This document shows, piece by piece, positions 1 to 53,178 of a stretch of DNA of 53,178 nt. The translations under genes and the position numbers were made by a program. Source of the stretch: Myxococcales bacterium (GTDB lineage Bacteria > Myxococcota > UBA727 > GCA-2721815); contig PBLQ01000042.1 in the NCBI GenBank assembly GCA_002721815.1, forward strand, positions 1 to 53,178. The letters run 5' to 3'. Numbering within the stretch: position 1 is the stretch's first letter; every line of letters begins with the position of its first letter. The notes beneath the pieces were generated by a model. The model saw only the letters and a program-made list of their open reading frames with translations, had not been told where the DNA came from and ran no database searches.

Positions 1-1563
1 TGCGGTGTTGGTACAAGCGGCGTTCGCATCGCAATTATCTGTATCGAGAGCACATTCATCGTCGTCTGTACAAGCGGTCCCATCACCACTGTAGCCGGCA
101 TTGCAGGAACAAGAGAAAGCGCCACCGGTATTGGTGCAAGTGGCGTTGGTATGACAATTGTTTGTGCCATCGGTGCACTCATTCACCTCTTCGCATAAGG
201 TGCCATCACCACTGTAGCCAGCGTTGCATTCGCAGGTGAAAGCCCCCGTCGTATTGGTACACGTTGCATTCGCTGCGCAGTTGTCTGCGGCTTGCTCGCA
301 TTCATCGACATCTTCGCACGTGGTGCCGTCTCCCGCATAACCCAAATGGCAAACGCAACTGTAACCACCTTCATTGTTGGTGCAGGATGCGTTTTCATTA
401 CAATTATTGACGTCTTCGGCACACTCATCAATGTCGATACAGCTTTCCCCATCTCCGCTGAACCCTTCATGACAGGTACATTGATAATCGCCTTCGGTGT
501 TTTCACAGGAAGCGTTGGCATCACATGAATCGATACTCAGGTCGCACTCGTCAATGTCTTCACAGCTGGTGCCGTCACCAAAATAACCATCGTTACACGT
601 ACAAATGAATGCGCCTTCGGTGTTCTCACAAGTGGCGTTGGCATCACAACCATCCAGATCAAGCACGCACTCATCGATATCGGTACAGGTGCTCCCGTCT
701 CCTTCGTATCCACTGTTACAGGTACAGGTAAAGGCACCTTCGGTGTTCTCGCAAAGGGCGTTTGCATCACAATTGTCGGTACCCGCACTGCATTCGTCTT
801 CGTCTACGCATGCATTGTCCTCCGCATTGCGAACGTAGCCTGCATCGCAGATACAAATGGCCTCACCGGATTGGTTTTCACACGCGCTGTGTGCACCGCA
901 ATCTACTTGTTCACAGGGGTCGCCAGGCCCTGCATCGAAAGGCGGCATGTCTTCGCATAACCCGGTGGACACATCGCACATGCCTGTTTCGCACAGGGTT
1001 TCAAACATGAGATAAGCGCAGACGCCCGCTTCGGATTCGCAAGAATCTGAGCTGGTGGCCTCATAACGAATGGATGATTTGCCGCCCAAACCACACTCCG
1101 GATTGGGGGGTGGTTCACAAGATTCGCAAATCAAGTTTGATATGCCGGTCCCCTTTAAACTGACTCGGGCGGGGCTTAGTTCGTCATTATTGTAAATGAT
1201 CTCCAACTCGACTTCGTAGTCTTTTTCATCGCTTGGAAAAAAAGTAACGGGCAGCTCGTAGGTCTCTAAACGCTCAATGGTGGTGGACAAAACATCCAGA
1301 TTGACTTGGAAACTGCCGTCATCCGGCGTGAGCACCATGTCCCTGATCTCTAAACCTGCGGTGCCCGAGTTCTTCAGCAAAAAGGTTTTCATGACCCGAA
1401 TGCCTTTGGGGCTCTCACCCAAATCAAAGGGGCCGTTCAGCTGAAGGTTGGGCCCCTCAATGACCACGGGGCTGGTCTGCTGGGTGGGTTGACAAGCGCC
1501 CACGAGCGAGAGGATGAGCCCAAAGAGAAGGGCCCGCGAAATCAAGTGGTGTTTGTAAATCAT
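1..1563 (-). CDS. EGF-array lipoprotein, C-terminus cut by window edge
   Basis: The frame is open from an ATG at 1563 to base 1 (521 codons, no stop), so the C-terminus lies outside the window. Residues 1-24 form a lipoprotein signal ending in a V-G-A-C lipobox (Cys24). Residues about 35-145 look like an immunoglobulin-like choice-of-anchor-D/ASH domain. From about residue 218 there is one divergent EGF unit, then at least seven tandem calcium-binding EGF units of 41-42 residues, each starting D-[IV]-[ND]-E-C and carrying the C-x-C-x-x-G-[YF] ending (for example TCTCNSGYEGDG). In other systems cbEGF arrays form stiff Ca-dependent rods used in adhesion; a surface adhesin role here is inference. 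No strong ribosome site precedes the ATG. The gene is divergent from trxB. Confidence 0.85.
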   Translation of the reverse strand, partial: MIYKHHLISRALLFGLILSLVGACQPTQQTSPVVIEGPNLQLNGPFDLGESPKGIRVMKTFLLKNSGTAGLEIRDMVLTPDDGSFQVNLDVLSTTIERLETYELPVTFFPSDEKDYEVELEIIYNNDELSPARVSLKGTGISNLICESCEPPPNPECGLGGKSSIRYEATSSDSCESEAGVCAYLMFETLCETGMCDVSTGLCEDMPPFDAGPGDPCEQVDCGAHSACENQSGEAICICDAGYVRNAEDNACVDEDECSAGTDNCDANALCENTEGAFTCTCNSGYEGDGSTCTDIDECVLDLDGCDANATCENTEGAFICTCNDGYFGDGTSCEDIDECDLSIDSCDANASCENTEGDYQCTCHEGFSGDGESCIDIDECAEDVNNCNENASCTNNEGGYSCVCHLGYAGDGTTCEDVDECEQAADNCAANATCTNTTGAFTCECNAGYSGDGTLCEEVNECTDGTNNCHTNATCTNTGGAFSCSCNAGYSGDGTACTDDDECALDTDNCDANAACTNTA

Positions 1564-1752
1564 AACATTGAGTGTAGTCGTTGGGCCCCGATACAGGCAA
1601 GCGAACGCGGCCTTAAGAGCGCAGTAAACAGAAGCGCCCACTCCGCACCCGGAAAGCTAACTTTATCGTATAAAAACAGCGGCTTGGCGGCCGTCGAAGT
1701 GCAGCTTGCCGCATTCATCAGCCTTAGGGCCAGCCGAACGCGCCGCTTTTCC

Positions 1753-1780
1753 TTGACTCTCTCACTTGGGTGCTTCTAAT
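1753..1780 (+). promoter_or_regulatory. sigma70-type promoter for trxB
   Basis: TTGACT at 1753-1758 and TCTAAT at 1775-1780 are separated by 16 bases. Each differs from the consensus hexamer by one base. The pair lies 24 bases upstream of the trxB ATG, so transcription would begin near 1787. Seen by eye only. Confidence 0.55.
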
Positions 1781-1804
1781 AGGGCCACAATTTGGGAGAA
1801 CACT

Positions 1805-2779
1805 ATGACTGACAACAACATCGAAAAAGTATTGATCATTGGCTCAGGCCCCGCTGGCTGGACGGCCGCCCTCTATACGGCCCGCGCCACATTGACCCCC
1901 CTGGTGTATGAAGGAAGTGCCCCCAATCTTCCCGGCGGCCAACTCATGATCACCTCAGATGTTGAAAATTACCCTGGTTTCCCCGAAGGTGTCTTGGGCC
2001 CAGAGCTCATGGAAAAGTTTAAAGCCCAAGCGGAGCGGTTTGGCGCACGGGTGGTCACCGAAAACATTGCCTCTGTTGATTTTAATCAGCGCCCCTTTGT
2101 GGCCACCAGTGAAAGCGGAACCGAAATCAAAGCCCACACCGTCATCATTGCCACGGGCGCCAATGCCAAATTGTTAGGCATTGATAAAGAAAAAGAGATC
2201 ATTGCCAGCGGTGCCGGCGTGAGCGCTTGCGCCACATGTGATGGTGCCTTCTACAAAGACGTGGATGTCGCAGTGGTCGGTGGCGGCGACAGCGCCATGG
2301 AAGAAGCGAACTTTTTAACCCGCTACGCGAAAAGCGTCACCATCATTCACCGTCGTGAAGGTTTTCGTGCCAGTAAAATCATGGTGGACCGTGCGCAAAA
2401 CAATCCGAAAATCAAATGGGAACTCAACCAAGAAGTGGCCGAGCTGCTCACCGAAAAACAAGGCATCATGAACAATGATACCCTGGTGGCGGTGAAAACC
2501 AAAAACACCCAAACCGGTGAAGAAAAAGAGATTCCATTTCAAGGCCTCTTCGTGGCCATTGGTCACAGCCCCACCACGGGCCTTTTTAAGGATTACCTTT
2601 CCTTTGACGATAAGGGCTACATCAAAACGCTGGGCCAAAGTGCCAAAACAGAAATCGAAGGCGTTTTTGCCTGTGGCGATGTGCAGGACAGTTATTACCG
2701 ACAGGCCATCACCGCTTCGGGTTCTGGTTGCATGGCCGCCATCGATGCTGAACGCTACCTTGAAGGCAAGGGGCTATAA
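1805..2779 (+). CDS. trxB: thioredoxin reductase
   Basis: This is an NADPH- and FAD-dependent thioredoxin-disulfide reductase of 324 residues, the usual length. Visible motifs, in order, are the FAD dinucleotide fold GSGPAGWTAA near the N-terminus, the redox-active CATCDG (CxxC), the NADPH fold GGGDSAMEEA followed by HRR, and the C-terminal FAD motif GDVQDSYYRQA. The ATG at 1805 was chosen because a GGGAGAA ribosome site lies 5 bases upstream; an in-frame start 39 bases further up would lie over the promoter. It recycles cytosolic thioredoxin, which would in turn serve the msrB and redoxin-type proteins in this window. It is probably monocistronic: the next gene is 105 bases on and has its own ribosome site. 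Confidence 0.97.
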   Translation: MTDNNIEKVLIIGSGPAGWTAALYTARATLTPLVYEGSAPNLPGGQLMITSDVENYPGFPEGVLGPELMEKFKAQAERFGARVVTENIASVDFNQRPFVATSESGTEIKAHTVIIATGANAKLLGIDKEKEIIASGAGVSACATCDGAFYKDVDVAVVGGGDSAMEEANFLTRYAKSVTIIHRREGFRASKIMVDRAQNNPKIKWELNQEVAELLTEKQGIMNNDTLVAVKTKNTQTGEEKEIPFQGLFVAIGHSPTTGLFKDYLSFDDKGYIKTLGQSAKTEIEGVFACGDVQDSYYRQAITASGSGCMAAIDAERYLEGKGL

Positions 2780-2884
2780 AGCACCTGCGGCTTTGCACAG
2801 GGTTACGTTCTGGCAAAAGCGTTTTGAATCATTTGGAATACAAATGCCATCCGACGAGTTTCAAAAGGGAAGTCGGAGGATGGT

Positions 2885-3331
2885 TTGCTTTTAGTCCATG
2901 GTGCGCACTTGGTCGCCACATGTTTTATGGTCGGGGTGATCTGGTTTGTTCAGGTGGTTCATTATCCCCTGTTTAAAGCTGTCTCTCATGATTCATTCGC
3001 AGCATATCACGCCCAACACACCCAACGAACCGGCTGGGTGGTCATAGGACCCATGTTGATCGAGCTGGTTTTGGCTTTTGTGCTCTTCTCAATGAGCCCT
3101 GCTGGCACCACTAAGTGGGCCGCCCTCGCTGGCATGATCATTCTCATCGGAATCTGGGCCAGCACGTTTTTGAGTCAGGTCCCGGCTCACAAACAGCTGG
3201 CGCAGGGCTTCGCCCCCAAGACATGGCGATATCTGCTGCGTTGGAACTGGATTCGCACTGTGGGTTGGACCGTGCGTCTCCCCATCGCCGCGTGGATGAC
3301 TTACACCGCCTATGGGCTCGCAAGCGCTTAA
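2885..3331 (+). CDS. small integral membrane protein, four predicted helices
   Basis: A 148-residue hydrophobic protein with four likely transmembrane segments (about residues 5-27, 55-75, 82-100 and 125-145) and conserved-looking polar residues between them (HYPLF near residue 28, and a QVPAHKQLA loop). The general pattern resembles uncharacterised four-helix DUF1772/DUF4149-like membrane proteins, but I cannot assign a family firmly. Translation appears to begin at TTG 2885, because GGAGG sits 5 bases upstream and the nearby ATG (2880) runs into a stop after four codons. Its stop overlaps the stop of the opposing SDR gene by four bases within CTTAAG. Function unknown. Confidence 0.75.
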   Translation: MLLVHGAHLVATCFMVGVIWFVQVVHYPLFKAVSHDSFAAYHAQHTQRTGWVVIGPMLIELVLAFVLFSMSPAGTTKWAALAGMIILIGIWASTFLSQVPAHKQLAQGFAPKTWRYLLRWNWIRTVGWTVRLPIAAWMTYTAYGLASA

Positions 3332-4713
3332 GAAAATGAATCCAGATGTTTTCCAAATCGATCCATGATCCATCGGTGGACTTCGGCCTGGGTGGATCGA
3401 TAAATCCACCAAGGCAAGCGCGGCTCAAAGTCATGAATTGCCGCCAGTAACGTACGACCATTCAACACCTGACGAAATTCGAGGCGACCCCTTTCGGTCT
3501 CTTTCGCCAAATAGCCGCCCGTCACGCGCATCACTTGACGTTGCGGATCGCTTCGGTGGGAGCGCATCTCTAACTCAAGCAGCAAAGGACCTTTATCGCT
3601 AAAACGAAAACCGATTTTATTCTCATCGAGCTGTATGACTTGCACCAAGCCCTTCATGGCTTCGGGCAGCCAACGAAAATATTCATTGGCAGCCCACTGA
3701 GCATCCTTTCCCGCCGGCAAACGCATGCGTTGCACCGAGCGTACCGTGTCTGCCCCTCGGCTATTGGAAGGTTTTAAAAATGCCCGAGGTGGCTTGGAGG
3801 CCTGTCCACGTTGTGAGGCCTGCTGAATAAGCTCGATGAGGTCCTGCTCCTGGGCCATTGGCAATTGATGCGGGGCCTCTTTGCGTGCCAACATCTCATG
3901 CCGGAGGCTTTCAATTAAGGGTGCCACCAGCTCTTTGGGTGCACCAGTGGTCAAACTCACCCACAAACGAGATAAGCGCGGCGATAGCAATGGAACGCCA
4001 ACAAAGCGACGCTTGAGCTCCAGGGCTTGAGCGGTGGCCTGCATCAATTGCTCATAGGAAACGGGGGCGGTGGAGTACAGATCGTAAACCGCACCGAACG
4101 AATCTGGGTTCCCTAAAACATATTGGAAGGCTTGAACCACCTCTTGCTCAGACACCGGCTGCATTTTCGTTTGCGTCCAAGAAGGCAAAACCATCACCGG
4201 TAACCTTTGAACCAAGCGTGTGAGCAACTGATAGGAAGACCCATTGGCACCAATCACCAAACCTGCACGCAAGCTCGTGACCGGGACACCTTCACTTCCT
4301 AAAACCTCTTCAACTTCCAAACGGCTTTGCAAATGAGCGGAAACGTCATCATCGTTGGGCATGAGACCGCCCAAATAGACGATTTGCTTCACACCGTTAC
4401 GTGCCGCCGCCTTGGCGAAATTATCAGCACATAACAGATCTAGGTCTTCGAAAGCCCCTTGAACCAAACGTGCCGAAGGCATCATGCTGTGAACCAAATA
4501 AATGGCGTAATCCACATTCTCCAACGCGGACTCTGCATCTTTCATAGAAAACAAGTCGGCGCGGCGAAATTCGCTGTAACCGTTTTGGGCCGGTTTCGCT
4601 GAACGTGACAGCCCGATGAGATGGTTTTGGTTACCTAGCAAAGGTCCCAAGGCTTGCCCAATAAAGCCGGATGCACCAGCCACCGCCACAGTCGCTCCGG
4701 AAAGCTGCGTCAT
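3328..4713 (-). CDS. SDR-type NAD(P)-binding protein with DUF2867 C-terminal domain
   Basis: A 461-residue protein. The N-terminus carries the atypical short-chain dehydrogenase nucleotide-binding motif GASGFIG (residues about 14-20), a YLVHSM segment, and the VYLGG strand typical of YbjT/NmrA-like proteins. The final third matches the style of DUF2867, with a WIYR then HRWIMDRFGKHL ending. Family members are membrane-associated or soluble oxidoreductase-like proteins of unknown substrate, often suggested to act on quinone or lipid-linked compounds. The start is the ATG at 4713. It is convergent with the small membrane-protein gene. The enzymatic reaction cannot be deduced from the sequence. 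Confidence 0.85.
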   Translation of the reverse strand: MTQLSGATVAVAGASGFIGQALGPLLGNQNHLIGLSRSAKPAQNGYSEFRRADLFSMKDAESALENVDYAIYLVHSMMPSARLVQGAFEDLDLLCADNFAKAAARNGVKQIVYLGGLMPNDDDVSAHLQSRLEVEEVLGSEGVPVTSLRAGLVIGANGSSYQLLTRLVQRLPVMVLPSWTQTKMQPVSEQEVVQAFQYVLGNPDSFGAVYDLYSTAPVSYEQLMQATAQALELKRRFVGVPLLSPRLSRLWVSLTTGAPKELVAPLIESLRHEMLARKEAPHQLPMAQEQDLIELIQQASQRGQASKPPRAFLKPSNSRGADTVRSVQRMRLPAGKDAQWAANEYFRWLPEAMKGLVQVIQLDENKIGFRFSDKGPLLLELEMRSHRSDPQRQVMRVTGGYLAKETERGRLEFRQVLNGRTLLAAIHDFEPRLPWWIYRSTQAEVHRWIMDRFGKHLDSFS

Positions 4714-4766
4714 TTTAACCTCGAAAATTCATGATTACCGATGAAGTATAACAACTTCCGCTGGGC

Positions 4767-5372
4767 TTATTGGGCTGGAATACCTGCACATTGCTCAAAA
4801 TCATCATTGCAGTTTTCTTCTCGACAGGAGGCACAAGCTTCTCCTTCAGCGTCGAGTCCACATTGAAAGGCGCAATTGGAGGCCGTACAGGCGATGATCT
4901 CACCAAAGCAATCCGAACAGTCATCACTCAAGTCTGTATTGTCGGCAACACAATCACTGCCGCAGGTGGCCACGTCCGAACTGAGTAAACAACTTAAGGC
5001 ACAGTCTCCCACCACATCGTCGAGTGTATCATCGAGCGAACCGAGCTCTCCTTCATCAGCGTCATTGTCACAGGCCCCGTTCGAGGGCTCTGGCTCAGGT
5101 TCGGGTTCTGGCTCAGGTTCATCGATGGCCGAGCCCGCATCTTGCGCCATTTCGGTTGCGTCCATGACTCCCGCGTCGCCCGTATCGAACCAGTTGTTGT
5201 TTTGATTGTTGTTTTGATTGTTGTTTTGAGAGCTGCCATTGTTGAAATCTAAATTTTGATCTTGAGCGAGCTCGTCTGAATCAGAGTCTTCTCTGGGCAC
5301 GGTGGGTGAAGCACATCCCATAACGGTGAATATTAAGAGCAGTGCAGTTGTGAGGCGCCATTGTGTTCTCAT
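4767..5372 (-). CDS. Cys-rich lipoprotein with Asn/Gln and Glu-Pro linkers
   Basis: A 201-residue exported protein with a lipobox V-M-G-C (Cys20). It then has an acidic stretch, an N-N-N-Q linker (about residues 49-60), an acidic spacer and a six-unit Glu-Pro run (about residues 85-96). The C-terminal half (about residues 100-198) is a Cys-rich module with repeated C-x-x-x-C and C-x-x-C spacing (CALSC, CSDC, CASC) that probably folds as disulfide-linked helices. Such modules recur on Bradymonadia/Myxococcota lipoproteins and have no known function. The linkers imply a domain held away from the membrane. It is monocistronic, with 118 bases to the divergent gene upstream. Confidence 0.85.
   Translation of the reverse strand: MRTQWRLTTALLLIFTVMGCASPTVPREDSDSDELAQDQNLDFNNGSSQNNNQNNNQNNNWFDTGDAGVMDATEMAQDAGSAIDEPEPEPEPEPEPSNGACDNDADEGELGSLDDTLDDVVGDCALSCLLSSDVATCGSDCVADNTDLSDDCSDCFGEIIACTASNCAFQCGLDAEGEACASCREENCNDDFEQCAGIPAQ
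5087..5121 (-). repeat. hexanucleotide repeat encoding Glu-Pro run
   Basis: Imperfect 6-base units (GGCTCAGGTTC-like on the plus strand) encode alternating Glu-Pro in the Cys-rich lipoprotein. Copy number could vary by slippage without breaking the frame. Confidence 0.6.
5193..5230 (-). repeat. 12-base tandem repeat encoding Asn-Asn-Asn-Gln
   Basis: About three copies of a 12-base unit (TTGTTGTTTTGA on the plus strand) encode the N-N-N-Q linker just after the lipobox region. The unit length keeps the reading frame. Confidence 0.7.
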
Positions 5373-5490
5373 TCATGTGTCCTTTATGAGCATCCTAAGT
5401 GCTGATTTCATATAGTCTTTATCCATTAAACCACCAATTTGGACGTAATGCTGCTGAAAAACCCTAATTATTTAATTTTTCAGGCATTCA

Positions 5491-6693
5491 TTGAACGCAC
5501 GGCCCGAGATCATTAAGCTCAACCCAATGAATTGGCCACCTCCCGCAGTTGAATACGGGCCCTACCGCGCACATTTTTTTGCCGGCATGGAAGACATTTC
5601 CGTGCAGGATTGGAATGCCCACAATCCCAATGCCTACCCCTTTTTGAGCCATGCCTTTTTACATGCCCTCGAAACAAGCCAGAGCGTTGGGCGAGAAAAG
5701 GGCATGATGCCCATGCACATGCAATTGCTTCAAGAGGAACAGTCTTTGGGCTTTGTTCCGCTCTATTTGAAGTTCCACAGTTACGGAGAATACATCTTCG
5801 ATTGGGAATGGGCCCGTGGTGCCCAAGCGGCCGGCATTGATTATTACCCTAAGCTTTTGGTGGGTGCGCCTTATACGCCCGCGGTGGGGCACCGGCTGCT
5901 CATGGACCCAAAATATTTTGAAATCGCGGCCACAATTTTAAAGTCATTCTGTGAACAGTTAGGGCTCAGTGGGGTTCATGTTCTTCATTGCCTCCCCGAA
6001 GAGTCAAAAGCGCTACAAAAGGCGGGTTTCATCTCCCGCGAAACCCATCAATATCATTTTCATAATTCCGGCTATGAGAACTTCGGCGAATTTTTAAATG
6101 CCCTCAAAAGCAGACACCGCAAACAAATCAAAAAAGAGCGGGAACGCGCTACGGACAACACACTCACCTTGGGCTTAGTTCGAGGGAACACGCTCTCCCA
6201 AGAAGATTGGAAACGCATCTACGAACTTTACGAAAACACCTACCAACGCAAATGGGGCACCCCTTACCTGACCCCCAACTTTTTCAAAAATATGCCCTCG
6301 TCGGTTCAACAAACCGTATTGGCCGCTATTGCGCGGGACTCAGGAGGGACCATCCAAGCCATGAGCCTTTCCTTTGAAAGCGACACGCATCTGTATGGCC
6401 GGTACTGGGGGTGCGCCAGTGCTTATGACGCCATTCATTTCGAATTTTGCTATTACCGCCTAATTGAATACGCCATTGAAACAGGTAAAAAGGTCTTTGA
6501 AGCCGGCGCCCAAGGCGAACATAAAATTAAGCGCGGCTTTGTGCCCGTGACCATTCATTCGGCCCACGTTCTAACCGATCCGCGGCTGCACAATGCGGTG
6601 GCTCATTTTTGTCAAAATGAATCCACGCAAGAAGATCACATCAAAGAATTTTTAGGAAAATTGGCACCCTATAAAAGCAGCCCCAACACCTAA
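5491..6693 (+). CDS. FemAB-like GNAT acyltransferase (PF04339 type)
   Basis: A 400-residue protein resembling the FemAB-like/peptidoglycan-recognition family (PF04339, GNAT fold). It has an N-terminal acceptor region, an FDWEWA motif, a central basic segment LKSRHRKQIKKERERA that is a hallmark of the family, and a C-terminal GRYWGC...HFEFCYY...AGAQGEHKIKRGF block. Relatives are annotated as N-acyltransferases acting on amino-acyl or peptidoglycan precursors, but the substrate is not established. The frame opens with TTG at 5491, with only a weak AGG upstream. The ATG at codon 13 (5527) is the alternative start. Its stop overlaps that of the opposing patatin gene by four bases. Confidence 0.85.
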   Translation: MNARPEIIKLNPMNWPPPAVEYGPYRAHFFAGMEDISVQDWNAHNPNAYPFLSHAFLHALETSQSVGREKGMMPMHMQLLQEEQSLGFVPLYLKFHSYGEYIFDWEWARGAQAAGIDYYPKLLVGAPYTPAVGHRLLMDPKYFEIAATILKSFCEQLGLSGVHVLHCLPEESKALQKAGFISRETHQYHFHNSGYENFGEFLNALKSRHRKQIKKERERATDNTLTLGLVRGNTLSQEDWKRIYELYENTYQRKWGTPYLTPNFFKNMPSSVQQTVLAAIARDSGGTIQAMSLSFESDTHLYGRYWGCASAYDAIHFEFCYYRLIEYAIETGKKVFEAGAQGEHKIKRGFVPVTIHSAHVLTDPRLHNAVAHFCQNESTQEDHIKEFLGKLAPYKSSPNT

Positions 6694-7487
6694 CTGGAAC
6701 GCGCCTCTTTATGACTTTGCAAAACCGTCTGCATGGGAAAACGCGTTCCCTGTGTGGCATTTGGACCGCCGTCTACGGATTTCGTCGGGACCGCATAGCC
6801 CTCGTTTTTTATTTTTTGCATTAAAGCAGCGGCGTCTTTTTCACCCTCTTCAAAAAGTGCCCAAGCTTTTTCTACGGGGGGGACTTTGATGGCCCACCAA
6901 GGTGTCACTTTAGGGGATGGAAACACATCTGCCCGCGCGTCAAAGAAAAAGGGGGAAACCCGTAAAGTTCTTGGTGTGAGCACCGGGCTGTTGTTGCTAA
7001 ATCCGCCATCCATACAACGCATTTGGCGAAAGCGAATGGTTCGCACGCGTCGAGAAGGAATGTGGCAACTGGCACGAACCGCCGCACTTAAATCATTTAA
7101 GTCGTGAAATTCGTTCACCATCAAATTTTTAATGGAGGGGGCACGCGTGATGGACACCGAAACACGATGTCCAATGATTGGCAGTGTCTCTTCAGATAAA
7201 AAATGTCCTAAAAAACGATTGGCAAATTCCAAAAGCACATCTGACCGATACAAAATATTGGCGTGCGCGTGGGGTTTCAAAATATCGATGGCTACCGATG
7301 CGATTTCTTGAGCGTCAGAACCCTGCGCCAATAAAACACCCAAACCCGCACCGGCCGAAGCCCCCGCATAATGCATGCTTTGGGGTAAACCATATTGCTG
7401 TAAAGCGTAAGCCACACCGCATTGGTAGAAGTTCAGTGTGCCACACCCCGAAAAGGAGATCGCGTCGAAATGATCGTTTAGGTTCAT
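6690..7487 (-). CDS. patatin-like phospholipase (PNPLA)
   Basis: A 265-residue patatin/PNPLA-fold serine lipase. The oxyanion-hole segment SFSGCGTLNFYQCG (residues 11-24) is followed by the nucleophile elbow GASAG with Ser44 and the catalytic Asp in D160-G-G, giving the Ser-Asp dyad. The first block is closer in wording to animal PNPLA/ATGL proteins (S-x-x-G-C-G-x-L) than to the G-G-G-x-[RK]-G oxyanion loop of typical bacterial patatins. The protein has no signal peptide, so it should act in the cytosol on acylglycerols or phospholipids. It is convergent with the FemAB-like gene (four-base overlap). Substrate unknown. Confidence 0.9.
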   Translation of the reverse strand: MNLNDHFDAISFSGCGTLNFYQCGVAYALQQYGLPQSMHYAGASAGAGLGVLLAQGSDAQEIASVAIDILKPHAHANILYRSDVLLEFANRFLGHFLSEETLPIIGHRVSVSITRAPSIKNLMVNEFHDLNDLSAAVRASCHIPSRRVRTIRFRQMRCMDGGFSNNSPVLTPRTLRVSPFFFDARADVFPSPKVTPWWAIKVPPVEKAWALFEEGEKDAAALMQKIKNEGYAVPTKSVDGGPNATQGTRFPMQTVLQSHKEARSS

Positions 7488-7688
7488 GCGTGTCTCTTAA
7501 AGGCTCCTGCTCCATTCGTAAACCCATTTCCCCCCTGCCAGGGCAAAGGGCCTCCTTGGCTTGAAAGCGCTATCCGATGGTAAGTGACTGTTTTTAATCA
7601 GTTACAGTGATCGCCTTTTTTGCATGCATCGCCTTGGGCATCCGGTGGGAAACAGTTACACTAAACGCCATGCCTTCGAGGGAGACTC

Positions 7689-10151
7689 ATGCGCGACCCA
7701 ACACCAACACCCACATCGCTCATTGGCTTACTGGTGCTCTTGTTATGGGCTCAATTCGCATACGGCGCAGAACTCGAAAACAGTGATGGAGACTGCCGGT
7801 ATCGGGGAGATGTGACCGGAGAAATCGCAGCTAACATGCAATGTCACACCGCTGATGCGGCTTCAGACTGTACCGGTGAACTTGAAACGACCGTCAGTGA
7901 GCAAATGTTAACCACAAATATTGATGTTACCGACATACAAACCTGGTTGGTGGAAACACTCGCGCACTCAGCGTACGCCTGCCAAAATGATTTAAACCGA
8001 GACAATGAAGTGAACGTTTGCGATGCCGTGGTTTTGGTGAACGGGGTTCTGGGAAACACAAACCAATACCTGCGAACGATTGAACCCACCATTCATCGGG
8101 CGGTCATACGTCACGGCTCACTCGAATTACAGTTTGATCAACCTCTCACCGGCGATGCCACTTTCATCATTGCGTCCGCCCAAGACAGCATCGAAATCAC
8201 AACTTCAAAAATGGGACTGGACCGCTTTGAAATCATTTCAACACTCCCAAACGGGTTTGATGTGGGGGCCATTTCTTCATCCGTTCAACTCTGTACGGGT
8301 GAAACCCCATCGCAATGCAGTCCACCATTCACCCCGGTAACTTGCGCAACAGGACATCAAGGAAACCTGTGCGACGGTTGCGAAGAGGGCTGGATCATGG
8401 GTCCGGATGAACAATGTATCCCCTATGATGGCCCACTGTGTGGTGTGGTGGGGCGGCTGCCCTTACAAAAAAACTTCACCACCACCATCAGCACGGACCC
8501 TGCTTCCACGGACCCCGTGGGAGGACGAACCCTTTCGGTTCTTGGCGACTTCGCATTGATTGGCAACAGCGCAAATGATGTTGGTGCCTACTTGGTCGAC
8601 GTGACCAGCCCCCCTAACCCCGAAATGATTCGCCGTATTTTACCTTCGCAAATTTCCTGTGAAGATTGCGATCCCGGGACGCCTCTGTGTAATTACCAAG
8701 ACAGCGAACTGGATTGCACCAATGCCGGTGGCTCCTGGGTGCCCCCAGAAGGAAGACATCAAAGAGGCATCAACAACGTACAATTGCATCAAGGCTCAGA
8801 TGGCGGACTTTATGCCTTCATCAGTTACTATTCAGGCTCATATTTGAACGGCGATGACATATGTGTCATGCAAAACCTCGGATATTACCCTTGCGAAGCG
8901 GCCCCTTACCCCTGCCGAGTTGAAATCATCGATGTGCTAGACGCTGTCGCCGCACCAGACACGCCCAGTAAGCCATTGGGGTACTTGATGTACCAAACGA
9001 ATACCTATGAGCCAGCACTGCTGGTCAACAACCATCAAAACAAAACATTCGCTTATCTCGGCACCAAAGCAGGCCTTAGCGTCTACGATGTAACAAACCC
9101 ATCCAACCCCACCATTGTCATCCCTGAAGAAACGGAGAATGACGATCCCAATATTTTTGGCGACAGCAAAGTCAGCTCCATGACCATTGCTGAAGATCGG
9201 ATTGTCATGACCATTGGTGGATGGCCCTATTCGGTCCGGTGGAAAGACCTCACCACCGGTGCCTTGTCTGAAAACGGTCTTTACGCCGAGGGCGTTAAAA
9301 GCCTTGCCTACGCCCGCGGACATCTTTTCTATTCGACCTTATTTGATGTGTTCGCTTTTTCTTTTGATGCCCCAGAAAACCATGATGAACAAAGCCAACC
9401 TGTCTACGATTTTCAACCCTCGCCCGGATATGCCTACGAAAAGTCATTCACCACTGATGGCGAAAAATTGTATTTCTTTAAGTACAATCCCTCTCCAGAA
9501 ATCACACAGGACATTCAGGGCTGGTCTCATCCATCTAAAATTTTTGAAATCAACCCCTCTGATGCCCCTAATTTTTCCCCACCTGGCGCAGCCTGGTGTA
9601 CGGACTGCACAAATGATAGCGCATGCGAGTTTGAAGACGAGTGGTGGTGCACTGAAGCAGGTGGTCAATGGGTGGAGGCGAACCCCCTTTTTGAAAGCAT
9701 CAACCAACCTTATTTGGGGGACTGCACACATTGCGGTGAATGTTCCGGGTGCGCCGGCATCGAAGGAAGCACTGAATGCGGGCGGTGCTACGATGGCAAC
9801 TGCAATGAGCTGAAACCAAATTTCGACCAATATACCTGTAACTTTTACCACAACGACTGGGTCGTCCCTCTCAACCCTGATGACTGTGTTTCCGCTGGTG
9901 GCACTTGGCAGCCAACCCTAGATGATGCGTCATGTGCACAACTCGATGACCTTAGCTCATGCGATGCAAACAATGGTCGCTGGGCTTATACTGGACCCAG
10001 TGATGCCGCTACCCCGGTAAACCAACGTTTTTTTCAGCTCGACCAGCTCAACGTGGCAGACGGGTTTTTATACGGCCTCGAATGGGGGAACCCGTTCGTC
10101 CCCGACGTGCCTGCGGCCCTAACCATTTTTGATGTGAACTGCGACGAGTAA
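7689..10151 (+). CDS. large secreted Cys-rich protein with dockerin-like and LVIVD-type repeats
   Basis: An 820-residue exported protein with a signal peptide (about residues 1-26, ending AYGA). An N-terminal dockerin-like region holds two EF-hand-like units (TNIDVTDIQTWL and DLNRDNEVNVCDAVV). An EGF-like C-x-x-G-C-x-x-G segment follows. The remainder has strands such as ALIGNSANDVGAYLVDV and AYLGTKAGLSVYDVT that fit LVIVD/WD-like beta-propeller blades. Three or four inserts with a C-x-x-A-G-G-x-W core (CTNAGGSW, CTEAGGQW, CVSAGGTW) interrupt the propeller and add many Cys. The ATG at 7689 has GAGGGAG upstream. Its stop falls three bases from the opposing gene. Role unknown; probably extracellular. 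Confidence 0.85.
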   Translation: MRDPTPTPTSLIGLLVLLLWAQFAYGAELENSDGDCRYRGDVTGEIAANMQCHTADAASDCTGELETTVSEQMLTTNIDVTDIQTWLVETLAHSAYACQNDLNRDNEVNVCDAVVLVNGVLGNTNQYLRTIEPTIHRAVIRHGSLELQFDQPLTGDATFIIASAQDSIEITTSKMGLDRFEIISTLPNGFDVGAISSSVQLCTGETPSQCSPPFTPVTCATGHQGNLCDGCEEGWIMGPDEQCIPYDGPLCGVVGRLPLQKNFTTTISTDPASTDPVGGRTLSVLGDFALIGNSANDVGAYLVDVTSPPNPEMIRRILPSQISCEDCDPGTPLCNYQDSELDCTNAGGSWVPPEGRHQRGINNVQLHQGSDGGLYAFISYYSGSYLNGDDICVMQNLGYYPCEAAPYPCRVEIIDVLDAVAAPDTPSKPLGYLMYQTNTYEPALLVNNHQNKTFAYLGTKAGLSVYDVTNPSNPTIVIPEETENDDPNIFGDSKVSSMTIAEDRIVMTIGGWPYSVRWKDLTTGALSENGLYAEGVKSLAYARGHLFYSTLFDVFAFSFDAPENHDEQSQPVYDFQPSPGYAYEKSFTTDGEKLYFFKYNPSPEITQDIQGWSHPSKIFEINPSDAPNFSPPGAAWCTDCTNDSACEFEDEWWCTEAGGQWVEANPLFESINQPYLGDCTHCGECSGCAGIEGSTECGRCYDGNCNELKPNFDQYTCNFYHNDWVVPLNPDDCVSAGGTWQPTLDDASCAQLDDLSSCDANNGRWAYTGPSDAATPVNQRFFQLDQLNVADGFLYGLEWGNPFVPDVPAALTIFDVNCDE

Positions 10152-10154
10152 TTT

Positions 10155-13100
10155 TTACTCCTCACACACATCGCCCACAAAATCACCATCGCTGTCCAGT
10201 TGGTCTGCATTTGAAATGGCCGGGCAGTTATCGAGTGCATACATACGGTACCAAGTAAGGCGACTGCTGTCGCTGTGATCGGCGCCTTCAAGCAAAAACA
10301 CGTCTAAGCGCCCATCGGCATCCACATCGGCAATGGCGCCTCTTTTAGTTCGTACACCCCCATTACTCACATATTCCGTTTCAAACGAACCGTTGTCACG
10401 CTGTCGAAACCAATACTTATTGTTGGCAATGACATCCACATCACCGTCGCCCTCAACGTCGATGACTTTAAAAGGGCCCAAAAAGCCTTCGTCGTCATCA
10501 ATGGAGCTTTGTACCTTAATCATATGGTCATCTAAGAGCGTTGGATCGGTGTTGCCGTCGTTTTCCCACCATTCAGCGCCATAAGAGGCGGCATCATTAT
10601 TGGTGACAATGTCCAAATCATGATCCGCATCCATGTCTGCCGCTAAGACACTGACGCGGCCTTGCCTGTTCGATCCGTAATAGGTGAAATTGTCTTCAAT
10701 GTCAGAAACCAAAGTCGCTTGAGTGAAATTTTCGTTGCCATCATTTCGAAGCCAAGCCACAAAACCATCGTTCTCACTCCAAGTCGGATTGGTCGCAACC
10801 CCGGCAAAAACAATGTCCTGGTGACCATCGCCATTAAAATCAGCCATCTGCGGGGTGTTCAAATACAAAATACCACTGGTCAACAAATGAGCGGCAAAAG
10901 TGAAATCGTTGTTCAGGTTCTCGTGCCACGCCAATGCGCCCAAGTCGTCAGAGGTCGTGGTTGTGCCGTTATCGTGCATGCACACCGTGACCAAATCGAC
11001 ATCACCATCGGCGTCTAAATCGCCACTGGTTTTGATTTCCCAACCATTATCGCATACCGCTTGCAATGCACTGTCCACGTAGCTTGCTGTAATTTCTTCA
11101 AACGCATTCTCCAAACGGTATTGACGCCACGGCTCTTCATCAGGGTCGTGCACAATTTGCGTGAAATCTTGTAAGTTTTTGTAAACCACCAAATCAGTAG
11201 CTCCCGCAGTGAGGAGCTCGGGGAAACCATCGCCATTGAGATCGGCCACCCAATCGGTTTCGGGATAAACATCTTTAAAGCCGTAGGTGGGGAACTGATC
11301 GATGGTGCCACCATTATTATAAAAAATATAAGCATCTCTTGGAATCACATCCAAATCACCGTCGTTATCGATGTCTTCAATAAAGGTTTTCTCCCCACGC
11401 CAGTGAAAATCACCAATTTGATAACTCGCAGTATTCTCTAAATCGGGCGCCGGCCAGCTGTCATTGTAAGTCCTCAAAACGGTTCTCACCCGGCCAATGT
11501 CATCGGCATAACCGTCACAATCACTGTCCCAGCCGGTGGATGCCGCAAAAGGATTCATATCGTCACAATCGCCCAAAGTCTCAAAGCCATCGCCATCGGC
11601 ATCTGAATCACAGACATCCCCAAAACCGTCTAAATCAAAATCTTCTTGCTGGGTGTTGGCATTTAATCGGCAATTGTCTGTTTCATCGAGCACAGCGTCA
11701 TCGTCAGCATCGGTGTCGAGTGCGTCCGCGAGCGTATCCCCATCGGTATCGCGCGCCACTTGGGGGCAGCCATTCTCATTACAGTTGAGTTCAACAAAAT
11801 CATCAAAACCATCGCCATCGGAATCTGGGTTATCCGGGTTGGTCCCAAAGGTCCCTTCTTCAAGGTTGCCAACCCCATCGCCATCGCGGTCCGTGTCGCA
11901 GGCATCACCAATCCCGTCTAAGTCTAAATCCAATTGGTCCGTGTTGATGGTGAAACGACAATTATCAACCTTGTCGTGGATGGTATCGAGATCTTCATCT
12001 TGGCTGCAAGGGTTGCCGCGACCATCGTTATTTAAATCTGCTTGGTCTGGGTTGTAATGCGCAGGACAATTATCGTTCCAGATCAAACGAGAGATGTAGA
12101 CGGTCGTCGTGTCATACCAGATTGCTTCGGGAACATGATCACCATCGATGTCCGCCCAGATACTCCCCAAAGATGTATCCTCGTCCTCTAAATATTCATT
12201 CAATGATGTTTGCAAAAAATGATTGGCACCATTGTTTTCATAGAGCATACGTTCGTAGGTATAGGCGCCGAATTCACCGCCCCTCAAGGTTACGAGCAAA
12301 TCGATGTCACCGTCACCATCCACATCAACTGTTCGCACGCTGTTCACCAAACGAGAACCTTCATAAAGCACCCGTTGGGAAAAATCAGCCTCCCCCGCTG
12401 CCCGCTCCAACCAATAAAGTCGGTAAACGTCGCTCCACACCAGCTCATCCGTCACTAATATTTCTCCTTGCCCGTTACCATCAAAATCGTCGCAGCCGAC
12501 AACCTCCAAACCGAAAGGATGGGACTCGCTGTTGATGTCATATACATCGCTGTATACGGTCTGGGTGTAGTGTAAAGCAGGGGAACTGCTGTCGGTGAGT
12601 GTGGCCCATTTTACGTTTTCGTCATCCCAATAAACAATACCGCGTTCGCCCACATTTTTACTACAAACCTGCAGACTCCCATACTCCATATCTGCCATCA
12701 CCGTCCGCTCGGTAAAGGTGCCATTACTGCTAAAGAGCAGCTGTTGTAAATCATCATCGTCGTTCTGATATAAGACATAGTCGCGATTATCGGTGGGAAG
12801 CCACGAAGCAATAAAGGCGTTTTTTAATTCCATACCGCCGAGTTCGTAGGTATCGCTCTCGTCACTCCCCTCATTTTCATACATGAAAAGCTTCGTATCA
12901 TCGGTCGTCCAATTCCCGTCATCGACTGATTTTGTCGCAATTAAATCCAAAGGTGCCTGATCCCAACTCATATTAGAAGGAAGTGTTAAGCGACCCGCCT
13001 GCAAAGATGTCTGCCTGGTCACAAAAGAATAATCGATGTGGGTGAACTGGGACTGGTAGACTTCAAAAGGTAAATTATCGTTCCGATACCATTTGGTGCC

Positions 13101-13955
13101 GTCGATCACATCAATGTCCCCGTCGCGATCGAAATCTGCGAAAGCAAGCGTGTCCAAATAAGAGTTTGGGTTACCGGAATCTTCCAATACGATTTGAGTG
13201 GTTACGATTTCTTTTAAGCCGTAAAGGCCATCTTCATCAGGATCGTTGCGCACCATGCAAACCCGATCGGAAGTCGCAGTGGGCGGGGTAAGCTCGGGTG
13301 ATCCCGGTGGGCACTCACTTAAGCGCCTGCATTGGCGGTCAGACGTGGGCGTGGCTGCCACGGTCTCGTATTCATTGATCCCGCAAACCGTATAGGGCCA
13401 GCACCCTAAACGGTCGTTGGAACCGCCCTCAAAATAACCACGGCCCTCGACGCACTCGCACGCGGGTGGCATATAGACGGTGGTGTTGTTCACACAAGTG
13501 GCACCCGGAGCACAAATACAACGGTTTGTTGAGAAGGCGTTTCCGGGCCACACACAATTATCATCTTCTTCAAGGCAATCGTCGGTCTCTTCACATTCGC
13601 AGGTGTCGGGATTGAGTTTGGACCAATCGGCACATGTTAACGTGCAACCAGAACCATCCGTGGAGCCGTTCGTGGAGCCATCAGCAGAACCATTCGTGGA
13701 GCCATCAGCAGAACCATTCGTGGAGCCATCAGTGGAACCATTCGTGGAGCCGTCAGTGGAACCATTGGCCGAGCCATCGGCGGAACCATCTGTAGAACCG
13801 TCCACACTGCCATCCATCGAACCGTCGGATCCCGTACCAGCCCCCTCAACAGATCCGTTGACCGTGCCATTGTTTCCTGATTCAGCCGGCCCCAGACAAG
13901 CCACGGCACTGCCCAGCAAAAAAGCTAAGCTGCTAATTAATAGTGATTTATTCAT
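10155..13955 (-). CDS. FG-GAP / thrombospondin type 3 repeat lipoprotein with (D/N)GS linker
   Basis: A 1266-residue lipoprotein with lipobox A-V-A-C (Cys20). A long low-complexity linker of about fifteen [DN]-G-S-x units runs to about residue 100. Next comes a Cys-rich region with TNFR-like spacing (about residues 100-230). Two blocks of FG-GAP/VCBS-type propeller repeats (D-x-D-x-D-G-x-x-D, about residues 255-620 and 870-1220) flank a thrombospondin type 3 calcium region (about 630-850; DNC..D.DGDG..D.CD). It ends with another partial TSP3 unit. FG-GAP propellers and TSP3 loops bind calcium, so a surface-displayed adhesin or structural protein is likely. The GAGGGG ribosome site sits 6 bases before the ATG. 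Confidence 0.9.
13651..13828 (-). repeat. tandem 12/24-base repeats encoding [DN]GS linker
   Basis: Degenerate 12-base units, with higher-order near-identical 24-base copies (GAACCATTCGTGGAGCCATC-like on the plus strand), encode the Gly-Ser-x-Asp/Asn linker. The most homogeneous copies lie at about 13680-13760, a typical sign of recent unit duplication. Confidence 0.8.
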
Positions 13956-13963
13956 TTTTTCCC

Positions 13964-13998
13964 CTCAAAAAGAACCCCCGTCGATACCCCTTCGACGG
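13964..13998 (-). terminator. rho-independent terminator of the alc-uraD-uraH operon
   Basis: On the minus strand a 7-base-pair stem (CCGTCGA / TCGACGG, 13978-13998) with a 7-base loop is followed by GGGTTCTTTTT. It lies 28 bases after the DUF6986 gene stop and just upstream of the next lipoprotein start, separating the two units. Confidence 0.6.
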
Positions 13999-14025
13999 CC
14001 TTCGGTCTCCCACTATTCTATGGAC

Positions 14026-15474
14026 TTAGCCGTTGTTTTGGCGTCTGTCGTCTAAGATTTTGGCAAAGGAACGCGAACGAATCTCCTCTAAAGTAAGCCC
14101 GGTATCCGTGGCTTCTTCTTCAGAAATGGCGCCCGAATTCATGCCGCGTAAAAAGTAGTTGAGCAACCCTTGGCCCGTGGCCGCATCATCAAAAACATCA
14201 CCCACCAAAGTGGCCTGCGCTGCTTTGTCCATAAAACTTTTCAAACGCAAGGAAGCCATGCGTGCCCCCTCTAAAAAGAAATAATACATGGCCGCATAAC
14301 GAATGGGCACTTGGGCCGGATGCAAATCCCAACCTTGATAGTACCCCATGATCAAAGAGTGGCGAATGTGGCTGTAACTCAAACGCCACGCACGGTGGAC
14401 CACATCGGCATTTTCTTGGAGCTGTGCGTCACTCAAGCTGGTACCGTCTTTCGGCTTGGCGTGGGGCCCCACCGGCATGACGTTGGTGGCACCGTTACTC
14501 AAGAAAATCCCAGTATTGCCGTAAGCCACTTTCATCATTTCTAAAGCAAAATCACAGGAAGGATGATCCATCACTTGGTGGTCGGCCGTAATTTGGCACG
14601 ACGCCGTGTAATCATAAGTGCCAAAGTGACACCCTGTGATACGCCCCGCACCGGCATCGACCAACACCGGTAAACGCGAAGAACCATTGGGACCCAAAAT
14701 ACTTTGAGTGGTTTCGATCATGATCTCCATTTTGAGCGTGCCGGGTGCCAAGTTAAGTTTGGACTCGAGCATGCCGAAAACTTTTACCAACGAAGATACT
14801 TCTTCTTTCATCACCACTTTGGGCAAAGTCACCACAAAGTTATCCGGCAATTTCCCGCCCGTTTTCTCCACCAAAGTGCTCACAAATAAATCCAAAGTGC
14901 GCAAAGAACGACGCTTGAGTTGTTCGCTCAACGGCTTGATGCGAATGCCAATAAATGGCGGCAGCGTGCCTTCGGTCATGCCCAAAGCCACTTCACCTGC
15001 AGTGCGCTTTGCATCCCCGTCTTCTTCATCGTCAGGGCGGTTGCCATAGCCATCTTCAAAATCAATGCGGAAATCTTCGACGGGTTCGCGTTCGAGCTTT
15101 TTCACCATGCGGTCATAAACCGCGTGGGCCAGCCAAATGTGCGGCGCCTCTTTTTGCATTTGCGCGTTGTTTTGGGTGACATGCTCAATGAGTTCATCCA
15201 CGTTGCCTTGATAGGTAGGCAAATCTTCGTAACCCGGGAATTGCAACGCTTGGGCAAAGGCCACAAAATTAGGGGCGTATTGGGTTAGGGAACCACGGGC
15301 CAATTTACCAATCTTTTCAGCCGTGTCTTTTTTGAACAGTTGCGCGCCACCGTAAATCGTGTGGACGGGTTGGCGATCGTGGCTCTCTCCTGGGTATCGG
15401 TGGGCAAACGCCGTGTTGGCGATGCACAGCTCATCGAGAACTTCAGACAAATCTTCTTGGGTCAATGTGGTCAT
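14026..15474 (-). CDS. DUF6986 aldolase/citrate-lyase/malate-synthase-like protein
   Basis: A 482-residue protein recognised as the DUF6986 type, a TIM-barrel family related to HpcH/HpaI aldolases, CitE and malate synthase. Metal/substrate-site-like segments are RIDFEDGYG (136-144), IMIETTQ (251-257) and GTYDYTAS (285-292). In Actinobacteria homologues often sit beside allantoicase genes. It is the last gene of an allantoicase-uraD-uraH operon, so it may consume glyoxylate or act on ureidoglycolate; this is inference from context. The ATG at 15474 was chosen because AAAGG lies about 8 bases upstream and the longer frame (from 15516) would overlap uraH. A terminator follows. A C-C lyase or synthase activity is likely; the substrate is unproven. 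Confidence 0.8.
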
Positions 15475-15487
15475 GGTCGTGCCTTTC

Positions 15488-15829
15488 TCAGCTTCCGCGG
15501 TAAGTGCTGTAGCCAAAAGGATTAAGCAACAATGGAACGTGATGGTGCTCTTCGGGCTTGGTCACCTCGAAAGCGATGGTCACTTCGGGATAAAAACCTT
15601 GAACGTTATTGGCCTTAAAATAAACGCCGGTTTGAAAGTTGAGTCGGTAGTTACCGCACTCCAAACTCATTCCAGCAGGTAAAAAAGCCCCAACCCTTCC
15701 GTCGCTGTCGGTTTGATGGGTCGCAACAAATTTCCAATCGCCGCCTTCTTGCCGCTCCAAGGTAATCGAAACGCCTTCCGCGGGACGCCCCGCGGTGGTG
15801 TTGAGAATGTGCGTTGAAAGTTGTGCCAT
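15488..15829 (-). CDS. uraH: 5-hydroxyisourate hydrolase
   Basis: A 113-residue transthyretin-like HIU hydrolase, the second enzyme of urate breakdown (5-hydroxyisourate to OHCU). Family hallmarks are all present: N-terminal STHILNT with His7, Arg45 in SDGR, the His95-97 run before VPLLLNPFGYSTY, and the diagnostic C-terminal Y-R-G-S (110-113). There is no signal peptide, so it acts in the cytosol. Its ATG overlaps the uraD stop in TAATG, implying translational coupling. The DUF6986 gene begins 13 bases downstream. Confidence 0.96.
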   Translation of the reverse strand: MAQLSTHILNTTAGRPAEGVSITLERQEGGDWKFVATHQTDSDGRVGAFLPAGMSLECGNYRLNFQTGVYFKANNVQGFYPEVTIAFEVTKPEEHHHVPLLLNPFGYSTYRGS

Positions 15830-16326
15830 TAGATTTTCTCCAATCGAATTTTAGTGATGGCGCTGTGTTCGCGCGCCGCATTTTCTAATTCCTGTTGACG
15901 GTCATTGGGCAGCCGTTCCCGAAGTGCGTGCAGCATTTCGTCCGCTGATTTACCGGTGGCGCAAATGAGAAAAACAAAACCAAATTTTTCAAAATAGGCG
16001 TCATTGCCCTCGGTCAATCCTTGAATCACCTCTTCGGACGCCGACGCCACACCCGCTTGTTCGCCGGCAGACCAATCGGCAGTGCTGGCAAATTTTTCCC
16101 GCAGCTGACTTTCGCCAATGCGTGGGTGATGGCCAAAAGCATCGAGCCATTCTGATTCGGGCAAAGCAAACCACACCGCGTCCGACTTTTCGAACAATTC
16201 CGCATCGGACGTAAAAGGGCGCGCTTGCACCATGCTGCTCACCCATTGGGCAGACCCACAGCATTTGATCAGGGCTTCTCGAGCTGCTTCTTCGCTCATG
16301 GCGTTGATTTGGGCCAAGTCCACCAT
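15829..16326 (-). CDS. uraD: OHCU decarboxylase
   Basis: A 165-residue 2-oxo-4-hydroxy-4-carboxy-5-ureidoimidazoline decarboxylase, converting OHCU to S-allantoin. The catalytic signature H66-H-P-R-I-G71 is intact, followed by the WSAGEQAGV helix and the NDAYFEKFGFVFL(I)CATGKS block that lines the active site. Its length is normal. It starts three bases after the allantoicase stop and shares one base with uraH, so the three genes form one transcript. Cytosolic. Confidence 0.96.
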   Translation of the reverse strand: MVDLAQINAMSEEAAREALIKCCGSAQWVSSMVQARPFTSDAELFEKSDAVWFALPESEWLDAFGHHPRIGESQLREKFASTADWSAGEQAGVASASEEVIQGLTEGNDAYFEKFGFVFLICATGKSADEMLHALRERLPNDRQQELENAAREHSAITKIRLEKI

Positions 16327-16329
16327 CGT

Positions 16330-17334
16330 TTAATCCTTAACCACCCTGCCCATCACGCGCAGACGACTCACGCCACCGTCGGGGAAGATCCGCAAACGGA
16401 CGTGGGTGAATGGGCCAGCACTTTTGAGCTCTTCACAATTAAAGGTTTCATTGGGGCCCAAAGGGATTTCGCTGAGAACGTTCACCCAATCGGCCTCATT
16501 GCCATCGTAAAAACGAAGTTTTTGGCCGGTGGCGTCGATGCCATCCAGTGAGAAATGTTTTGGGTAATTGCCAATGAAGTGATCGGTGGACAATTGGATT
16601 TTTTCAAGCGCGCCCTTTTGGCCCAACTTGATCACCAACCAATCCTCGCTCCAGTCTCGCTTGCGACGGGTTTCCCAGCCGTCCCCCATGTTCACTCCTG
16701 GATGGGGCTTGATGATGTTGTGCATGTCGCCAAAAAACATGTCGTTGCAACCCACCACTTGGCCACCATGAACCAAGCCTGCCAAATCCATAATTTCGTC
16801 TTGAGCCGTCGTGGGCGTGACATCGCCATACACTTGAAAACGGGCCACCCCACCGTCGGGGAAAATGTTTAAGCGTACGTGGGTATAATCGCCCATTTTT
16901 TCAACGGCGAAAAGATTGGGTGAACCACGCAACAATGGCACCTGGGGCAGTATTTCTTCCCAAAGCTTTTCTTCGCCCAGGGTGACATTTGTAGAAGATG
17001 GCGCATCGATTTTGCAGGCATCCACAGAGGCAAAAGCAGGATGGTTCCCAAGAAAATGCCGGGTATCAATGTTCACAGCTTTCACTTTGCCGGGCAGACC
17101 CAGTTTGATCACCGCACGATCATAGCCCAGTTCTCTTTTGCGCCGGCTTTCCCAGCCGTCCATCCATTTGCCCCGTTCGGTGTATTTGTCTGCGATGAAT
17201 ATCGGCTCTTCTTTTTTGAGCAGGTTTTCTTTTTCGGCAAAGAAATCATCACTGGAAAAAACCACCTGAGAACCGAGGTCTTCTGCGGCCAAGTTCACTA
17301 AATTTTTAAAAGCTGCCAAACTGGGTGCATCCAT
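16330..17334 (-). CDS. alc: allantoicase
   Basis: Allantoicase (allantoate amidinohydrolase), about 334 residues, releasing urea and ureidoglycolate from allantoate. The two homologous jelly-roll halves are visible as duplicated motifs: DGWESRRKR in the first and DGWETRRKR in the second. Each is followed by a VIKLG strand and a later HVRLNIFPDGG / HVRLRIFPDGG segment. The ATG at 17334 (MDAPSLAAF) was chosen because it gives normal family length and an AAGG precedes it; the frame is open to 17460 but that extension looks non-conserved. It is the first gene of the urate operon on this strand, divergent from puuD. Confidence 0.93.
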   Translation of the reverse strand: MDAPSLAAFKNLVNLAAEDLGSQVVFSSDDFFAEKENLLKKEEPIFIADKYTERGKWMDGWESRRKRELGYDRAVIKLGLPGKVKAVNIDTRHFLGNHPAFASVDACKIDAPSSTNVTLGEEKLWEEILPQVPLLRGSPNLFAVEKMGDYTHVRLNIFPDGGVARFQVYGDVTPTTAQDEIMDLAGLVHGGQVVGCNDMFFGDMHNIIKPHPGVNMGDGWETRRKRDWSEDWLVIKLGQKGALEKIQLSTDHFIGNYPKHFSLDGIDATGQKLRFYDGNEADWVNVLSEIPLGPNETFNCEELKSAGPFTHVRLRIFPDGGVSRLRVMGRVVKD

Positions 17335-17497
17335 ATGCCTAAACCTTATAATAGGACTTCTAAACGTCCGTACCGGAAAATGGAAAATCGGGCTTGAACG
17401 GCGCGAATTACCAATAAAATGAAGGATATCTGGCATAGCAAAAAATTTGGCCATTCCCAAGTGGGTAATCAGGGTTGCAGTCTCAACCGCCAGTTTC

Positions 17498-17525
17498 TTG
17501 AATTATGACCCTTTAGAGGTCTAAT
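17498..17525 (+). promoter_or_regulatory. candidate puuD promoter
   Basis: TTGAAT (17498-17503) and TCTAAT (17520-17525) are spaced by 16 bases, the same -10 and spacing as seen before trxB. They lie 26 bases upstream of the puuD ATG. The -35 match is weaker (4 of 6). Confidence 0.4.
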
Positions 17526-17551
17526 CTACTGAAAAAGGAGCTTTTTTTCAC

Positions 17552-18745
17552 ATGCTTGCCCACCTTCAAGACTGGTTGACTCTCGGAATTCGCTGGATTC
17601 ACTTCATCGCGGGCGCGGCATGGATTGGCGCCTCATTCTATTTCAACTGGCTCAACCACTCTCTCAGACCCCCAGAGGAAGAACGAGACAATATTGGGGG
17701 TGAGGTTTGGGCCGTACATGGCGGCGACTTTTTTCAGGTGAACAAATTTAAGGGTGCGCCTGAAAAGCTTCCGGGCACGCTGCATTGGTTCAAATGGGAA
17801 GCCTACCTCACCTGGATCAGCGGCTTTGCCATGCTCGTCTTGGTCTATTACTTGAAGCCGGGTTATTTGGTGGACCCCAGTGTGGCTGATATCACCCAAA
17901 GCCAAGGGGTCATGATTGGTTTGGGCACCATTGTTGTGGGCTGGTTCGTTTACGACTTGATGTGTAAAAGCCCACTTGGCAAAAACGGCCGGCTCTTGGC
18001 CATCATTGGTTTTGCCATGGTGGTGGTGGTCACCTATGCCCTTTGCAATGTCCTGGGCAGTCGTGCGGCCTATATTCACGTGGGTGCCATGCTCGGCACG
18101 ATCATGGCGGCCAATGTCTTTTTTGTAATCATTCCCAATCAACGGGTGATGGTCGACGCCATGAGCAAAGGCGAAGCCCCTGATGTTTCCCTAGGGGAAG
18201 CCGGCGCGCTGCGTTCACTGCATAACAATTATATGACGTTGCCTGTTTTATTTGTGATGGTTTCCAATGCCCACCCCAGCACCTTTGGACACGAATACAA
18301 CTGGCTCATCTTGGCCGCTCTCACCATTATTGGCGTGATGACCCGCCATTATTTCAACCTGAAAAACAAAGGGAAGAAACAACCTTTGTGGCTGGTGGCT
18401 TCCGCCTTGGGCATGTTCATTCTCGCTTATTTGGTAAGCCCAAAACCTGCCCCTGCCTTGTCAGAAAATGGAGCCGCGTCCTCTCCAATTACCTTTGCGC
18501 AAGTACAAACCATTATGGAAGCACGTTGCACCTCGTGTCACGCTGAAAAACCCACCTACGAAGCGTTTCCCACGCCCCCAAAAGGCGTCATCCTCACCAG
18601 TTACGACAAAATTAAAGCGCACCAAGAACAAGTAAAAACGTCGCTGGAAACCAACTACATGCCTTTGGGTAATCTCACCAAAATGACCGCCGAGGAGCGA
18701 CAAACGGTGATTCAGTGGATCGCCCAAGGCGCTCAATTTCCATAA
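17552..18745 (+). CDS. puuD: urate hydroxylase (membrane, cytochrome c fused)
   Basis: A 397-residue PuuD-type urate hydroxylase, the membrane enzyme that replaces cofactor-free urate oxidase in many bacteria and passes electrons to the respiratory chain. The N-terminal region has about eight transmembrane segments with conserved motifs (RWIHFIAGAAWIGASFYFNWLN; VWAVHGGDFF; LHWFKWEAYLTW). The C-terminal periplasmic cytochrome c domain has heme motif C326-T-S-C329-H330 and a probable axial Met370 in NYMPLGN. AAGGAG lies 11 bases before the ATG. Divergent from alc, so the two units can be co-regulated from the 217-base spacer. The product, 5-hydroxyisourate, is the UraH substrate. Confidence 0.95.
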   Translation: MLAHLQDWLTLGIRWIHFIAGAAWIGASFYFNWLNHSLRPPEEERDNIGGEVWAVHGGDFFQVNKFKGAPEKLPGTLHWFKWEAYLTWISGFAMLVLVYYLKPGYLVDPSVADITQSQGVMIGLGTIVVGWFVYDLMCKSPLGKNGRLLAIIGFAMVVVVTYALCNVLGSRAAYIHVGAMLGTIMAANVFFVIIPNQRVMVDAMSKGEAPDVSLGEAGALRSLHNNYMTLPVLFVMVSNAHPSTFGHEYNWLILAALTIIGVMTRHYFNLKNKGKKQPLWLVASALGMFILAYLVSPKPAPALSENGAASSPITFAQVQTIMEARCTSCHAEKPTYEAFPTPPKGVILTSYDKIKAHQEQVKTSLETNYMPLGNLTKMTAEERQTVIQWIAQGAQFP

Positions 18746-18772
18746 AAAAACGCCCGGTGAACACCGAGCGTT
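18744..18772 (-). terminator. convergent terminator between puuD and lipoprotein gene
   Basis: AACGC-C-CGGTG and CACCG-A-GCGTT form a stem with one mismatch and a GAAC loop. Read on the minus strand it is followed by seven T, so it ends the 18798-19340 gene. On the plus strand it may also help to end puuD. Confidence 0.7.
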
Positions 18773-18797
18773 GAGTTTGAACTGTAAGTTCGCTCAC

Positions 18798-19340
18798 TTA
18801 TTCAGTGGCGGTACATGGATCGAGTTCTGGGCAAGCATCATAAAATGCTTTGCAGGCCTCGGGGTTGGCACACGTATCAGCGTCTGCAGTATCATCAGTG
18901 TCGTCACCCTCTTCTTCTTTGCAGCTCATTTCGTCGGCCATGGTTTTCATTTCATCCCAATTGGCGAGGGTGCAAGCTTCGTAGTCTGCCAGAGGGGCTG
19001 CACAATCTCCAAAGTTCAATTCACAACCGGCGTCTTCTGATTCTTCAGCCTCTTCGGACATACAGCTGTCATAGGACTCTTGGCATGTTTCTTCGAAGGA
19101 AGCATCACCGTCCATGGCAAAAGCCGCGCTCAGCTGCCCGCCCAAATAACAAGCAAATTTCTTTGATGCTTCTGTGACGCCCTGCGCTTCTGCTTCTGTT
19201 TCCATCGCGGTGCACAATGCGGTCTCATCTTCACCTGAAATGCCGTTCACTGGCGTATCGCCACTGATGCCGCTGTTAAATGGTGTCGAGCAGGCAGTAA
19301 AAATGAAAAGACTTCCAATTAAAATTAACAATTTTTGCAT
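18798..19340 (-). CDS. acidic Cys-rich lipoprotein
   Basis: A 180-residue lipoprotein (lipobox F-T-A-C, Cys17). The mature chain is strongly acidic and carries spaced Cys pairs (ALCTAM, FACYLGG, CQESYDSC, CELNFGDC, CANPEACKAFYDACPELDPC). The first part looks helical. No enzyme motif is visible. It is similar in style, not obviously in sequence, to the lipoprotein at 4767-5372. It is followed by a good minus-strand terminator and preceded by a 264-base spacer, so it is probably a single-gene unit. Function unknown. Confidence 0.85.
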   Translation of the reverse strand: MQKLLILIGSLFIFTACSTPFNSGISGDTPVNGISGEDETALCTAMETEAEAQGVTEASKKFACYLGGQLSAAFAMDGDASFEETCQESYDSCMSEEAEESEDAGCELNFGDCAAPLADYEACTLANWDEMKTMADEMSCKEEEGDDTDDTADADTCANPEACKAFYDACPELDPCTATE

Positions 19341-19604
19341 CTCTATGTTTCCTCCAACAAAAGGTTAGGCAGACCGCTCCATGCAGTCTTCCGGATGTTT
19401 GGCCTCCTATAGGCAACTTGCGGACCTTTTTCGTAAGTATTTAATTTGTTGCTACTTTTCAAATTATTCGCACCGATTTCAACGGGAAAAGCCTAAAAAT
19501 CGCGACAGTCATGGCATACTTCACCCTTTTCACTTCAGAATAATTTACCCTGTTCTTTTTTTCTTATTGGCGTTAAAAATGATTTTTTTCACAGGAGCCT
19601 AAAA

Positions 19605-20192
19605 ATGGTCAAAACACTTTCCACCATGCTGCCCTTAAAAACCCCTCTTCCTGGTTTTCAATTACCAGATGCGGTGACTGGCACTGTCTTCAGTACCGAG
19701 CAATTACCACAAGACCATGGTGTGGTGGTCATGTTCATCTGCAACCACTGTCCCTATGTGATTCACCTTCAAGACGCACTCACACGCTTTGTCCAAGAAC
19801 ACGTGCGCGCCCCTGTTTCGTTTGTGGCCGTCAACAGCAACGATGTTGACAAATACCCACAAGACGGCCCCGAACACATGAAAACATTGGCTGAAGAACT
19901 CAACTGGAACTTTCCATTTTGCTTAGACGAAGATCAGCAATTAGCCAAAACCTTTCAAGCGGCCTGCACCCCTGACTTTTTTGTTTTTAATCAAGACAAA
20001 ACGCTGTATTACCGCGGTCAGTTCGATGCCAGTCGGCCCAAAAATGACGAGCCCATCACTGGCAACGATTTACGAGACGCGCTCACCCGCATGCTGGCCG
20101 GCGAACCCTCTCCACAAGAACAAACACCCAGCATGGGCTGCAACATCAAATGGAAAGAAGGCAACGCGCCCAGTTACTTTCCAGCCGGCTAA
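19605..20192 (+). CDS. thioredoxin-family redoxin
   Basis: A 195-residue AhpC/TSA-Redoxin family protein of the cytosolic YahD/TlpA-like type. The redox motif is C46-N-H-C49-P-Y-V, at the end of the VVVMFICN strand. The cis-Pro loop is ACTPDFFVF, and the family-typical tail has a further Cys in SMGCNIKWK. It is likely a thiol-disulfide oxidoreductase or peroxidase; the partner is unknown, though the trxB product would be a natural reductant. The AGGAG ribosome site is 7 bases before the ATG. Its stop abuts that of the opposing large lipoprotein gene. Confidence 0.9.
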   Translation: MVKTLSTMLPLKTPLPGFQLPDAVTGTVFSTEQLPQDHGVVVMFICNHCPYVIHLQDALTRFVQEHVRAPVSFVAVNSNDVDKYPQDGPEHMKTLAEELNWNFPFCLDEDQQLAKTFQAACTPDFFVFNQDKTLYYRGQFDASRPKNDEPITGNDLRDALTRMLAGEPSPQEQTPSMGCNIKWKEGNAPSYFPAG

Positions 20193-23100
20193 TTATTGAA
20201 GATTGCCCTCAAGGCGTAACTGGTTGTCGGTCTGCTCAACGATGCCGTCGCTCAAGCGCCACACCAAGGGCTGGTTTAACCCTGCCAAACTCCCCACATC
20301 GAACTCGGGCAATGGGATGGATGATAAAATGGGGGTCAACAACTCGGGGATCATGGTCTCGAAAATGTCTGCTAACGCCACAGACATCTCGCCTTGATAG
20401 GCGGGTTCGTCCAAAGAAACCACTTCAATGTAAATGGTGATGTTGTCCGTGGGCACCAATGAAATTTCGTTGGTATCCCCGTTGAATGACATGTCAAAAC
20501 CCACCAGCGCTGACAAATAAAACGTGATGGGGATGGTGCCCAAATCACCCATGGTCAAAGCCCCTGACGCCCATAAGTCGCCAAAACCGAGAAGCCCGTC
20601 TTCGTCAGAATTATCGCTGGGCATGATCACCGGCGGCGACAAGGCCTCAAGGTCCATGGCCACCCCATCGCCCAAATCTAAACTGGACTCGAGCTCAGGC
20701 AACGACATGGCACCTCCATACCAAGTGGCCCACATGATTTGGTTGAGAAAGTCTTTTTTCATGGCCACGCCAAAAGCTGAGGCACCCACATCAAACCAAG
20801 AAGTGATGCCGCTGCTCTTAATACTCCCGGTATCAAGCTGCGGGATGGTGGGCCCTTTTTGGTCGGGCGCGATTTGCGTTTTTAAACCCATGCGTCCGTA
20901 ACCCGCCCCAAAGTTCGCATAACCAATCTCAGAAGACAGGGTCAAAGTGCCATTTAAAGGCGCGCCCAAATCCATCGATGTGCCCATAGTGAAGTCTTGG
21001 AAAAACCCTGCCATCAAAGGCTCAAGGTTGTTGCGCATCGCCACTTCGAGTTCTTCTTCGATGTCTTCGGTGAAGTAGTCTAGAATGAGGTTTCCAAGAG
21101 CCCCCACGGTACTATCCAAAAGAAAATCCCACCATGTCCACGAGCCCCAGTTAACGTCAATATCGGTATTGGTGAGCGTAATATTGAGTGTTTCAAACTC
21201 AGTCGAAAGCAAACTGCCATTCATTGCAACGGGCATGATGCCATAAACTTCTACTTTTTGAATGGAAGCAATACCCGCGGCATCCGTAATGTATCTGCCA
21301 CATTCTGACCATTCGTAGCTGGCAAAGACATTCAAAGGCATTGAGAGATTGGAAACGGACATTTTGATCTCTAACCCCTGGCTGGTCGCGTTCACAAAAT
21401 GAATAGTCGGGTCCCCGTATGTTAAATTGCCGGTTTTGGATACCCACCAACCTTCTTCATAGACGGTTTCGGTTGAACAGAAACCCGGAGTAAGGCTCGA
21501 ACAACCGAAACCACACGTATGAATAGTTTGCTGGTCAGGATTCCCATCGCCATTAGAATCAAATCCATCAGAATGGGCCAGTGGATTCGAAATGAAAGCA
21601 TCAATATCCGTTTGGTCCATCACTGTCTCTGCGAGGGTCGCCAGATCATCAATATCGGCCCGGTTGCCGTCATCAAAAATAGGCTGGTTGAACTGGGCGA
21701 TAATGCCATTGCTCACTTGGGCTTGGCTGTTCGACGATACGGCCGGTGTATAATAGGCAGGCGAACGCAGGTAACTTTGGACCGTTTGACGGGTGTTGTC
21801 GCAAGCGTCTGTGGCAGACATGCGAAGGATATTCACGCCCCAAACACTGGTCTCCACCACCGTACTGCTGTGTGCCAACTGACCTGAAGCCACCGTCACA
21901 GGGTCTTCATTTAAAGAAATGGCGCTCACCGGCGTCAAAAGATCGATCACTTCAAAATCAATGGAAATAACTCCAGGCGTATACCCTCCCGCGGTCATCA
22001 TCGATGCTCTGGAGGGGTTGGTGATTTCTATCTCTGGCGGTGTGGTGTCCACGATGACATCGAAAGAAGCGTTGAACGCGTTGGCGCCCGCATGATGAGG
22101 CTCTGCCACCGAAAAAGTAATGGTGATGTTTCCATCTTGCGTGAATTCATGTTGCCCGCCGCCAGTTTCAACGATGGCATCGATGGGTGAGGCCACCACC
22201 GAAAGGGCTGGATCATCGATGGGGTTTGCCCAGTAGTCCGTGACGGTCACTGAATAATTCAAGATTTGCCCAGGCTTTTGACAATCGCTATCGTCAAAGG
22301 TGAGCGACCAATCGTAAGGGTCTCCCGGCACCACTTGAATGGCCAATGGCGTGTCATCCACAATATCGCGAATGTGACATTTGAGTGCATACACACCCGC
22401 CACCGTATGACTCACACTGAACACCCCAACATCTACGGTATTCAACTCAAAACCGTCGGGAACTTCGAGCCAGCTTTCATCGTCCGCCGGCAGAGGGTTG
22501 TTCCACGCATCGAAAACATTGCAGGTCACATTGATGGACGCGCCCGCTTGAAGAACAATGGTATCGCTCACGGTATCTGTTTTTGCTGGTGATGGGTCAC
22601 AAACAAAACCATTGCCTTCATAGTTTTCGTTGCACACACACGTGTAACCCGGGGTTTGATTTTGGCAGGTGGCGTTTTCGTCGCAGGTATGGCTGCCATT
22701 GGCGCATTCATTCACGTCTTGATCACAAAGTTCACCCGAATAGAAATCATCGCAGATGAAATCGCAGATGCCATTGATGCATGTGCCCGAACCTGTTTCG
22801 ATGACACAAGAATTGTTACACGCCCCACAGTGGATATTGGCAGTGAGGATGTCTTGCTCACACCCATTGGTCATGTCCGCATCGCAATCGGCCCAGCCAT
22901 GCTCACACCCTAAAATCTCACCCTCGATTTCAAATTCAATTTCGAGCGTGTCGTTGATACCGTGCTCAAACTGAAAGATAATTTTTTCCTTGGGCAAAGG
23001 ACCCGGCGACAAACCGGGCAACAGTCGCACCGAGACCCACAAACGATCCCCCACATTCAAACGATTGGGGAGCACGGTCATTCCGTTCAACCCGCCATCG

Positions 23101-23441
23101 GGATTAAATGCATGGGTCACTTTGAGCTCGGTGGGCAGGTCTGCGGCATCCCATGACACAAAATTCAATGGCACCTCTCCGGTATTATCGAGCCGAACCC
23201 AAACGCTGGCCAATTCACCCGGTGGAATCTCGCCAAAATCAAGCACCTGTGTGTCATCACATTGATCGAGGTAGTAAGAAACACAGCTGGATGCCTCGGC
23301 ATACAAATCCGCATGACCGGGAGCTTTTCCAATGCCGGCGGTTTCAGGATCACAGCCCATGATTAAAAGAAAGGCACCCAACCAACCAATCCACAAACGG
23401 TGGTTCAGGGCAGAGACAATGAATCCATGGGGCTGATACAT
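20193..23441 (-). CDS. large multidomain lipoprotein with EGF and possible TULIP-like C-terminus
   Basis: A 1082-residue lipoprotein if the ATG at 23441 is used (lipobox I-M-G-C, Cys30). The frame opens with a TTG at 23459, and neither start has a clear ribosome site. In order it has: an ASH/choice-of-anchor region (about 40-170), a myxobacterial-type Cys motif (DCDADMTNGCEQ then HCGACNNSC), one cbEGF unit (DVNECANGSHTC), several Ig-like beta domains (about 280-560), and an about 450-residue C-terminal region. That region contains segments like FLNQIMWATWYGGAM that recall the second half of BPI/LBP-type lipid-binding (TULIP) proteins. The lipid-binding suggestion is weak and from pattern only. 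It is convergent with the redoxin gene. Confidence 0.8.
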   Translation of the reverse strand: MYQPHGFIVSALNHRLWIGWLGAFLLIMGCDPETAGIGKAPGHADLYAEASSCVSYYLDQCDDTQVLDFGEIPPGELASVWVRLDNTGEVPLNFVSWDAADLPTELKVTHAFNPDGGLNGMTVLPNRLNVGDRLWVSVRLLPGLSPGPLPKEKIIFQFEHGINDTLEIEFEIEGEILGCEHGWADCDADMTNGCEQDILTANIHCGACNNSCVIETGSGTCINGICDFICDDFYSGELCDQDVNECANGSHTCDENATCQNQTPGYTCVCNENYEGNGFVCDPSPAKTDTVSDTIVLQAGASINVTCNVFDAWNNPLPADDESWLEVPDGFELNTVDVGVFSVSHTVAGVYALKCHIRDIVDDTPLAIQVVPGDPYDWSLTFDDSDCQKPGQILNYSVTVTDYWANPIDDPALSVVASPIDAIVETGGGQHEFTQDGNITITFSVAEPHHAGANAFNASFDVIVDTTPPEIEITNPSRASMMTAGGYTPGVISIDFEVIDLLTPVSAISLNEDPVTVASGQLAHSSTVVETSVWGVNILRMSATDACDNTRQTVQSYLRSPAYYTPAVSSNSQAQVSNGIIAQFNQPIFDDGNRADIDDLATLAETVMDQTDIDAFISNPLAHSDGFDSNGDGNPDQQTIHTCGFGCSSLTPGFCSTETVYEEGWWVSKTGNLTYGDPTIHFVNATSQGLEIKMSVSNLSMPLNVFASYEWSECGRYITDAAGIASIQKVEVYGIMPVAMNGSLLSTEFETLNITLTNTDIDVNWGSWTWWDFLLDSTVGALGNLILDYFTEDIEEELEVAMRNNLEPLMAGFFQDFTMGTSMDLGAPLNGTLTLSSEIGYANFGAGYGRMGLKTQIAPDQKGPTIPQLDTGSIKSSGITSWFDVGASAFGVAMKKDFLNQIMWATWYGGAMSLPELESSLDLGDGVAMDLEALSPPVIMPSDNSDEDGLLGFGDLWASGALTMGDLGTIPITFYLSALVGFDMSFNGDTNEISLVPTDNITIYIEVVSLDEPAYQGEMSVALADIFETMIPELLTPILSSIPLPEFDVGSLAGLNQPLVWRLSDGIVEQTDNQLRLEGNLQ

Positions 23442-23599
23442 GGGAAAAGCGTAGCACAAGTGGCCCGTTTCACTGTGAATTTTCCCACTGAACTGTCAAT
23501 TTAAACAGGGCATATCGGTCACTTAGAGAAATATTTCTCTCGATTCGGCAGTTGCAAAATGGCATGCTAAGGCCGTCGTTTTGCAGGAGTTTGTCCTTT

Positions 23600-24652
23600 A
23601 TGAGTCGTTATCTTATTTATGGTGCCAATGGTTTTACGGGTCGCTTGATCGTGGCAGAGGCCATCGAGCGCGGCCACAAACCCATTTTGGCCGGCCGCAA
23701 TGCCAAAGAGCTCCAAGCCCTGGGGCAACAAACCGGGCTTGAGGTTCGCATTTTTGATCTCAAAAACATTGAGACCATCTCCCAACATTTGCAGGATGTT
23801 TCGGCCGTTTTGCACGGGGCAGGCCCATTCAGCATCACCATGCCGCCCATGGTGAAGGCGTGCCTGCAAAGTCAAACCCATTACTTAGACATCACCGGTG
23901 AAATCGAAGTCTTCGAAAAATGCTACGCCCAGCACGAGCAAGCGCTCAAGCAAGAAGTGGCCCTCATTCCTGGGGTGGGCTTCGATGTGGTGCCCACCGA
24001 CTGTGTGGCCAAAACCCTGTCTGAAGCTTTGCCTGACGCCACCCATTTGTCACTGGCCTTTCGCGCCTTGGGCGGTGTTTCCCGTGGCACTTTAAAAACT
24101 GCCGTCTTGCACATGGACAAGGGCAGCTGGGTTCGCCACGAAGGTCAACTCAAACGCACCGACACCGAATTGTTTAAAGGCTCCAACTTTGGCACCACCG
24201 ATGAGCTGTTGTTCACCGGGATTCCCTGGGGTGATTTGAGTGCTGCTTATCGCTCCACCAAAATCCCCAACATTCTCACCGCCATGGGCAGCTCACCCAA
24301 CCAAGCCAAACAAATGGCAAAGATACAAAAGTGGATTCCATTGCTCAAACTCAAACCGGTGAATGCTTTGGCCAGACAAATCATTCAACGTAAAGTCACC
24401 GGGCCCAGCGAAGAAAAACAAAACACATCTATCTCTTACGTTTATGGCCGGGCCAAAAACAGCCGCGGTCACGTGGAGACGCGTGCCTTACAATGTTGCG
24501 AAGCGTATCGGCTGACCGCCAAGGCTGCGGTGCATGCAGTGGATCAATTATTAAAATCCAATGAGCTCAAAGGGGCCCTCACCCCCAGCTTGGCTTTTGG
24601 CAAAGATTTCTTATTCGACGTGCCCGGGGCCAATGCTGCTTGGTTGAATTAA
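23600..24652 (+). CDS. saccharopine dehydrogenase-like (trans-acting enoyl reductase type) protein
   Basis: A 350-residue protein with N-terminal Rossmann motif YGANGFTG, then AGRN, HGAGPF and a YLDITGE motif. The last is diagnostic of the saccharopine dehydrogenase-like oxidoreductases (SCCPDH / mycobacterial trans-acting enoyl reductase group). Members reduce lipid intermediates or are of unknown function, so this is not a lysine-pathway enzyme by default. The ATG at 23600 was chosen because GGAG lies 10 bases upstream and the glycine motif then sits at the usual distance from the start; the open frame begins 48 bases earlier. No signal peptide. Confidence 0.88.
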   Translation: MSRYLIYGANGFTGRLIVAEAIERGHKPILAGRNAKELQALGQQTGLEVRIFDLKNIETISQHLQDVSAVLHGAGPFSITMPPMVKACLQSQTHYLDITGEIEVFEKCYAQHEQALKQEVALIPGVGFDVVPTDCVAKTLSEALPDATHLSLAFRALGGVSRGTLKTAVLHMDKGSWVRHEGQLKRTDTELFKGSNFGTTDELLFTGIPWGDLSAAYRSTKIPNILTAMGSSPNQAKQMAKIQKWIPLLKLKPVNALARQIIQRKVTGPSEEKQNTSISYVYGRAKNSRGHVETRALQCCEAYRLTAKAAVHAVDQLLKSNELKGALTPSLAFGKDFLFDVPGANAAWLN

Positions 24653-24677
24653 AAAAGCCCTTCACGAAGAAGGGCTT
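24650..24677 (-). terminator. terminator of the kinase/lipoprotein operon
   Basis: A perfect 9-base-pair stem AAGCCCTTC / GAAGGGCTT with a 5-base loop. On the minus strand it runs into a T tract that continues into the stop codon of the opposing gene. It lies downstream of the 24805 gene and of its Cys-module remnant. Confidence 0.8.
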
Positions 24678-24706
24678 GAGGGTGGTTTGCGCTTAACGGC
24701 CCGCGA

Positions 24707-24829
24707 TCAATCGCACGTGGTGTCCGACCCGGCAGCATTGTCGCCCGCCTCGTTGGTGCCAGTGGCGCAAGCCGCACAGGTGCCATCACGCACTGCTCTA
24801 TCCGCTAAGGCGCGATCGGTGCTGCAATT
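24707..24829 (-). pseudogene. out-of-frame Cys-module remnant
   Basis: A 40-codon frame, offset from the upstream lipoprotein gene and overlapping its last 25 bases, encodes DGTCAACATGTNEAGDNAAG followed by SDTTCD and a TGA stop. This is the typical closing module (C-x-x-C...GTxxAAGDxxxGxDTxC) of Cys-repeat surface proteins of this kind. There is no start codon or ribosome site for it. It looks like the former C-terminal tail of the 24805 gene, now cut off by a frameshift or domain replacement. A programmed or sequencing frameshift is the alternative. Confidence 0.45.
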
Positions 24830-27800
24830 TCATAGGTTTTAGCGTACGCCAGGTTCCCGCGAACAAACACGCCCCGATTAATCGAGCTCTCGATTTCTTC
24901 TACGGTTTCCAGCGTGCCGTCTGGGGTAATGTAACGAACTTTTCCGCCCGTATATCCTGACTGGTCAACAAAGTAGACGCGCCCTTGAACGACACTTGCC
25001 ACGCTCTTAGATGGGATGGTTATGGCGACAGTCGTCGCATCAACTCCGTCTGCCGCATAGTTGTCCCCTGCAACGCCCGTGCCCGCGATTACCTCACCGG
25101 CACCGCCATTTACCTTATCAACTCTGAAGATTTGGTGTTCGGTTGAAATGTATATGTATTGGTCACCGACTGCCATGCTGTCCGCAGAAGGGATGCCGCT
25201 TGTCGCGATGACCGTGGTCGTCCCAGTAGCCATTTCGTAGCGAGTTACCTCATCGATTCCTGTTCGGGCGTACAGGTAGGTGGTGTCTGAGGTAATACCT
25301 GAGTCAAAGACCTCAACGTCGAGACCGGTTGCGAATTCGCTCTGAGCCCCGAGCACTCCCCCCTCTGATTTCCAGATGGTAGTTGTCGCGCCTCCGTCAA
25401 ACACTAATCCGGTGTAGTAGATGTCGCCGTTGGCTGGATTTTCGGCGAAGGTCGGGGTGCTCGAACCGAGATCGCTTGCCCAAGTCGTCCAGGTACCGCC
25501 CGATCGGTATTCAACATCCGAGGTGCCGTCGAGGTCTAAATCGGCAGAAAGTGCTGTGCCGGTCCCGTTGGTGTAGTATTTTGCGGTTTTGTCATTTGTT
25601 CCACAAAGTAACGTACCATCGCTCAGCACGTAGCTTGTGTAGGTACACCCACTGGCACCAAGATGCATCGGCGGGACTGGGGCACAGACGGAATTATCAC
25701 AGATACCGCTGGTACATTCAGCATTGTCGGTGCATGCTTCGCCGAGATTTTTGGTTGGGTCGCAACCAGCACCGTCACCAAAGAATCCGGTGTTGCATTC
25801 GCATGCCGCGTCCGTGGTGCTCGTTCCAGGGGTGATTTCAGTGGCATTGGCGTCGCAAGCCGTGTGCATCGCGCAGCTGGTACCGTCGCCGAAGTATCCG
25901 GTGTTGCATTCGCATGCCGCGTCCGTGGTGCTCGTTCCAGGGGTGGTTTCACTGGCATTGGCGTCGCAAGCCGTGTGCATGGCGCAGCTGGTGCCGTCGC
26001 CGAAGTAACCGGTGTTGCATTCGCATGCCGCATCGGTGGTCGCATCGCCGGCTGATGTTTCAGTGGCATTGCCATCGCACACCGTGTGGGCAATGCAAGC
26101 GGTGGTCGCATCACCATCATCATCATAAGTGTTGGCGTCGCAGTCTGCGCAAGAGCCATCAGTCGTGGCGGTGGGCGCGGTTAAGGTTTGGCCGTCGGCG
26201 CAATCGGTCACCATATGTGCAATGCAAGGGGTTAAAGCATCCGAATCATCATCGTATTCACCCGCCGCGCAATCCGTACAATATCCGTCAGCCGTGATGG
26301 TACCAATGGTCAAGGTTTGGCCAATATCACAATCGGTTACAGTGTGCGCCACGCAATCGCTGCTCGGATTGCTATCGTGGTCGTAGAAGCCAGCAGAGCA
26401 ATCTGTGCAAGAACCATCGCTGGTGCTCGTCCCCGGGCTCAAGAGTTGACCATCATCGCAGTCGGTCACGGTATGCGCAATGCAAGGGGTTAAGGCGTCC
26501 GAATCATCATCCCACGTACCCGCCGCACAGCTGTCACCTTCGCTGGGCTCATCGTCGCTGGGCTCATTGTCGCTGGGCTCATCGTCGCTGGGCTCATCGT
26601 CACCAGGACCAGCGTCGATGATACAAGGGACAAGCCCAGTGGTGCCGCCAACGCACTCTCCGCAGGCGTCGATTGAGGCAAGCCCACCAAATTCACCGTT
26701 ACAATCTTGTACACAATCATTGGTTGGGTCTTCGTCGCAAACACCACACCCATCAGCAAGCGCTGTTCCACCGGGTACACCATTGCAATCCTCACAAGGT
26801 GACTCGTGGGTCCCTAAATAAGCGAAGGTGTTTTCCGGGAAGATGTTCCACGTCTCACCGGATTGTGAATCCCAGTCAAAATCGCCTGTGTCGATATTGC
26901 AGGCACGTACCAAAGTGTAGTCTTCAGTTGAGCCGGCGCCCACCACAAAAGAGTCGCCAGGGTCCACCCCTTCTTTGCCCACTGCATCCACCAATGTATC
27001 ACAGGCGAACAGGCCGATGGCGTCGTTTCCATTATGTACTAATGAACCCGTTTCTAGGTCGCACTCATCTTTGATTGCTTGCGTGGCAGAGGAATGGCAA
27101 ACGACAAAAACCTCACCGGCCGGCAATGTATCACTCATCGTGATCACTTTGTCTTCATCAGCCCAAGCTCCGCCATTTTGAATCAATACCAGCTGGTATA
27201 GACTTAAATCTACCTCACTGTCTCCACCATTAAACAATTCGACCGCTTTGTTGTTGCTGTCACCTTCAACGTATTCGGAAATGAACACATTACCCGCCAG
27301 TTCTTCGCAGGTGGGCGGGGCGCCTGCATCGGCAGTACCTTGGACCACACCGCCATCAGCCACGGTATCACTCGTACCTCCATCGGCGAGGGTTTCGCTC
27401 ACGCCCCCATCGGCGAGGGTTTCGCTCGCGCCCGCATCGGCAACCTCTTCGGTAATCCCCGCATCAATTTCTTCAACCGGCTCACTGCTACCGGCATCGG
27501 TAGCCGTCGTGGTGGGCACACCCACGATGGCGGTGGTGCCATCTTCGCAGGTGATGGTGGCGGTGCCATCATCGTTTTGGGTCACGGTGCAGTCCGTGCC
27601 ATCAATGCCATCGTCGCCATCTTCACCGTCGTCGCCGGCCTCACCGGTATCGCCCGCAGAGCCGGTAGCCCCAGTGGCCCCGCTGAAACCATTGTTACCA
27701 TCATGAATCACCGCACTGGTGCCATCGGCACAGCGAATGGTTTTGCTGCCATCGCCATTATCGGTGATGGCGCATGATGTGCCGTTGGCACCATCGTTGC

Positions 27801-27876
27801 CCGCAGGTCCTTCGCAACCCCATACAGAGAGCAGTGCCAGGCAAAATAAAAAGCTTGTGAATCGCGTCTTAATCAT
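24805..27876 (-). CDS. collagen-like / lamin-tail / EGF / propeller lipoprotein
   Basis: A 1023-residue lipoprotein (lipobox V-W-G-C, Cys21). In order: two C-x-VT-x-x-D-DGTATI-x-C modules separated by Gly-x-x collagen-like triplets; an acidic/Ala linker; a lamin-tail domain (FISEYVEGDSNNKAVELFNG); three Cys-repeat/TNFR-like units (HTVTDCDDGQ-like); EGF-like repeats (CECNTGYFGDGTSC, near-identical copies); and a C-terminal beta-propeller (about residues 740-1023). The ATG at 27876 is preceded by AAAGGA. It follows a shorter paralogue by 10 bases. A surface or cell-matrix role is inferred; a degraded tail module lies just downstream. Confidence 0.88.
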   Translation of the reverse strand: MIKTRFTSFLFCLALLSVWGCEGPAGNDGANGTSCAITDNGDGSKTIRCADGTSAVIHDGNNGFSGATGATGSAGDTGEAGDDGEDGDDGIDGTDCTVTQNDDGTATITCEDGTTAIVGVPTTTATDAGSSEPVEEIDAGITEEVADAGASETLADGGVSETLADGGTSDTVADGGVVQGTADAGAPPTCEELAGNVFISEYVEGDSNNKAVELFNGGDSEVDLSLYQLVLIQNGGAWADEDKVITMSDTLPAGEVFVVCHSSATQAIKDECDLETGSLVHNGNDAIGLFACDTLVDAVGKEGVDPGDSFVVGAGSTEDYTLVRACNIDTGDFDWDSQSGETWNIFPENTFAYLGTHESPCEDCNGVPGGTALADGCGVCDEDPTNDCVQDCNGEFGGLASIDACGECVGGTTGLVPCIIDAGPGDDEPSDDEPSDNEPSDDEPSEGDSCAAGTWDDDSDALTPCIAHTVTDCDDGQLLSPGTSTSDGSCTDCSAGFYDHDSNPSSDCVAHTVTDCDIGQTLTIGTITADGYCTDCAAGEYDDDSDALTPCIAHMVTDCADGQTLTAPTATTDGSCADCDANTYDDDGDATTACIAHTVCDGNATETSAGDATTDAACECNTGYFGDGTSCAMHTACDANASETTPGTSTTDAACECNTGYFGDGTSCAMHTACDANATEITPGTSTTDAACECNTGFFGDGAGCDPTKNLGEACTDNAECTSGICDNSVCAPVPPMHLGASGCTYTSYVLSDGTLLCGTNDKTAKYYTNGTGTALSADLDLDGTSDVEYRSGGTWTTWASDLGSSTPTFAENPANGDIYYTGLVFDGGATTTIWKSEGGVLGAQSEFATGLDVEVFDSGITSDTTYLYARTGIDEVTRYEMATGTTTVIATSGIPSADSMAVGDQYIYISTEHQIFRVDKVNGGAGEVIAGTGVAGDNYAADGVDATTVAITIPSKSVASVVQGRVYFVDQSGYTGGKVRYITPDGTLETVEEIESSINRGVFVRGNLAYAKTYEIAAPIAP

Positions 27877-27886
27877 TGTGTTTCCT

Positions 27887-28789
27887 TTACTCATCGCAGT
27901 CGAATCCGTGTGTTCCTAAATAATAAACGTTGTTCTCTTCGTAGACGTCCCATTGGCTGGCGCCCTCGCTCCAGTTGGTGCTACCGGACGTGATGTTGCT
28001 TTTGCGCACCAAGGTATAATCTGTGGTAGATCCAGTGGAGACACTCCAGCCAGCGGCGCCTGGATCTTGCCCTGGCTGCCCCACCACATCGAGGGTGACA
28101 CTCCCCCGGTTGAGCGCCACCGCATCATTACCGTTGAAAGTGAGTGCACCGGAAGACTGATCGCATTGGGCGATGATTTCTGCATTCGCACCGCCATTGC
28201 ACACCACATGCACTTCACCCGGCTCCAAACTGCCACTCAATTGAAGCATGGTGGTCAAGGCGCCGCCGTTCGTTCCTCTTTGCAGTGTGTAGCCGTTCAA
28301 CGTCACGGTGTTAGAGGTGCCGTTAAAGATCTCGATGGCTTTGTTATAGCTGCTGCCCTCAATGTACTCAGAGATGATTAAATCGCTGGCGGCGCCAAAG
28401 CACCCTCCGCCATTGCCACCGGTGGTGTCTTGACTGCTGTCCACACCAACCCCAATGGTGGTGGATGTGCCATCGGTGCAAGTGATGGTCGCCGTGCCAT
28501 CATCGTTTTGGGTCACGGAACAATCACGGCCATCTTTGCCATTGGCGCCATCTTCGCCATCTGGGCCTGGTAAACCGTCTGGGCCGTCAGCCCCTGTTTC
28601 TCCGGCTGCGCCGTCTTCACCGCGGGTGCCGCTGGAGAGAACTTCTTCGGTGCCATCGCTGCACGTGAGGGTGGCAGTGCCATCCCCATTGTCAGTGACC
28701 GAACAGGCGTTCCCGTCTGCCCCATCTGGCCCCTGGGTGCCGCACCCCAAAACAAAGCAAAAAAGTGTCAAAGCTCTAAAATTACGCAT
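27887..28789 (-). CDS. collagen-like / lamin-tail lipoprotein, short paralogue
   Basis: A 300-residue lipoprotein (lipobox V-L-G-C, Cys16). A CSVTDNGDGTATLTC module, a run of Gly-x-x triplets (GETGADGPDGLPGPDGEDG), a second such Cys module, then a lamin-tail domain (IISEYIEGSSYNKAIEIFNG to the end). It matches the first third of the next gene but lacks the Cys-repeat, EGF and propeller parts. The ATG at 28789 has GAGGA 6 bases upstream; longer in-frame starts overlap the preceding gene. It is the third gene of the minus-strand operon starting with the kinase. Confidence 0.9.
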   Translation of the reverse strand: MRNFRALTLFCFVLGCGTQGPDGADGNACSVTDNGDGTATLTCSDGTEEVLSSGTRGEDGAAGETGADGPDGLPGPDGEDGANGKDGRDCSVTQNDDGTATITCTDGTSTTIGVGVDSSQDTTGGNGGGCFGAASDLIISEYIEGSSYNKAIEIFNGTSNTVTLNGYTLQRGTNGGALTTMLQLSGSLEPGEVHVVCNGGANAEIIAQCDQSSGALTFNGNDAVALNRGSVTLDVVGQPGQDPGAAGWSVSTGSTTDYTLVRKSNITSGSTNWSEGASQWDVYEENNVYYLGTHGFDCDE

Positions 28790-28856
28790 GAAATTCCTCT
28801 TTCTTGAGAGCAAAGAATTAGCCCAAAGCGGCTTGGTTGTAAAAATCATTTTGGCT

Positions 28857-29204
28857 TTATTTGCCCTTTTTGTAGATGAGCTCAGCATCTCGCGCGAGCA
28901 GCACCCCTTGGGCGTTGAAAACGAAACTTTCCATCTGCTCTTCCTCCCCAAACACAGACCCCGAACGTCGCACGTAAAGCCAGTCCAACCCACCGTGATC
29001 ATTGGGTTTTACGCGGCCCGGTGTGCCCCGCTCTCGCAGAATCTTTTTCTGCCCCAGTGAAAGCTTCCCGGGTGCAGTTTTACGAGGATCTTTCAAGCCG
29101 CAACCTGGCGGCCCGGGCTTTTGGTGAGACATCTGAACGGGATCACAAGCGCCGATCATCGGGATGCTCAGACCCATTAAAAAGAGCAAAATAAAGTTCT
29201 TCAT
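28857..29204 (-). CDS. small lipoprotein
   Basis: A 115-residue lipoprotein (signal with I-G-A-C, Cys20). The mature part has LSLGQKKILRERGTPGRV, a W-L-Y-V-R strand and an ESFVFNAQGVL strand. That order loosely recalls SmpA/OmlA-type folds, where a loop of the form G-x-P precedes strands ending in F-x-x-G, but this is not a firm match. It starts 9 bases after the kinase stop, so it is very likely co-transcribed with it. Function unknown. Confidence 0.8.
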   Translation of the reverse strand: MKNFILLFLMGLSIPMIGACDPVQMSHQKPGPPGCGLKDPRKTAPGKLSLGQKKILRERGTPGRVKPNDHGGLDWLYVRRSGSVFGEEEQMESFVFNAQGVLLARDAELIYKKGK

Positions 29205-29213
29205 GGATTCTTT

Positions 29214-32200
29214 TTACAAACCTTTGCGCGCAAAGCAATTGGCCAACCGCCGCATGGCCATGGAGCGACCGTGTAGCAAAGACAATGCCTTGGGGTGTGA
29301 ATCATCTAAATCTAAGTTCACCTGTGAGATGCGTAAATAATCGACCACCCGATCACCAAACTTTGCGACAAAATGAGCTGCCATGGCTTTGCTTTCAGAG
29401 TTCAGCATTAAATTGAAACGACGGCCGTCGGCCACCAGCTTAATGCCCATGGGGTATGAACCTTCAACCCGAGCCAGCATGCTGGATTTCCCTTTTTTCA
29501 CAATACGCTCTAGCTTGCTTTGTAGTTGATCGGTGACCGTTAAGGTAAGCACAAAAGGAGAAGGCGCATTTTGAAAAATGGACTGGGTACAATCCAGATG
29601 CTCGTTGAAGCGATACAACGAAACCGTTTCCCGAAACACAAAACCGCGACTGTCACTGTAGGTCAGCACCGCTTGGCTGTCTTGCCAAACATCGGCCAAG
29701 CAATAGATGCGTTGATCGGCCGCAGAGGGATTTTTGTTGTAGCTCTTTTGCCGGATCACCAAAGAAGCGTTCAAATCGGGTGCTTGCGGATCCACCTGCC
29801 ACTGTCGCGGTCGGGTCAGGGCCCGCGGTAAGCCGTGTGAGCGAAAACCCCCATCACGCTCAACGTACACCCTACCCCCTACCTCTAAAGCGAGCGGTAC
29901 CCCATTGCTGTTCTTCTCGGCAATAAGCTTTTGCAACTGCTTGAGACGCACGGCCACCATTTCGCCCACGCCATTGGTGGGCATGGACACAACGTCCACG
30001 GAAGTGAGCGAGGCCGATAAAATACGCTCGAGCAATCGGCGGGGCCCATACCGACGTACACTGGGTCGCCCTCCATCGGGCACCCAGGCAATGAGGCCTT
30101 CGGTCAGTGATACTTGGCGTTTCGCACCGCGATTGAGAGGATCGGAGGGCAGTCCATCAAGATCTTGTCCGTTGAGTTCGGCGATCAAAATGGATTCACT
30201 TTTTCGGTTGAGAATCTGCTCACAAAACCGCAACCAAAAAGGATGTTTCCACACCGCCTCAGGAATTTGTCCGGTCACATTCACCCACAGGGACAAAGCA
30301 CGGGCCTGCGCCTGCTCCGAGTGACGGCCTTTTCCCCACAAGACCCCCGCTGTATCGTAAATGCCATAAAAATTTTCGCCCTCGCGTTGCTGGGGCTGCA
30401 GCAACCATTCCTCTTCGGCACCGCGATGCCTTTCTTCGGCACGGAGGTTCATGGCCAACCGCCCGGTGAGCATGGGCGGCAAACCACGGCCAATAAAGCC
30501 GCGACGGAAGATGGGTTTTAATCTTTTCCTTTGAGCCGGGGTCATCACCCCGAAAACACGGTGCGCCATGAGCGTAAGATCTCGCCCAAGAGACATAATT
30601 TTTCGAGTGGTTAAGGATCCGCGTTCCGCATTTTTCTCCGCCGCATTGATGATGCCCGCATTGGAGCTGTCCAGCCGCTCTTGAACCGCTCGAAAAGTAG
30701 CCAATTGACTGGTTACCAAAGAAAGCGACTGAAACACGGCATCTTTGGCTTGGGTGTCTCTGGCCACCCATGCCGCACACATAAGATCCGGATCGGACAA
30801 CGCAAAAATGGCATGGTTCGCAGATAAATCTTTGATGACCTGAATGGGAGGGGTCTCACCAGCCGCAGCTAAAAGAAACAGAGCCGCCCGTAAAAAAGGC
30901 GTCGGCGCAATCTCGGCCCAATCACAAAAGTCGTCGCCATCGAGCGGAGACAAGGTGCCGGTGGCCCAAAAGGCTTCTGGCAAATTCCCGGCCACCAAGG
31001 CCCCAAAAATCGCCAAACGGTTTCGCGTTTCGTGACTGCCATAGGGTTCGTTTAAATCCACCAAACGACAGGTGATGGGTACTTTTTGTTTGCTAAAGAA
31101 CTTTTTAATCGCAGCCAGCCGACGAATAATTCGTGCCTGTGCACCGTCACGTGCATCCAAGACGGGGAATACGCTCAACTCCCACCCCTGCGCGGAGGGC
31201 ATTAACCCCAAAGCTTGGATGTCGCGAAACAAAGCGGGGGCAGACAAACGCTTGGGTTTTTGAACCTCACCCTTACGGCTTCTATCTCGGGCCGGCAAAT
31301 GATACCCCAGAATCCCCGGCGCATCTTTTTCAAGATCTGCTTCTTCAAAATTACCATGAAACAATTCGGGTAACCACGGCAACACGCCCAGAATTTGAGC
31401 CGGCATCTCGTGTTTCAGCCAGCGCAGTCGCCAACGCAACGCCGCAGAAAGTCGACGTGGATCGTCGTGGGGCAGCGTCTCCTGAAGTGAATCGAGGGAG
31501 ATCTCAATGGACGGTTCATCATCAACACCAATCGCAGTGAGGGCATGACGCAATGCGCTCATGTTGTCGTAACGCGCACTTCGTTCTTTTTGCAGACACT
31601 TGTTAATCAATTGATTGAGTTGATCGGGAACGGGCTGGCCCTGCACGGACTCGATGGGTTTCGCCCGGGCATGTACGTGCTGATACAAAATAGAAGAAAT
31701 GGTTTTGCCTTGAAATGGATACTTCCCACTCAACAGATAATATAACAAAATTCCGAACGCGTAGACATCTGTGCGGACATCAATGCTTTGCCCCAACACC
31801 TGCTCGGGGGCCATGCTGTTACAGGTACCGATCATCGCCCCGGTACGGGTGGCAAATGAGCCAGTGTTGTCGTTCATTTTTGCAATACCAAAATCAAGCA
31901 CTTTCACACACATGTCATCGGGGGACGGTCGCAAAAGAACGACGTTGGCAGGCTTAAGGTCGCGGTGGATAACACCAGCCTCATGCGCGGCCTCTAAGGC
32001 AATGGAAAGTTGTTTCCCTATTTCAAAGGTTTCTTCGATGGAAAAGGGCCCTTGGGTTTTCACCAATCGGTCGAGCGGATCGCCCATGAGGAATTCCATG
32101 ACCAGGTATTTTTGCCCATAGACGGTTTCACCATATTCAAACACTTCCACCACATGGTCGCTTTCGATGGCCTTAATGGCTTTGTACTCTCTTAAAAACC

Positions 32201-32984
32201 GTTCGGTGGCTTGTCGAGAGCTTTCCATATCACGACGTAGCATTTTGATGGCCACCGGCACATTGTCTGATAAACGGGTACCGCGATACACAATGCCCAT
32301 GCCACCTTCACCCAATTTTTCTTCGAGAAGGTATTGGCCCCCAATCACCGTTTCTCCCATGGTGGGATCGGTGAAAGAATCACGCTCAAATTTCTCCATG
32401 GTGTTTTCGGTGAGTGTAAAAATTGGGTTTTGGTCTTGAGAAAATGACAGTCGGGTGGCGTGCTCTTCTTCGCTAATAATTTCGAGCTGAGGTTTGGGCG
32501 GTGACTTTTTCTTTTTGGGTGTGGTTAACAAAATGGGCTTGTCCGACTCATGGGTGTGACCGAAAGCGCGAACAGGGCTGGGGCTTAACGTGTCACCAAA
32601 TGAAAAGTCGGCTTCCTCAGGGCTAGAGAAATCCTCCTCCTCTGCCGCTTCTTCGGAGGGGGTTAAGGTGCGAACAGTTTCGGTTCCAAAAAATGCGCCG
32701 AGCAAGGGGTGGTCCACCGTACGCACCCAATCATTGTTGCCCTGTTTTACTTCATCATGATCAAAAACTTTTTGTTCAAGAATCCAAATTTGAATTTGGC
32801 TTAAATCGGCCACTTCAATGGTGGCTCCGGTGGGATGCCGAATCACCCACGGTCCTTCTTCTTGATCGATGGCGTACTTGAAAAGATGATCGCAAACCGC
32901 ACACCGAATTTTGGCCCCATCGGAACCGATTTCATCGCCGGTCAACTCATATTCACTTTTGCACTCAGGGCATGAAATCAGCAT
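29214..32984 (-). CDS. zinc-ribbon Ser/Thr protein kinase with large unknown C-terminus
   Basis: A 1256-residue protein. An N-terminal MJ0042-type zinc ribbon (Cys5, Cys8, Cys28, Cys31) is followed by a GYF_2-like region (about 44-100), an acidic/Pro linker, then a Hanks-type kinase domain (about 218-490). The kinase has glycine loop GEGGMG (225-230), Lys247, HRDLKPAN (340-347), DFGIAK (364-369) and APEQ (392-395), and all catalytic residues are present. Residues about 500-1256 have no family I recognise, and no transmembrane segment is seen, so the kinase is probably cytosolic. It heads an operon of three lipoprotein genes. Similar N-terminal arrangements occur in Myxococcota kinases. Confidence 0.92.
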   Translation of the reverse strand: MLISCPECKSEYELTGDEIGSDGAKIRCAVCDHLFKYAIDQEEGPWVIRHPTGATIEVADLSQIQIWILEQKVFDHDEVKQGNNDWVRTVDHPLLGAFFGTETVRTLTPSEEAAEEEDFSSPEEADFSFGDTLSPSPVRAFGHTHESDKPILLTTPKKKKSPPKPQLEIISEEEHATRLSFSQDQNPIFTLTENTMEKFERDSFTDPTMGETVIGGQYLLEEKLGEGGMGIVYRGTRLSDNVPVAIKMLRRDMESSRQATERFLREYKAIKAIESDHVVEVFEYGETVYGQKYLVMEFLMGDPLDRLVKTQGPFSIEETFEIGKQLSIALEAAHEAGVIHRDLKPANVVLLRPSPDDMCVKVLDFGIAKMNDNTGSFATRTGAMIGTCNSMAPEQVLGQSIDVRTDVYAFGILLYYLLSGKYPFQGKTISSILYQHVHARAKPIESVQGQPVPDQLNQLINKCLQKERSARYDNMSALRHALTAIGVDDEPSIEISLDSLQETLPHDDPRRLSAALRWRLRWLKHEMPAQILGVLPWLPELFHGNFEEADLEKDAPGILGYHLPARDRSRKGEVQKPKRLSAPALFRDIQALGLMPSAQGWELSVFPVLDARDGAQARIIRRLAAIKKFFSKQKVPITCRLVDLNEPYGSHETRNRLAIFGALVAGNLPEAFWATGTLSPLDGDDFCDWAEIAPTPFLRAALFLLAAAGETPPIQVIKDLSANHAIFALSDPDLMCAAWVARDTQAKDAVFQSLSLVTSQLATFRAVQERLDSSNAGIINAAEKNAERGSLTTRKIMSLGRDLTLMAHRVFGVMTPAQRKRLKPIFRRGFIGRGLPPMLTGRLAMNLRAEERHRGAEEEWLLQPQQREGENFYGIYDTAGVLWGKGRHSEQAQARALSLWVNVTGQIPEAVWKHPFWLRFCEQILNRKSESILIAELNGQDLDGLPSDPLNRGAKRQVSLTEGLIAWVPDGGRPSVRRYGPRRLLERILSASLTSVDVVSMPTNGVGEMVAVRLKQLQKLIAEKNSNGVPLALEVGGRVYVERDGGFRSHGLPRALTRPRQWQVDPQAPDLNASLVIRQKSYNKNPSAADQRIYCLADVWQDSQAVLTYSDSRGFVFRETVSLYRFNEHLDCTQSIFQNAPSPFVLTLTVTDQLQSKLERIVKKGKSSMLARVEGSYPMGIKLVADGRRFNLMLNSESKAMAAHFVAKFGDRVVDYLRISQVNLDLDDSHPKALSLLHGRSMAMRRLANCFARKGL

Positions 32985-33063
32985 GTAGAAAGATCCAAGA
33001 AAACCACGGGGTCTCTATGGGATCAAACCAGATTCGCGTGGGTGAATGCAAGTTTGAGTGATG

Positions 33064-33099
33064 TAAAAAAGCTTTAGTTTTTAAGTGGTTAAACTAAAG
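33064..33099 (-). terminator. terminator of tldD-pmbA
   Basis: A perfect 9-base-pair AT-rich stem CTTTAGTTT / AAACTAAAG (33072-33080 with 33091-33099) and a 10-base loop; on the minus strand CTTTTTTAC follows. The pmbA stop codon lies inside the stem. Confidence 0.65.
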
Positions 33100-34416
33100 G
33101 GTAAATTTCATGGCGCCCAGCAAAGCACCGGGTGTGCACTTGGCCGAAGCAGAACGCGCACCGTAGGTGGCCGCGGAGATTTCGGTGTGGCGTTGCTGGG
33201 TTAAGCCCTCACAAGCCGTCCCAAAAAGCGAATAGATGGAATCATCAAAACGCATGACATTGATGGGCGCCACCAATTGGCCACGGGTCACCTGAAAACA
33301 TCCAAAACGGGTCATTCCCGTAATGCGACCCGCCAGACGATCGGAATAATTCAAATACCATAGATTGTTGATGTAGATGCCATCGCCCAGGGCTGACAGG
33401 ACATCTGCCTCTTGTAACTGGCCACCGGCCATCGAAAGAGACTGGGGGGATTCGCCTTCATCTGCGCCATTGTTGACCCCACCGATTTGTTTGGCTGTAC
33501 GCGGTGCGACCAATAAATCGGTACCCCTGCCCTCACGCACCAGGTGGGTTTGTGGGGGGCGATCAAAACCAGCGCTGTTAAAAAAAGGACCCACGCCAGC
33601 CTCGGTATCTTCCACCAAAGAAATTTGCGGACCCAATTGTTTTTTATTTTCATAGAGCAGTTGCAAAGCAGAACGCTTTTCTTCTTTGGCTCGCTGAGAA
33701 AAGCCGCCCCAACAAAAGACATCTAAAATTTCTGCCACGGCCGCCGGTGACAAAAACACACGATAGGTCCCAGGTGACAAAGTCACCGGCTCTTTTTCCA
33801 TTAAAGCCAATTGTTCTTTTTGGCTGGCGAACGATTTCAGCCAGTCATCGGTAGACCATCGGGAGCCCGCCAAACCACTCTTCACCGCTTTGTCTCCATG
33901 GGCATACAAACTGTATTCGAGAACATGAGAGGCCCTAGAGAACCATTTGTGAGCCCCTCGGTGATTGGCATATCCAAAAAATTGGGGACCGCTGGCATAA
34001 AAACCAACCAAGTCCGTTCCCGCAGCGGTACTGCAAATATCTTCAACCACATCGTGAACGGATACATTTTCGCTGGTGTCTTCTTCGACTCGGATGTTGT
34101 CTGTATCGTAAAATACCGCGTAAGGGTCTTCGGGCAAAACGCTCAAGGCCTCTCGCAATGCGCCCAGATTATTTATCAAACGTTGGGCATCCTCTTTTGG
34201 GTTTTCGCCACATATGAATTCTTCGCTGATGGCCCGGCCGTTTTTTTGCAGATTAAAAGTGGCATAAGCTTGATCAACCGTGCCAATTTGGCGCACCCGC
34301 GCGTGGTTGAAACGAACAAAGTCGGATCGCTCACCGTGAAAATACAACGATGCTTGCTCATCGGTGGCCACCGCACCAAAAACCGCTTGGCTCAAATCTT
34401 CGAAATATTGTTTCAT
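33094..34416 (-). CDS. pmbA: TldE/PmbA-type metalloprotease partner subunit
   Basis: A 440-residue TldD/PmbA family protein. It lacks the HExxxH zinc motif of the upstream gene, as expected for the TldE (PmbA) subunit, which forms a heterodimer with TldD. Family landmarks include an N-terminal YFHGERSDFVRFNHARVRQ strand pair, the LSPGTYRVFLSP strand, and a C-terminal ITGMTRFGCFQV segment. In Escherichia coli the pair degrades unfolded peptides and processes microcin B17 precursor and CcdA. No peptide-antibiotic gene is visible nearby, so a housekeeping role is likelier. Its ATG overlaps the tldD stop by four bases. Confidence 0.88.
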   Translation of the reverse strand: MKQYFEDLSQAVFGAVATDEQASLYFHGERSDFVRFNHARVRQIGTVDQAYATFNLQKNGRAISEEFICGENPKEDAQRLINNLGALREALSVLPEDPYAVFYDTDNIRVEEDTSENVSVHDVVEDICSTAAGTDLVGFYASGPQFFGYANHRGAHKWFSRASHVLEYSLYAHGDKAVKSGLAGSRWSTDDWLKSFASQKEQLALMEKEPVTLSPGTYRVFLSPAAVAEILDVFCWGGFSQRAKEEKRSALQLLYENKKQLGPQISLVEDTEAGVGPFFNSAGFDRPPQTHLVREGRGTDLLVAPRTAKQIGGVNNGADEGESPQSLSMAGGQLQEADVLSALGDGIYINNLWYLNYSDRLAGRITGMTRFGCFQVTRGQLVAPINVMRFDDSIYSLFGTACEGLTQQRHTEISAATYGARSASAKCTPGALLGAMKFTL

Positions 34417-35849
34417 TTTTCACCACCAAACACCGCGACATCGCCAAACAAACAGGTGGGGCTGGCATGGCCCACACGAATGACTTGGTTGGGCTCACCC
34501 TTACCACAAAAAGGCGTCCCCATAATTTCAAAGGTAGATGTATCACCCACCGCCTCGAGGTTTCGCCAAAAGTTCGCTGAAACACCCCGGTAATTGGGGT
34601 TTTTGACGATGGTGGTTAATTCGCCGTTTTCGATGAGCTGCCCCCATTCACATCCAAATTGAAATTTATTCCGGGAATCATCGATGGACCAAGAACGGTT
34701 GGTCTTCATTAAAACGCCTTTTTCCACTGAAGACACCATCTCTTTAAAGCTGCTCGAACCAGGCTCTAAGTTGAGGTTGGCCATGCGATCAATGGGGGCA
34801 CGGTTCCAGTTGGTGGCACGGGCATTGGCCACGCCCGGCAAACCGCTGCGGGCCATGGAACCCACCGACCCCATGGGGCACTCCAAAATGCCGTCTTTGA
34901 TCAAATATTGTTTTTGGGCACGGTTCCCTTCGTCATCAAAAGCGTAACTGGCGATTTCGCTGGACATGCCCGGGTCGAAACTCACGTTGAGCAACTTCGA
35001 TCCGTACTGATACGAGCCAAACATCTCTGGGGTGACAAATGTGGTCCCCGCATAATTGCGTTCGTCCCCCAAAATTCGATCGGTTTCCAAAGGATGCCCA
35101 ATGGATTCATGAATTTGTAAAATCATTTGGTCGGGCATCAACAAAACATGGCGGCGGTCAGAGGGACAATTGGGAGCGTCCAACAAGGCGAGGGCATCGT
35201 TGGCCATCACCGGCGCACGATCCATTAAATTCAATTGCTCGATCAATTCAAAGCCGCCTTGACGCACCAATGCACGGCCAGACATGCTGCGGGTTTGCGC
35301 ATCGTTATCATTGGCAGCGGTCACAGAAATATCCGGTGCCACAAAAGTGATCTTTTGAAGTACCTCTCCTCCCTCGTGGGTGATGTATCCGTGGGTTTCA
35401 TCGGCGCACCACAGGGAAGACTCTCGGTAGACAATGTTGTTGTGGCATTTCATCGAAGCGTTCATGTCCATGAGCAACGAAACTTTGTCTTGAAGAGATA
35501 CGCCTTGCCAGGGCTGACCCACTTGGCTTTCGTAGGCGCCTTGCGGATGCGGCCAATTAAAATCTTTGGGCCAAGGCAACTGCTGGTTCGCGGTGCGCTC
35601 GAGATGCCCCCGAGCCATCTCAATGGCCTCACGCACCCCTGCTTCAGAGGTGTTTCGAGTGGCGGCATAGCCCCAAGCCCCCTGATCCCAAAGGGTGATC
35701 ATTAACCCCAAATCACGCTCACGCCGTAAGGGTTCCAGGTTTTCATCACGCACAGTGATAATTTCGGATTCTTTTTGCACCCAACGCAAGGAGCCAAAGG
35801 CCACCTGCGGACAATGTTTTTGAAAGATTGATTTGAGTTCTTTTTGCAT
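34413..35849 (-). CDS. tldD: TldD metalloprotease subunit
   Basis: A 478-residue TldD-type zinc protease. The metal motif HESIGH (HExxxH; His247, Glu248, His252 counted from the ATG at 35849) is present. It is followed by a DPGMSSEIASYAFDDEG strand region, the FQFGCEWGQLIENGEL block and the Cys ligand in MGTPFCGKGEPNQ. It should work with the downstream TldE subunit as a barrel-like heterodimer that admits only unfolded peptides. A TTG start two codons upstream is possible. A 4-base overlap with pmbA indicates translational coupling. The first promoter element is not obvious in the 218-base spacer. Confidence 0.93.
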   Translation of the reverse strand: MQKELKSIFQKHCPQVAFGSLRWVQKESEIITVRDENLEPLRRERDLGLMITLWDQGAWGYAATRNTSEAGVREAIEMARGHLERTANQQLPWPKDFNWPHPQGAYESQVGQPWQGVSLQDKVSLLMDMNASMKCHNNIVYRESSLWCADETHGYITHEGGEVLQKITFVAPDISVTAANDNDAQTRSMSGRALVRQGGFELIEQLNLMDRAPVMANDALALLDAPNCPSDRRHVLLMPDQMILQIHESIGHPLETDRILGDERNYAGTTFVTPEMFGSYQYGSKLLNVSFDPGMSSEIASYAFDDEGNRAQKQYLIKDGILECPMGSVGSMARSGLPGVANARATNWNRAPIDRMANLNLEPGSSSFKEMVSSVEKGVLMKTNRSWSIDDSRNKFQFGCEWGQLIENGELTTIVKNPNYRGVSANFWRNLEAVGDTSTFEIMGTPFCGKGEPNQVIRVGHASPTCLFGDVAVFGGEK

Positions 35850-36067
35850 CACCAACCACCCGCCACCCAGTTCACTGGGGCTAACCTCGCAATAATTCTA
35901 AGCATATTTTTGCTTTTTTCTCTTATACTTTTTTCAACAAAAACGCCTTTCCTTTGTTATAATCAGGAGTGCTTCGGCCCGACTTAGATTGTCCGCATGG
36001 ATTTTGACCCCAAGTCTGAATCTCTGCATACCCCCCCTCAAACAATCTTTGACGTGCCGGGGCCTCT

Positions 36068-36610
36068 TTAATTTTGGGGCTTGGTTTTCTTTTGCAGCGG
36101 CTCAAAATTCAGCGCAGCCGAATTCACACAATAACGCAAACCTGTGGGTTGAGGCCCGTCGTCAAACACATGTCCCAAATGCCCGTCGCAACGATGGCAC
36201 AAAATCTCTTCGCGAAGAATGCCTAAGCTGCGATCCGCCTCCACTTCCACTGCGTGCCCATCATGAGGTGCGAAGAAGCTGGGCCAGCCGGTCCCGGATT
36301 TGAATTTGGTCTCACTGGAAAATAACGGAGCGCCACATCCCGCACAATGGTAGGTGCCCGGCCGCTTTTCGTCCCAGTACGCCCCCGTAAAAGGACGTTC
36401 GGTGCCTTTTTCTCTGAGCACATAGAACTGAAGGTCCGTTAAAGCCGCCCGCCATTCCGCTTTGGATTTCACGATTTTTTGCTTTTTTTCACCCTGGACC
36501 CCGGCCTTCGGAGGGTTGGGTTTGGTGGCATGGGCTTCATGGTTGGTACAGCCAGCGCCACAAATCATCCACAAAATGAGCGCAAACCCCCAATGGAAGA
36601 AATTTTTCAT
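36068..36610 (-). CDS. msrB: peptide-methionine (R)-S-oxide reductase, lipoprotein form
   Basis: A 180-residue MsrB carried on a lipoprotein signal (lipobox G-A-G-C, Cys21) with a Lys-rich linker to about residue 48. The catalytic domain has structural zinc Cys pairs C89-x-x-C92 and C138-x-x-C141, the GWPSF substrate loop and the active-site Cys161 in RYCVNSAAL. Export to the envelope implies repair of oxidised surface proteins rather than cytosolic ones. A reductant of the periplasm would be needed, and none is encoded beside it. Single-gene unit. Confidence 0.94.
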
Positions 36611-36761
36611 CTTAAAGTCCTTTAAAAACAGATGCTTATATAATGTCTTCCCTTATTTTACACAATCCGAGACCCAAGCGCCGCTCTCCCCCTTCCTTTT
36701 TGGCAAAAAATCGCTATAGATCGGGTTTTAAGGGCCTTTAAAATCCCATGGAGCCGTTGCC

Positions 36762-36983
36762 TTGAAACAAAAAAAAGCATTTCACCTACCGCTCAACCCG
36801 GGTGATACACAAACTCAAACCATCGGCTGCCGTCATACCAACCCCGACACCTGCGCGCGTAACCACATGCCTAAAAAGTGCGCCTTTGTTCGAGTGGATA
36901 ACGTATGTTTGTCACCACCGGCTTCATGGAAAAAACAATACCAAAAACTGTTGAGTGAAGCCCAAATCGAACAGGGTGGTTAA
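36762..36983 (+). CDS. small four-Cys protein
   Basis: A 73-residue soluble protein starting at TTG 36762, supported by GGAG 8 bases upstream (36750-36753). The core GCRHTNPDTCARNHMPKKCA, then DNVCLSPPASW, gives four Cys with spacing 6, 9 and 8 residues, suggesting a bound metal or disulfides. The CRHTNPD and CLSPPASW wording looks conserved to me from uncharacterised small proteins, but no name is known. A hairpin follows within 15 bases of the stop. Function unknown. Confidence 0.6.
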   Translation: MKQKKAFHLPLNPGDTQTQTIGCRHTNPDTCARNHMPKKCAFVRVDNVCLSPPASWKKQYQKLLSEAQIEQGG

Positions 36984-36997
36984 GCGCGGGGTCGGAC

Positions 36998-37029
36998 GAT
37001 CGACCGTCAGTCGATCATCGCATGATTTT
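36998..37029 (+). terminator. possible terminator after the small Cys protein
   Basis: A 7-base-pair inverted repeat GATCGAC / GTCGATC with a 5-base loop. A TTTTT run begins about 8 bases after the stem, which is far for a classical terminator. Confidence 0.35.
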
Positions 37030-37087
37030 TCCAGCTCCATTTAGATATCCTTCGGGCCATAAAGTGCTCGGCTAAAAGGAGTCCCCT

Positions 37088-39295
37088 ATGCGTTGGATGA
37101 TCCCCCTTCCTTTCCTTTTATGTGTGTCGGTTATGGTGGCCCCCCAGGCGGCCTTCAGTAAACAATCAGATCCCCTGATCCCCTCTGTGGTCTTGCTCAA
37201 GCCCGGAGCACAGTTTGAACTCGACGGTTTGGCCCAAGACTTAGAAGCGAAGCTCGGCGTCCAACTTGGGGCGCACAGAACACTCTTTTTAGGTTGGCTG
37301 CGACTGGAGCTCACCACCCTGGCGGGCGACCCCTTCGACCGCTCACAAACGCGAACGCTCCTCCAACAAATTGCAGACTTTGAAACCGTGCAACACACAT
37401 CGCCCGAGCGTTTGTACCGCCCTCTGAACACGCCGAACGACCCGTATTACGAAGACATGTGGCATTTGGAAGACCTGGACATGGAAACCGCATGGGGCAT
37501 CACCACCGGTGAGGTCACCCAACGCGTTGGGGTGGTGGATACCGGCCTGGTTCGTACCCATGAAGATTTGAGTACCAAAGATCTCACGGGCTATGATTTT
37601 ATTTCTGACCGCAACCAAGCCAACGACGGAGATGGTCGTGATGCTGATTACCAAGATGAAGGCGATGGCGGTAACTGTTGGGGCATGCAGATGGAAGATT
37701 CTTGGCATGGCACCCATGTGGCCGGAACCATTTTAGCGGCCACCAACAACAACAAAGGGCTGGCCGGCATGAACTGGAATGCACAGCTGATCACCGGACG
37801 CGCCATGGGAAAATGCGGCGGCACGCTGACCGATATTATGGAAGCGGCGTCTTGGATGGCTGGGGGAGAGATCAACGGTGTTCCCAATATTGGCGAAAAC
37901 AAAGTGAGTGTCCTCAACATGTCATTGGGCGGTGAAGGCGGTTGCTCTTGGTATGAACAAGAAGTGGTGGACTGGATCAACGAAACCGGTGTGATGGTGG
38001 TAGCAGCGTCCGGTAACGATGGTGGATCCGTGAACAGCCCCGCCAATTGCAACGGTGTGATCACCGTGGCCGCCCATGATCCCTACGGCACCCTCACCGA
38101 CTATTCCAGTTTTGACAGCTCCGTCGAAGTCATCGCGCCAGGCGGTGAAATCCGCAACGCCATGGGAGAAGGCGTCCTGTCCGCAGTGGGGCCTGATGAT
38201 AATGATTACCTTTGGAGCCAAGGCACCTCCATGGCAGCCCCACACGTCACTGGTGCCATTTCACTCTTTCAAGCCATTCAGCCCGACATCAATCGGTATG
38301 AAGTGATCGAAGTGATGCGCACCACCGGACGAAGCTGTGCCAACTGCCAAGGTCGAAAAAGTCTGAACGTCGGGGCCGCCTTGACCCTGCTTGAAGCTGG
38401 CGAACTCCCCACCTTTGAAGATGATCAATACGCCAATAACCAGACACCGGAAAATGCGGTGAGCATCAGTTGTGATACGTCTTTGGCGCTCAAAATGGTG
38501 CCGGGCGATGAAGACTGGTTTGTTTTAGAAAACCACCAAGGCCAGATGGTACAGGTGGACGTGTTGGCTTCCGACATCGACCAAGATCTTGATTTGTATG
38601 CCAGTACCGGTGCCGTACAAAACAGCAACCTGACCCAAAGCACATCGCCCAACGGTGAAGAATCGGTGCGCTTGGTGCATGATGGTGGCCCCCTATATTT
38701 CGTGGTGATGCCCTACGAGGCCGCACGGGGAGACTACGAATTGAGCGTGACCTGCACTGAATTTCTGGATGAGTTCGAACCCAATAATTCCATCGAACAG
38801 GCGGGCTTTTTAGATTGCAACACCAGCACCACACACTTCATGGCCCAAGGCGAACGCGACTGGTTTGCCCTGCCCATCGATGAAAATGAACCCTATACCT
38901 TTAACGTTCAGGCGGACGGGCCGGTGGACCTTGATTTGTACATCACCACCAGCGCCTCAGAATCTGGAATTGTGGAACAATCCACCACCCCAACCGGCGT
39001 GGAAGGGGTACAAGCCCAAGGCCTGCGGTACCAACTCTACGCGGTGGTGGTGCCCTTTCGAGATGCCACGGGCTTTTACACCCTTGATTTCCAATGCCCC
39101 GATCGAGAAGTTCCCGTGCCCGAAGAATCCGTTGATGAAAAAGAGGACAACCTGAACTTGGAAACCACTCAGGTGAAAACCCAAAGCGTCGCCGGGTGTG
39201 GCTGTCACACTGCCCCAACAACGAATGGGAACGGTGGCCTTTTCGGCTTGCTCTTGTTGGCAGGCACCAGACTTTTGAGACGAAGAAAACAGTAG
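37088..39295 (+). CDS. secreted subtilisin-like S8 protease with PPC domains and MYXO-CTERM-like tag
   Basis: A 735-residue exported protease. Signal peptide (1-24), inhibitor-like propeptide (about 30-110), then the S8 catalytic domain with Asp151 (VGVVDTG), His207 (HGTHVAG), oxyanion Asn310 (AASGN) and Ser381 (GTSMAAPH). Two bacterial pre-peptidase C-terminal (PPC) beta domains follow (about 440-560 and 565-675). The C-terminus has the G-C-G-C motif, a hydrophobic helix GLFGLLLLAG and RRRKQ, matching the layout of MYXO-CTERM sorting tags. It would be displayed on or released from the surface and may digest prey or matrix protein. The AAAAGGAG ribosome site fits the ATG. A strong terminator follows. 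Confidence 0.95.
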   Translation: MRWMIPLPFLLCVSVMVAPQAAFSKQSDPLIPSVVLLKPGAQFELDGLAQDLEAKLGVQLGAHRTLFLGWLRLELTTLAGDPFDRSQTRTLLQQIADFETVQHTSPERLYRPLNTPNDPYYEDMWHLEDLDMETAWGITTGEVTQRVGVVDTGLVRTHEDLSTKDLTGYDFISDRNQANDGDGRDADYQDEGDGGNCWGMQMEDSWHGTHVAGTILAATNNNKGLAGMNWNAQLITGRAMGKCGGTLTDIMEAASWMAGGEINGVPNIGENKVSVLNMSLGGEGGCSWYEQEVVDWINETGVMVVAASGNDGGSVNSPANCNGVITVAAHDPYGTLTDYSSFDSSVEVIAPGGEIRNAMGEGVLSAVGPDDNDYLWSQGTSMAAPHVTGAISLFQAIQPDINRYEVIEVMRTTGRSCANCQGRKSLNVGAALTLLEAGELPTFEDDQYANNQTPENAVSISCDTSLALKMVPGDEDWFVLENHQGQMVQVDVLASDIDQDLDLYASTGAVQNSNLTQSTSPNGEESVRLVHDGGPLYFVVMPYEAARGDYELSVTCTEFLDEFEPNNSIEQAGFLDCNTSTTHFMAQGERDWFALPIDENEPYTFNVQADGPVDLDLYITTSASESGIVEQSTTPTGVEGVQAQGLRYQLYAVVVPFRDATGFYTLDFQCPDREVPVPEESVDEKEDNLNLETTQVKTQSVAGCGCHTAPTTNGNGGLFGLLLLAGTRLLRRRKQ

Positions 39296-39305
39296 CAAAG
39301 TGCGC

Positions 39306-39345
39306 GCCCGGCAGACCTGTGCTCCGGTCTGTCGGGCATTTTAAT
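39306..39345 (+). terminator. terminator after S8 protease
   Basis: A 12-base-pair stem GCCCGGCAGACC / GGTCTGTCGGGC (one G-U pair in RNA) with an 8-base loop, followed by ATTTTAATATT. It also lies at the end of the opposing gene. Confidence 0.85.
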
Positions 39346-42160
39346 ATTCCGCACAAATGTATTCTTCGTTGCCCACCACAAAAGGTGCATTAAACTCTCG
39401 TGCACCAATGTCGCGGCTCGCACCTTCTTGAACCGGAAAAAACGCCTCTTGAAAGTCTGCATAATCAACGGCGGTTGCGGCATCGATAAACGATTGGCCA
39501 GGGCTGGGGCAGCCGAATTCGGAAATCACCCCATTAAAATCATCTTCAACGCAGCCCGAACCGCTCTCATCAACGTCACAGAATTGTTCACAGCATCCGG
39601 GCAAAGCTTGAAAGTTCGAACAGCCCACTTCATTTTCACAGTAGGTGAAAGCATGACAATAACCACCATTTTGGCAGTCATCACTGCGCAGGTAAACCAG
39701 GTGGTTGCCCACCAGATTATTGGAATCGTTTTCACGCATGCTCCCCAGCCGAATGGCCGTGGTTCTCAACAATCCCATCACCAAGTTGTTTCGCACAGAC
39801 AAGCCGTTGCCACCCAGCTCCATTCCCGTTTGATATTCCCATTCTAAAGGCGCGATGATCGTGTTGTGATCGACGAAAGGCCCATTCGCGCAAGGGGTTA
39901 GGGAAAGATTAAAGGTGTCCATCTCAATGCCCGTCTCAAAATATCCTTCGATATAATTGAATGCGACAAAGCTGCATGACCCAGAGCTTTCAATGGCCGT
40001 GCCTTGGTCTCCATCGTTGGGGGTTTCGGTGGTCAATGTATTTTGCGTGATGGAGGTGTGATCATAACTGCTCCGGATGAGATAAGAGAGCTCACTATTA
40101 CCAGAATTAGCTCCCAATCTGCCGCGCATGTCGTTGCCATGTAAATGAACCCAACCCGTCCCATTGCCGTGCTTAATATCAAAACCTTTTTTCACATTGG
40201 TGATCGTCAGGTTTCGAATGGTGATATCGCCTTCCAGCCCTCCTGTTTTGATCTCCATAAAATCAGAGCCACCCGTTTGCTTGAAGAACACATTGGCACC
40301 ATTCATCGGCTCTAACACCACGGCGCTTTCTCTATCGACATCGATCTCTTCTGAAACGGGGTACGGGTTGTCTGCATCGTTGGCGGGCAAGCGAATCAAA
40401 TGAATGTCTTCATCGTTGAGCAACTCCTTCAAACGGTCCACCATCTCTTCACCATCACTCACATTGGTGATGACATCGCCACAAGTTTCAGTGTTGTAGC
40501 TCGAACAATCATCCGAACAGGTCAGCTCTGCATTATTATCTGGCGGCATGAAGCCCAGCGCCGCACAATTGATATCTTCAGGCATGACATCCCCATCGCA
40601 TCGCTCACTGGCTGGGTCCACAATTCCATCACCGCAATAAGACGTTTCACCGGGCTCCCATTGGCAAGAAAGGTTACAAACCTGGCATGAGGCCTCACCG
40701 TACGGGCACAATTCATTGGTCAAATCACCTGAATCGCAAGCTTCACCGTGCTCATCATTCAGCTCGCCATCGCCACAATACGAGCAATCATCGCGACAAC
40801 CGTCGATCCCGCCGGCCGCACCGTCACATGTTTCACCGAAATCTGCGTTAATGGAATCATCGCCACACTTAGGTGCCGCGGTGCAATCTGAATTGCACCC
40901 CTGGTAGGTCCCGGTATTGTCAGCCGCCCCCAAGTCGCACACTTCGAAATCCGGTTCGAGATCGCCATCACCACAATAAGGGGCCAATGTGCACGCGGAG
41001 GTGCACCCCCCATAAGAACCGTCATTATTGATCACCCCAAGGTCACAATCCTCTTGCGGCGAATGAAGTACGCCATCACCACAAAAAGCGGTTTCACCCG
41101 TCACCTTTTGGCATGCTGAGCCGCAAACCACACAGCTGGTCAAACCGTAATCACAACTTTCGGTTTCTTGATTTCCATCATCGCAATTTTCATCGAATTC
41201 GGGTTCTTCCACATTATTACCACAGGGTGAACCGCATTCACCACTGGCATCCGATTGGCCGTCGGGGCACTGACACTCAAAAGACCCAACGGTGTTCACA
41301 CATATTTGGTCGCTGCGGCAATTGCTCGCAGCTTCGGTGGTGCATTCATCCACATCTTCACAGACGTTATTCACCAAAGTGTACCCTTCGACGCAATCCG
41401 CGCAAGACGCTGCCTGGCCATTGCTGGCGGGAACACAGCGATAGGGAAAGCTGCATACCAAGGGGCAAGAATTGGAATCGGCGCCCGCATCCGGTGGGTG
41501 AACGACACCTGCGTCATGCGTTAGGTGCCCAGCGTCGTTGGATTCGTCCAAATGAAAACCTGCATCGGATGGATGTGTGGGTGTGGGGTTCATGCCGGCA
41601 TCCAGGAGGGCACCCAAGCCTGCATCATGCAGTGCATTCGTTCCCTCCCCAGCATCGGGTTGATTGGCCATCATCCCCTCTCCCGCATCCATATCGGATG
41701 GCAGGATTTCGTTCACACCGCCATCCAAGGCCACTTCGACACCGCCCGGGCCTGCGTCGGGGTCGGGTAACGCCACAAAAGCGCTGAGCTCGATGGTCAC
41801 AATCACTTGGCTTCTTTGTTCCACGGTAAACCGACCCGTCCCGCTGGAAATCATCATGCCTTTTCGAAAAGCCTGGGCATGCAATTCAACCATTTGTTGG
41901 TCCCATGCCTCCGGTAACAACAATTCAATGGATTCTTCGCCTTGGGTTGAGAAAGGCTTGGGGCTTTCGGGGATTTTCAACTGCGCCAAAACCTCGCCCA
42001 CAACATCGGTCATTTTTAAATCGATTTGATCGGGCCAGTGAGCGGGCGGGTAATTGAACACCACACGAACACTGGTGGCATTTTCTTGCACTGAGGGCTC
42101 CGTACAACCCAAGGCCATCACCAGCATCAACAAAAATTGAACCCGTAACCAGATTGGCAT
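39341..42160 (-). CDS. DUF4215 / EGF / beta-helix lipoprotein
   Basis: A 939-residue lipoprotein (lipobox A-L-G-C, Cys19) with GAAGGGG before the ATG at 42160. After an N-terminal beta domain (about 25-130) comes an Asp/Ala/Pro-rich linker with repeated DAG triplets (to about 225). A cbEGF unit (DVDECTTEAASNC) follows, then five or six myxobacterial Cys repeats of the DUF4215 type (YCGDGxLEPxFExCD, about 305-560), and a right-handed beta-helix-like C-terminal region (about 560-939). Beta-helices of this type bind or cleave polysaccharide in some relatives, but no catalytic residues can be assigned. Likely surface-exposed. Confidence 0.88.
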   Translation of the reverse strand: MPIWLRVQFLLMLVMALGCTEPSVQENATSVRVVFNYPPAHWPDQIDLKMTDVVGEVLAQLKIPESPKPFSTQGEESIELLLPEAWDQQMVELHAQAFRKGMMISSGTGRFTVEQRSQVIVTIELSAFVALPDPDAGPGGVEVALDGGVNEILPSDMDAGEGMMANQPDAGEGTNALHDAGLGALLDAGMNPTPTHPSDAGFHLDESNDAGHLTHDAGVVHPPDAGADSNSCPLVCSFPYRCVPASNGQAASCADCVEGYTLVNNVCEDVDECTTEAASNCRSDQICVNTVGSFECQCPDGQSDASGECGSPCGNNVEEPEFDENCDDGNQETESCDYGLTSCVVCGSACQKVTGETAFCGDGVLHSPQEDCDLGVINNDGSYGGCTSACTLAPYCGDGDLEPDFEVCDLGAADNTGTYQGCNSDCTAAPKCGDDSINADFGETCDGAAGGIDGCRDDCSYCGDGELNDEHGEACDSGDLTNELCPYGEASCQVCNLSCQWEPGETSYCGDGIVDPASERCDGDVMPEDINCAALGFMPPDNNAELTCSDDCSSYNTETCGDVITNVSDGEEMVDRLKELLNDEDIHLIRLPANDADNPYPVSEEIDVDRESAVVLEPMNGANVFFKQTGGSDFMEIKTGGLEGDITIRNLTITNVKKGFDIKHGNGTGWVHLHGNDMRGRLGANSGNSELSYLIRSSYDHTSITQNTLTTETPNDGDQGTAIESSGSCSFVAFNYIEGYFETGIEMDTFNLSLTPCANGPFVDHNTIIAPLEWEYQTGMELGGNGLSVRNNLVMGLLRTTAIRLGSMRENDSNNLVGNHLVYLRSDDCQNGGYCHAFTYCENEVGCSNFQALPGCCEQFCDVDESGSGCVEDDFNGVISEFGCPSPGQSFIDAATAVDYADFQEAFFPVQEGASRDIGAREFNAPFVVGNEEYICAEY

Positions 42161-42334
42161 GTGCGCCCCTTCTTTCCCTAAAGCGTACCACAAATACCCA
42201 ACACGGTTCCACAACCCCCACCCACGAATGGTTCAAATGGGTTCACATGGTTGCCGTTTCGTATTATCCTGAGCCTCAACCTTAAAACCACCTGAATTAC
42301 GGGAGATTCAAACCCTCCCCAGAAAGGTTTGGCC

Positions 42335-42784
42335 ATGCCCAAAGCACTTCTCGCTCTCTCCTTCACCCTTCTGGCCAGTGTCGCGCTTTGGGCTAAGGCC
42401 CAAGAAAAGCACCCCTTGCAGCCCGCGCAACAAGTGGTTTCGCTGAATGCTGCAATGCACCGCCACGCCCCCAGCAAAAAAGCGGATGTGCACATTTTAG
42501 CCAGAGGTGACAACGCTTTTATGGCGATGCTCAAAATGGCCCCCAAAGCCAAAGTGCCTTTGCACCGCGACAAAACCGAAGAATACATTTATATTTTAGA
42601 GGGCAGCGGCACCATTCAAATCGATGGCAAAAAAACAAAACTCAAAGCCGGCGATGCCGTTTACATGCCGGCCAATGCCGAAGTCACTTTTGAAAATGGC
42701 GACAAACAATTGGTGGGCTTGCAAGTCTTTGCTGGGCCACAACCTGCGGACAAATATTTAAAATGGCCTATGGCAGCGAAATAA
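42335..42784 (+). CDS. exported cupin-domain protein
   Basis: A 149-residue cupin with an N-terminal signal peptide (about residues 1-22, ALWAKAQ). The cupin motifs are recognisable: PLHRDKTEEYIYILEGSG (motif 1; His and Glu metal ligands) and GDAVYMPANAEVTFEN (motif 2, with Asn in place of the usual His). A metal site may therefore be incomplete. The ATG at 42335 was chosen because AAAGG is 9 bases upstream; a TTG two codons earlier is less likely. Its 3' end overlaps the CULT-protein start by 22 bases. Substrate unknown. Confidence 0.85.
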   Translation: MPKALLALSFTLLASVALWAKAQEKHPLQPAQQVVSLNAAMHRHAPSKKADVHILARGDNAFMAMLKMAPKAKVPLHRDKTEEYIYILEGSGTIQIDGKKTKLKAGDAVYMPANAEVTFENGDKQLVGLQVFAGPQPADKYLKWPMAAK

Positions 42785-43194
42785 CAACGCCCTTCGTTTG
42801 GGCCAAAGATCGCGACAGCAAAACGGGCGGCGTCACTTCCACACAAAAAGTGAAACCCATTCGCCAAAAAGAAGAACCCGATTTATGGTGTTGCGGTGTA
42901 TGCAATCACCCCATCACCGAAACGCGCAAGGCTATTTCAGTGGCGGGCAACCACAGCCATCGCTTTATGAATCGTGCAGGCTTTCTTTTTGAGATCGGTT
43001 GTTTTGGGCAAGCGCCGGGCTGTGATCACCAAGGCGTTCCCGAAGAAGACTACTCCTGGTTTCCCGGCCACACTTGGCGCTTTGCGCTGTGCGCCGGGTG
43101 CCACACCCATTTAGGCTGGCGTTTCGACGGTGAGGGTACCGGCTTTTGGGGTTTGATTTTGGAGCGATTGGTGCAACGTTTGGGTGACGCTTAA
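42763..43194 (+). CDS. CULT-domain protein (bacterial cereblon-like)
   Basis: A 143-residue protein matching the CULT domain (Cereblon domain of Unknown activity, binding cellular Ligands and Thalidomide). Zinc ligands are Cys44-x-x-Cys47 and Cys110-x-x-Cys113. The ligand cage has Trp99, Trp105 and Trp119 with spacing 6 and 14, equal to Trp380/386/400 of human cereblon, and the block YSWFPGHTW...LGWRF is strongly family-like. Bacterial relatives such as the Magnetospirillum single-domain CULT bind thalidomide, but their natural ligand and role are unclear. It starts within the cupin gene, suggesting translational coupling. No signal peptide. Confidence 0.9.
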   Translation: MAYGSEITTPFVWAKDRDSKTGGVTSTQKVKPIRQKEEPDLWCCGVCNHPITETRKAISVAGNHSHRFMNRAGFLFEIGCFGQAPGCDHQGVPEEDYSWFPGHTWRFALCAGCHTHLGWRFDGEGTGFWGLILERLVQRLGDA

Positions 43195-43206
43195 GCAAGC
43201 CACGAA

Positions 43207-44076
43207 TTAGGTGCGTCGCCTCAAACAAACAAAACCGAGAGCAAACACACCAAGCCACAACAACCCATCACCATTAGATGAACTTGTAGAACATCCACAG
43301 CCGGGGCCAATCCAAACTGGTTCCGAAAAATCAGAAGCATTTCCCGCAACATTCACACTCCTAACTCGAACAAAAGACGGTGTCTTTAGGCTCGCACCGA
43401 CCGACGGCAAGCAAGTACCGCTTACCAATTCAAGAGATTGAGAGGAGACACGCTCAAAATCATCGAATGTGTCTGTATCAGAAAGTTGAATATCCCACCA
43501 AATTTGTTCATCGCTAGGTTTCTCTAATTCTATGCTAAGCGTCGTTGTTTGCGAGGTTGGGAAGGGCCACCAGAACGATGTTCTATACGCTCCAGCGATG
43601 ACGGGTGTCGTTGGAAATGAATCATCAGGACCAGCCCCTGTGGTAAAAAACGCGGATGTCGTTGGAACTAAATCATCAGGATCAGCCCCTGTGGTAGTAA
43701 ACATGGAAGCAAAACCTCTAAATTCATATTCCGTGTGAGGCTCCAAATAGGCTGTGCTCTGACCGTTTACAGGGGTTTCGAGGTCTTGAGCAATGATAGC
43801 AGGTTCACAACCATCGCCATCGCTGTCTCCATCGCTCATATTTCCTCCATCCATTGCATTGACTGCAATACCGCCATCGTAAGCATCGTCTTCACAAGAT
43901 AAAACTTCCGCGATTTCATACGAGCCGCGAGGCAAATACTTTGGCCGAAAATTCGTTGGGACATCATCAAGTGAATCAGGGAATAGAGAGCTCATTGGAA
44001 GCGGCGGACAAGACGTTGCGGATGCATTGTTGGCATATAAACATGCAATAACTAGGGGGATGGATATCCGATACAT
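43207..44076 (-). CDS. secreted protein with MYXO-CTERM-like tag
   Basis: A 289-residue exported protein. The ATG at 44076 has AAGGAG 6 bases upstream, and the signal peptide ends near ANNASA. The mature chain carries an acidic DGDSDGDGC loop, a 17-residue internal duplication (TTGADPDDLVPTT / TTGAGPDDSFPTT), and a fibronectin-III-like region toward the end. The C-terminus is P-G-C-G-C, a hydrophobic stretch GLLWLGVFALGFVCL and RRRT, as in MYXO-CTERM tags. Several codons look more AT-rich than in neighbouring genes. It starts 26 bases after the M48 protease stop, so it may belong to that operon. Function unknown. Confidence 0.8.
   Translation of the reverse strand: MYRISIPLVIACLYANNASATSCPPLPMSSLFPDSLDDVPTNFRPKYLPRGSYEIAEVLSCEDDAYDGGIAVNAMDGGNMSDGDSDGDGCEPAIIAQDLETPVNGQSTAYLEPHTEYEFRGFASMFTTTGADPDDLVPTTSAFFTTGAGPDDSFPTTPVIAGAYRTSFWWPFPTSQTTTLSIELEKPSDEQIWWDIQLSDTDTFDDFERVSSQSLELVSGTCLPSVGASLKTPSFVRVRSVNVAGNASDFSEPVWIGPGCGCSTSSSNGDGLLWLGVFALGFVCLRRRT
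43606..43707 (-). repeat. 51-base tandem duplication in coding sequence
   Basis: Two adjacent 51-base copies (from 43606 and 43657) share most bases and encode 17-residue units. The frame is kept. Differences include point changes only, implying a moderately old duplication. Confidence 0.75.
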
Positions 44077-44102
44077 GGCTTCTCCTTTTTCGAATCTATT
44101 CA

Positions 44103-44957
44103 TTATTGAGGCCCAGCATCGAAAGATTCTGCCCCTGAAGCGAGTTGCCACGGAATTAATTTAGCACTGTTTTGACTTTTTTCATCAGACCACTTTTGTA
44201 ATTGTTCAATGCGTTCTTCGGGTAACGGATGTGACGACGCAAACTTTTCGAACAACTTCAGGTTTTCGGGGCTTTGATCTTTCATTTTTTGAAAGAAATG
44301 AATGGCGCCACGGGTATGGCCGTATTTTTTTGCCACCAAATCTAAGCCAAAGGCGTCGGCTTCGATTTCATGTTCTCGTTGTTTTTTTCGGAGGGAGAAC
44401 ATTTCAAAAAAATCAAACACCATGGTTTGTGAAATGGTGCCGCCAGTGGCCATTTGAAAAAAAGCTTGGACGAGCATCCAGGACAAACCTTGTGATAAGC
44501 CTTGAATGTGGTGTCGGTGCTTGAAGTGGCCCAGTTCATGCGCCAAGACAAAAGCCAATTCGTTTTCGGTTTCGGTCATATCGAGCAACCCCGTGGTTAC
44601 CCCGATGTAACCGCCTGGGAAAGCAAATGCGTTGGGCGATGCGTCGTCGAGCAAAAAACTTTTGTAGGCCAATGGCGCTTCTTCCCAATGTTCGGCAAGT
44701 CCGTCGATCAATTTTTGGACACGGATGCCCCGTCGTGCCTCTTCTACTTGCGGCAATGCTTTCACAAAAGTTTCAAAGATACGGCGTTCATGATCCGGCT
44801 GGAGGCGTTCCAAAATGGCGCCGAGCATGAAACTAAACCCAAAATACATGACGGCTAAAAAGAAGACCAATGCGCCCACCATGATCAAAAGATCATCCAG
44901 CAAGCTCTCTTTGGGGCTGTTCACTTCAGGGTTGGGCTCGCGCATCTGTGGTTTCAT
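44103..44957 (-). CDS. M48 family membrane metalloprotease
   Basis: A 284-residue zinc protease with one N-terminal transmembrane segment (about 22-47). The zinc motif is H140-E-L-G-H144 and the third ligand is Glu197 in E-I-E-A-D, as in M48/HtpX-BepA-type enzymes. The LLDMTETENELAFVLAHELGH order is typical. It could be a membrane or periplasmic quality-control protease. Its ATG overlaps the stop of the membrane YbjQ protein by four bases (ATGA), so the two are translationally linked. Confidence 0.9.
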   Translation of the reverse strand: MKPQMREPNPEVNSPKESLLDDLLIMVGALVFFLAVMYFGFSFMLGAILERLQPDHERRIFETFVKALPQVEEARRGIRVQKLIDGLAEHWEEAPLAYKSFLLDDASPNAFAFPGGYIGVTTGLLDMTETENELAFVLAHELGHFKHRHHIQGLSQGLSWMLVQAFFQMATGGTISQTMVFDFFEMFSLRKKQREHEIEADAFGLDLVAKKYGHTRGAIHFFQKMKDQSPENLKLFEKFASSHPLPEERIEQLQKWSDEKSQNSAKLIPWQLASGAESFDAGPQ

Positions 44958-45442
44958 GAAACCACCGGTTCTTGGTTTGAGGTCGCCAGATAACGAACGG
45001 CCGTCCCAAACACCAACACCTCAACGCCTGCGGTGCCGTTTTTGCCGCCCTTCGAAGCAATGGTTGAAGTTTCGATGCGGACATTGATCACCGATCCATA
45101 CCCGTGCTGCCTTGCTTGGGCTTTCATTCGCAACACTGCTTCACGACGCCCACGATCGAGGAGGGTTTCAAAAGCCTTCACCCTTCCGCCAAAAATAAGA
45201 CGAAGCCCCGCAAGGATGCGCTTAAAATAATCTAACGAGACCACCACCGATCCAGTCACAAGCATGGATTGGTCCACCGCCCCTTGGCCTTCAGGTACAA
45301 AGTTACACACCACCATCTGTCGCGTTTGCAGTTCGCGTTTTCGAATGGATTTGAAATGTTTCTTTTCCGCCAATGAACCGCACACGTACCCCACGATAAA
45401 CAGGAATAAGGTGAAGCCAATGGACGAAAGCGCATCAAACAT
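44954..45442 (-). CDS. membrane-anchored YbjQ/UPF0145-domain protein
   Basis: A 162-residue protein with an N-terminal transmembrane helix (about residues 8-24) followed by a YbjQ-type domain (UPF0145, 'heavy-metal-binding' DUF74). Landmarks are GSVVVSLDYFKRILAGLR, LLDRGRREAVLRMKAQARQHG and SVINVRIETSTI. YbjQ proteins form pentameric rings; the metal-binding name is unproven. Translation starts 5 bases after the stop of the preceding YbjQ gene and overlaps the M48 protease start. Function unknown. Confidence 0.88.
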   Translation of the reverse strand: MFDALSSIGFTLFLFIVGYVCGSLAEKKHFKSIRKRELQTRQMVVCNFVPEGQGAVDQSMLVTGSVVVSLDYFKRILAGLRLIFGGRVKAFETLLDRGRREAVLRMKAQARQHGYGSVINVRIETSTIASKGGKNGTAGVEVLVFGTAVRYLATSNQEPVVS

Positions 45443-45447
45443 CTTGC

Positions 45448-45786
45448 TTACCTTTGTACCGTCACAGCCGTGCCATACACGTACAATTCAGATGCGCCTG
45501 AGGCCACTGAACTCGTGGCGAAACGAACATTCACCACCGCATTCGCGCCCACACTTTGCGCCTGGGCCACCATTCGGGACACCGCTTCGTGACGGCTCTC
45601 TTCGAGGAGTTCGGTGTAGCCCTTCAGTTCACCCCCCACGATATTTTTGAGCCCCGCCATAAAATCGCGGCCCACGTGTTTGGCGCGGACAGTACTGCCG
45701 CTCACGATGCCATGAAATTCAGTAATGGTTTTACCAGGCACGTTTTCGGTGTTGCTCAACTCAATGGGAAAATCCATTTTCATCAT
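45448..45786 (-). CDS. YbjQ family protein (UPF0145)
   Basis: A 112-residue soluble YbjQ domain. The ATG at 45786 is supported by GGAGG 5 bases upstream; a longer frame to 45831 lacks support. Landmarks are GIVSGSTVRAKHVGRDFMAG, LLEESRHEAVSRMVAQAQSVGA, AVVNVRF and the YVYGTAV strand. It is a paralogue of the next gene, lacking its membrane helix, and heads a probable four-gene transcript (ybjQ - TM-ybjQ - M48 protease - tagged secreted protein). Function unknown. Confidence 0.9.
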   Translation of the reverse strand: MMKMDFPIELSNTENVPGKTITEFHGIVSGSTVRAKHVGRDFMAGLKNIVGGELKGYTELLEESRHEAVSRMVAQAQSVGANAVVNVRFATSSVASGASELYVYGTAVTVQR

Positions 45787-45875
45787 AAAGCCTCCTCCGT
45801 CAAAAGACCTTACGACAAAACCGGACCACATCCAACCTTCAACAGGCTGGGGCGATGCATTTTAAGGGCGCTGGC

Positions 45876-47894
45876 TCAATCCGGGTCACAAGCCTCGTTA
45901 CAGGGGTGTGTCACTTGACCCGTGGGCTGCAAAAAAGCATCGATTTGCGACAAGGCAGCAGGCACCCCCGAGACGCCGTTGTGCACACCGTTGTCTTGAT
46001 CGGGATTATTGGCAATGCGATAAAACTCAATATCAACACCGAAGTCGTAAATGGTAAGGCCAGAGGCCAGCGGCATGTCACTGGCTTCTTGAAGACCCCA
46101 GGGCACCACCGGCGAAGGCGTGGTCACGTCTAAGCCAATGGCCCGGGCGTGGTGGTACGAGGCCACGTTGGGAACCTGATCATCACCCACTCCTGTTTGC
46201 ATGAGTATGTGACGATCTTGGATGCCGCCGGTCAATGGGTTTTGCAATACATAGGGGGCATAGATCAAAGAGTCGATGCGGTCGAAAAGGCGCATCAAGG
46301 TAGCGATGAGTTTGCGTTGTTTTCGCGCATCGTCAGTAAGAAATGTTTCAATCACTTCCGAAAAAAGTTTGAAGGGGGCAGCCCGAAACATCATGTGACT
46401 GAATCCGCCACCACCCACGTTGAGCACATAGCGTTCAATACCAGGTTCAACCGCGGCCAAAGTGCCACCCAAAATATGGCCTTGACTGATCCCAAAGAAA
46501 TAAAGCGCATCGTCGTTATAAAGTAACTGGCCACCATTATCGCCATCGCCATCTGGGTTGGCGACAACACCTTCATCACCCAAATTTGCAGCTCTTTTGA
46601 ACACGTCCAATTCGGTCATTTCATTGAGAAAAGCGGATCGCACCACCGTCCAATTCATCATGGCCTGGTGCACCCGATCAGTAAAACGCATCACTCGATA
46701 AGGGTAAGACGTGATGTCGGCAAAGACGGAGGTCTCATCGTCATTGGACATGCCCCACCAATCGATGCCGATCAAAATGGCTTGTAAGGTATCGGCGGCC
46801 AAGGCTGAGCCCGTTCCCGACACGCTGCGGCCTTTTCCAAAAAAACCGTGGCCAAATGCGCAAAGCCTTGCGGGTGCGTAGCCATCACGCACACTAAAGG
46901 GGACCACCGCTCGGAACTCAACCCAATCGGTGCCATTCTGTATCACTTGACCGTCATCGTTGCGCATCAGTTCGGTGCCTGGGCTGGCGCTCTTTAAGAA
47001 CAAGGGGATTTGAATGCGACCATCGATCACCCGCCAAGTGCGGCGTTCTTCTCGATTGGTCACATCATCGCTGGTGATTTCAATTTCAGGACTGTTGTTT
47101 TCAAGCCATTCCATGGTGAGGGTGCGCATGCGAAACATGTCTTCGGTGGCACGGGTTTCAGAGCCCGTGGTGAACGACCAAGCCATTTGTAAATCATCTT
47201 TTTTGACGCCGTGATCTGCAAATAATGGGAATAAGGTGTCATCATAAAATTTTTGTTTCGAAGCCAAATCCGGATCGGATTCGGTGCGGCCGGACAGCAA
47301 ACGCTTAAAGCCCTCTGGGCCTTCAACCAAATCGCCCTCTTCATTTTTAACACCAAAAAGACCCACCACATATTGGGTGGCCGAATCAAGGTTCTCGACA
47401 GGATGTAAAATCATCATGGGCACTTCGTCTTCAGGAACCCGAGAATCAATATCCACATAATGGGCCACAGTGGCGCCGGTCTCAACATTGATGATCAAAG
47501 TCGCGCTGGTCTCAGCAGAAAGGCTCAGCTCATAGTCTTCAAGAATGTGCACCAAGCCATCGTAGGCAGGGGTTTCTTCAAACTCGGTCAAAATGGAAGG
47601 CACCAAAGAAAAGCCGTCCATCTCTCTCCAGTTGGTGGCGTCTAAATCTCGGCCGCCTTCATCGTAAGGAATCGCGTATTTGGAATAGGACACCCGTTGC
47701 CCACTGGGCATGGACGCATCGGGCACCAAGAAGTGATCGGAAGGATAAGGCAACAAACAATCTTCATTGAGGGTCAGAGGGTTACAGCCTTCGGGCAAGT
47801 TCATGGGAGGCAAAGGCTCAAGAACCTCTTCTTCGGTGGGTTCACAGGCGATGAAAAAAACCGGCAGGCATAACGTTATAATTAATCTAATCAT
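45876..47894 (-). CDS. lipoprotein with alpha/beta-hydrolase-like domain
   Basis: A 672-residue lipoprotein (lipobox F-I-A-C, Cys17) with a GAAAGAG ribosome site before ATG 47894. Residues about 35-270 have the feel of an N-terminal beta domain (CLLPYPSDHFLVPD; TTLIINVETG). From about residue 330 a hydrolase-like core follows, with FGHGFFG (possible oxyanion loop) and the nucleophile elbow F-G-I-S470-Q-G. Candidate acid and His residues are not certain, because the later HILMQTGVGDDQVPNVASYHHA region is ambiguous. It resembles large lipoprotein hydrolases of Myxococcota. An envelope-anchored esterase or lipase is inferred. Confidence 0.8.
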   Translation of the reverse strand: MIRLIITLCLPVFFIACEPTEEEVLEPLPPMNLPEGCNPLTLNEDCLLPYPSDHFLVPDASMPSGQRVSYSKYAIPYDEGGRDLDATNWREMDGFSLVPSILTEFEETPAYDGLVHILEDYELSLSAETSATLIINVETGATVAHYVDIDSRVPEDEVPMMILHPVENLDSATQYVVGLFGVKNEEGDLVEGPEGFKRLLSGRTESDPDLASKQKFYDDTLFPLFADHGVKKDDLQMAWSFTTGSETRATEDMFRMRTLTMEWLENNSPEIEITSDDVTNREERRTWRVIDGRIQIPLFLKSASPGTELMRNDDGQVIQNGTDWVEFRAVVPFSVRDGYAPARLCAFGHGFFGKGRSVSGTGSALAADTLQAILIGIDWWGMSNDDETSVFADITSYPYRVMRFTDRVHQAMMNWTVVRSAFLNEMTELDVFKRAANLGDEGVVANPDGDGDNGGQLLYNDDALYFFGISQGHILGGTLAAVEPGIERYVLNVGGGGFSHMMFRAAPFKLFSEVIETFLTDDARKQRKLIATLMRLFDRIDSLIYAPYVLQNPLTGGIQDRHILMQTGVGDDQVPNVASYHHARAIGLDVTTPSPVVPWGLQEASDMPLASGLTIYDFGVDIEFYRIANNPDQDNGVHNGVSGVPAALSQIDAFLQPTGQVTHPCNEACDPD

Positions 47895-48138
47895 GATCAC
47901 TCTTTCATTTGACTCGTTGCGTTGTCTTATATGCAGGAGAACCCGCTTCAGCAAGGCGGTCGGAGAACCCCACAAAGACTTCAGCTCTAACGTAAAGCTC
48001 TGTTTTTAAGAGGGTTTTAATTTCGTGCATCCAAAGGGAGCTGATGGGGGCTGGTGGTGGTATTTTGGTCGAAAATTGGCTCCATGTAGGGCAGTGGTGT
48101 ACATCGTCAACAGGTCACGCAACCTGTAGGAGTACTCT

Positions 48139-49155
48139 ATGAAAAAAGCCCTTTTGTTTATCGGTATTTTGACCCTTTCCAGCACTGGCTGGGCCCAAGA
48201 CGATGGCCCCGGTGAAGATCCATTAAGCGATCTCGACAGCGTGAGCAATGAATCAACCATAGAAACTGAAGCACCGGCAGCAGCCCCATCGGTCGCATCT
48301 GCCTCCACCCCGGCGCCTGCCCCCCAAGCCCCCGCTTCTGTTTGGGGCACCAAAAGCGTCAACCGTCAGGGCATGTGGGCCATTGGTGTGGACGCCGCTC
48401 CCGTTTTAAACCTCGGCTTGAACGTGGTGAACCTCTTTAACAACACGGGGCAAGACGCCACCAATGTTCTCAACAACCCGGCCAATTACGATCAAACCTT
48501 CGCCATTAAATACTACCTGCGAGATAACTTGGCCATCCGGGGTCTTTTACGCCTCGGTGCTGCCAACACCACCACTCTCACCTACTACGAAGATCCCCGC
48601 GATGTGGTAGATCCAGAGGTCGATGCCGGCAACCGCACTGAAGTTCAAGACACCACCACACAAAACGCCTCGGTATTTGGCGTGGGTGGTGGCGCAGAGT
48701 GGCGTCACAGTTTTGGGCGCTTCGAAGGTTTTTGTGGCGCAGAAGGTCTTTTGGGCATGAGTTCTTCTTCCACCAACACCCAATACGGCTGGGCATATAC
48801 CGATGGCGACAACATTCCACCAGAACAAACCAGCCGAACCATTAGCGAAGATTACGGCACCTCCGTTTCATTGGGCGCCCGTGGTTTTCTCGGCCTGGAA
48901 TATTTTATCCTGCCCGAATTGAGTTTGGCCGCCGAATACGGCATGGGCGGATCATTCAACTTAACGCCCAATGGCGTGGTGGTCACAGAAGTTTGGGAAA
49001 CCAGCGTGAACGACGATGGCGAAGTCACTGGTAAATCCCGCAACAGAGAAGCCAAGACCGACGCTTCGCAAGTGGTGGCCCTGGCCAATGACATGGGATT
49101 TGGGCAAACCGCTGCGGGTTCGGCCTTCGCCTTGCGCTTGAACTTCCACTTCTAA
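48139..49155 (+). CDS. outer-membrane beta-barrel protein
   Basis: A 338-residue exported protein. Signal peptide to about residue 19 (GWAQ), a Pro/Ala-rich acidic periplasmic linker (about 20-68), then alternating amphipathic strands ending in RLNFHF, with the C-terminal Phe338 required for BAM-mediated assembly. The WRHSF, GLEYFILPELSLAAEYG and turn positions suggest eight or more strands. No OmpA peptidoglycan domain is present. AGGAG precedes the ATG. The MATE gene begins 33 bases on and may be co-transcribed. Function unknown. Confidence 0.85.
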   Translation: MKKALLFIGILTLSSTGWAQDDGPGEDPLSDLDSVSNESTIETEAPAAAPSVASASTPAPAPQAPASVWGTKSVNRQGMWAIGVDAAPVLNLGLNVVNLFNNTGQDATNVLNNPANYDQTFAIKYYLRDNLAIRGLLRLGAANTTTLTYYEDPRDVVDPEVDAGNRTEVQDTTTQNASVFGVGGGAEWRHSFGRFEGFCGAEGLLGMSSSSTNTQYGWAYTDGDNIPPEQTSRTISEDYGTSVSLGARGFLGLEYFILPELSLAAEYGMGGSFNLTPNGVVVTEVWETSVNDDGEVTGKSRNREAKTDASQVVALANDMGFGQTAAGSAFALRLNFHF

Positions 49156-49187
49156 AAGGTACATTGGGGCAGCCATAAGGAGTCTTT

Positions 49188-50513
49188 GTGCCGCCCAAAC
49201 ATCGCATCGCCACCATTCTGGGTCTCGCTTTACCCATTATCGGTGGCATGATGTCACAAAATATTTTGAATCTGGTGGATACCGCCATGGTGGGAACCCT
49301 TGGCGATACCGCTTTGGCAGGCACCGGCATGGGTGGTTTTGCCAATTTTATGGCCGTGAGTTTGCTCATCGGATTCTCTGCCGGCGTTCAAGCCATGGTC
49401 TCTCGCCGCATGGGCGCAGGCGACACCCAAAAGCTCACTGAACCACTGCACGGTGCCTTACTTTGGGCCTTCGTCGCTGGTGGCGTGCTGACCATCGCCT
49501 ATGTGTGGCTCACCCCGATTCTCTTTCCCTATTTGCACCCCGATGTGCAGGTCGCCAGCGTGGGCATTCCCTATCTCCAAGCCCGGCTCATGGGGCTTAT
49601 GGCCGCTGGATTGAATATGTCATTTCGCGGTTATTGGAATGGCATCGGTAAGCCCGGTATCTATTTTCGCACGCTCGTCTTCATGCATGTCATCAACATC
49701 TTTCTCAATTGGGTGTTGATTTTTGGCAATCTGGGGATCGAGGCTTACGGCGCCACGGGAGCTGGCATGGCCAGTGCCATCGCCACCTGGTGCGGCGCCA
49801 TTTACTATTTTATTCAAGCCAGCATGGTTTCTAAAGATCATGGTTTTCTTCGTATCTGGCCCTCCGCATCCATTCAAAAACGGGTACTCAGTCTCTCCAT
49901 TCCCAGCAGCATTCAAACCCTCATGTTCTCCACGGGAATGACCCTGCTCTTTTGGATCATTGGACAAGTGGGCACCGCCGAAACCGCGGCCGGCACCGTC
50001 CTCATCAACCTCATGCTCGTGGCAGTTTTACCTGGGATTGCCTTTGGCATGAGCACCGCCACCCTCTCTGGACAAGCACTGGGGCGACAAGATCAAGAAG
50101 ATGCGTACCAATGGGGATGGGATGTCTCTAAAGTGGCCATTGGCTGCATGGGGCTTATCGGTTTGTGCATGGTTCTTTTTCCCCAGTGGATCTTGTCGGG
50201 CTTCCTTCATGAGCCCAGCACCATCACGCTGGCCAAAGTCCCCCTTCAAATTTTCGGGGCCACCATTTTTGTGGATGGCGTGGGCATCGTTTTTCAACAC
50301 GGCCTCATGGGTGTGGGGGCCACCAAAACCACCATGAAAGTGGTGATCATTTTACAATGGGGCTTCTTTTTACCGGCGGCCTATCTCATCGGACCCATGA
50401 TGGGTTTTGGACTGGTGGGAATCTGGAGCATGCACGCCATTTGGCGCTCTTTAAAAGCATGCGTTTTTGGGCTTATTTGGCAACGTCGGAATTGGATGGC
50501 CATTCAAGTTTAA
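49188..50513 (+). CDS. MATE family efflux transporter
   Basis: A 441-residue, about 12-helix multidrug and toxin extrusion transporter of the inner membrane (Na+ or H+ antiport). The first helix has LALPIIGGMMSQNILNLVDTAMVG, a standard MATE signature, followed by ALAGTG and SRRMGAGD. The seventh helix repeats LSIPSSIQTLMFSTGM, reflecting the inverted duplication. The start is GTG 49188 with AGGAG 5 bases upstream. Its last 41 bases overlap the opposing inositol-monophosphatase gene. Substrate cannot be deduced. Confidence 0.93.
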   Translation: MPPKHRIATILGLALPIIGGMMSQNILNLVDTAMVGTLGDTALAGTGMGGFANFMAVSLLIGFSAGVQAMVSRRMGAGDTQKLTEPLHGALLWAFVAGGVLTIAYVWLTPILFPYLHPDVQVASVGIPYLQARLMGLMAAGLNMSFRGYWNGIGKPGIYFRTLVFMHVINIFLNWVLIFGNLGIEAYGATGAGMASAIATWCGAIYYFIQASMVSKDHGFLRIWPSASIQKRVLSLSIPSSIQTLMFSTGMTLLFWIIGQVGTAETAAGTVLINLMLVAVLPGIAFGMSTATLSGQALGRQDQEDAYQWGWDVSKVAIGCMGLIGLCMVLFPQWILSGFLHEPSTITLAKVPLQIFGATIFVDGVGIVFQHGLMGVGATKTTMKVVIILQWGFFLPAAYLIGPMMGFGLVGIWSMHAIWRSLKACVFGLIWQRRNWMAIQV

Positions 50514-51366
50514 GTTTGTCTTGCAGGTCTTTGGGCAGATGGGCTTCGAGACCTTCTCGGCTGTTCACCCCGTGTGTGGCGGCAGATTGTAAAGCTTTGA
50601 TCATATGGTCATGCAAAACCGGATTGGCCACGGCCAAGTTCTTCTCATTTTCGTTCGTTGGCTGACCTTGCACATCGGTGACTGTGGCACCTGCTTCTTC
50701 CACCAATAAAATACCGCCCGCCACATCCCAGGGGTTTAAATCGTACTCCCAAAAACCATCGAAACGGCCACAGGCCACCCAGGCCAAATCCAAACCCGCT
50801 GAGCCATAGCGACGCACCCCGCGGGTTAAGAGATTCAAGCGACAAAATTCGGCATGGTTGTCATGGGGGTTGTAGAGTCGATCATAACCAAAACCAGTCA
50901 CCAACAAAGATTGAATTAACTGCGCAGTGTCGTTCACACTGATGCTTTTGTCATTGAGAAAAGCGCCTTTGTCTTTTTGTGCCGTGAACATTTCATCGCG
51001 CATGGGATCATACGTCACCGCTAATTGGGTTTCCCAATGCGCTTCCTTTTTTTCTTGAAACGCGATGAGCACGCAAAAGTGATCGAGACCGTGGGCGTAG
51101 TTGGTGGTGCCATCCAGCGGATCAATCACCCATCGGAATGGCGATGTCCCTTCGCGGGTGCCACTTTCTTCTGCCAAGACATAATGATCGGAATAGTTCT
51201 TTTTGATGGCCTGGGTGATGACCTCTTCCGCAGCGCGATCGGCCACTGTGACCAAATCAATGCTTCGTTTTTCTTCGATGGTTTCTAATCGCCGAAAGTG
51301 GTTTTTGAGAATCTCGCCGGCCTCGCGTGCCCATGCTTGCATGTGAATAAGTATTTGAGGGTCCAT
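50473..51366 (-). CDS. inositol monophosphatase family protein
   Basis: A 297-residue Mg-dependent phosphatase of the SuhB/CysQ (IMPase) family. Motifs present are LAEESG, the metal site WVIDPLDGTTNYAHG, and the C-terminal NPWDVAGGILLVEEAGATVTD. The ATG at 51366 has a near-perfect AAGGAGGT ribosome site; the longer frame up to 51408 is unnecessary. It could dephosphorylate inositol-1-phosphate or 3'-phosphoadenosine-5'-phosphate. The order and motif wording suit inositol monophosphatase slightly better. The gene is cytosolic, divergent from the hydroquinone reductase and convergent with MATE. Confidence 0.93.
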   Translation of the reverse strand: MDPQILIHMQAWAREAGEILKNHFRRLETIEEKRSIDLVTVADRAAEEVITQAIKKNYSDHYVLAEESGTREGTSPFRWVIDPLDGTTNYAHGLDHFCVLIAFQEKKEAHWETQLAVTYDPMRDEMFTAQKDKGAFLNDKSISVNDTAQLIQSLLVTGFGYDRLYNPHDNHAEFCRLNLLTRGVRRYGSAGLDLAWVACGRFDGFWEYDLNPWDVAGGILLVEEAGATVTDVQGQPTNENEKNLAVANPVLHDHMIKALQSAATHGVNSREGLEAHLPKDLQDKLKLEWPSNSDVAK

Positions 51367-51402
51367 GACCACCTCCTTGGGTGCAGACCATAAAAAAAAG
51401 AA

Positions 51403-51418
51403 ATACAATCCTTTGTAT
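51403..51418. promoter_or_regulatory. palindrome in the divergent spacer
   Basis: ATACAA and TTGTAT form a perfect 6-base inverted repeat with a 4-base spacer between two divergent genes. It could be an operator for a dimeric regulator; no regulator gene is adjacent. Confidence 0.3.
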
Positions 51419-51454
51419 CTCGGTTATAGAGGTGATTACAAAGGTAGGTGGAAG

Positions 51455-52405
51455 ATGGGTTTATTGGTAGAAGGCGAATGGCAAGACCGGTGGTACAGCA
51501 CCGAGAAATCAAAAGGACGTTTCGTTCGCTCTGAGAGTCAATTTCGAAATTGGATCACCAAAGACGGTGAAAAAGGGCCTTCAGGCCAGCAAGGCTTCGC
51601 GGCCGCCTCCAAACGTTACCACCTTTATGTTTCCCTGGCCTGTCCGTGGGCCCATCGCACCTTGATCATGCGCCAACTCAAAGAACTGGAAGACCATATC
51701 TCTGTATCGGTGGTGCATCCCCTCATGCTGGAAAATGGTTGGACCTTTGAAGACGGTCCTGGGGTCATGCCCGATCCGGTTCAAGACGCCCGTTATTTTT
51801 ACGAAGTGTACCTGCGGGCCGATCCGAAATACTCTGGCCGCGTCACCGTGCCCGTTTTATGGGACAAAGAAACCCACCAGCTGGTCTCCAATGAGTCATC
51901 CGAAATTATTCGCATGCTCAACTCGGCCTTCAATGACATCACGCAAAACCAAGACGATTACTATCCCACCGCGCACCGCGAAGAAATCGACGCCATCAAT
52001 CACCGGGTTTACCACCAAGTGAACAACGGGGTGTATAAAGCGGGATTTGCCACCACCCAACAGGCTTACGAAGAAGCGGTGATTCCATTGTTCGAAACCT
52101 TAGATTGGCTCAACGACCGCCTCACCGAGCGTAAGTTTTTACTGGGAGATGCCGTCACCGAAGCAGACATTCGCCTCTTCACCACTTTGATTCGGTTTGA
52201 TCCGGTGTACCATGGACACTTCAAATGCAACCGCCAACGGTTGGCCGAGATCCCTTATTTGGCGGCTTACACACGCGCCCTGTTCGCCATGCCTGCTTTT
52301 CGCGACACCACCAATTTTGCGCACATTAAACAGCACTATTATGGCAGTCACCGCAATCTCAACCCAACGGGAATTGTTCCCATTGGGCCGGATGAGCCTT
52401 GCTAA
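51455..52405 (+). CDS. yqjG: glutathionyl-hydroquinone reductase
   Basis: A 316-residue Xi-class glutathione transferase (S-glutathionyl-hydroquinone reductase; YqjG/ECM4 type), reducing glutathionyl-hydroquinones to hydroquinones. The active-site Cys63 in C-P-W-A-H-R is present, with the WTFEDGPGVMPDP block and the VPVLWD / NESSEI glutathione-site segments typical of the family. The ATG at 51455 (MGLLVEGEWQ) has AGGTGG upstream, and the open frame starting at 51365 is shadow. It implies the cell makes or uses glutathione. Confidence 0.95.
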   Translation: MGLLVEGEWQDRWYSTEKSKGRFVRSESQFRNWITKDGEKGPSGQQGFAAASKRYHLYVSLACPWAHRTLIMRQLKELEDHISVSVVHPLMLENGWTFEDGPGVMPDPVQDARYFYEVYLRADPKYSGRVTVPVLWDKETHQLVSNESSEIIRMLNSAFNDITQNQDDYYPTAHREEIDAINHRVYHQVNNGVYKAGFATTQQAYEEAVIPLFETLDWLNDRLTERKFLLGDAVTEADIRLFTTLIRFDPVYHGHFKCNRQRLAEIPYLAAYTRALFAMPAFRDTTNFAHIKQHYYGSHRNLNPTGIVPIGPDEPC

Positions 52406-52436
52406 TTCTCAGACGTCACGTCGTCTGGGCTGAGGC

Positions 52437-53178
52437 TTACTCAACGAAATCGCCAGCGGCAGGTCGTCCGAAGCCATCGAACTTGGCACGAACTGCTGGA
52501 TCGTTGAGGTCGTAGGTTTTACGCTGCACACGGTCTCCAACGTTACCCTCAATGGTGGTCAAAAGTCCGCTGTTGCGATCGTAACTTTCTACCATGCCCA
52601 CATGACCATGGGCAAATAAAGCGGTGTCGCCTTCACGAATGGGCAATTGACTTGGATCGTTATAGACTTCATGTGGCAGATTACGACGACTTGCATATTT
52701 ATCACCCACAGAGCCTGAAAACGTCATGTAACGACGTGTGCTGCCTTGATTCTCATGTTGCGCCTTTAAAGCATTGTTCTTTTCAATGGTTGAGCGACTG
52801 TTGCTGGTATAGCTGCGGTACATAAAGTAAGAGCGCGCTTTTTGGTAAGAGTGTAAACGCTTTTGGCCCGTGAACTTGGCGCCCCCTGCTTCGGCAGCGC
52901 TGCTGTAATTCCAAGCCGTGAAATGGCCACACCATTCTCCGGGTGGCATCCCTGCTTTGCGCGCATATTCTTCCACGCGATCCCCGCGGTTTTTCCCGCG
53001 ACGCCGGTTCTCTTTAACACCGTCTGCCAACTCTGAGCGGGCCGAATTCATGGCCGCACTTTGGTAACGTGCCAAGCGGGCATCTTGGGTTTCGTTCACT
53101 GCAGGCGCTGCAATGCGGGTGGCCGCTGCGGCTTCTCGAGCACGACGCGCGTTATCGTTATGAGTCAACCGGCCAGCA
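52437..53178 (-). CDS. CHAP-like amidase protein, 5' end beyond window
   Basis: About 243 residues are visible and the frame continues past the right edge; a TTG at 53168 is the only start-like codon seen, so the N-terminus may be missing. The sequence has GEWCGHFTAWNY (putative catalytic Cys), then GDTALFAHGHVGMVES (His) and TIEGNVG (Glu/Asn), the order of CHAP-type NlpC/P60-related cysteine amidases. A basic N-terminal region precedes it. Such domains cut peptidoglycan or related amide bonds. No signal peptide is visible in the part seen; substrate and export route are unknown. Confidence 0.8.
   Translation of the reverse strand, partial: AGRLTHNDNARRAREAAAATRIAAPAVNETQDARLARYQSAAMNSARSELADGVKENRRRGKNRGDRVEEYARKAGMPPGEWCGHFTAWNYSSAAEAGGAKFTGQKRLHSYQKARSYFMYRSYTSNSRSTIEKNNALKAQHENQGSTRRYMTFSGSVGDKYASRRNLPHEVYNDPSQLPIREGDTALFAHGHVGMVESYDRNSGLLTTIEGNVGDRVQRKTYDLNDPAVRAKFDGFGRPAAGDFVE

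Follow-up and report, generated by a model that had tools for sequence, protein, structure and literature searches.

The thalidomide-binding domain of human cereblon is a CULT domain, and bacterial proteins of this group were described in 2015 by Lupas et al. (PMC4287342), who list Haliangium, Desulfonatronospira, Leptospira and others as carrying CULT and place Yippee/Mis18 and MsrB alongside it as beta-tent relatives of the same overall fold family. MsCI4 (MGR_0879, from Magnetospirillum gryphiswaldense, PDB 4v2y) is a bacterial CULT protein of a single domain, and its cage, like that of human cereblon, binds glutarimides and uridine (PMC4449219); published structures have captured glutarimides and deoxyuridine held in this cage (PMC4449219, PMC8900816). 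One third of the MsCI4 domain needs a bound ligand in order to fold, and the pocket unfolds without ligand (PMC4449219). In mammals, C-terminal cyclic imides act as the cereblon degron, according to PMC11974815 and PMC13001092, the latter citing Ichikawa 2022 and Heim 2022, and these imides arise either through damage or through the action of the methyltransferase PCMT1 (PMC11974815; PMC13001092).

The window analysed here comprises 53,178 nucleotides (positions 1 to 53,178 of contig PBLQ01000042.1) from a Myxococcales bacterium. An ORF on its forward strand (42763..43194) encodes a protein of 143 amino acids that is, judged by its sequence, a stand-alone CULT protein belonging to the known bacterial group; it shares the architecture of the delta-proteobacterial CULT proteins of Lupas et al. 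2015 (PMC4287342). The best phmmer matches among PDB sequences were all to MsCI4, named 'cereblon isoform 4' (4v32/4v2y), with near-full-length constructs giving E values of 1.6e-20 to 4.2e-20 over query residues 22-138 (1.6e-20 for 4v32, an MsCI4 variant, and 3.8e-20 for 4v2y). Vertebrate cereblons ranked next, at about 1e-9 to 3e-11, with human cereblon at about 1e-9. The CULT domain spans about residues 41-138 and no other Pfam domain scored above its cut-off; by Pfam and ORF length, the protein is essentially the CULT domain alone. Pfam found no LON domain in it, which argues that it is not cereblon proper, the substrate receptor of an E3 ligase, and it likewise differs from human cereblon in having neither the DDB1-binding part nor a ubiquitin system. 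No signal peptide was seen, and the N-terminus is not hydrophobic. When the window is translated in all six frames, the pattern CxxC-(40-70)-W-5-W-4-CxxC-5-W is seen a single time, at this ORF, indicating that the match is not due to chance.

Membership in the Yippee/Mis18 family was considered and rejected, since the match to PF03226 lies under the curated cut-off (15.5 versus 26.6 bits), and Pfam reported no SelR (MsrB) match in the protein. A separate MsrB gene (SelR, E 5.4e-52), encoding a beta-tent relative with a lipoprotein-like N-terminus, lies at 36068-36610, 6 kb from the CULT gene and on the opposite strand. A beta-tent fold of the CULT protein is implied by its homology to solved structures; an AlphaFold2 model (mean pLDDT of 42, from an alignment of two sequences) was unusable for checking the fold. 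A cage that appeared collapsed in such a model would not count against a CULT identity, because the MsCI4 pocket itself unfolds when no ligand is bound.

A preliminary description of this locus had proposed a bacterial CULT domain whose zinc site and tryptophan cage are both intact, the four zinc cysteines and three cage tryptophans being kept at the human spacing of 6 and 14 residues, and alignment with MsCI4 and human cereblon bears this out. The zinc motifs are C44-x-x-C47 (42892..42903), aligned with its MsCI4 counterpart, and C110-x-x-C113 (43090..43101), which corresponds to human C391/C394. The cage is formed by Trp99 (43057..43059; MsCI4 W79, human W380), Trp105 (43075..43077; MsCI4 W85, human W386) and Trp119 (MsCI4 W99, human W400), the last encoded together with the cage-floor residue Phe121 at 43117..43125 (residue equivalences from the alignment and PMC8900816). 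Zinc motifs, cage tryptophans and spacing are identical in MsCI4. Human cereblon shares the zinc and cage residues, the spacing and the floor Phe (F402), whereas the MsCI4 floor is Tyr101. In an alignment of 72 sequences (71 bacterial CULT sequences from the surveyed genomes plus MsCI4), all four zinc cysteines, all three cage tryptophans and Phe128 are unchanged in 72/72, Asn70 is retained in 71, and 71 have either Phe or Tyr at the floor position. A complete cage is therefore normal for the family and is to be expected of any member. Taken alone, the window protein adds little, its cage being the usual one for a bacterial CULT domain; the value of the survey lies in this invariance of cage and zinc site and in two findings discussed below, namely that CULT has no conserved partner gene across distant genera and that some genomes with CULT, among them this one, apparently have no PIMT, the enzyme behind cyclic-imide degrons in mammals.

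Beyond the cage, the divergence of the window protein from the published bacterial proteins is of an ordinary kind. The position of human P352 and MsCI4 P51, which lines a groove beside the cage (PMC8900816), is occupied by Arg71 (42973..42975), where 70 of the 72 aligned sequences have Pro; within the N-P-x-G of the inserted hairpin, N70 and G73 are retained. Position 96 is Asp, where human cereblon has E377 and MsCI4 has E76. His103 stands in place of human Y384 and MsCI4 Y83, the human residue belonging to the core and stabilising the bound state (PMC4449219), and His is found at this position in nine bacterial sequences of the alignment. An extra pair of cysteines, Cys80 and Cys87 (43000..43023), is present in 45/72 sequences; human cereblon has Thr and Leu at these sites, and MsCI4 has only the first Cys. 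An HxH motif (H64, H66) occurs in 53/72, and the two features occur together in 38/72. The HxH motif and the cysteine pair are traits shared by much of the bacterial group. A tree of the 72 sequences had few informative columns and placed the window sequence without firmness, its nearest neighbour by path length (G054) belonging to another family.

Bacterial CULT proteins had been taken to be rare. A profile built from 12 of them found CULT in 45 of the 195 genomes of the window's phylum (26 of 90 genera) and in 29/297 genomes of a second phylum, that of a Desulfobacterales relative; together with the 2015 description of the group (PMC4287342), these counts contradict that view, and bacterial CULT proteins are not unusual in the window's phylum. 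The same profile found no match in 15 genomes of other families within the window's own order. No CULT matches were found in viral contigs, phages or plasmids, and spread by phages or plasmids was rejected on these grounds. A second CULT-like stretch in the genome of the window (G000:C59:59477-59611, L002; 44 residues, E 8e-5, 42% identity) lies antisense to a zapA-like ORF and was missed by the profile, and it is probably a chance match.

With regard to function, the window protein is most likely a putative cytoplasmic reader of cyclic-imide or uracil-type ligands. The protein would fold as a zinc-pinned beta-tent whose three-tryptophan cage could hold an imide-type ring, be it a glutarimide, an aspartimide, a C-terminal cyclic imide, or uracil or uridine; such binding has been demonstrated for MsCI4 and human cereblon and is expected here from identical key residues. 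The natural job would be to read cyclic-imide marks left by spontaneous Asn/Gln damage at protein ends. This role is favoured because the imide-binding cage residues are conserved without exception, and the mammal-type ligand, a C-terminal cyclic imide, is our best guess. The likely changes to the groove beside the cage introduced by Arg71 and Asp96 count against a cyclic-imide reader, as do the apparent lack of PIMT described next and the binding of uridine, which makes a nucleoside ligand conceivable. On balance, we give about an even chance to the full reading in which a stand-alone cytoplasmic CULT protein recognises cyclic-imide marks and overlaps the upstream cupin gene by chance adjacency with translational coupling.

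If cyclic imides are the ligand, their source in this organism may differ from that in mammals. A genuine isoaspartyl methyltransferase (PIMT/Pcm) seems to be absent from the genome: the best match has an E value of 7e-4, whereas most genomes that do encode the enzyme give 1e-50 or better. With 98% of the genome present, it is possible but unlikely that a PIMT gene lies on a missing contig, and a strong match is likewise absent from 14 of 15 other genomes of the window's order. Because no convincing PIMT was found here, the enzymatic route of mammals is probably missing and imides would arise without it. Across the phylum, strong PIMT matches are present in 40/45 CULT-bearing and 96/150 CULT-less genomes (Fisher p 0.0014), a co-occurrence counted by hand and confounded by kinship and genome size. 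A strict link between PIMT and CULT was rejected, given that five CULT-bearing genomes, this one included, have no strong PIMT match. In such genomes the ligand, should it be a cyclic imide, would have to arise without PIMT, which brings the question of what CULT originally bound within experimental reach in bacteria.

The cage could instead hold uracil or uridine, with ligand-induced folding signalling pyrimidine or RNA turnover, and this nucleoside or nucleobase sensor is the alternative that survives best, although we consider it unlikely. MsCI4 binds uridine in the pose of thalidomide and about as tightly, and binding brings about folding of the domain (PMC4449219); moreover, a related CULT gene (L003/L057) stands head to head with an ORF that, judged by eye, resembles adenosine deaminase at its N-terminus. 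The authors who reported uridine binding could nevertheless find no biological context for it (PMC4449219), and our neighbour comparison detected no nucleotide genes recurring beside CULT and none beside the window gene. More generally, when the neighbouring ORFs were compared all against all, none of their families recurred beside CULT in distant genera, which is what one would expect if CULT works alone and binds a general ligand.

A narrower proposal has bacterial CULT proteins acting as degron readers that hand damaged proteins with cyclic-imide ends to a protease such as ClpAP, which, if true, would mean that they do the work of cereblon in an ancestral, ubiquitin-free form. Across four genera from two families of the window's phylum, clpA lies within about 6 kb of CULT and convergent to it (L058:8739-11382; L059:7799-10437; L060:1218-3916; L056:7802-8491), with clpS beside clpA where the contig reaches. 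This proximity may be plain shared ancestral synteny and is a hint only, and in the genome of the window ClpS is encoded on a contig other than that of CULT; we regard a handover to ClpAP as rather improbable.

MsrB and GFA, which are fold relatives of CULT, are enzymes. The subgroup that carries the HxH motif and the cysteine pair might likewise have a catalytic function, and the frequency of these residues in the bacterial alignment, together with the Thr and Leu that human cereblon has at the two cysteine sites, is what speaks for it. The residues are not invariant, however, MsCI4 belongs to the same group and lacks the second Cys, and we know of no reported activity of CULT proteins; an enzymatic role is accordingly judged very unlikely.

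The gene immediately upstream of CULT (42335..42784, forward strand) encodes a cupin of 149 amino acids (Cupin_2, PF07883, E 1.7e-15) with a strongly hydrophobic N-terminus that is a predicted export signal. Its 3′ end overlaps the 5′ end of the CULT gene by 22 bp (42763..42784), an overlap found only in the window copy and not in the CULT proteins of Lupas et al. 2015. No Shine-Dalgarno sequence was seen by inspection before the CULT ATG, and with the overlap this makes translational coupling of the two genes plausible. The preliminary description had coupled CULT to an exported cupin as a clue to its ligand, and the overlap and the export signal stand while the clue does not. Flanking sequence of up to 6 kb was searched around 73 other CULT genes (44 from the window's phylum and 29 from the second, with several flanks cut by contig ends and none from a same-genus relative), and no cupin homologous to this one was detected. 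With an export signal on the cupin and none seen on the CULT protein, the cupin gives no ligand clue. The comparison of neighbourhoods across these genomes thus returned no conserved adjacency, and the pairing is a local feature of the window's genome.

Clear cupin orthologues with 50-54% identity were found in four other genomes; G002 and G017 have no CULT gene, and G039 and G040 carry CULT and the cupin on separate contigs. The orthologues share the same KYxxW end site, so the end of the window cupin is itself normal. Its motif 2 is without the canonical His (PANAEV), which makes metal catalysis doubtful. The shared strand, the overlap and the apparent want of a separate ribosome-binding site would fit two proteins that work together on a single small molecule, for instance a cyclic imide, a hydantoin or a uracil derivative, but the neighbourhoods, the unlinked orthologues, the one-sided export signal and the altered motif 2 leave little room for it, and the cupin was rejected as a functional partner of CULT. 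Most likely the two genes became neighbours by chance in one lineage and are translationally coupled, without sharing a pathway. Least credible of all is a minus-one ribosomal frameshift at the heptamer T TTA AAA (42757-42763) that would yield a cupin-CULT fusion exported to the periplasm: the heptamer has the phase required to link the cupin frame with the CULT frame immediately ahead of the CULT ATG, and a modest RNA hairpin can form downstream of it, but heptamers of this kind, counted in any phase, are found about 5 times per kb of the window, so this one is likely due to chance; A/T-rich stretches commonly precede start codons, and none of the relatives compared shows the same arrangement.

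Two further features of the neighbourhood were recorded. Divergent to the cupin gene, 39341-42160 encodes a large Cys-rich protein that is predicted to be secreted and has an EGF-like match and many 'CGDG...E.CD' repeats. On the other side of CULT, at 44954-45831 of the window, two tandem genes of the YbjQ family (PF01906) adjoin a gene for an M48 peptidase.
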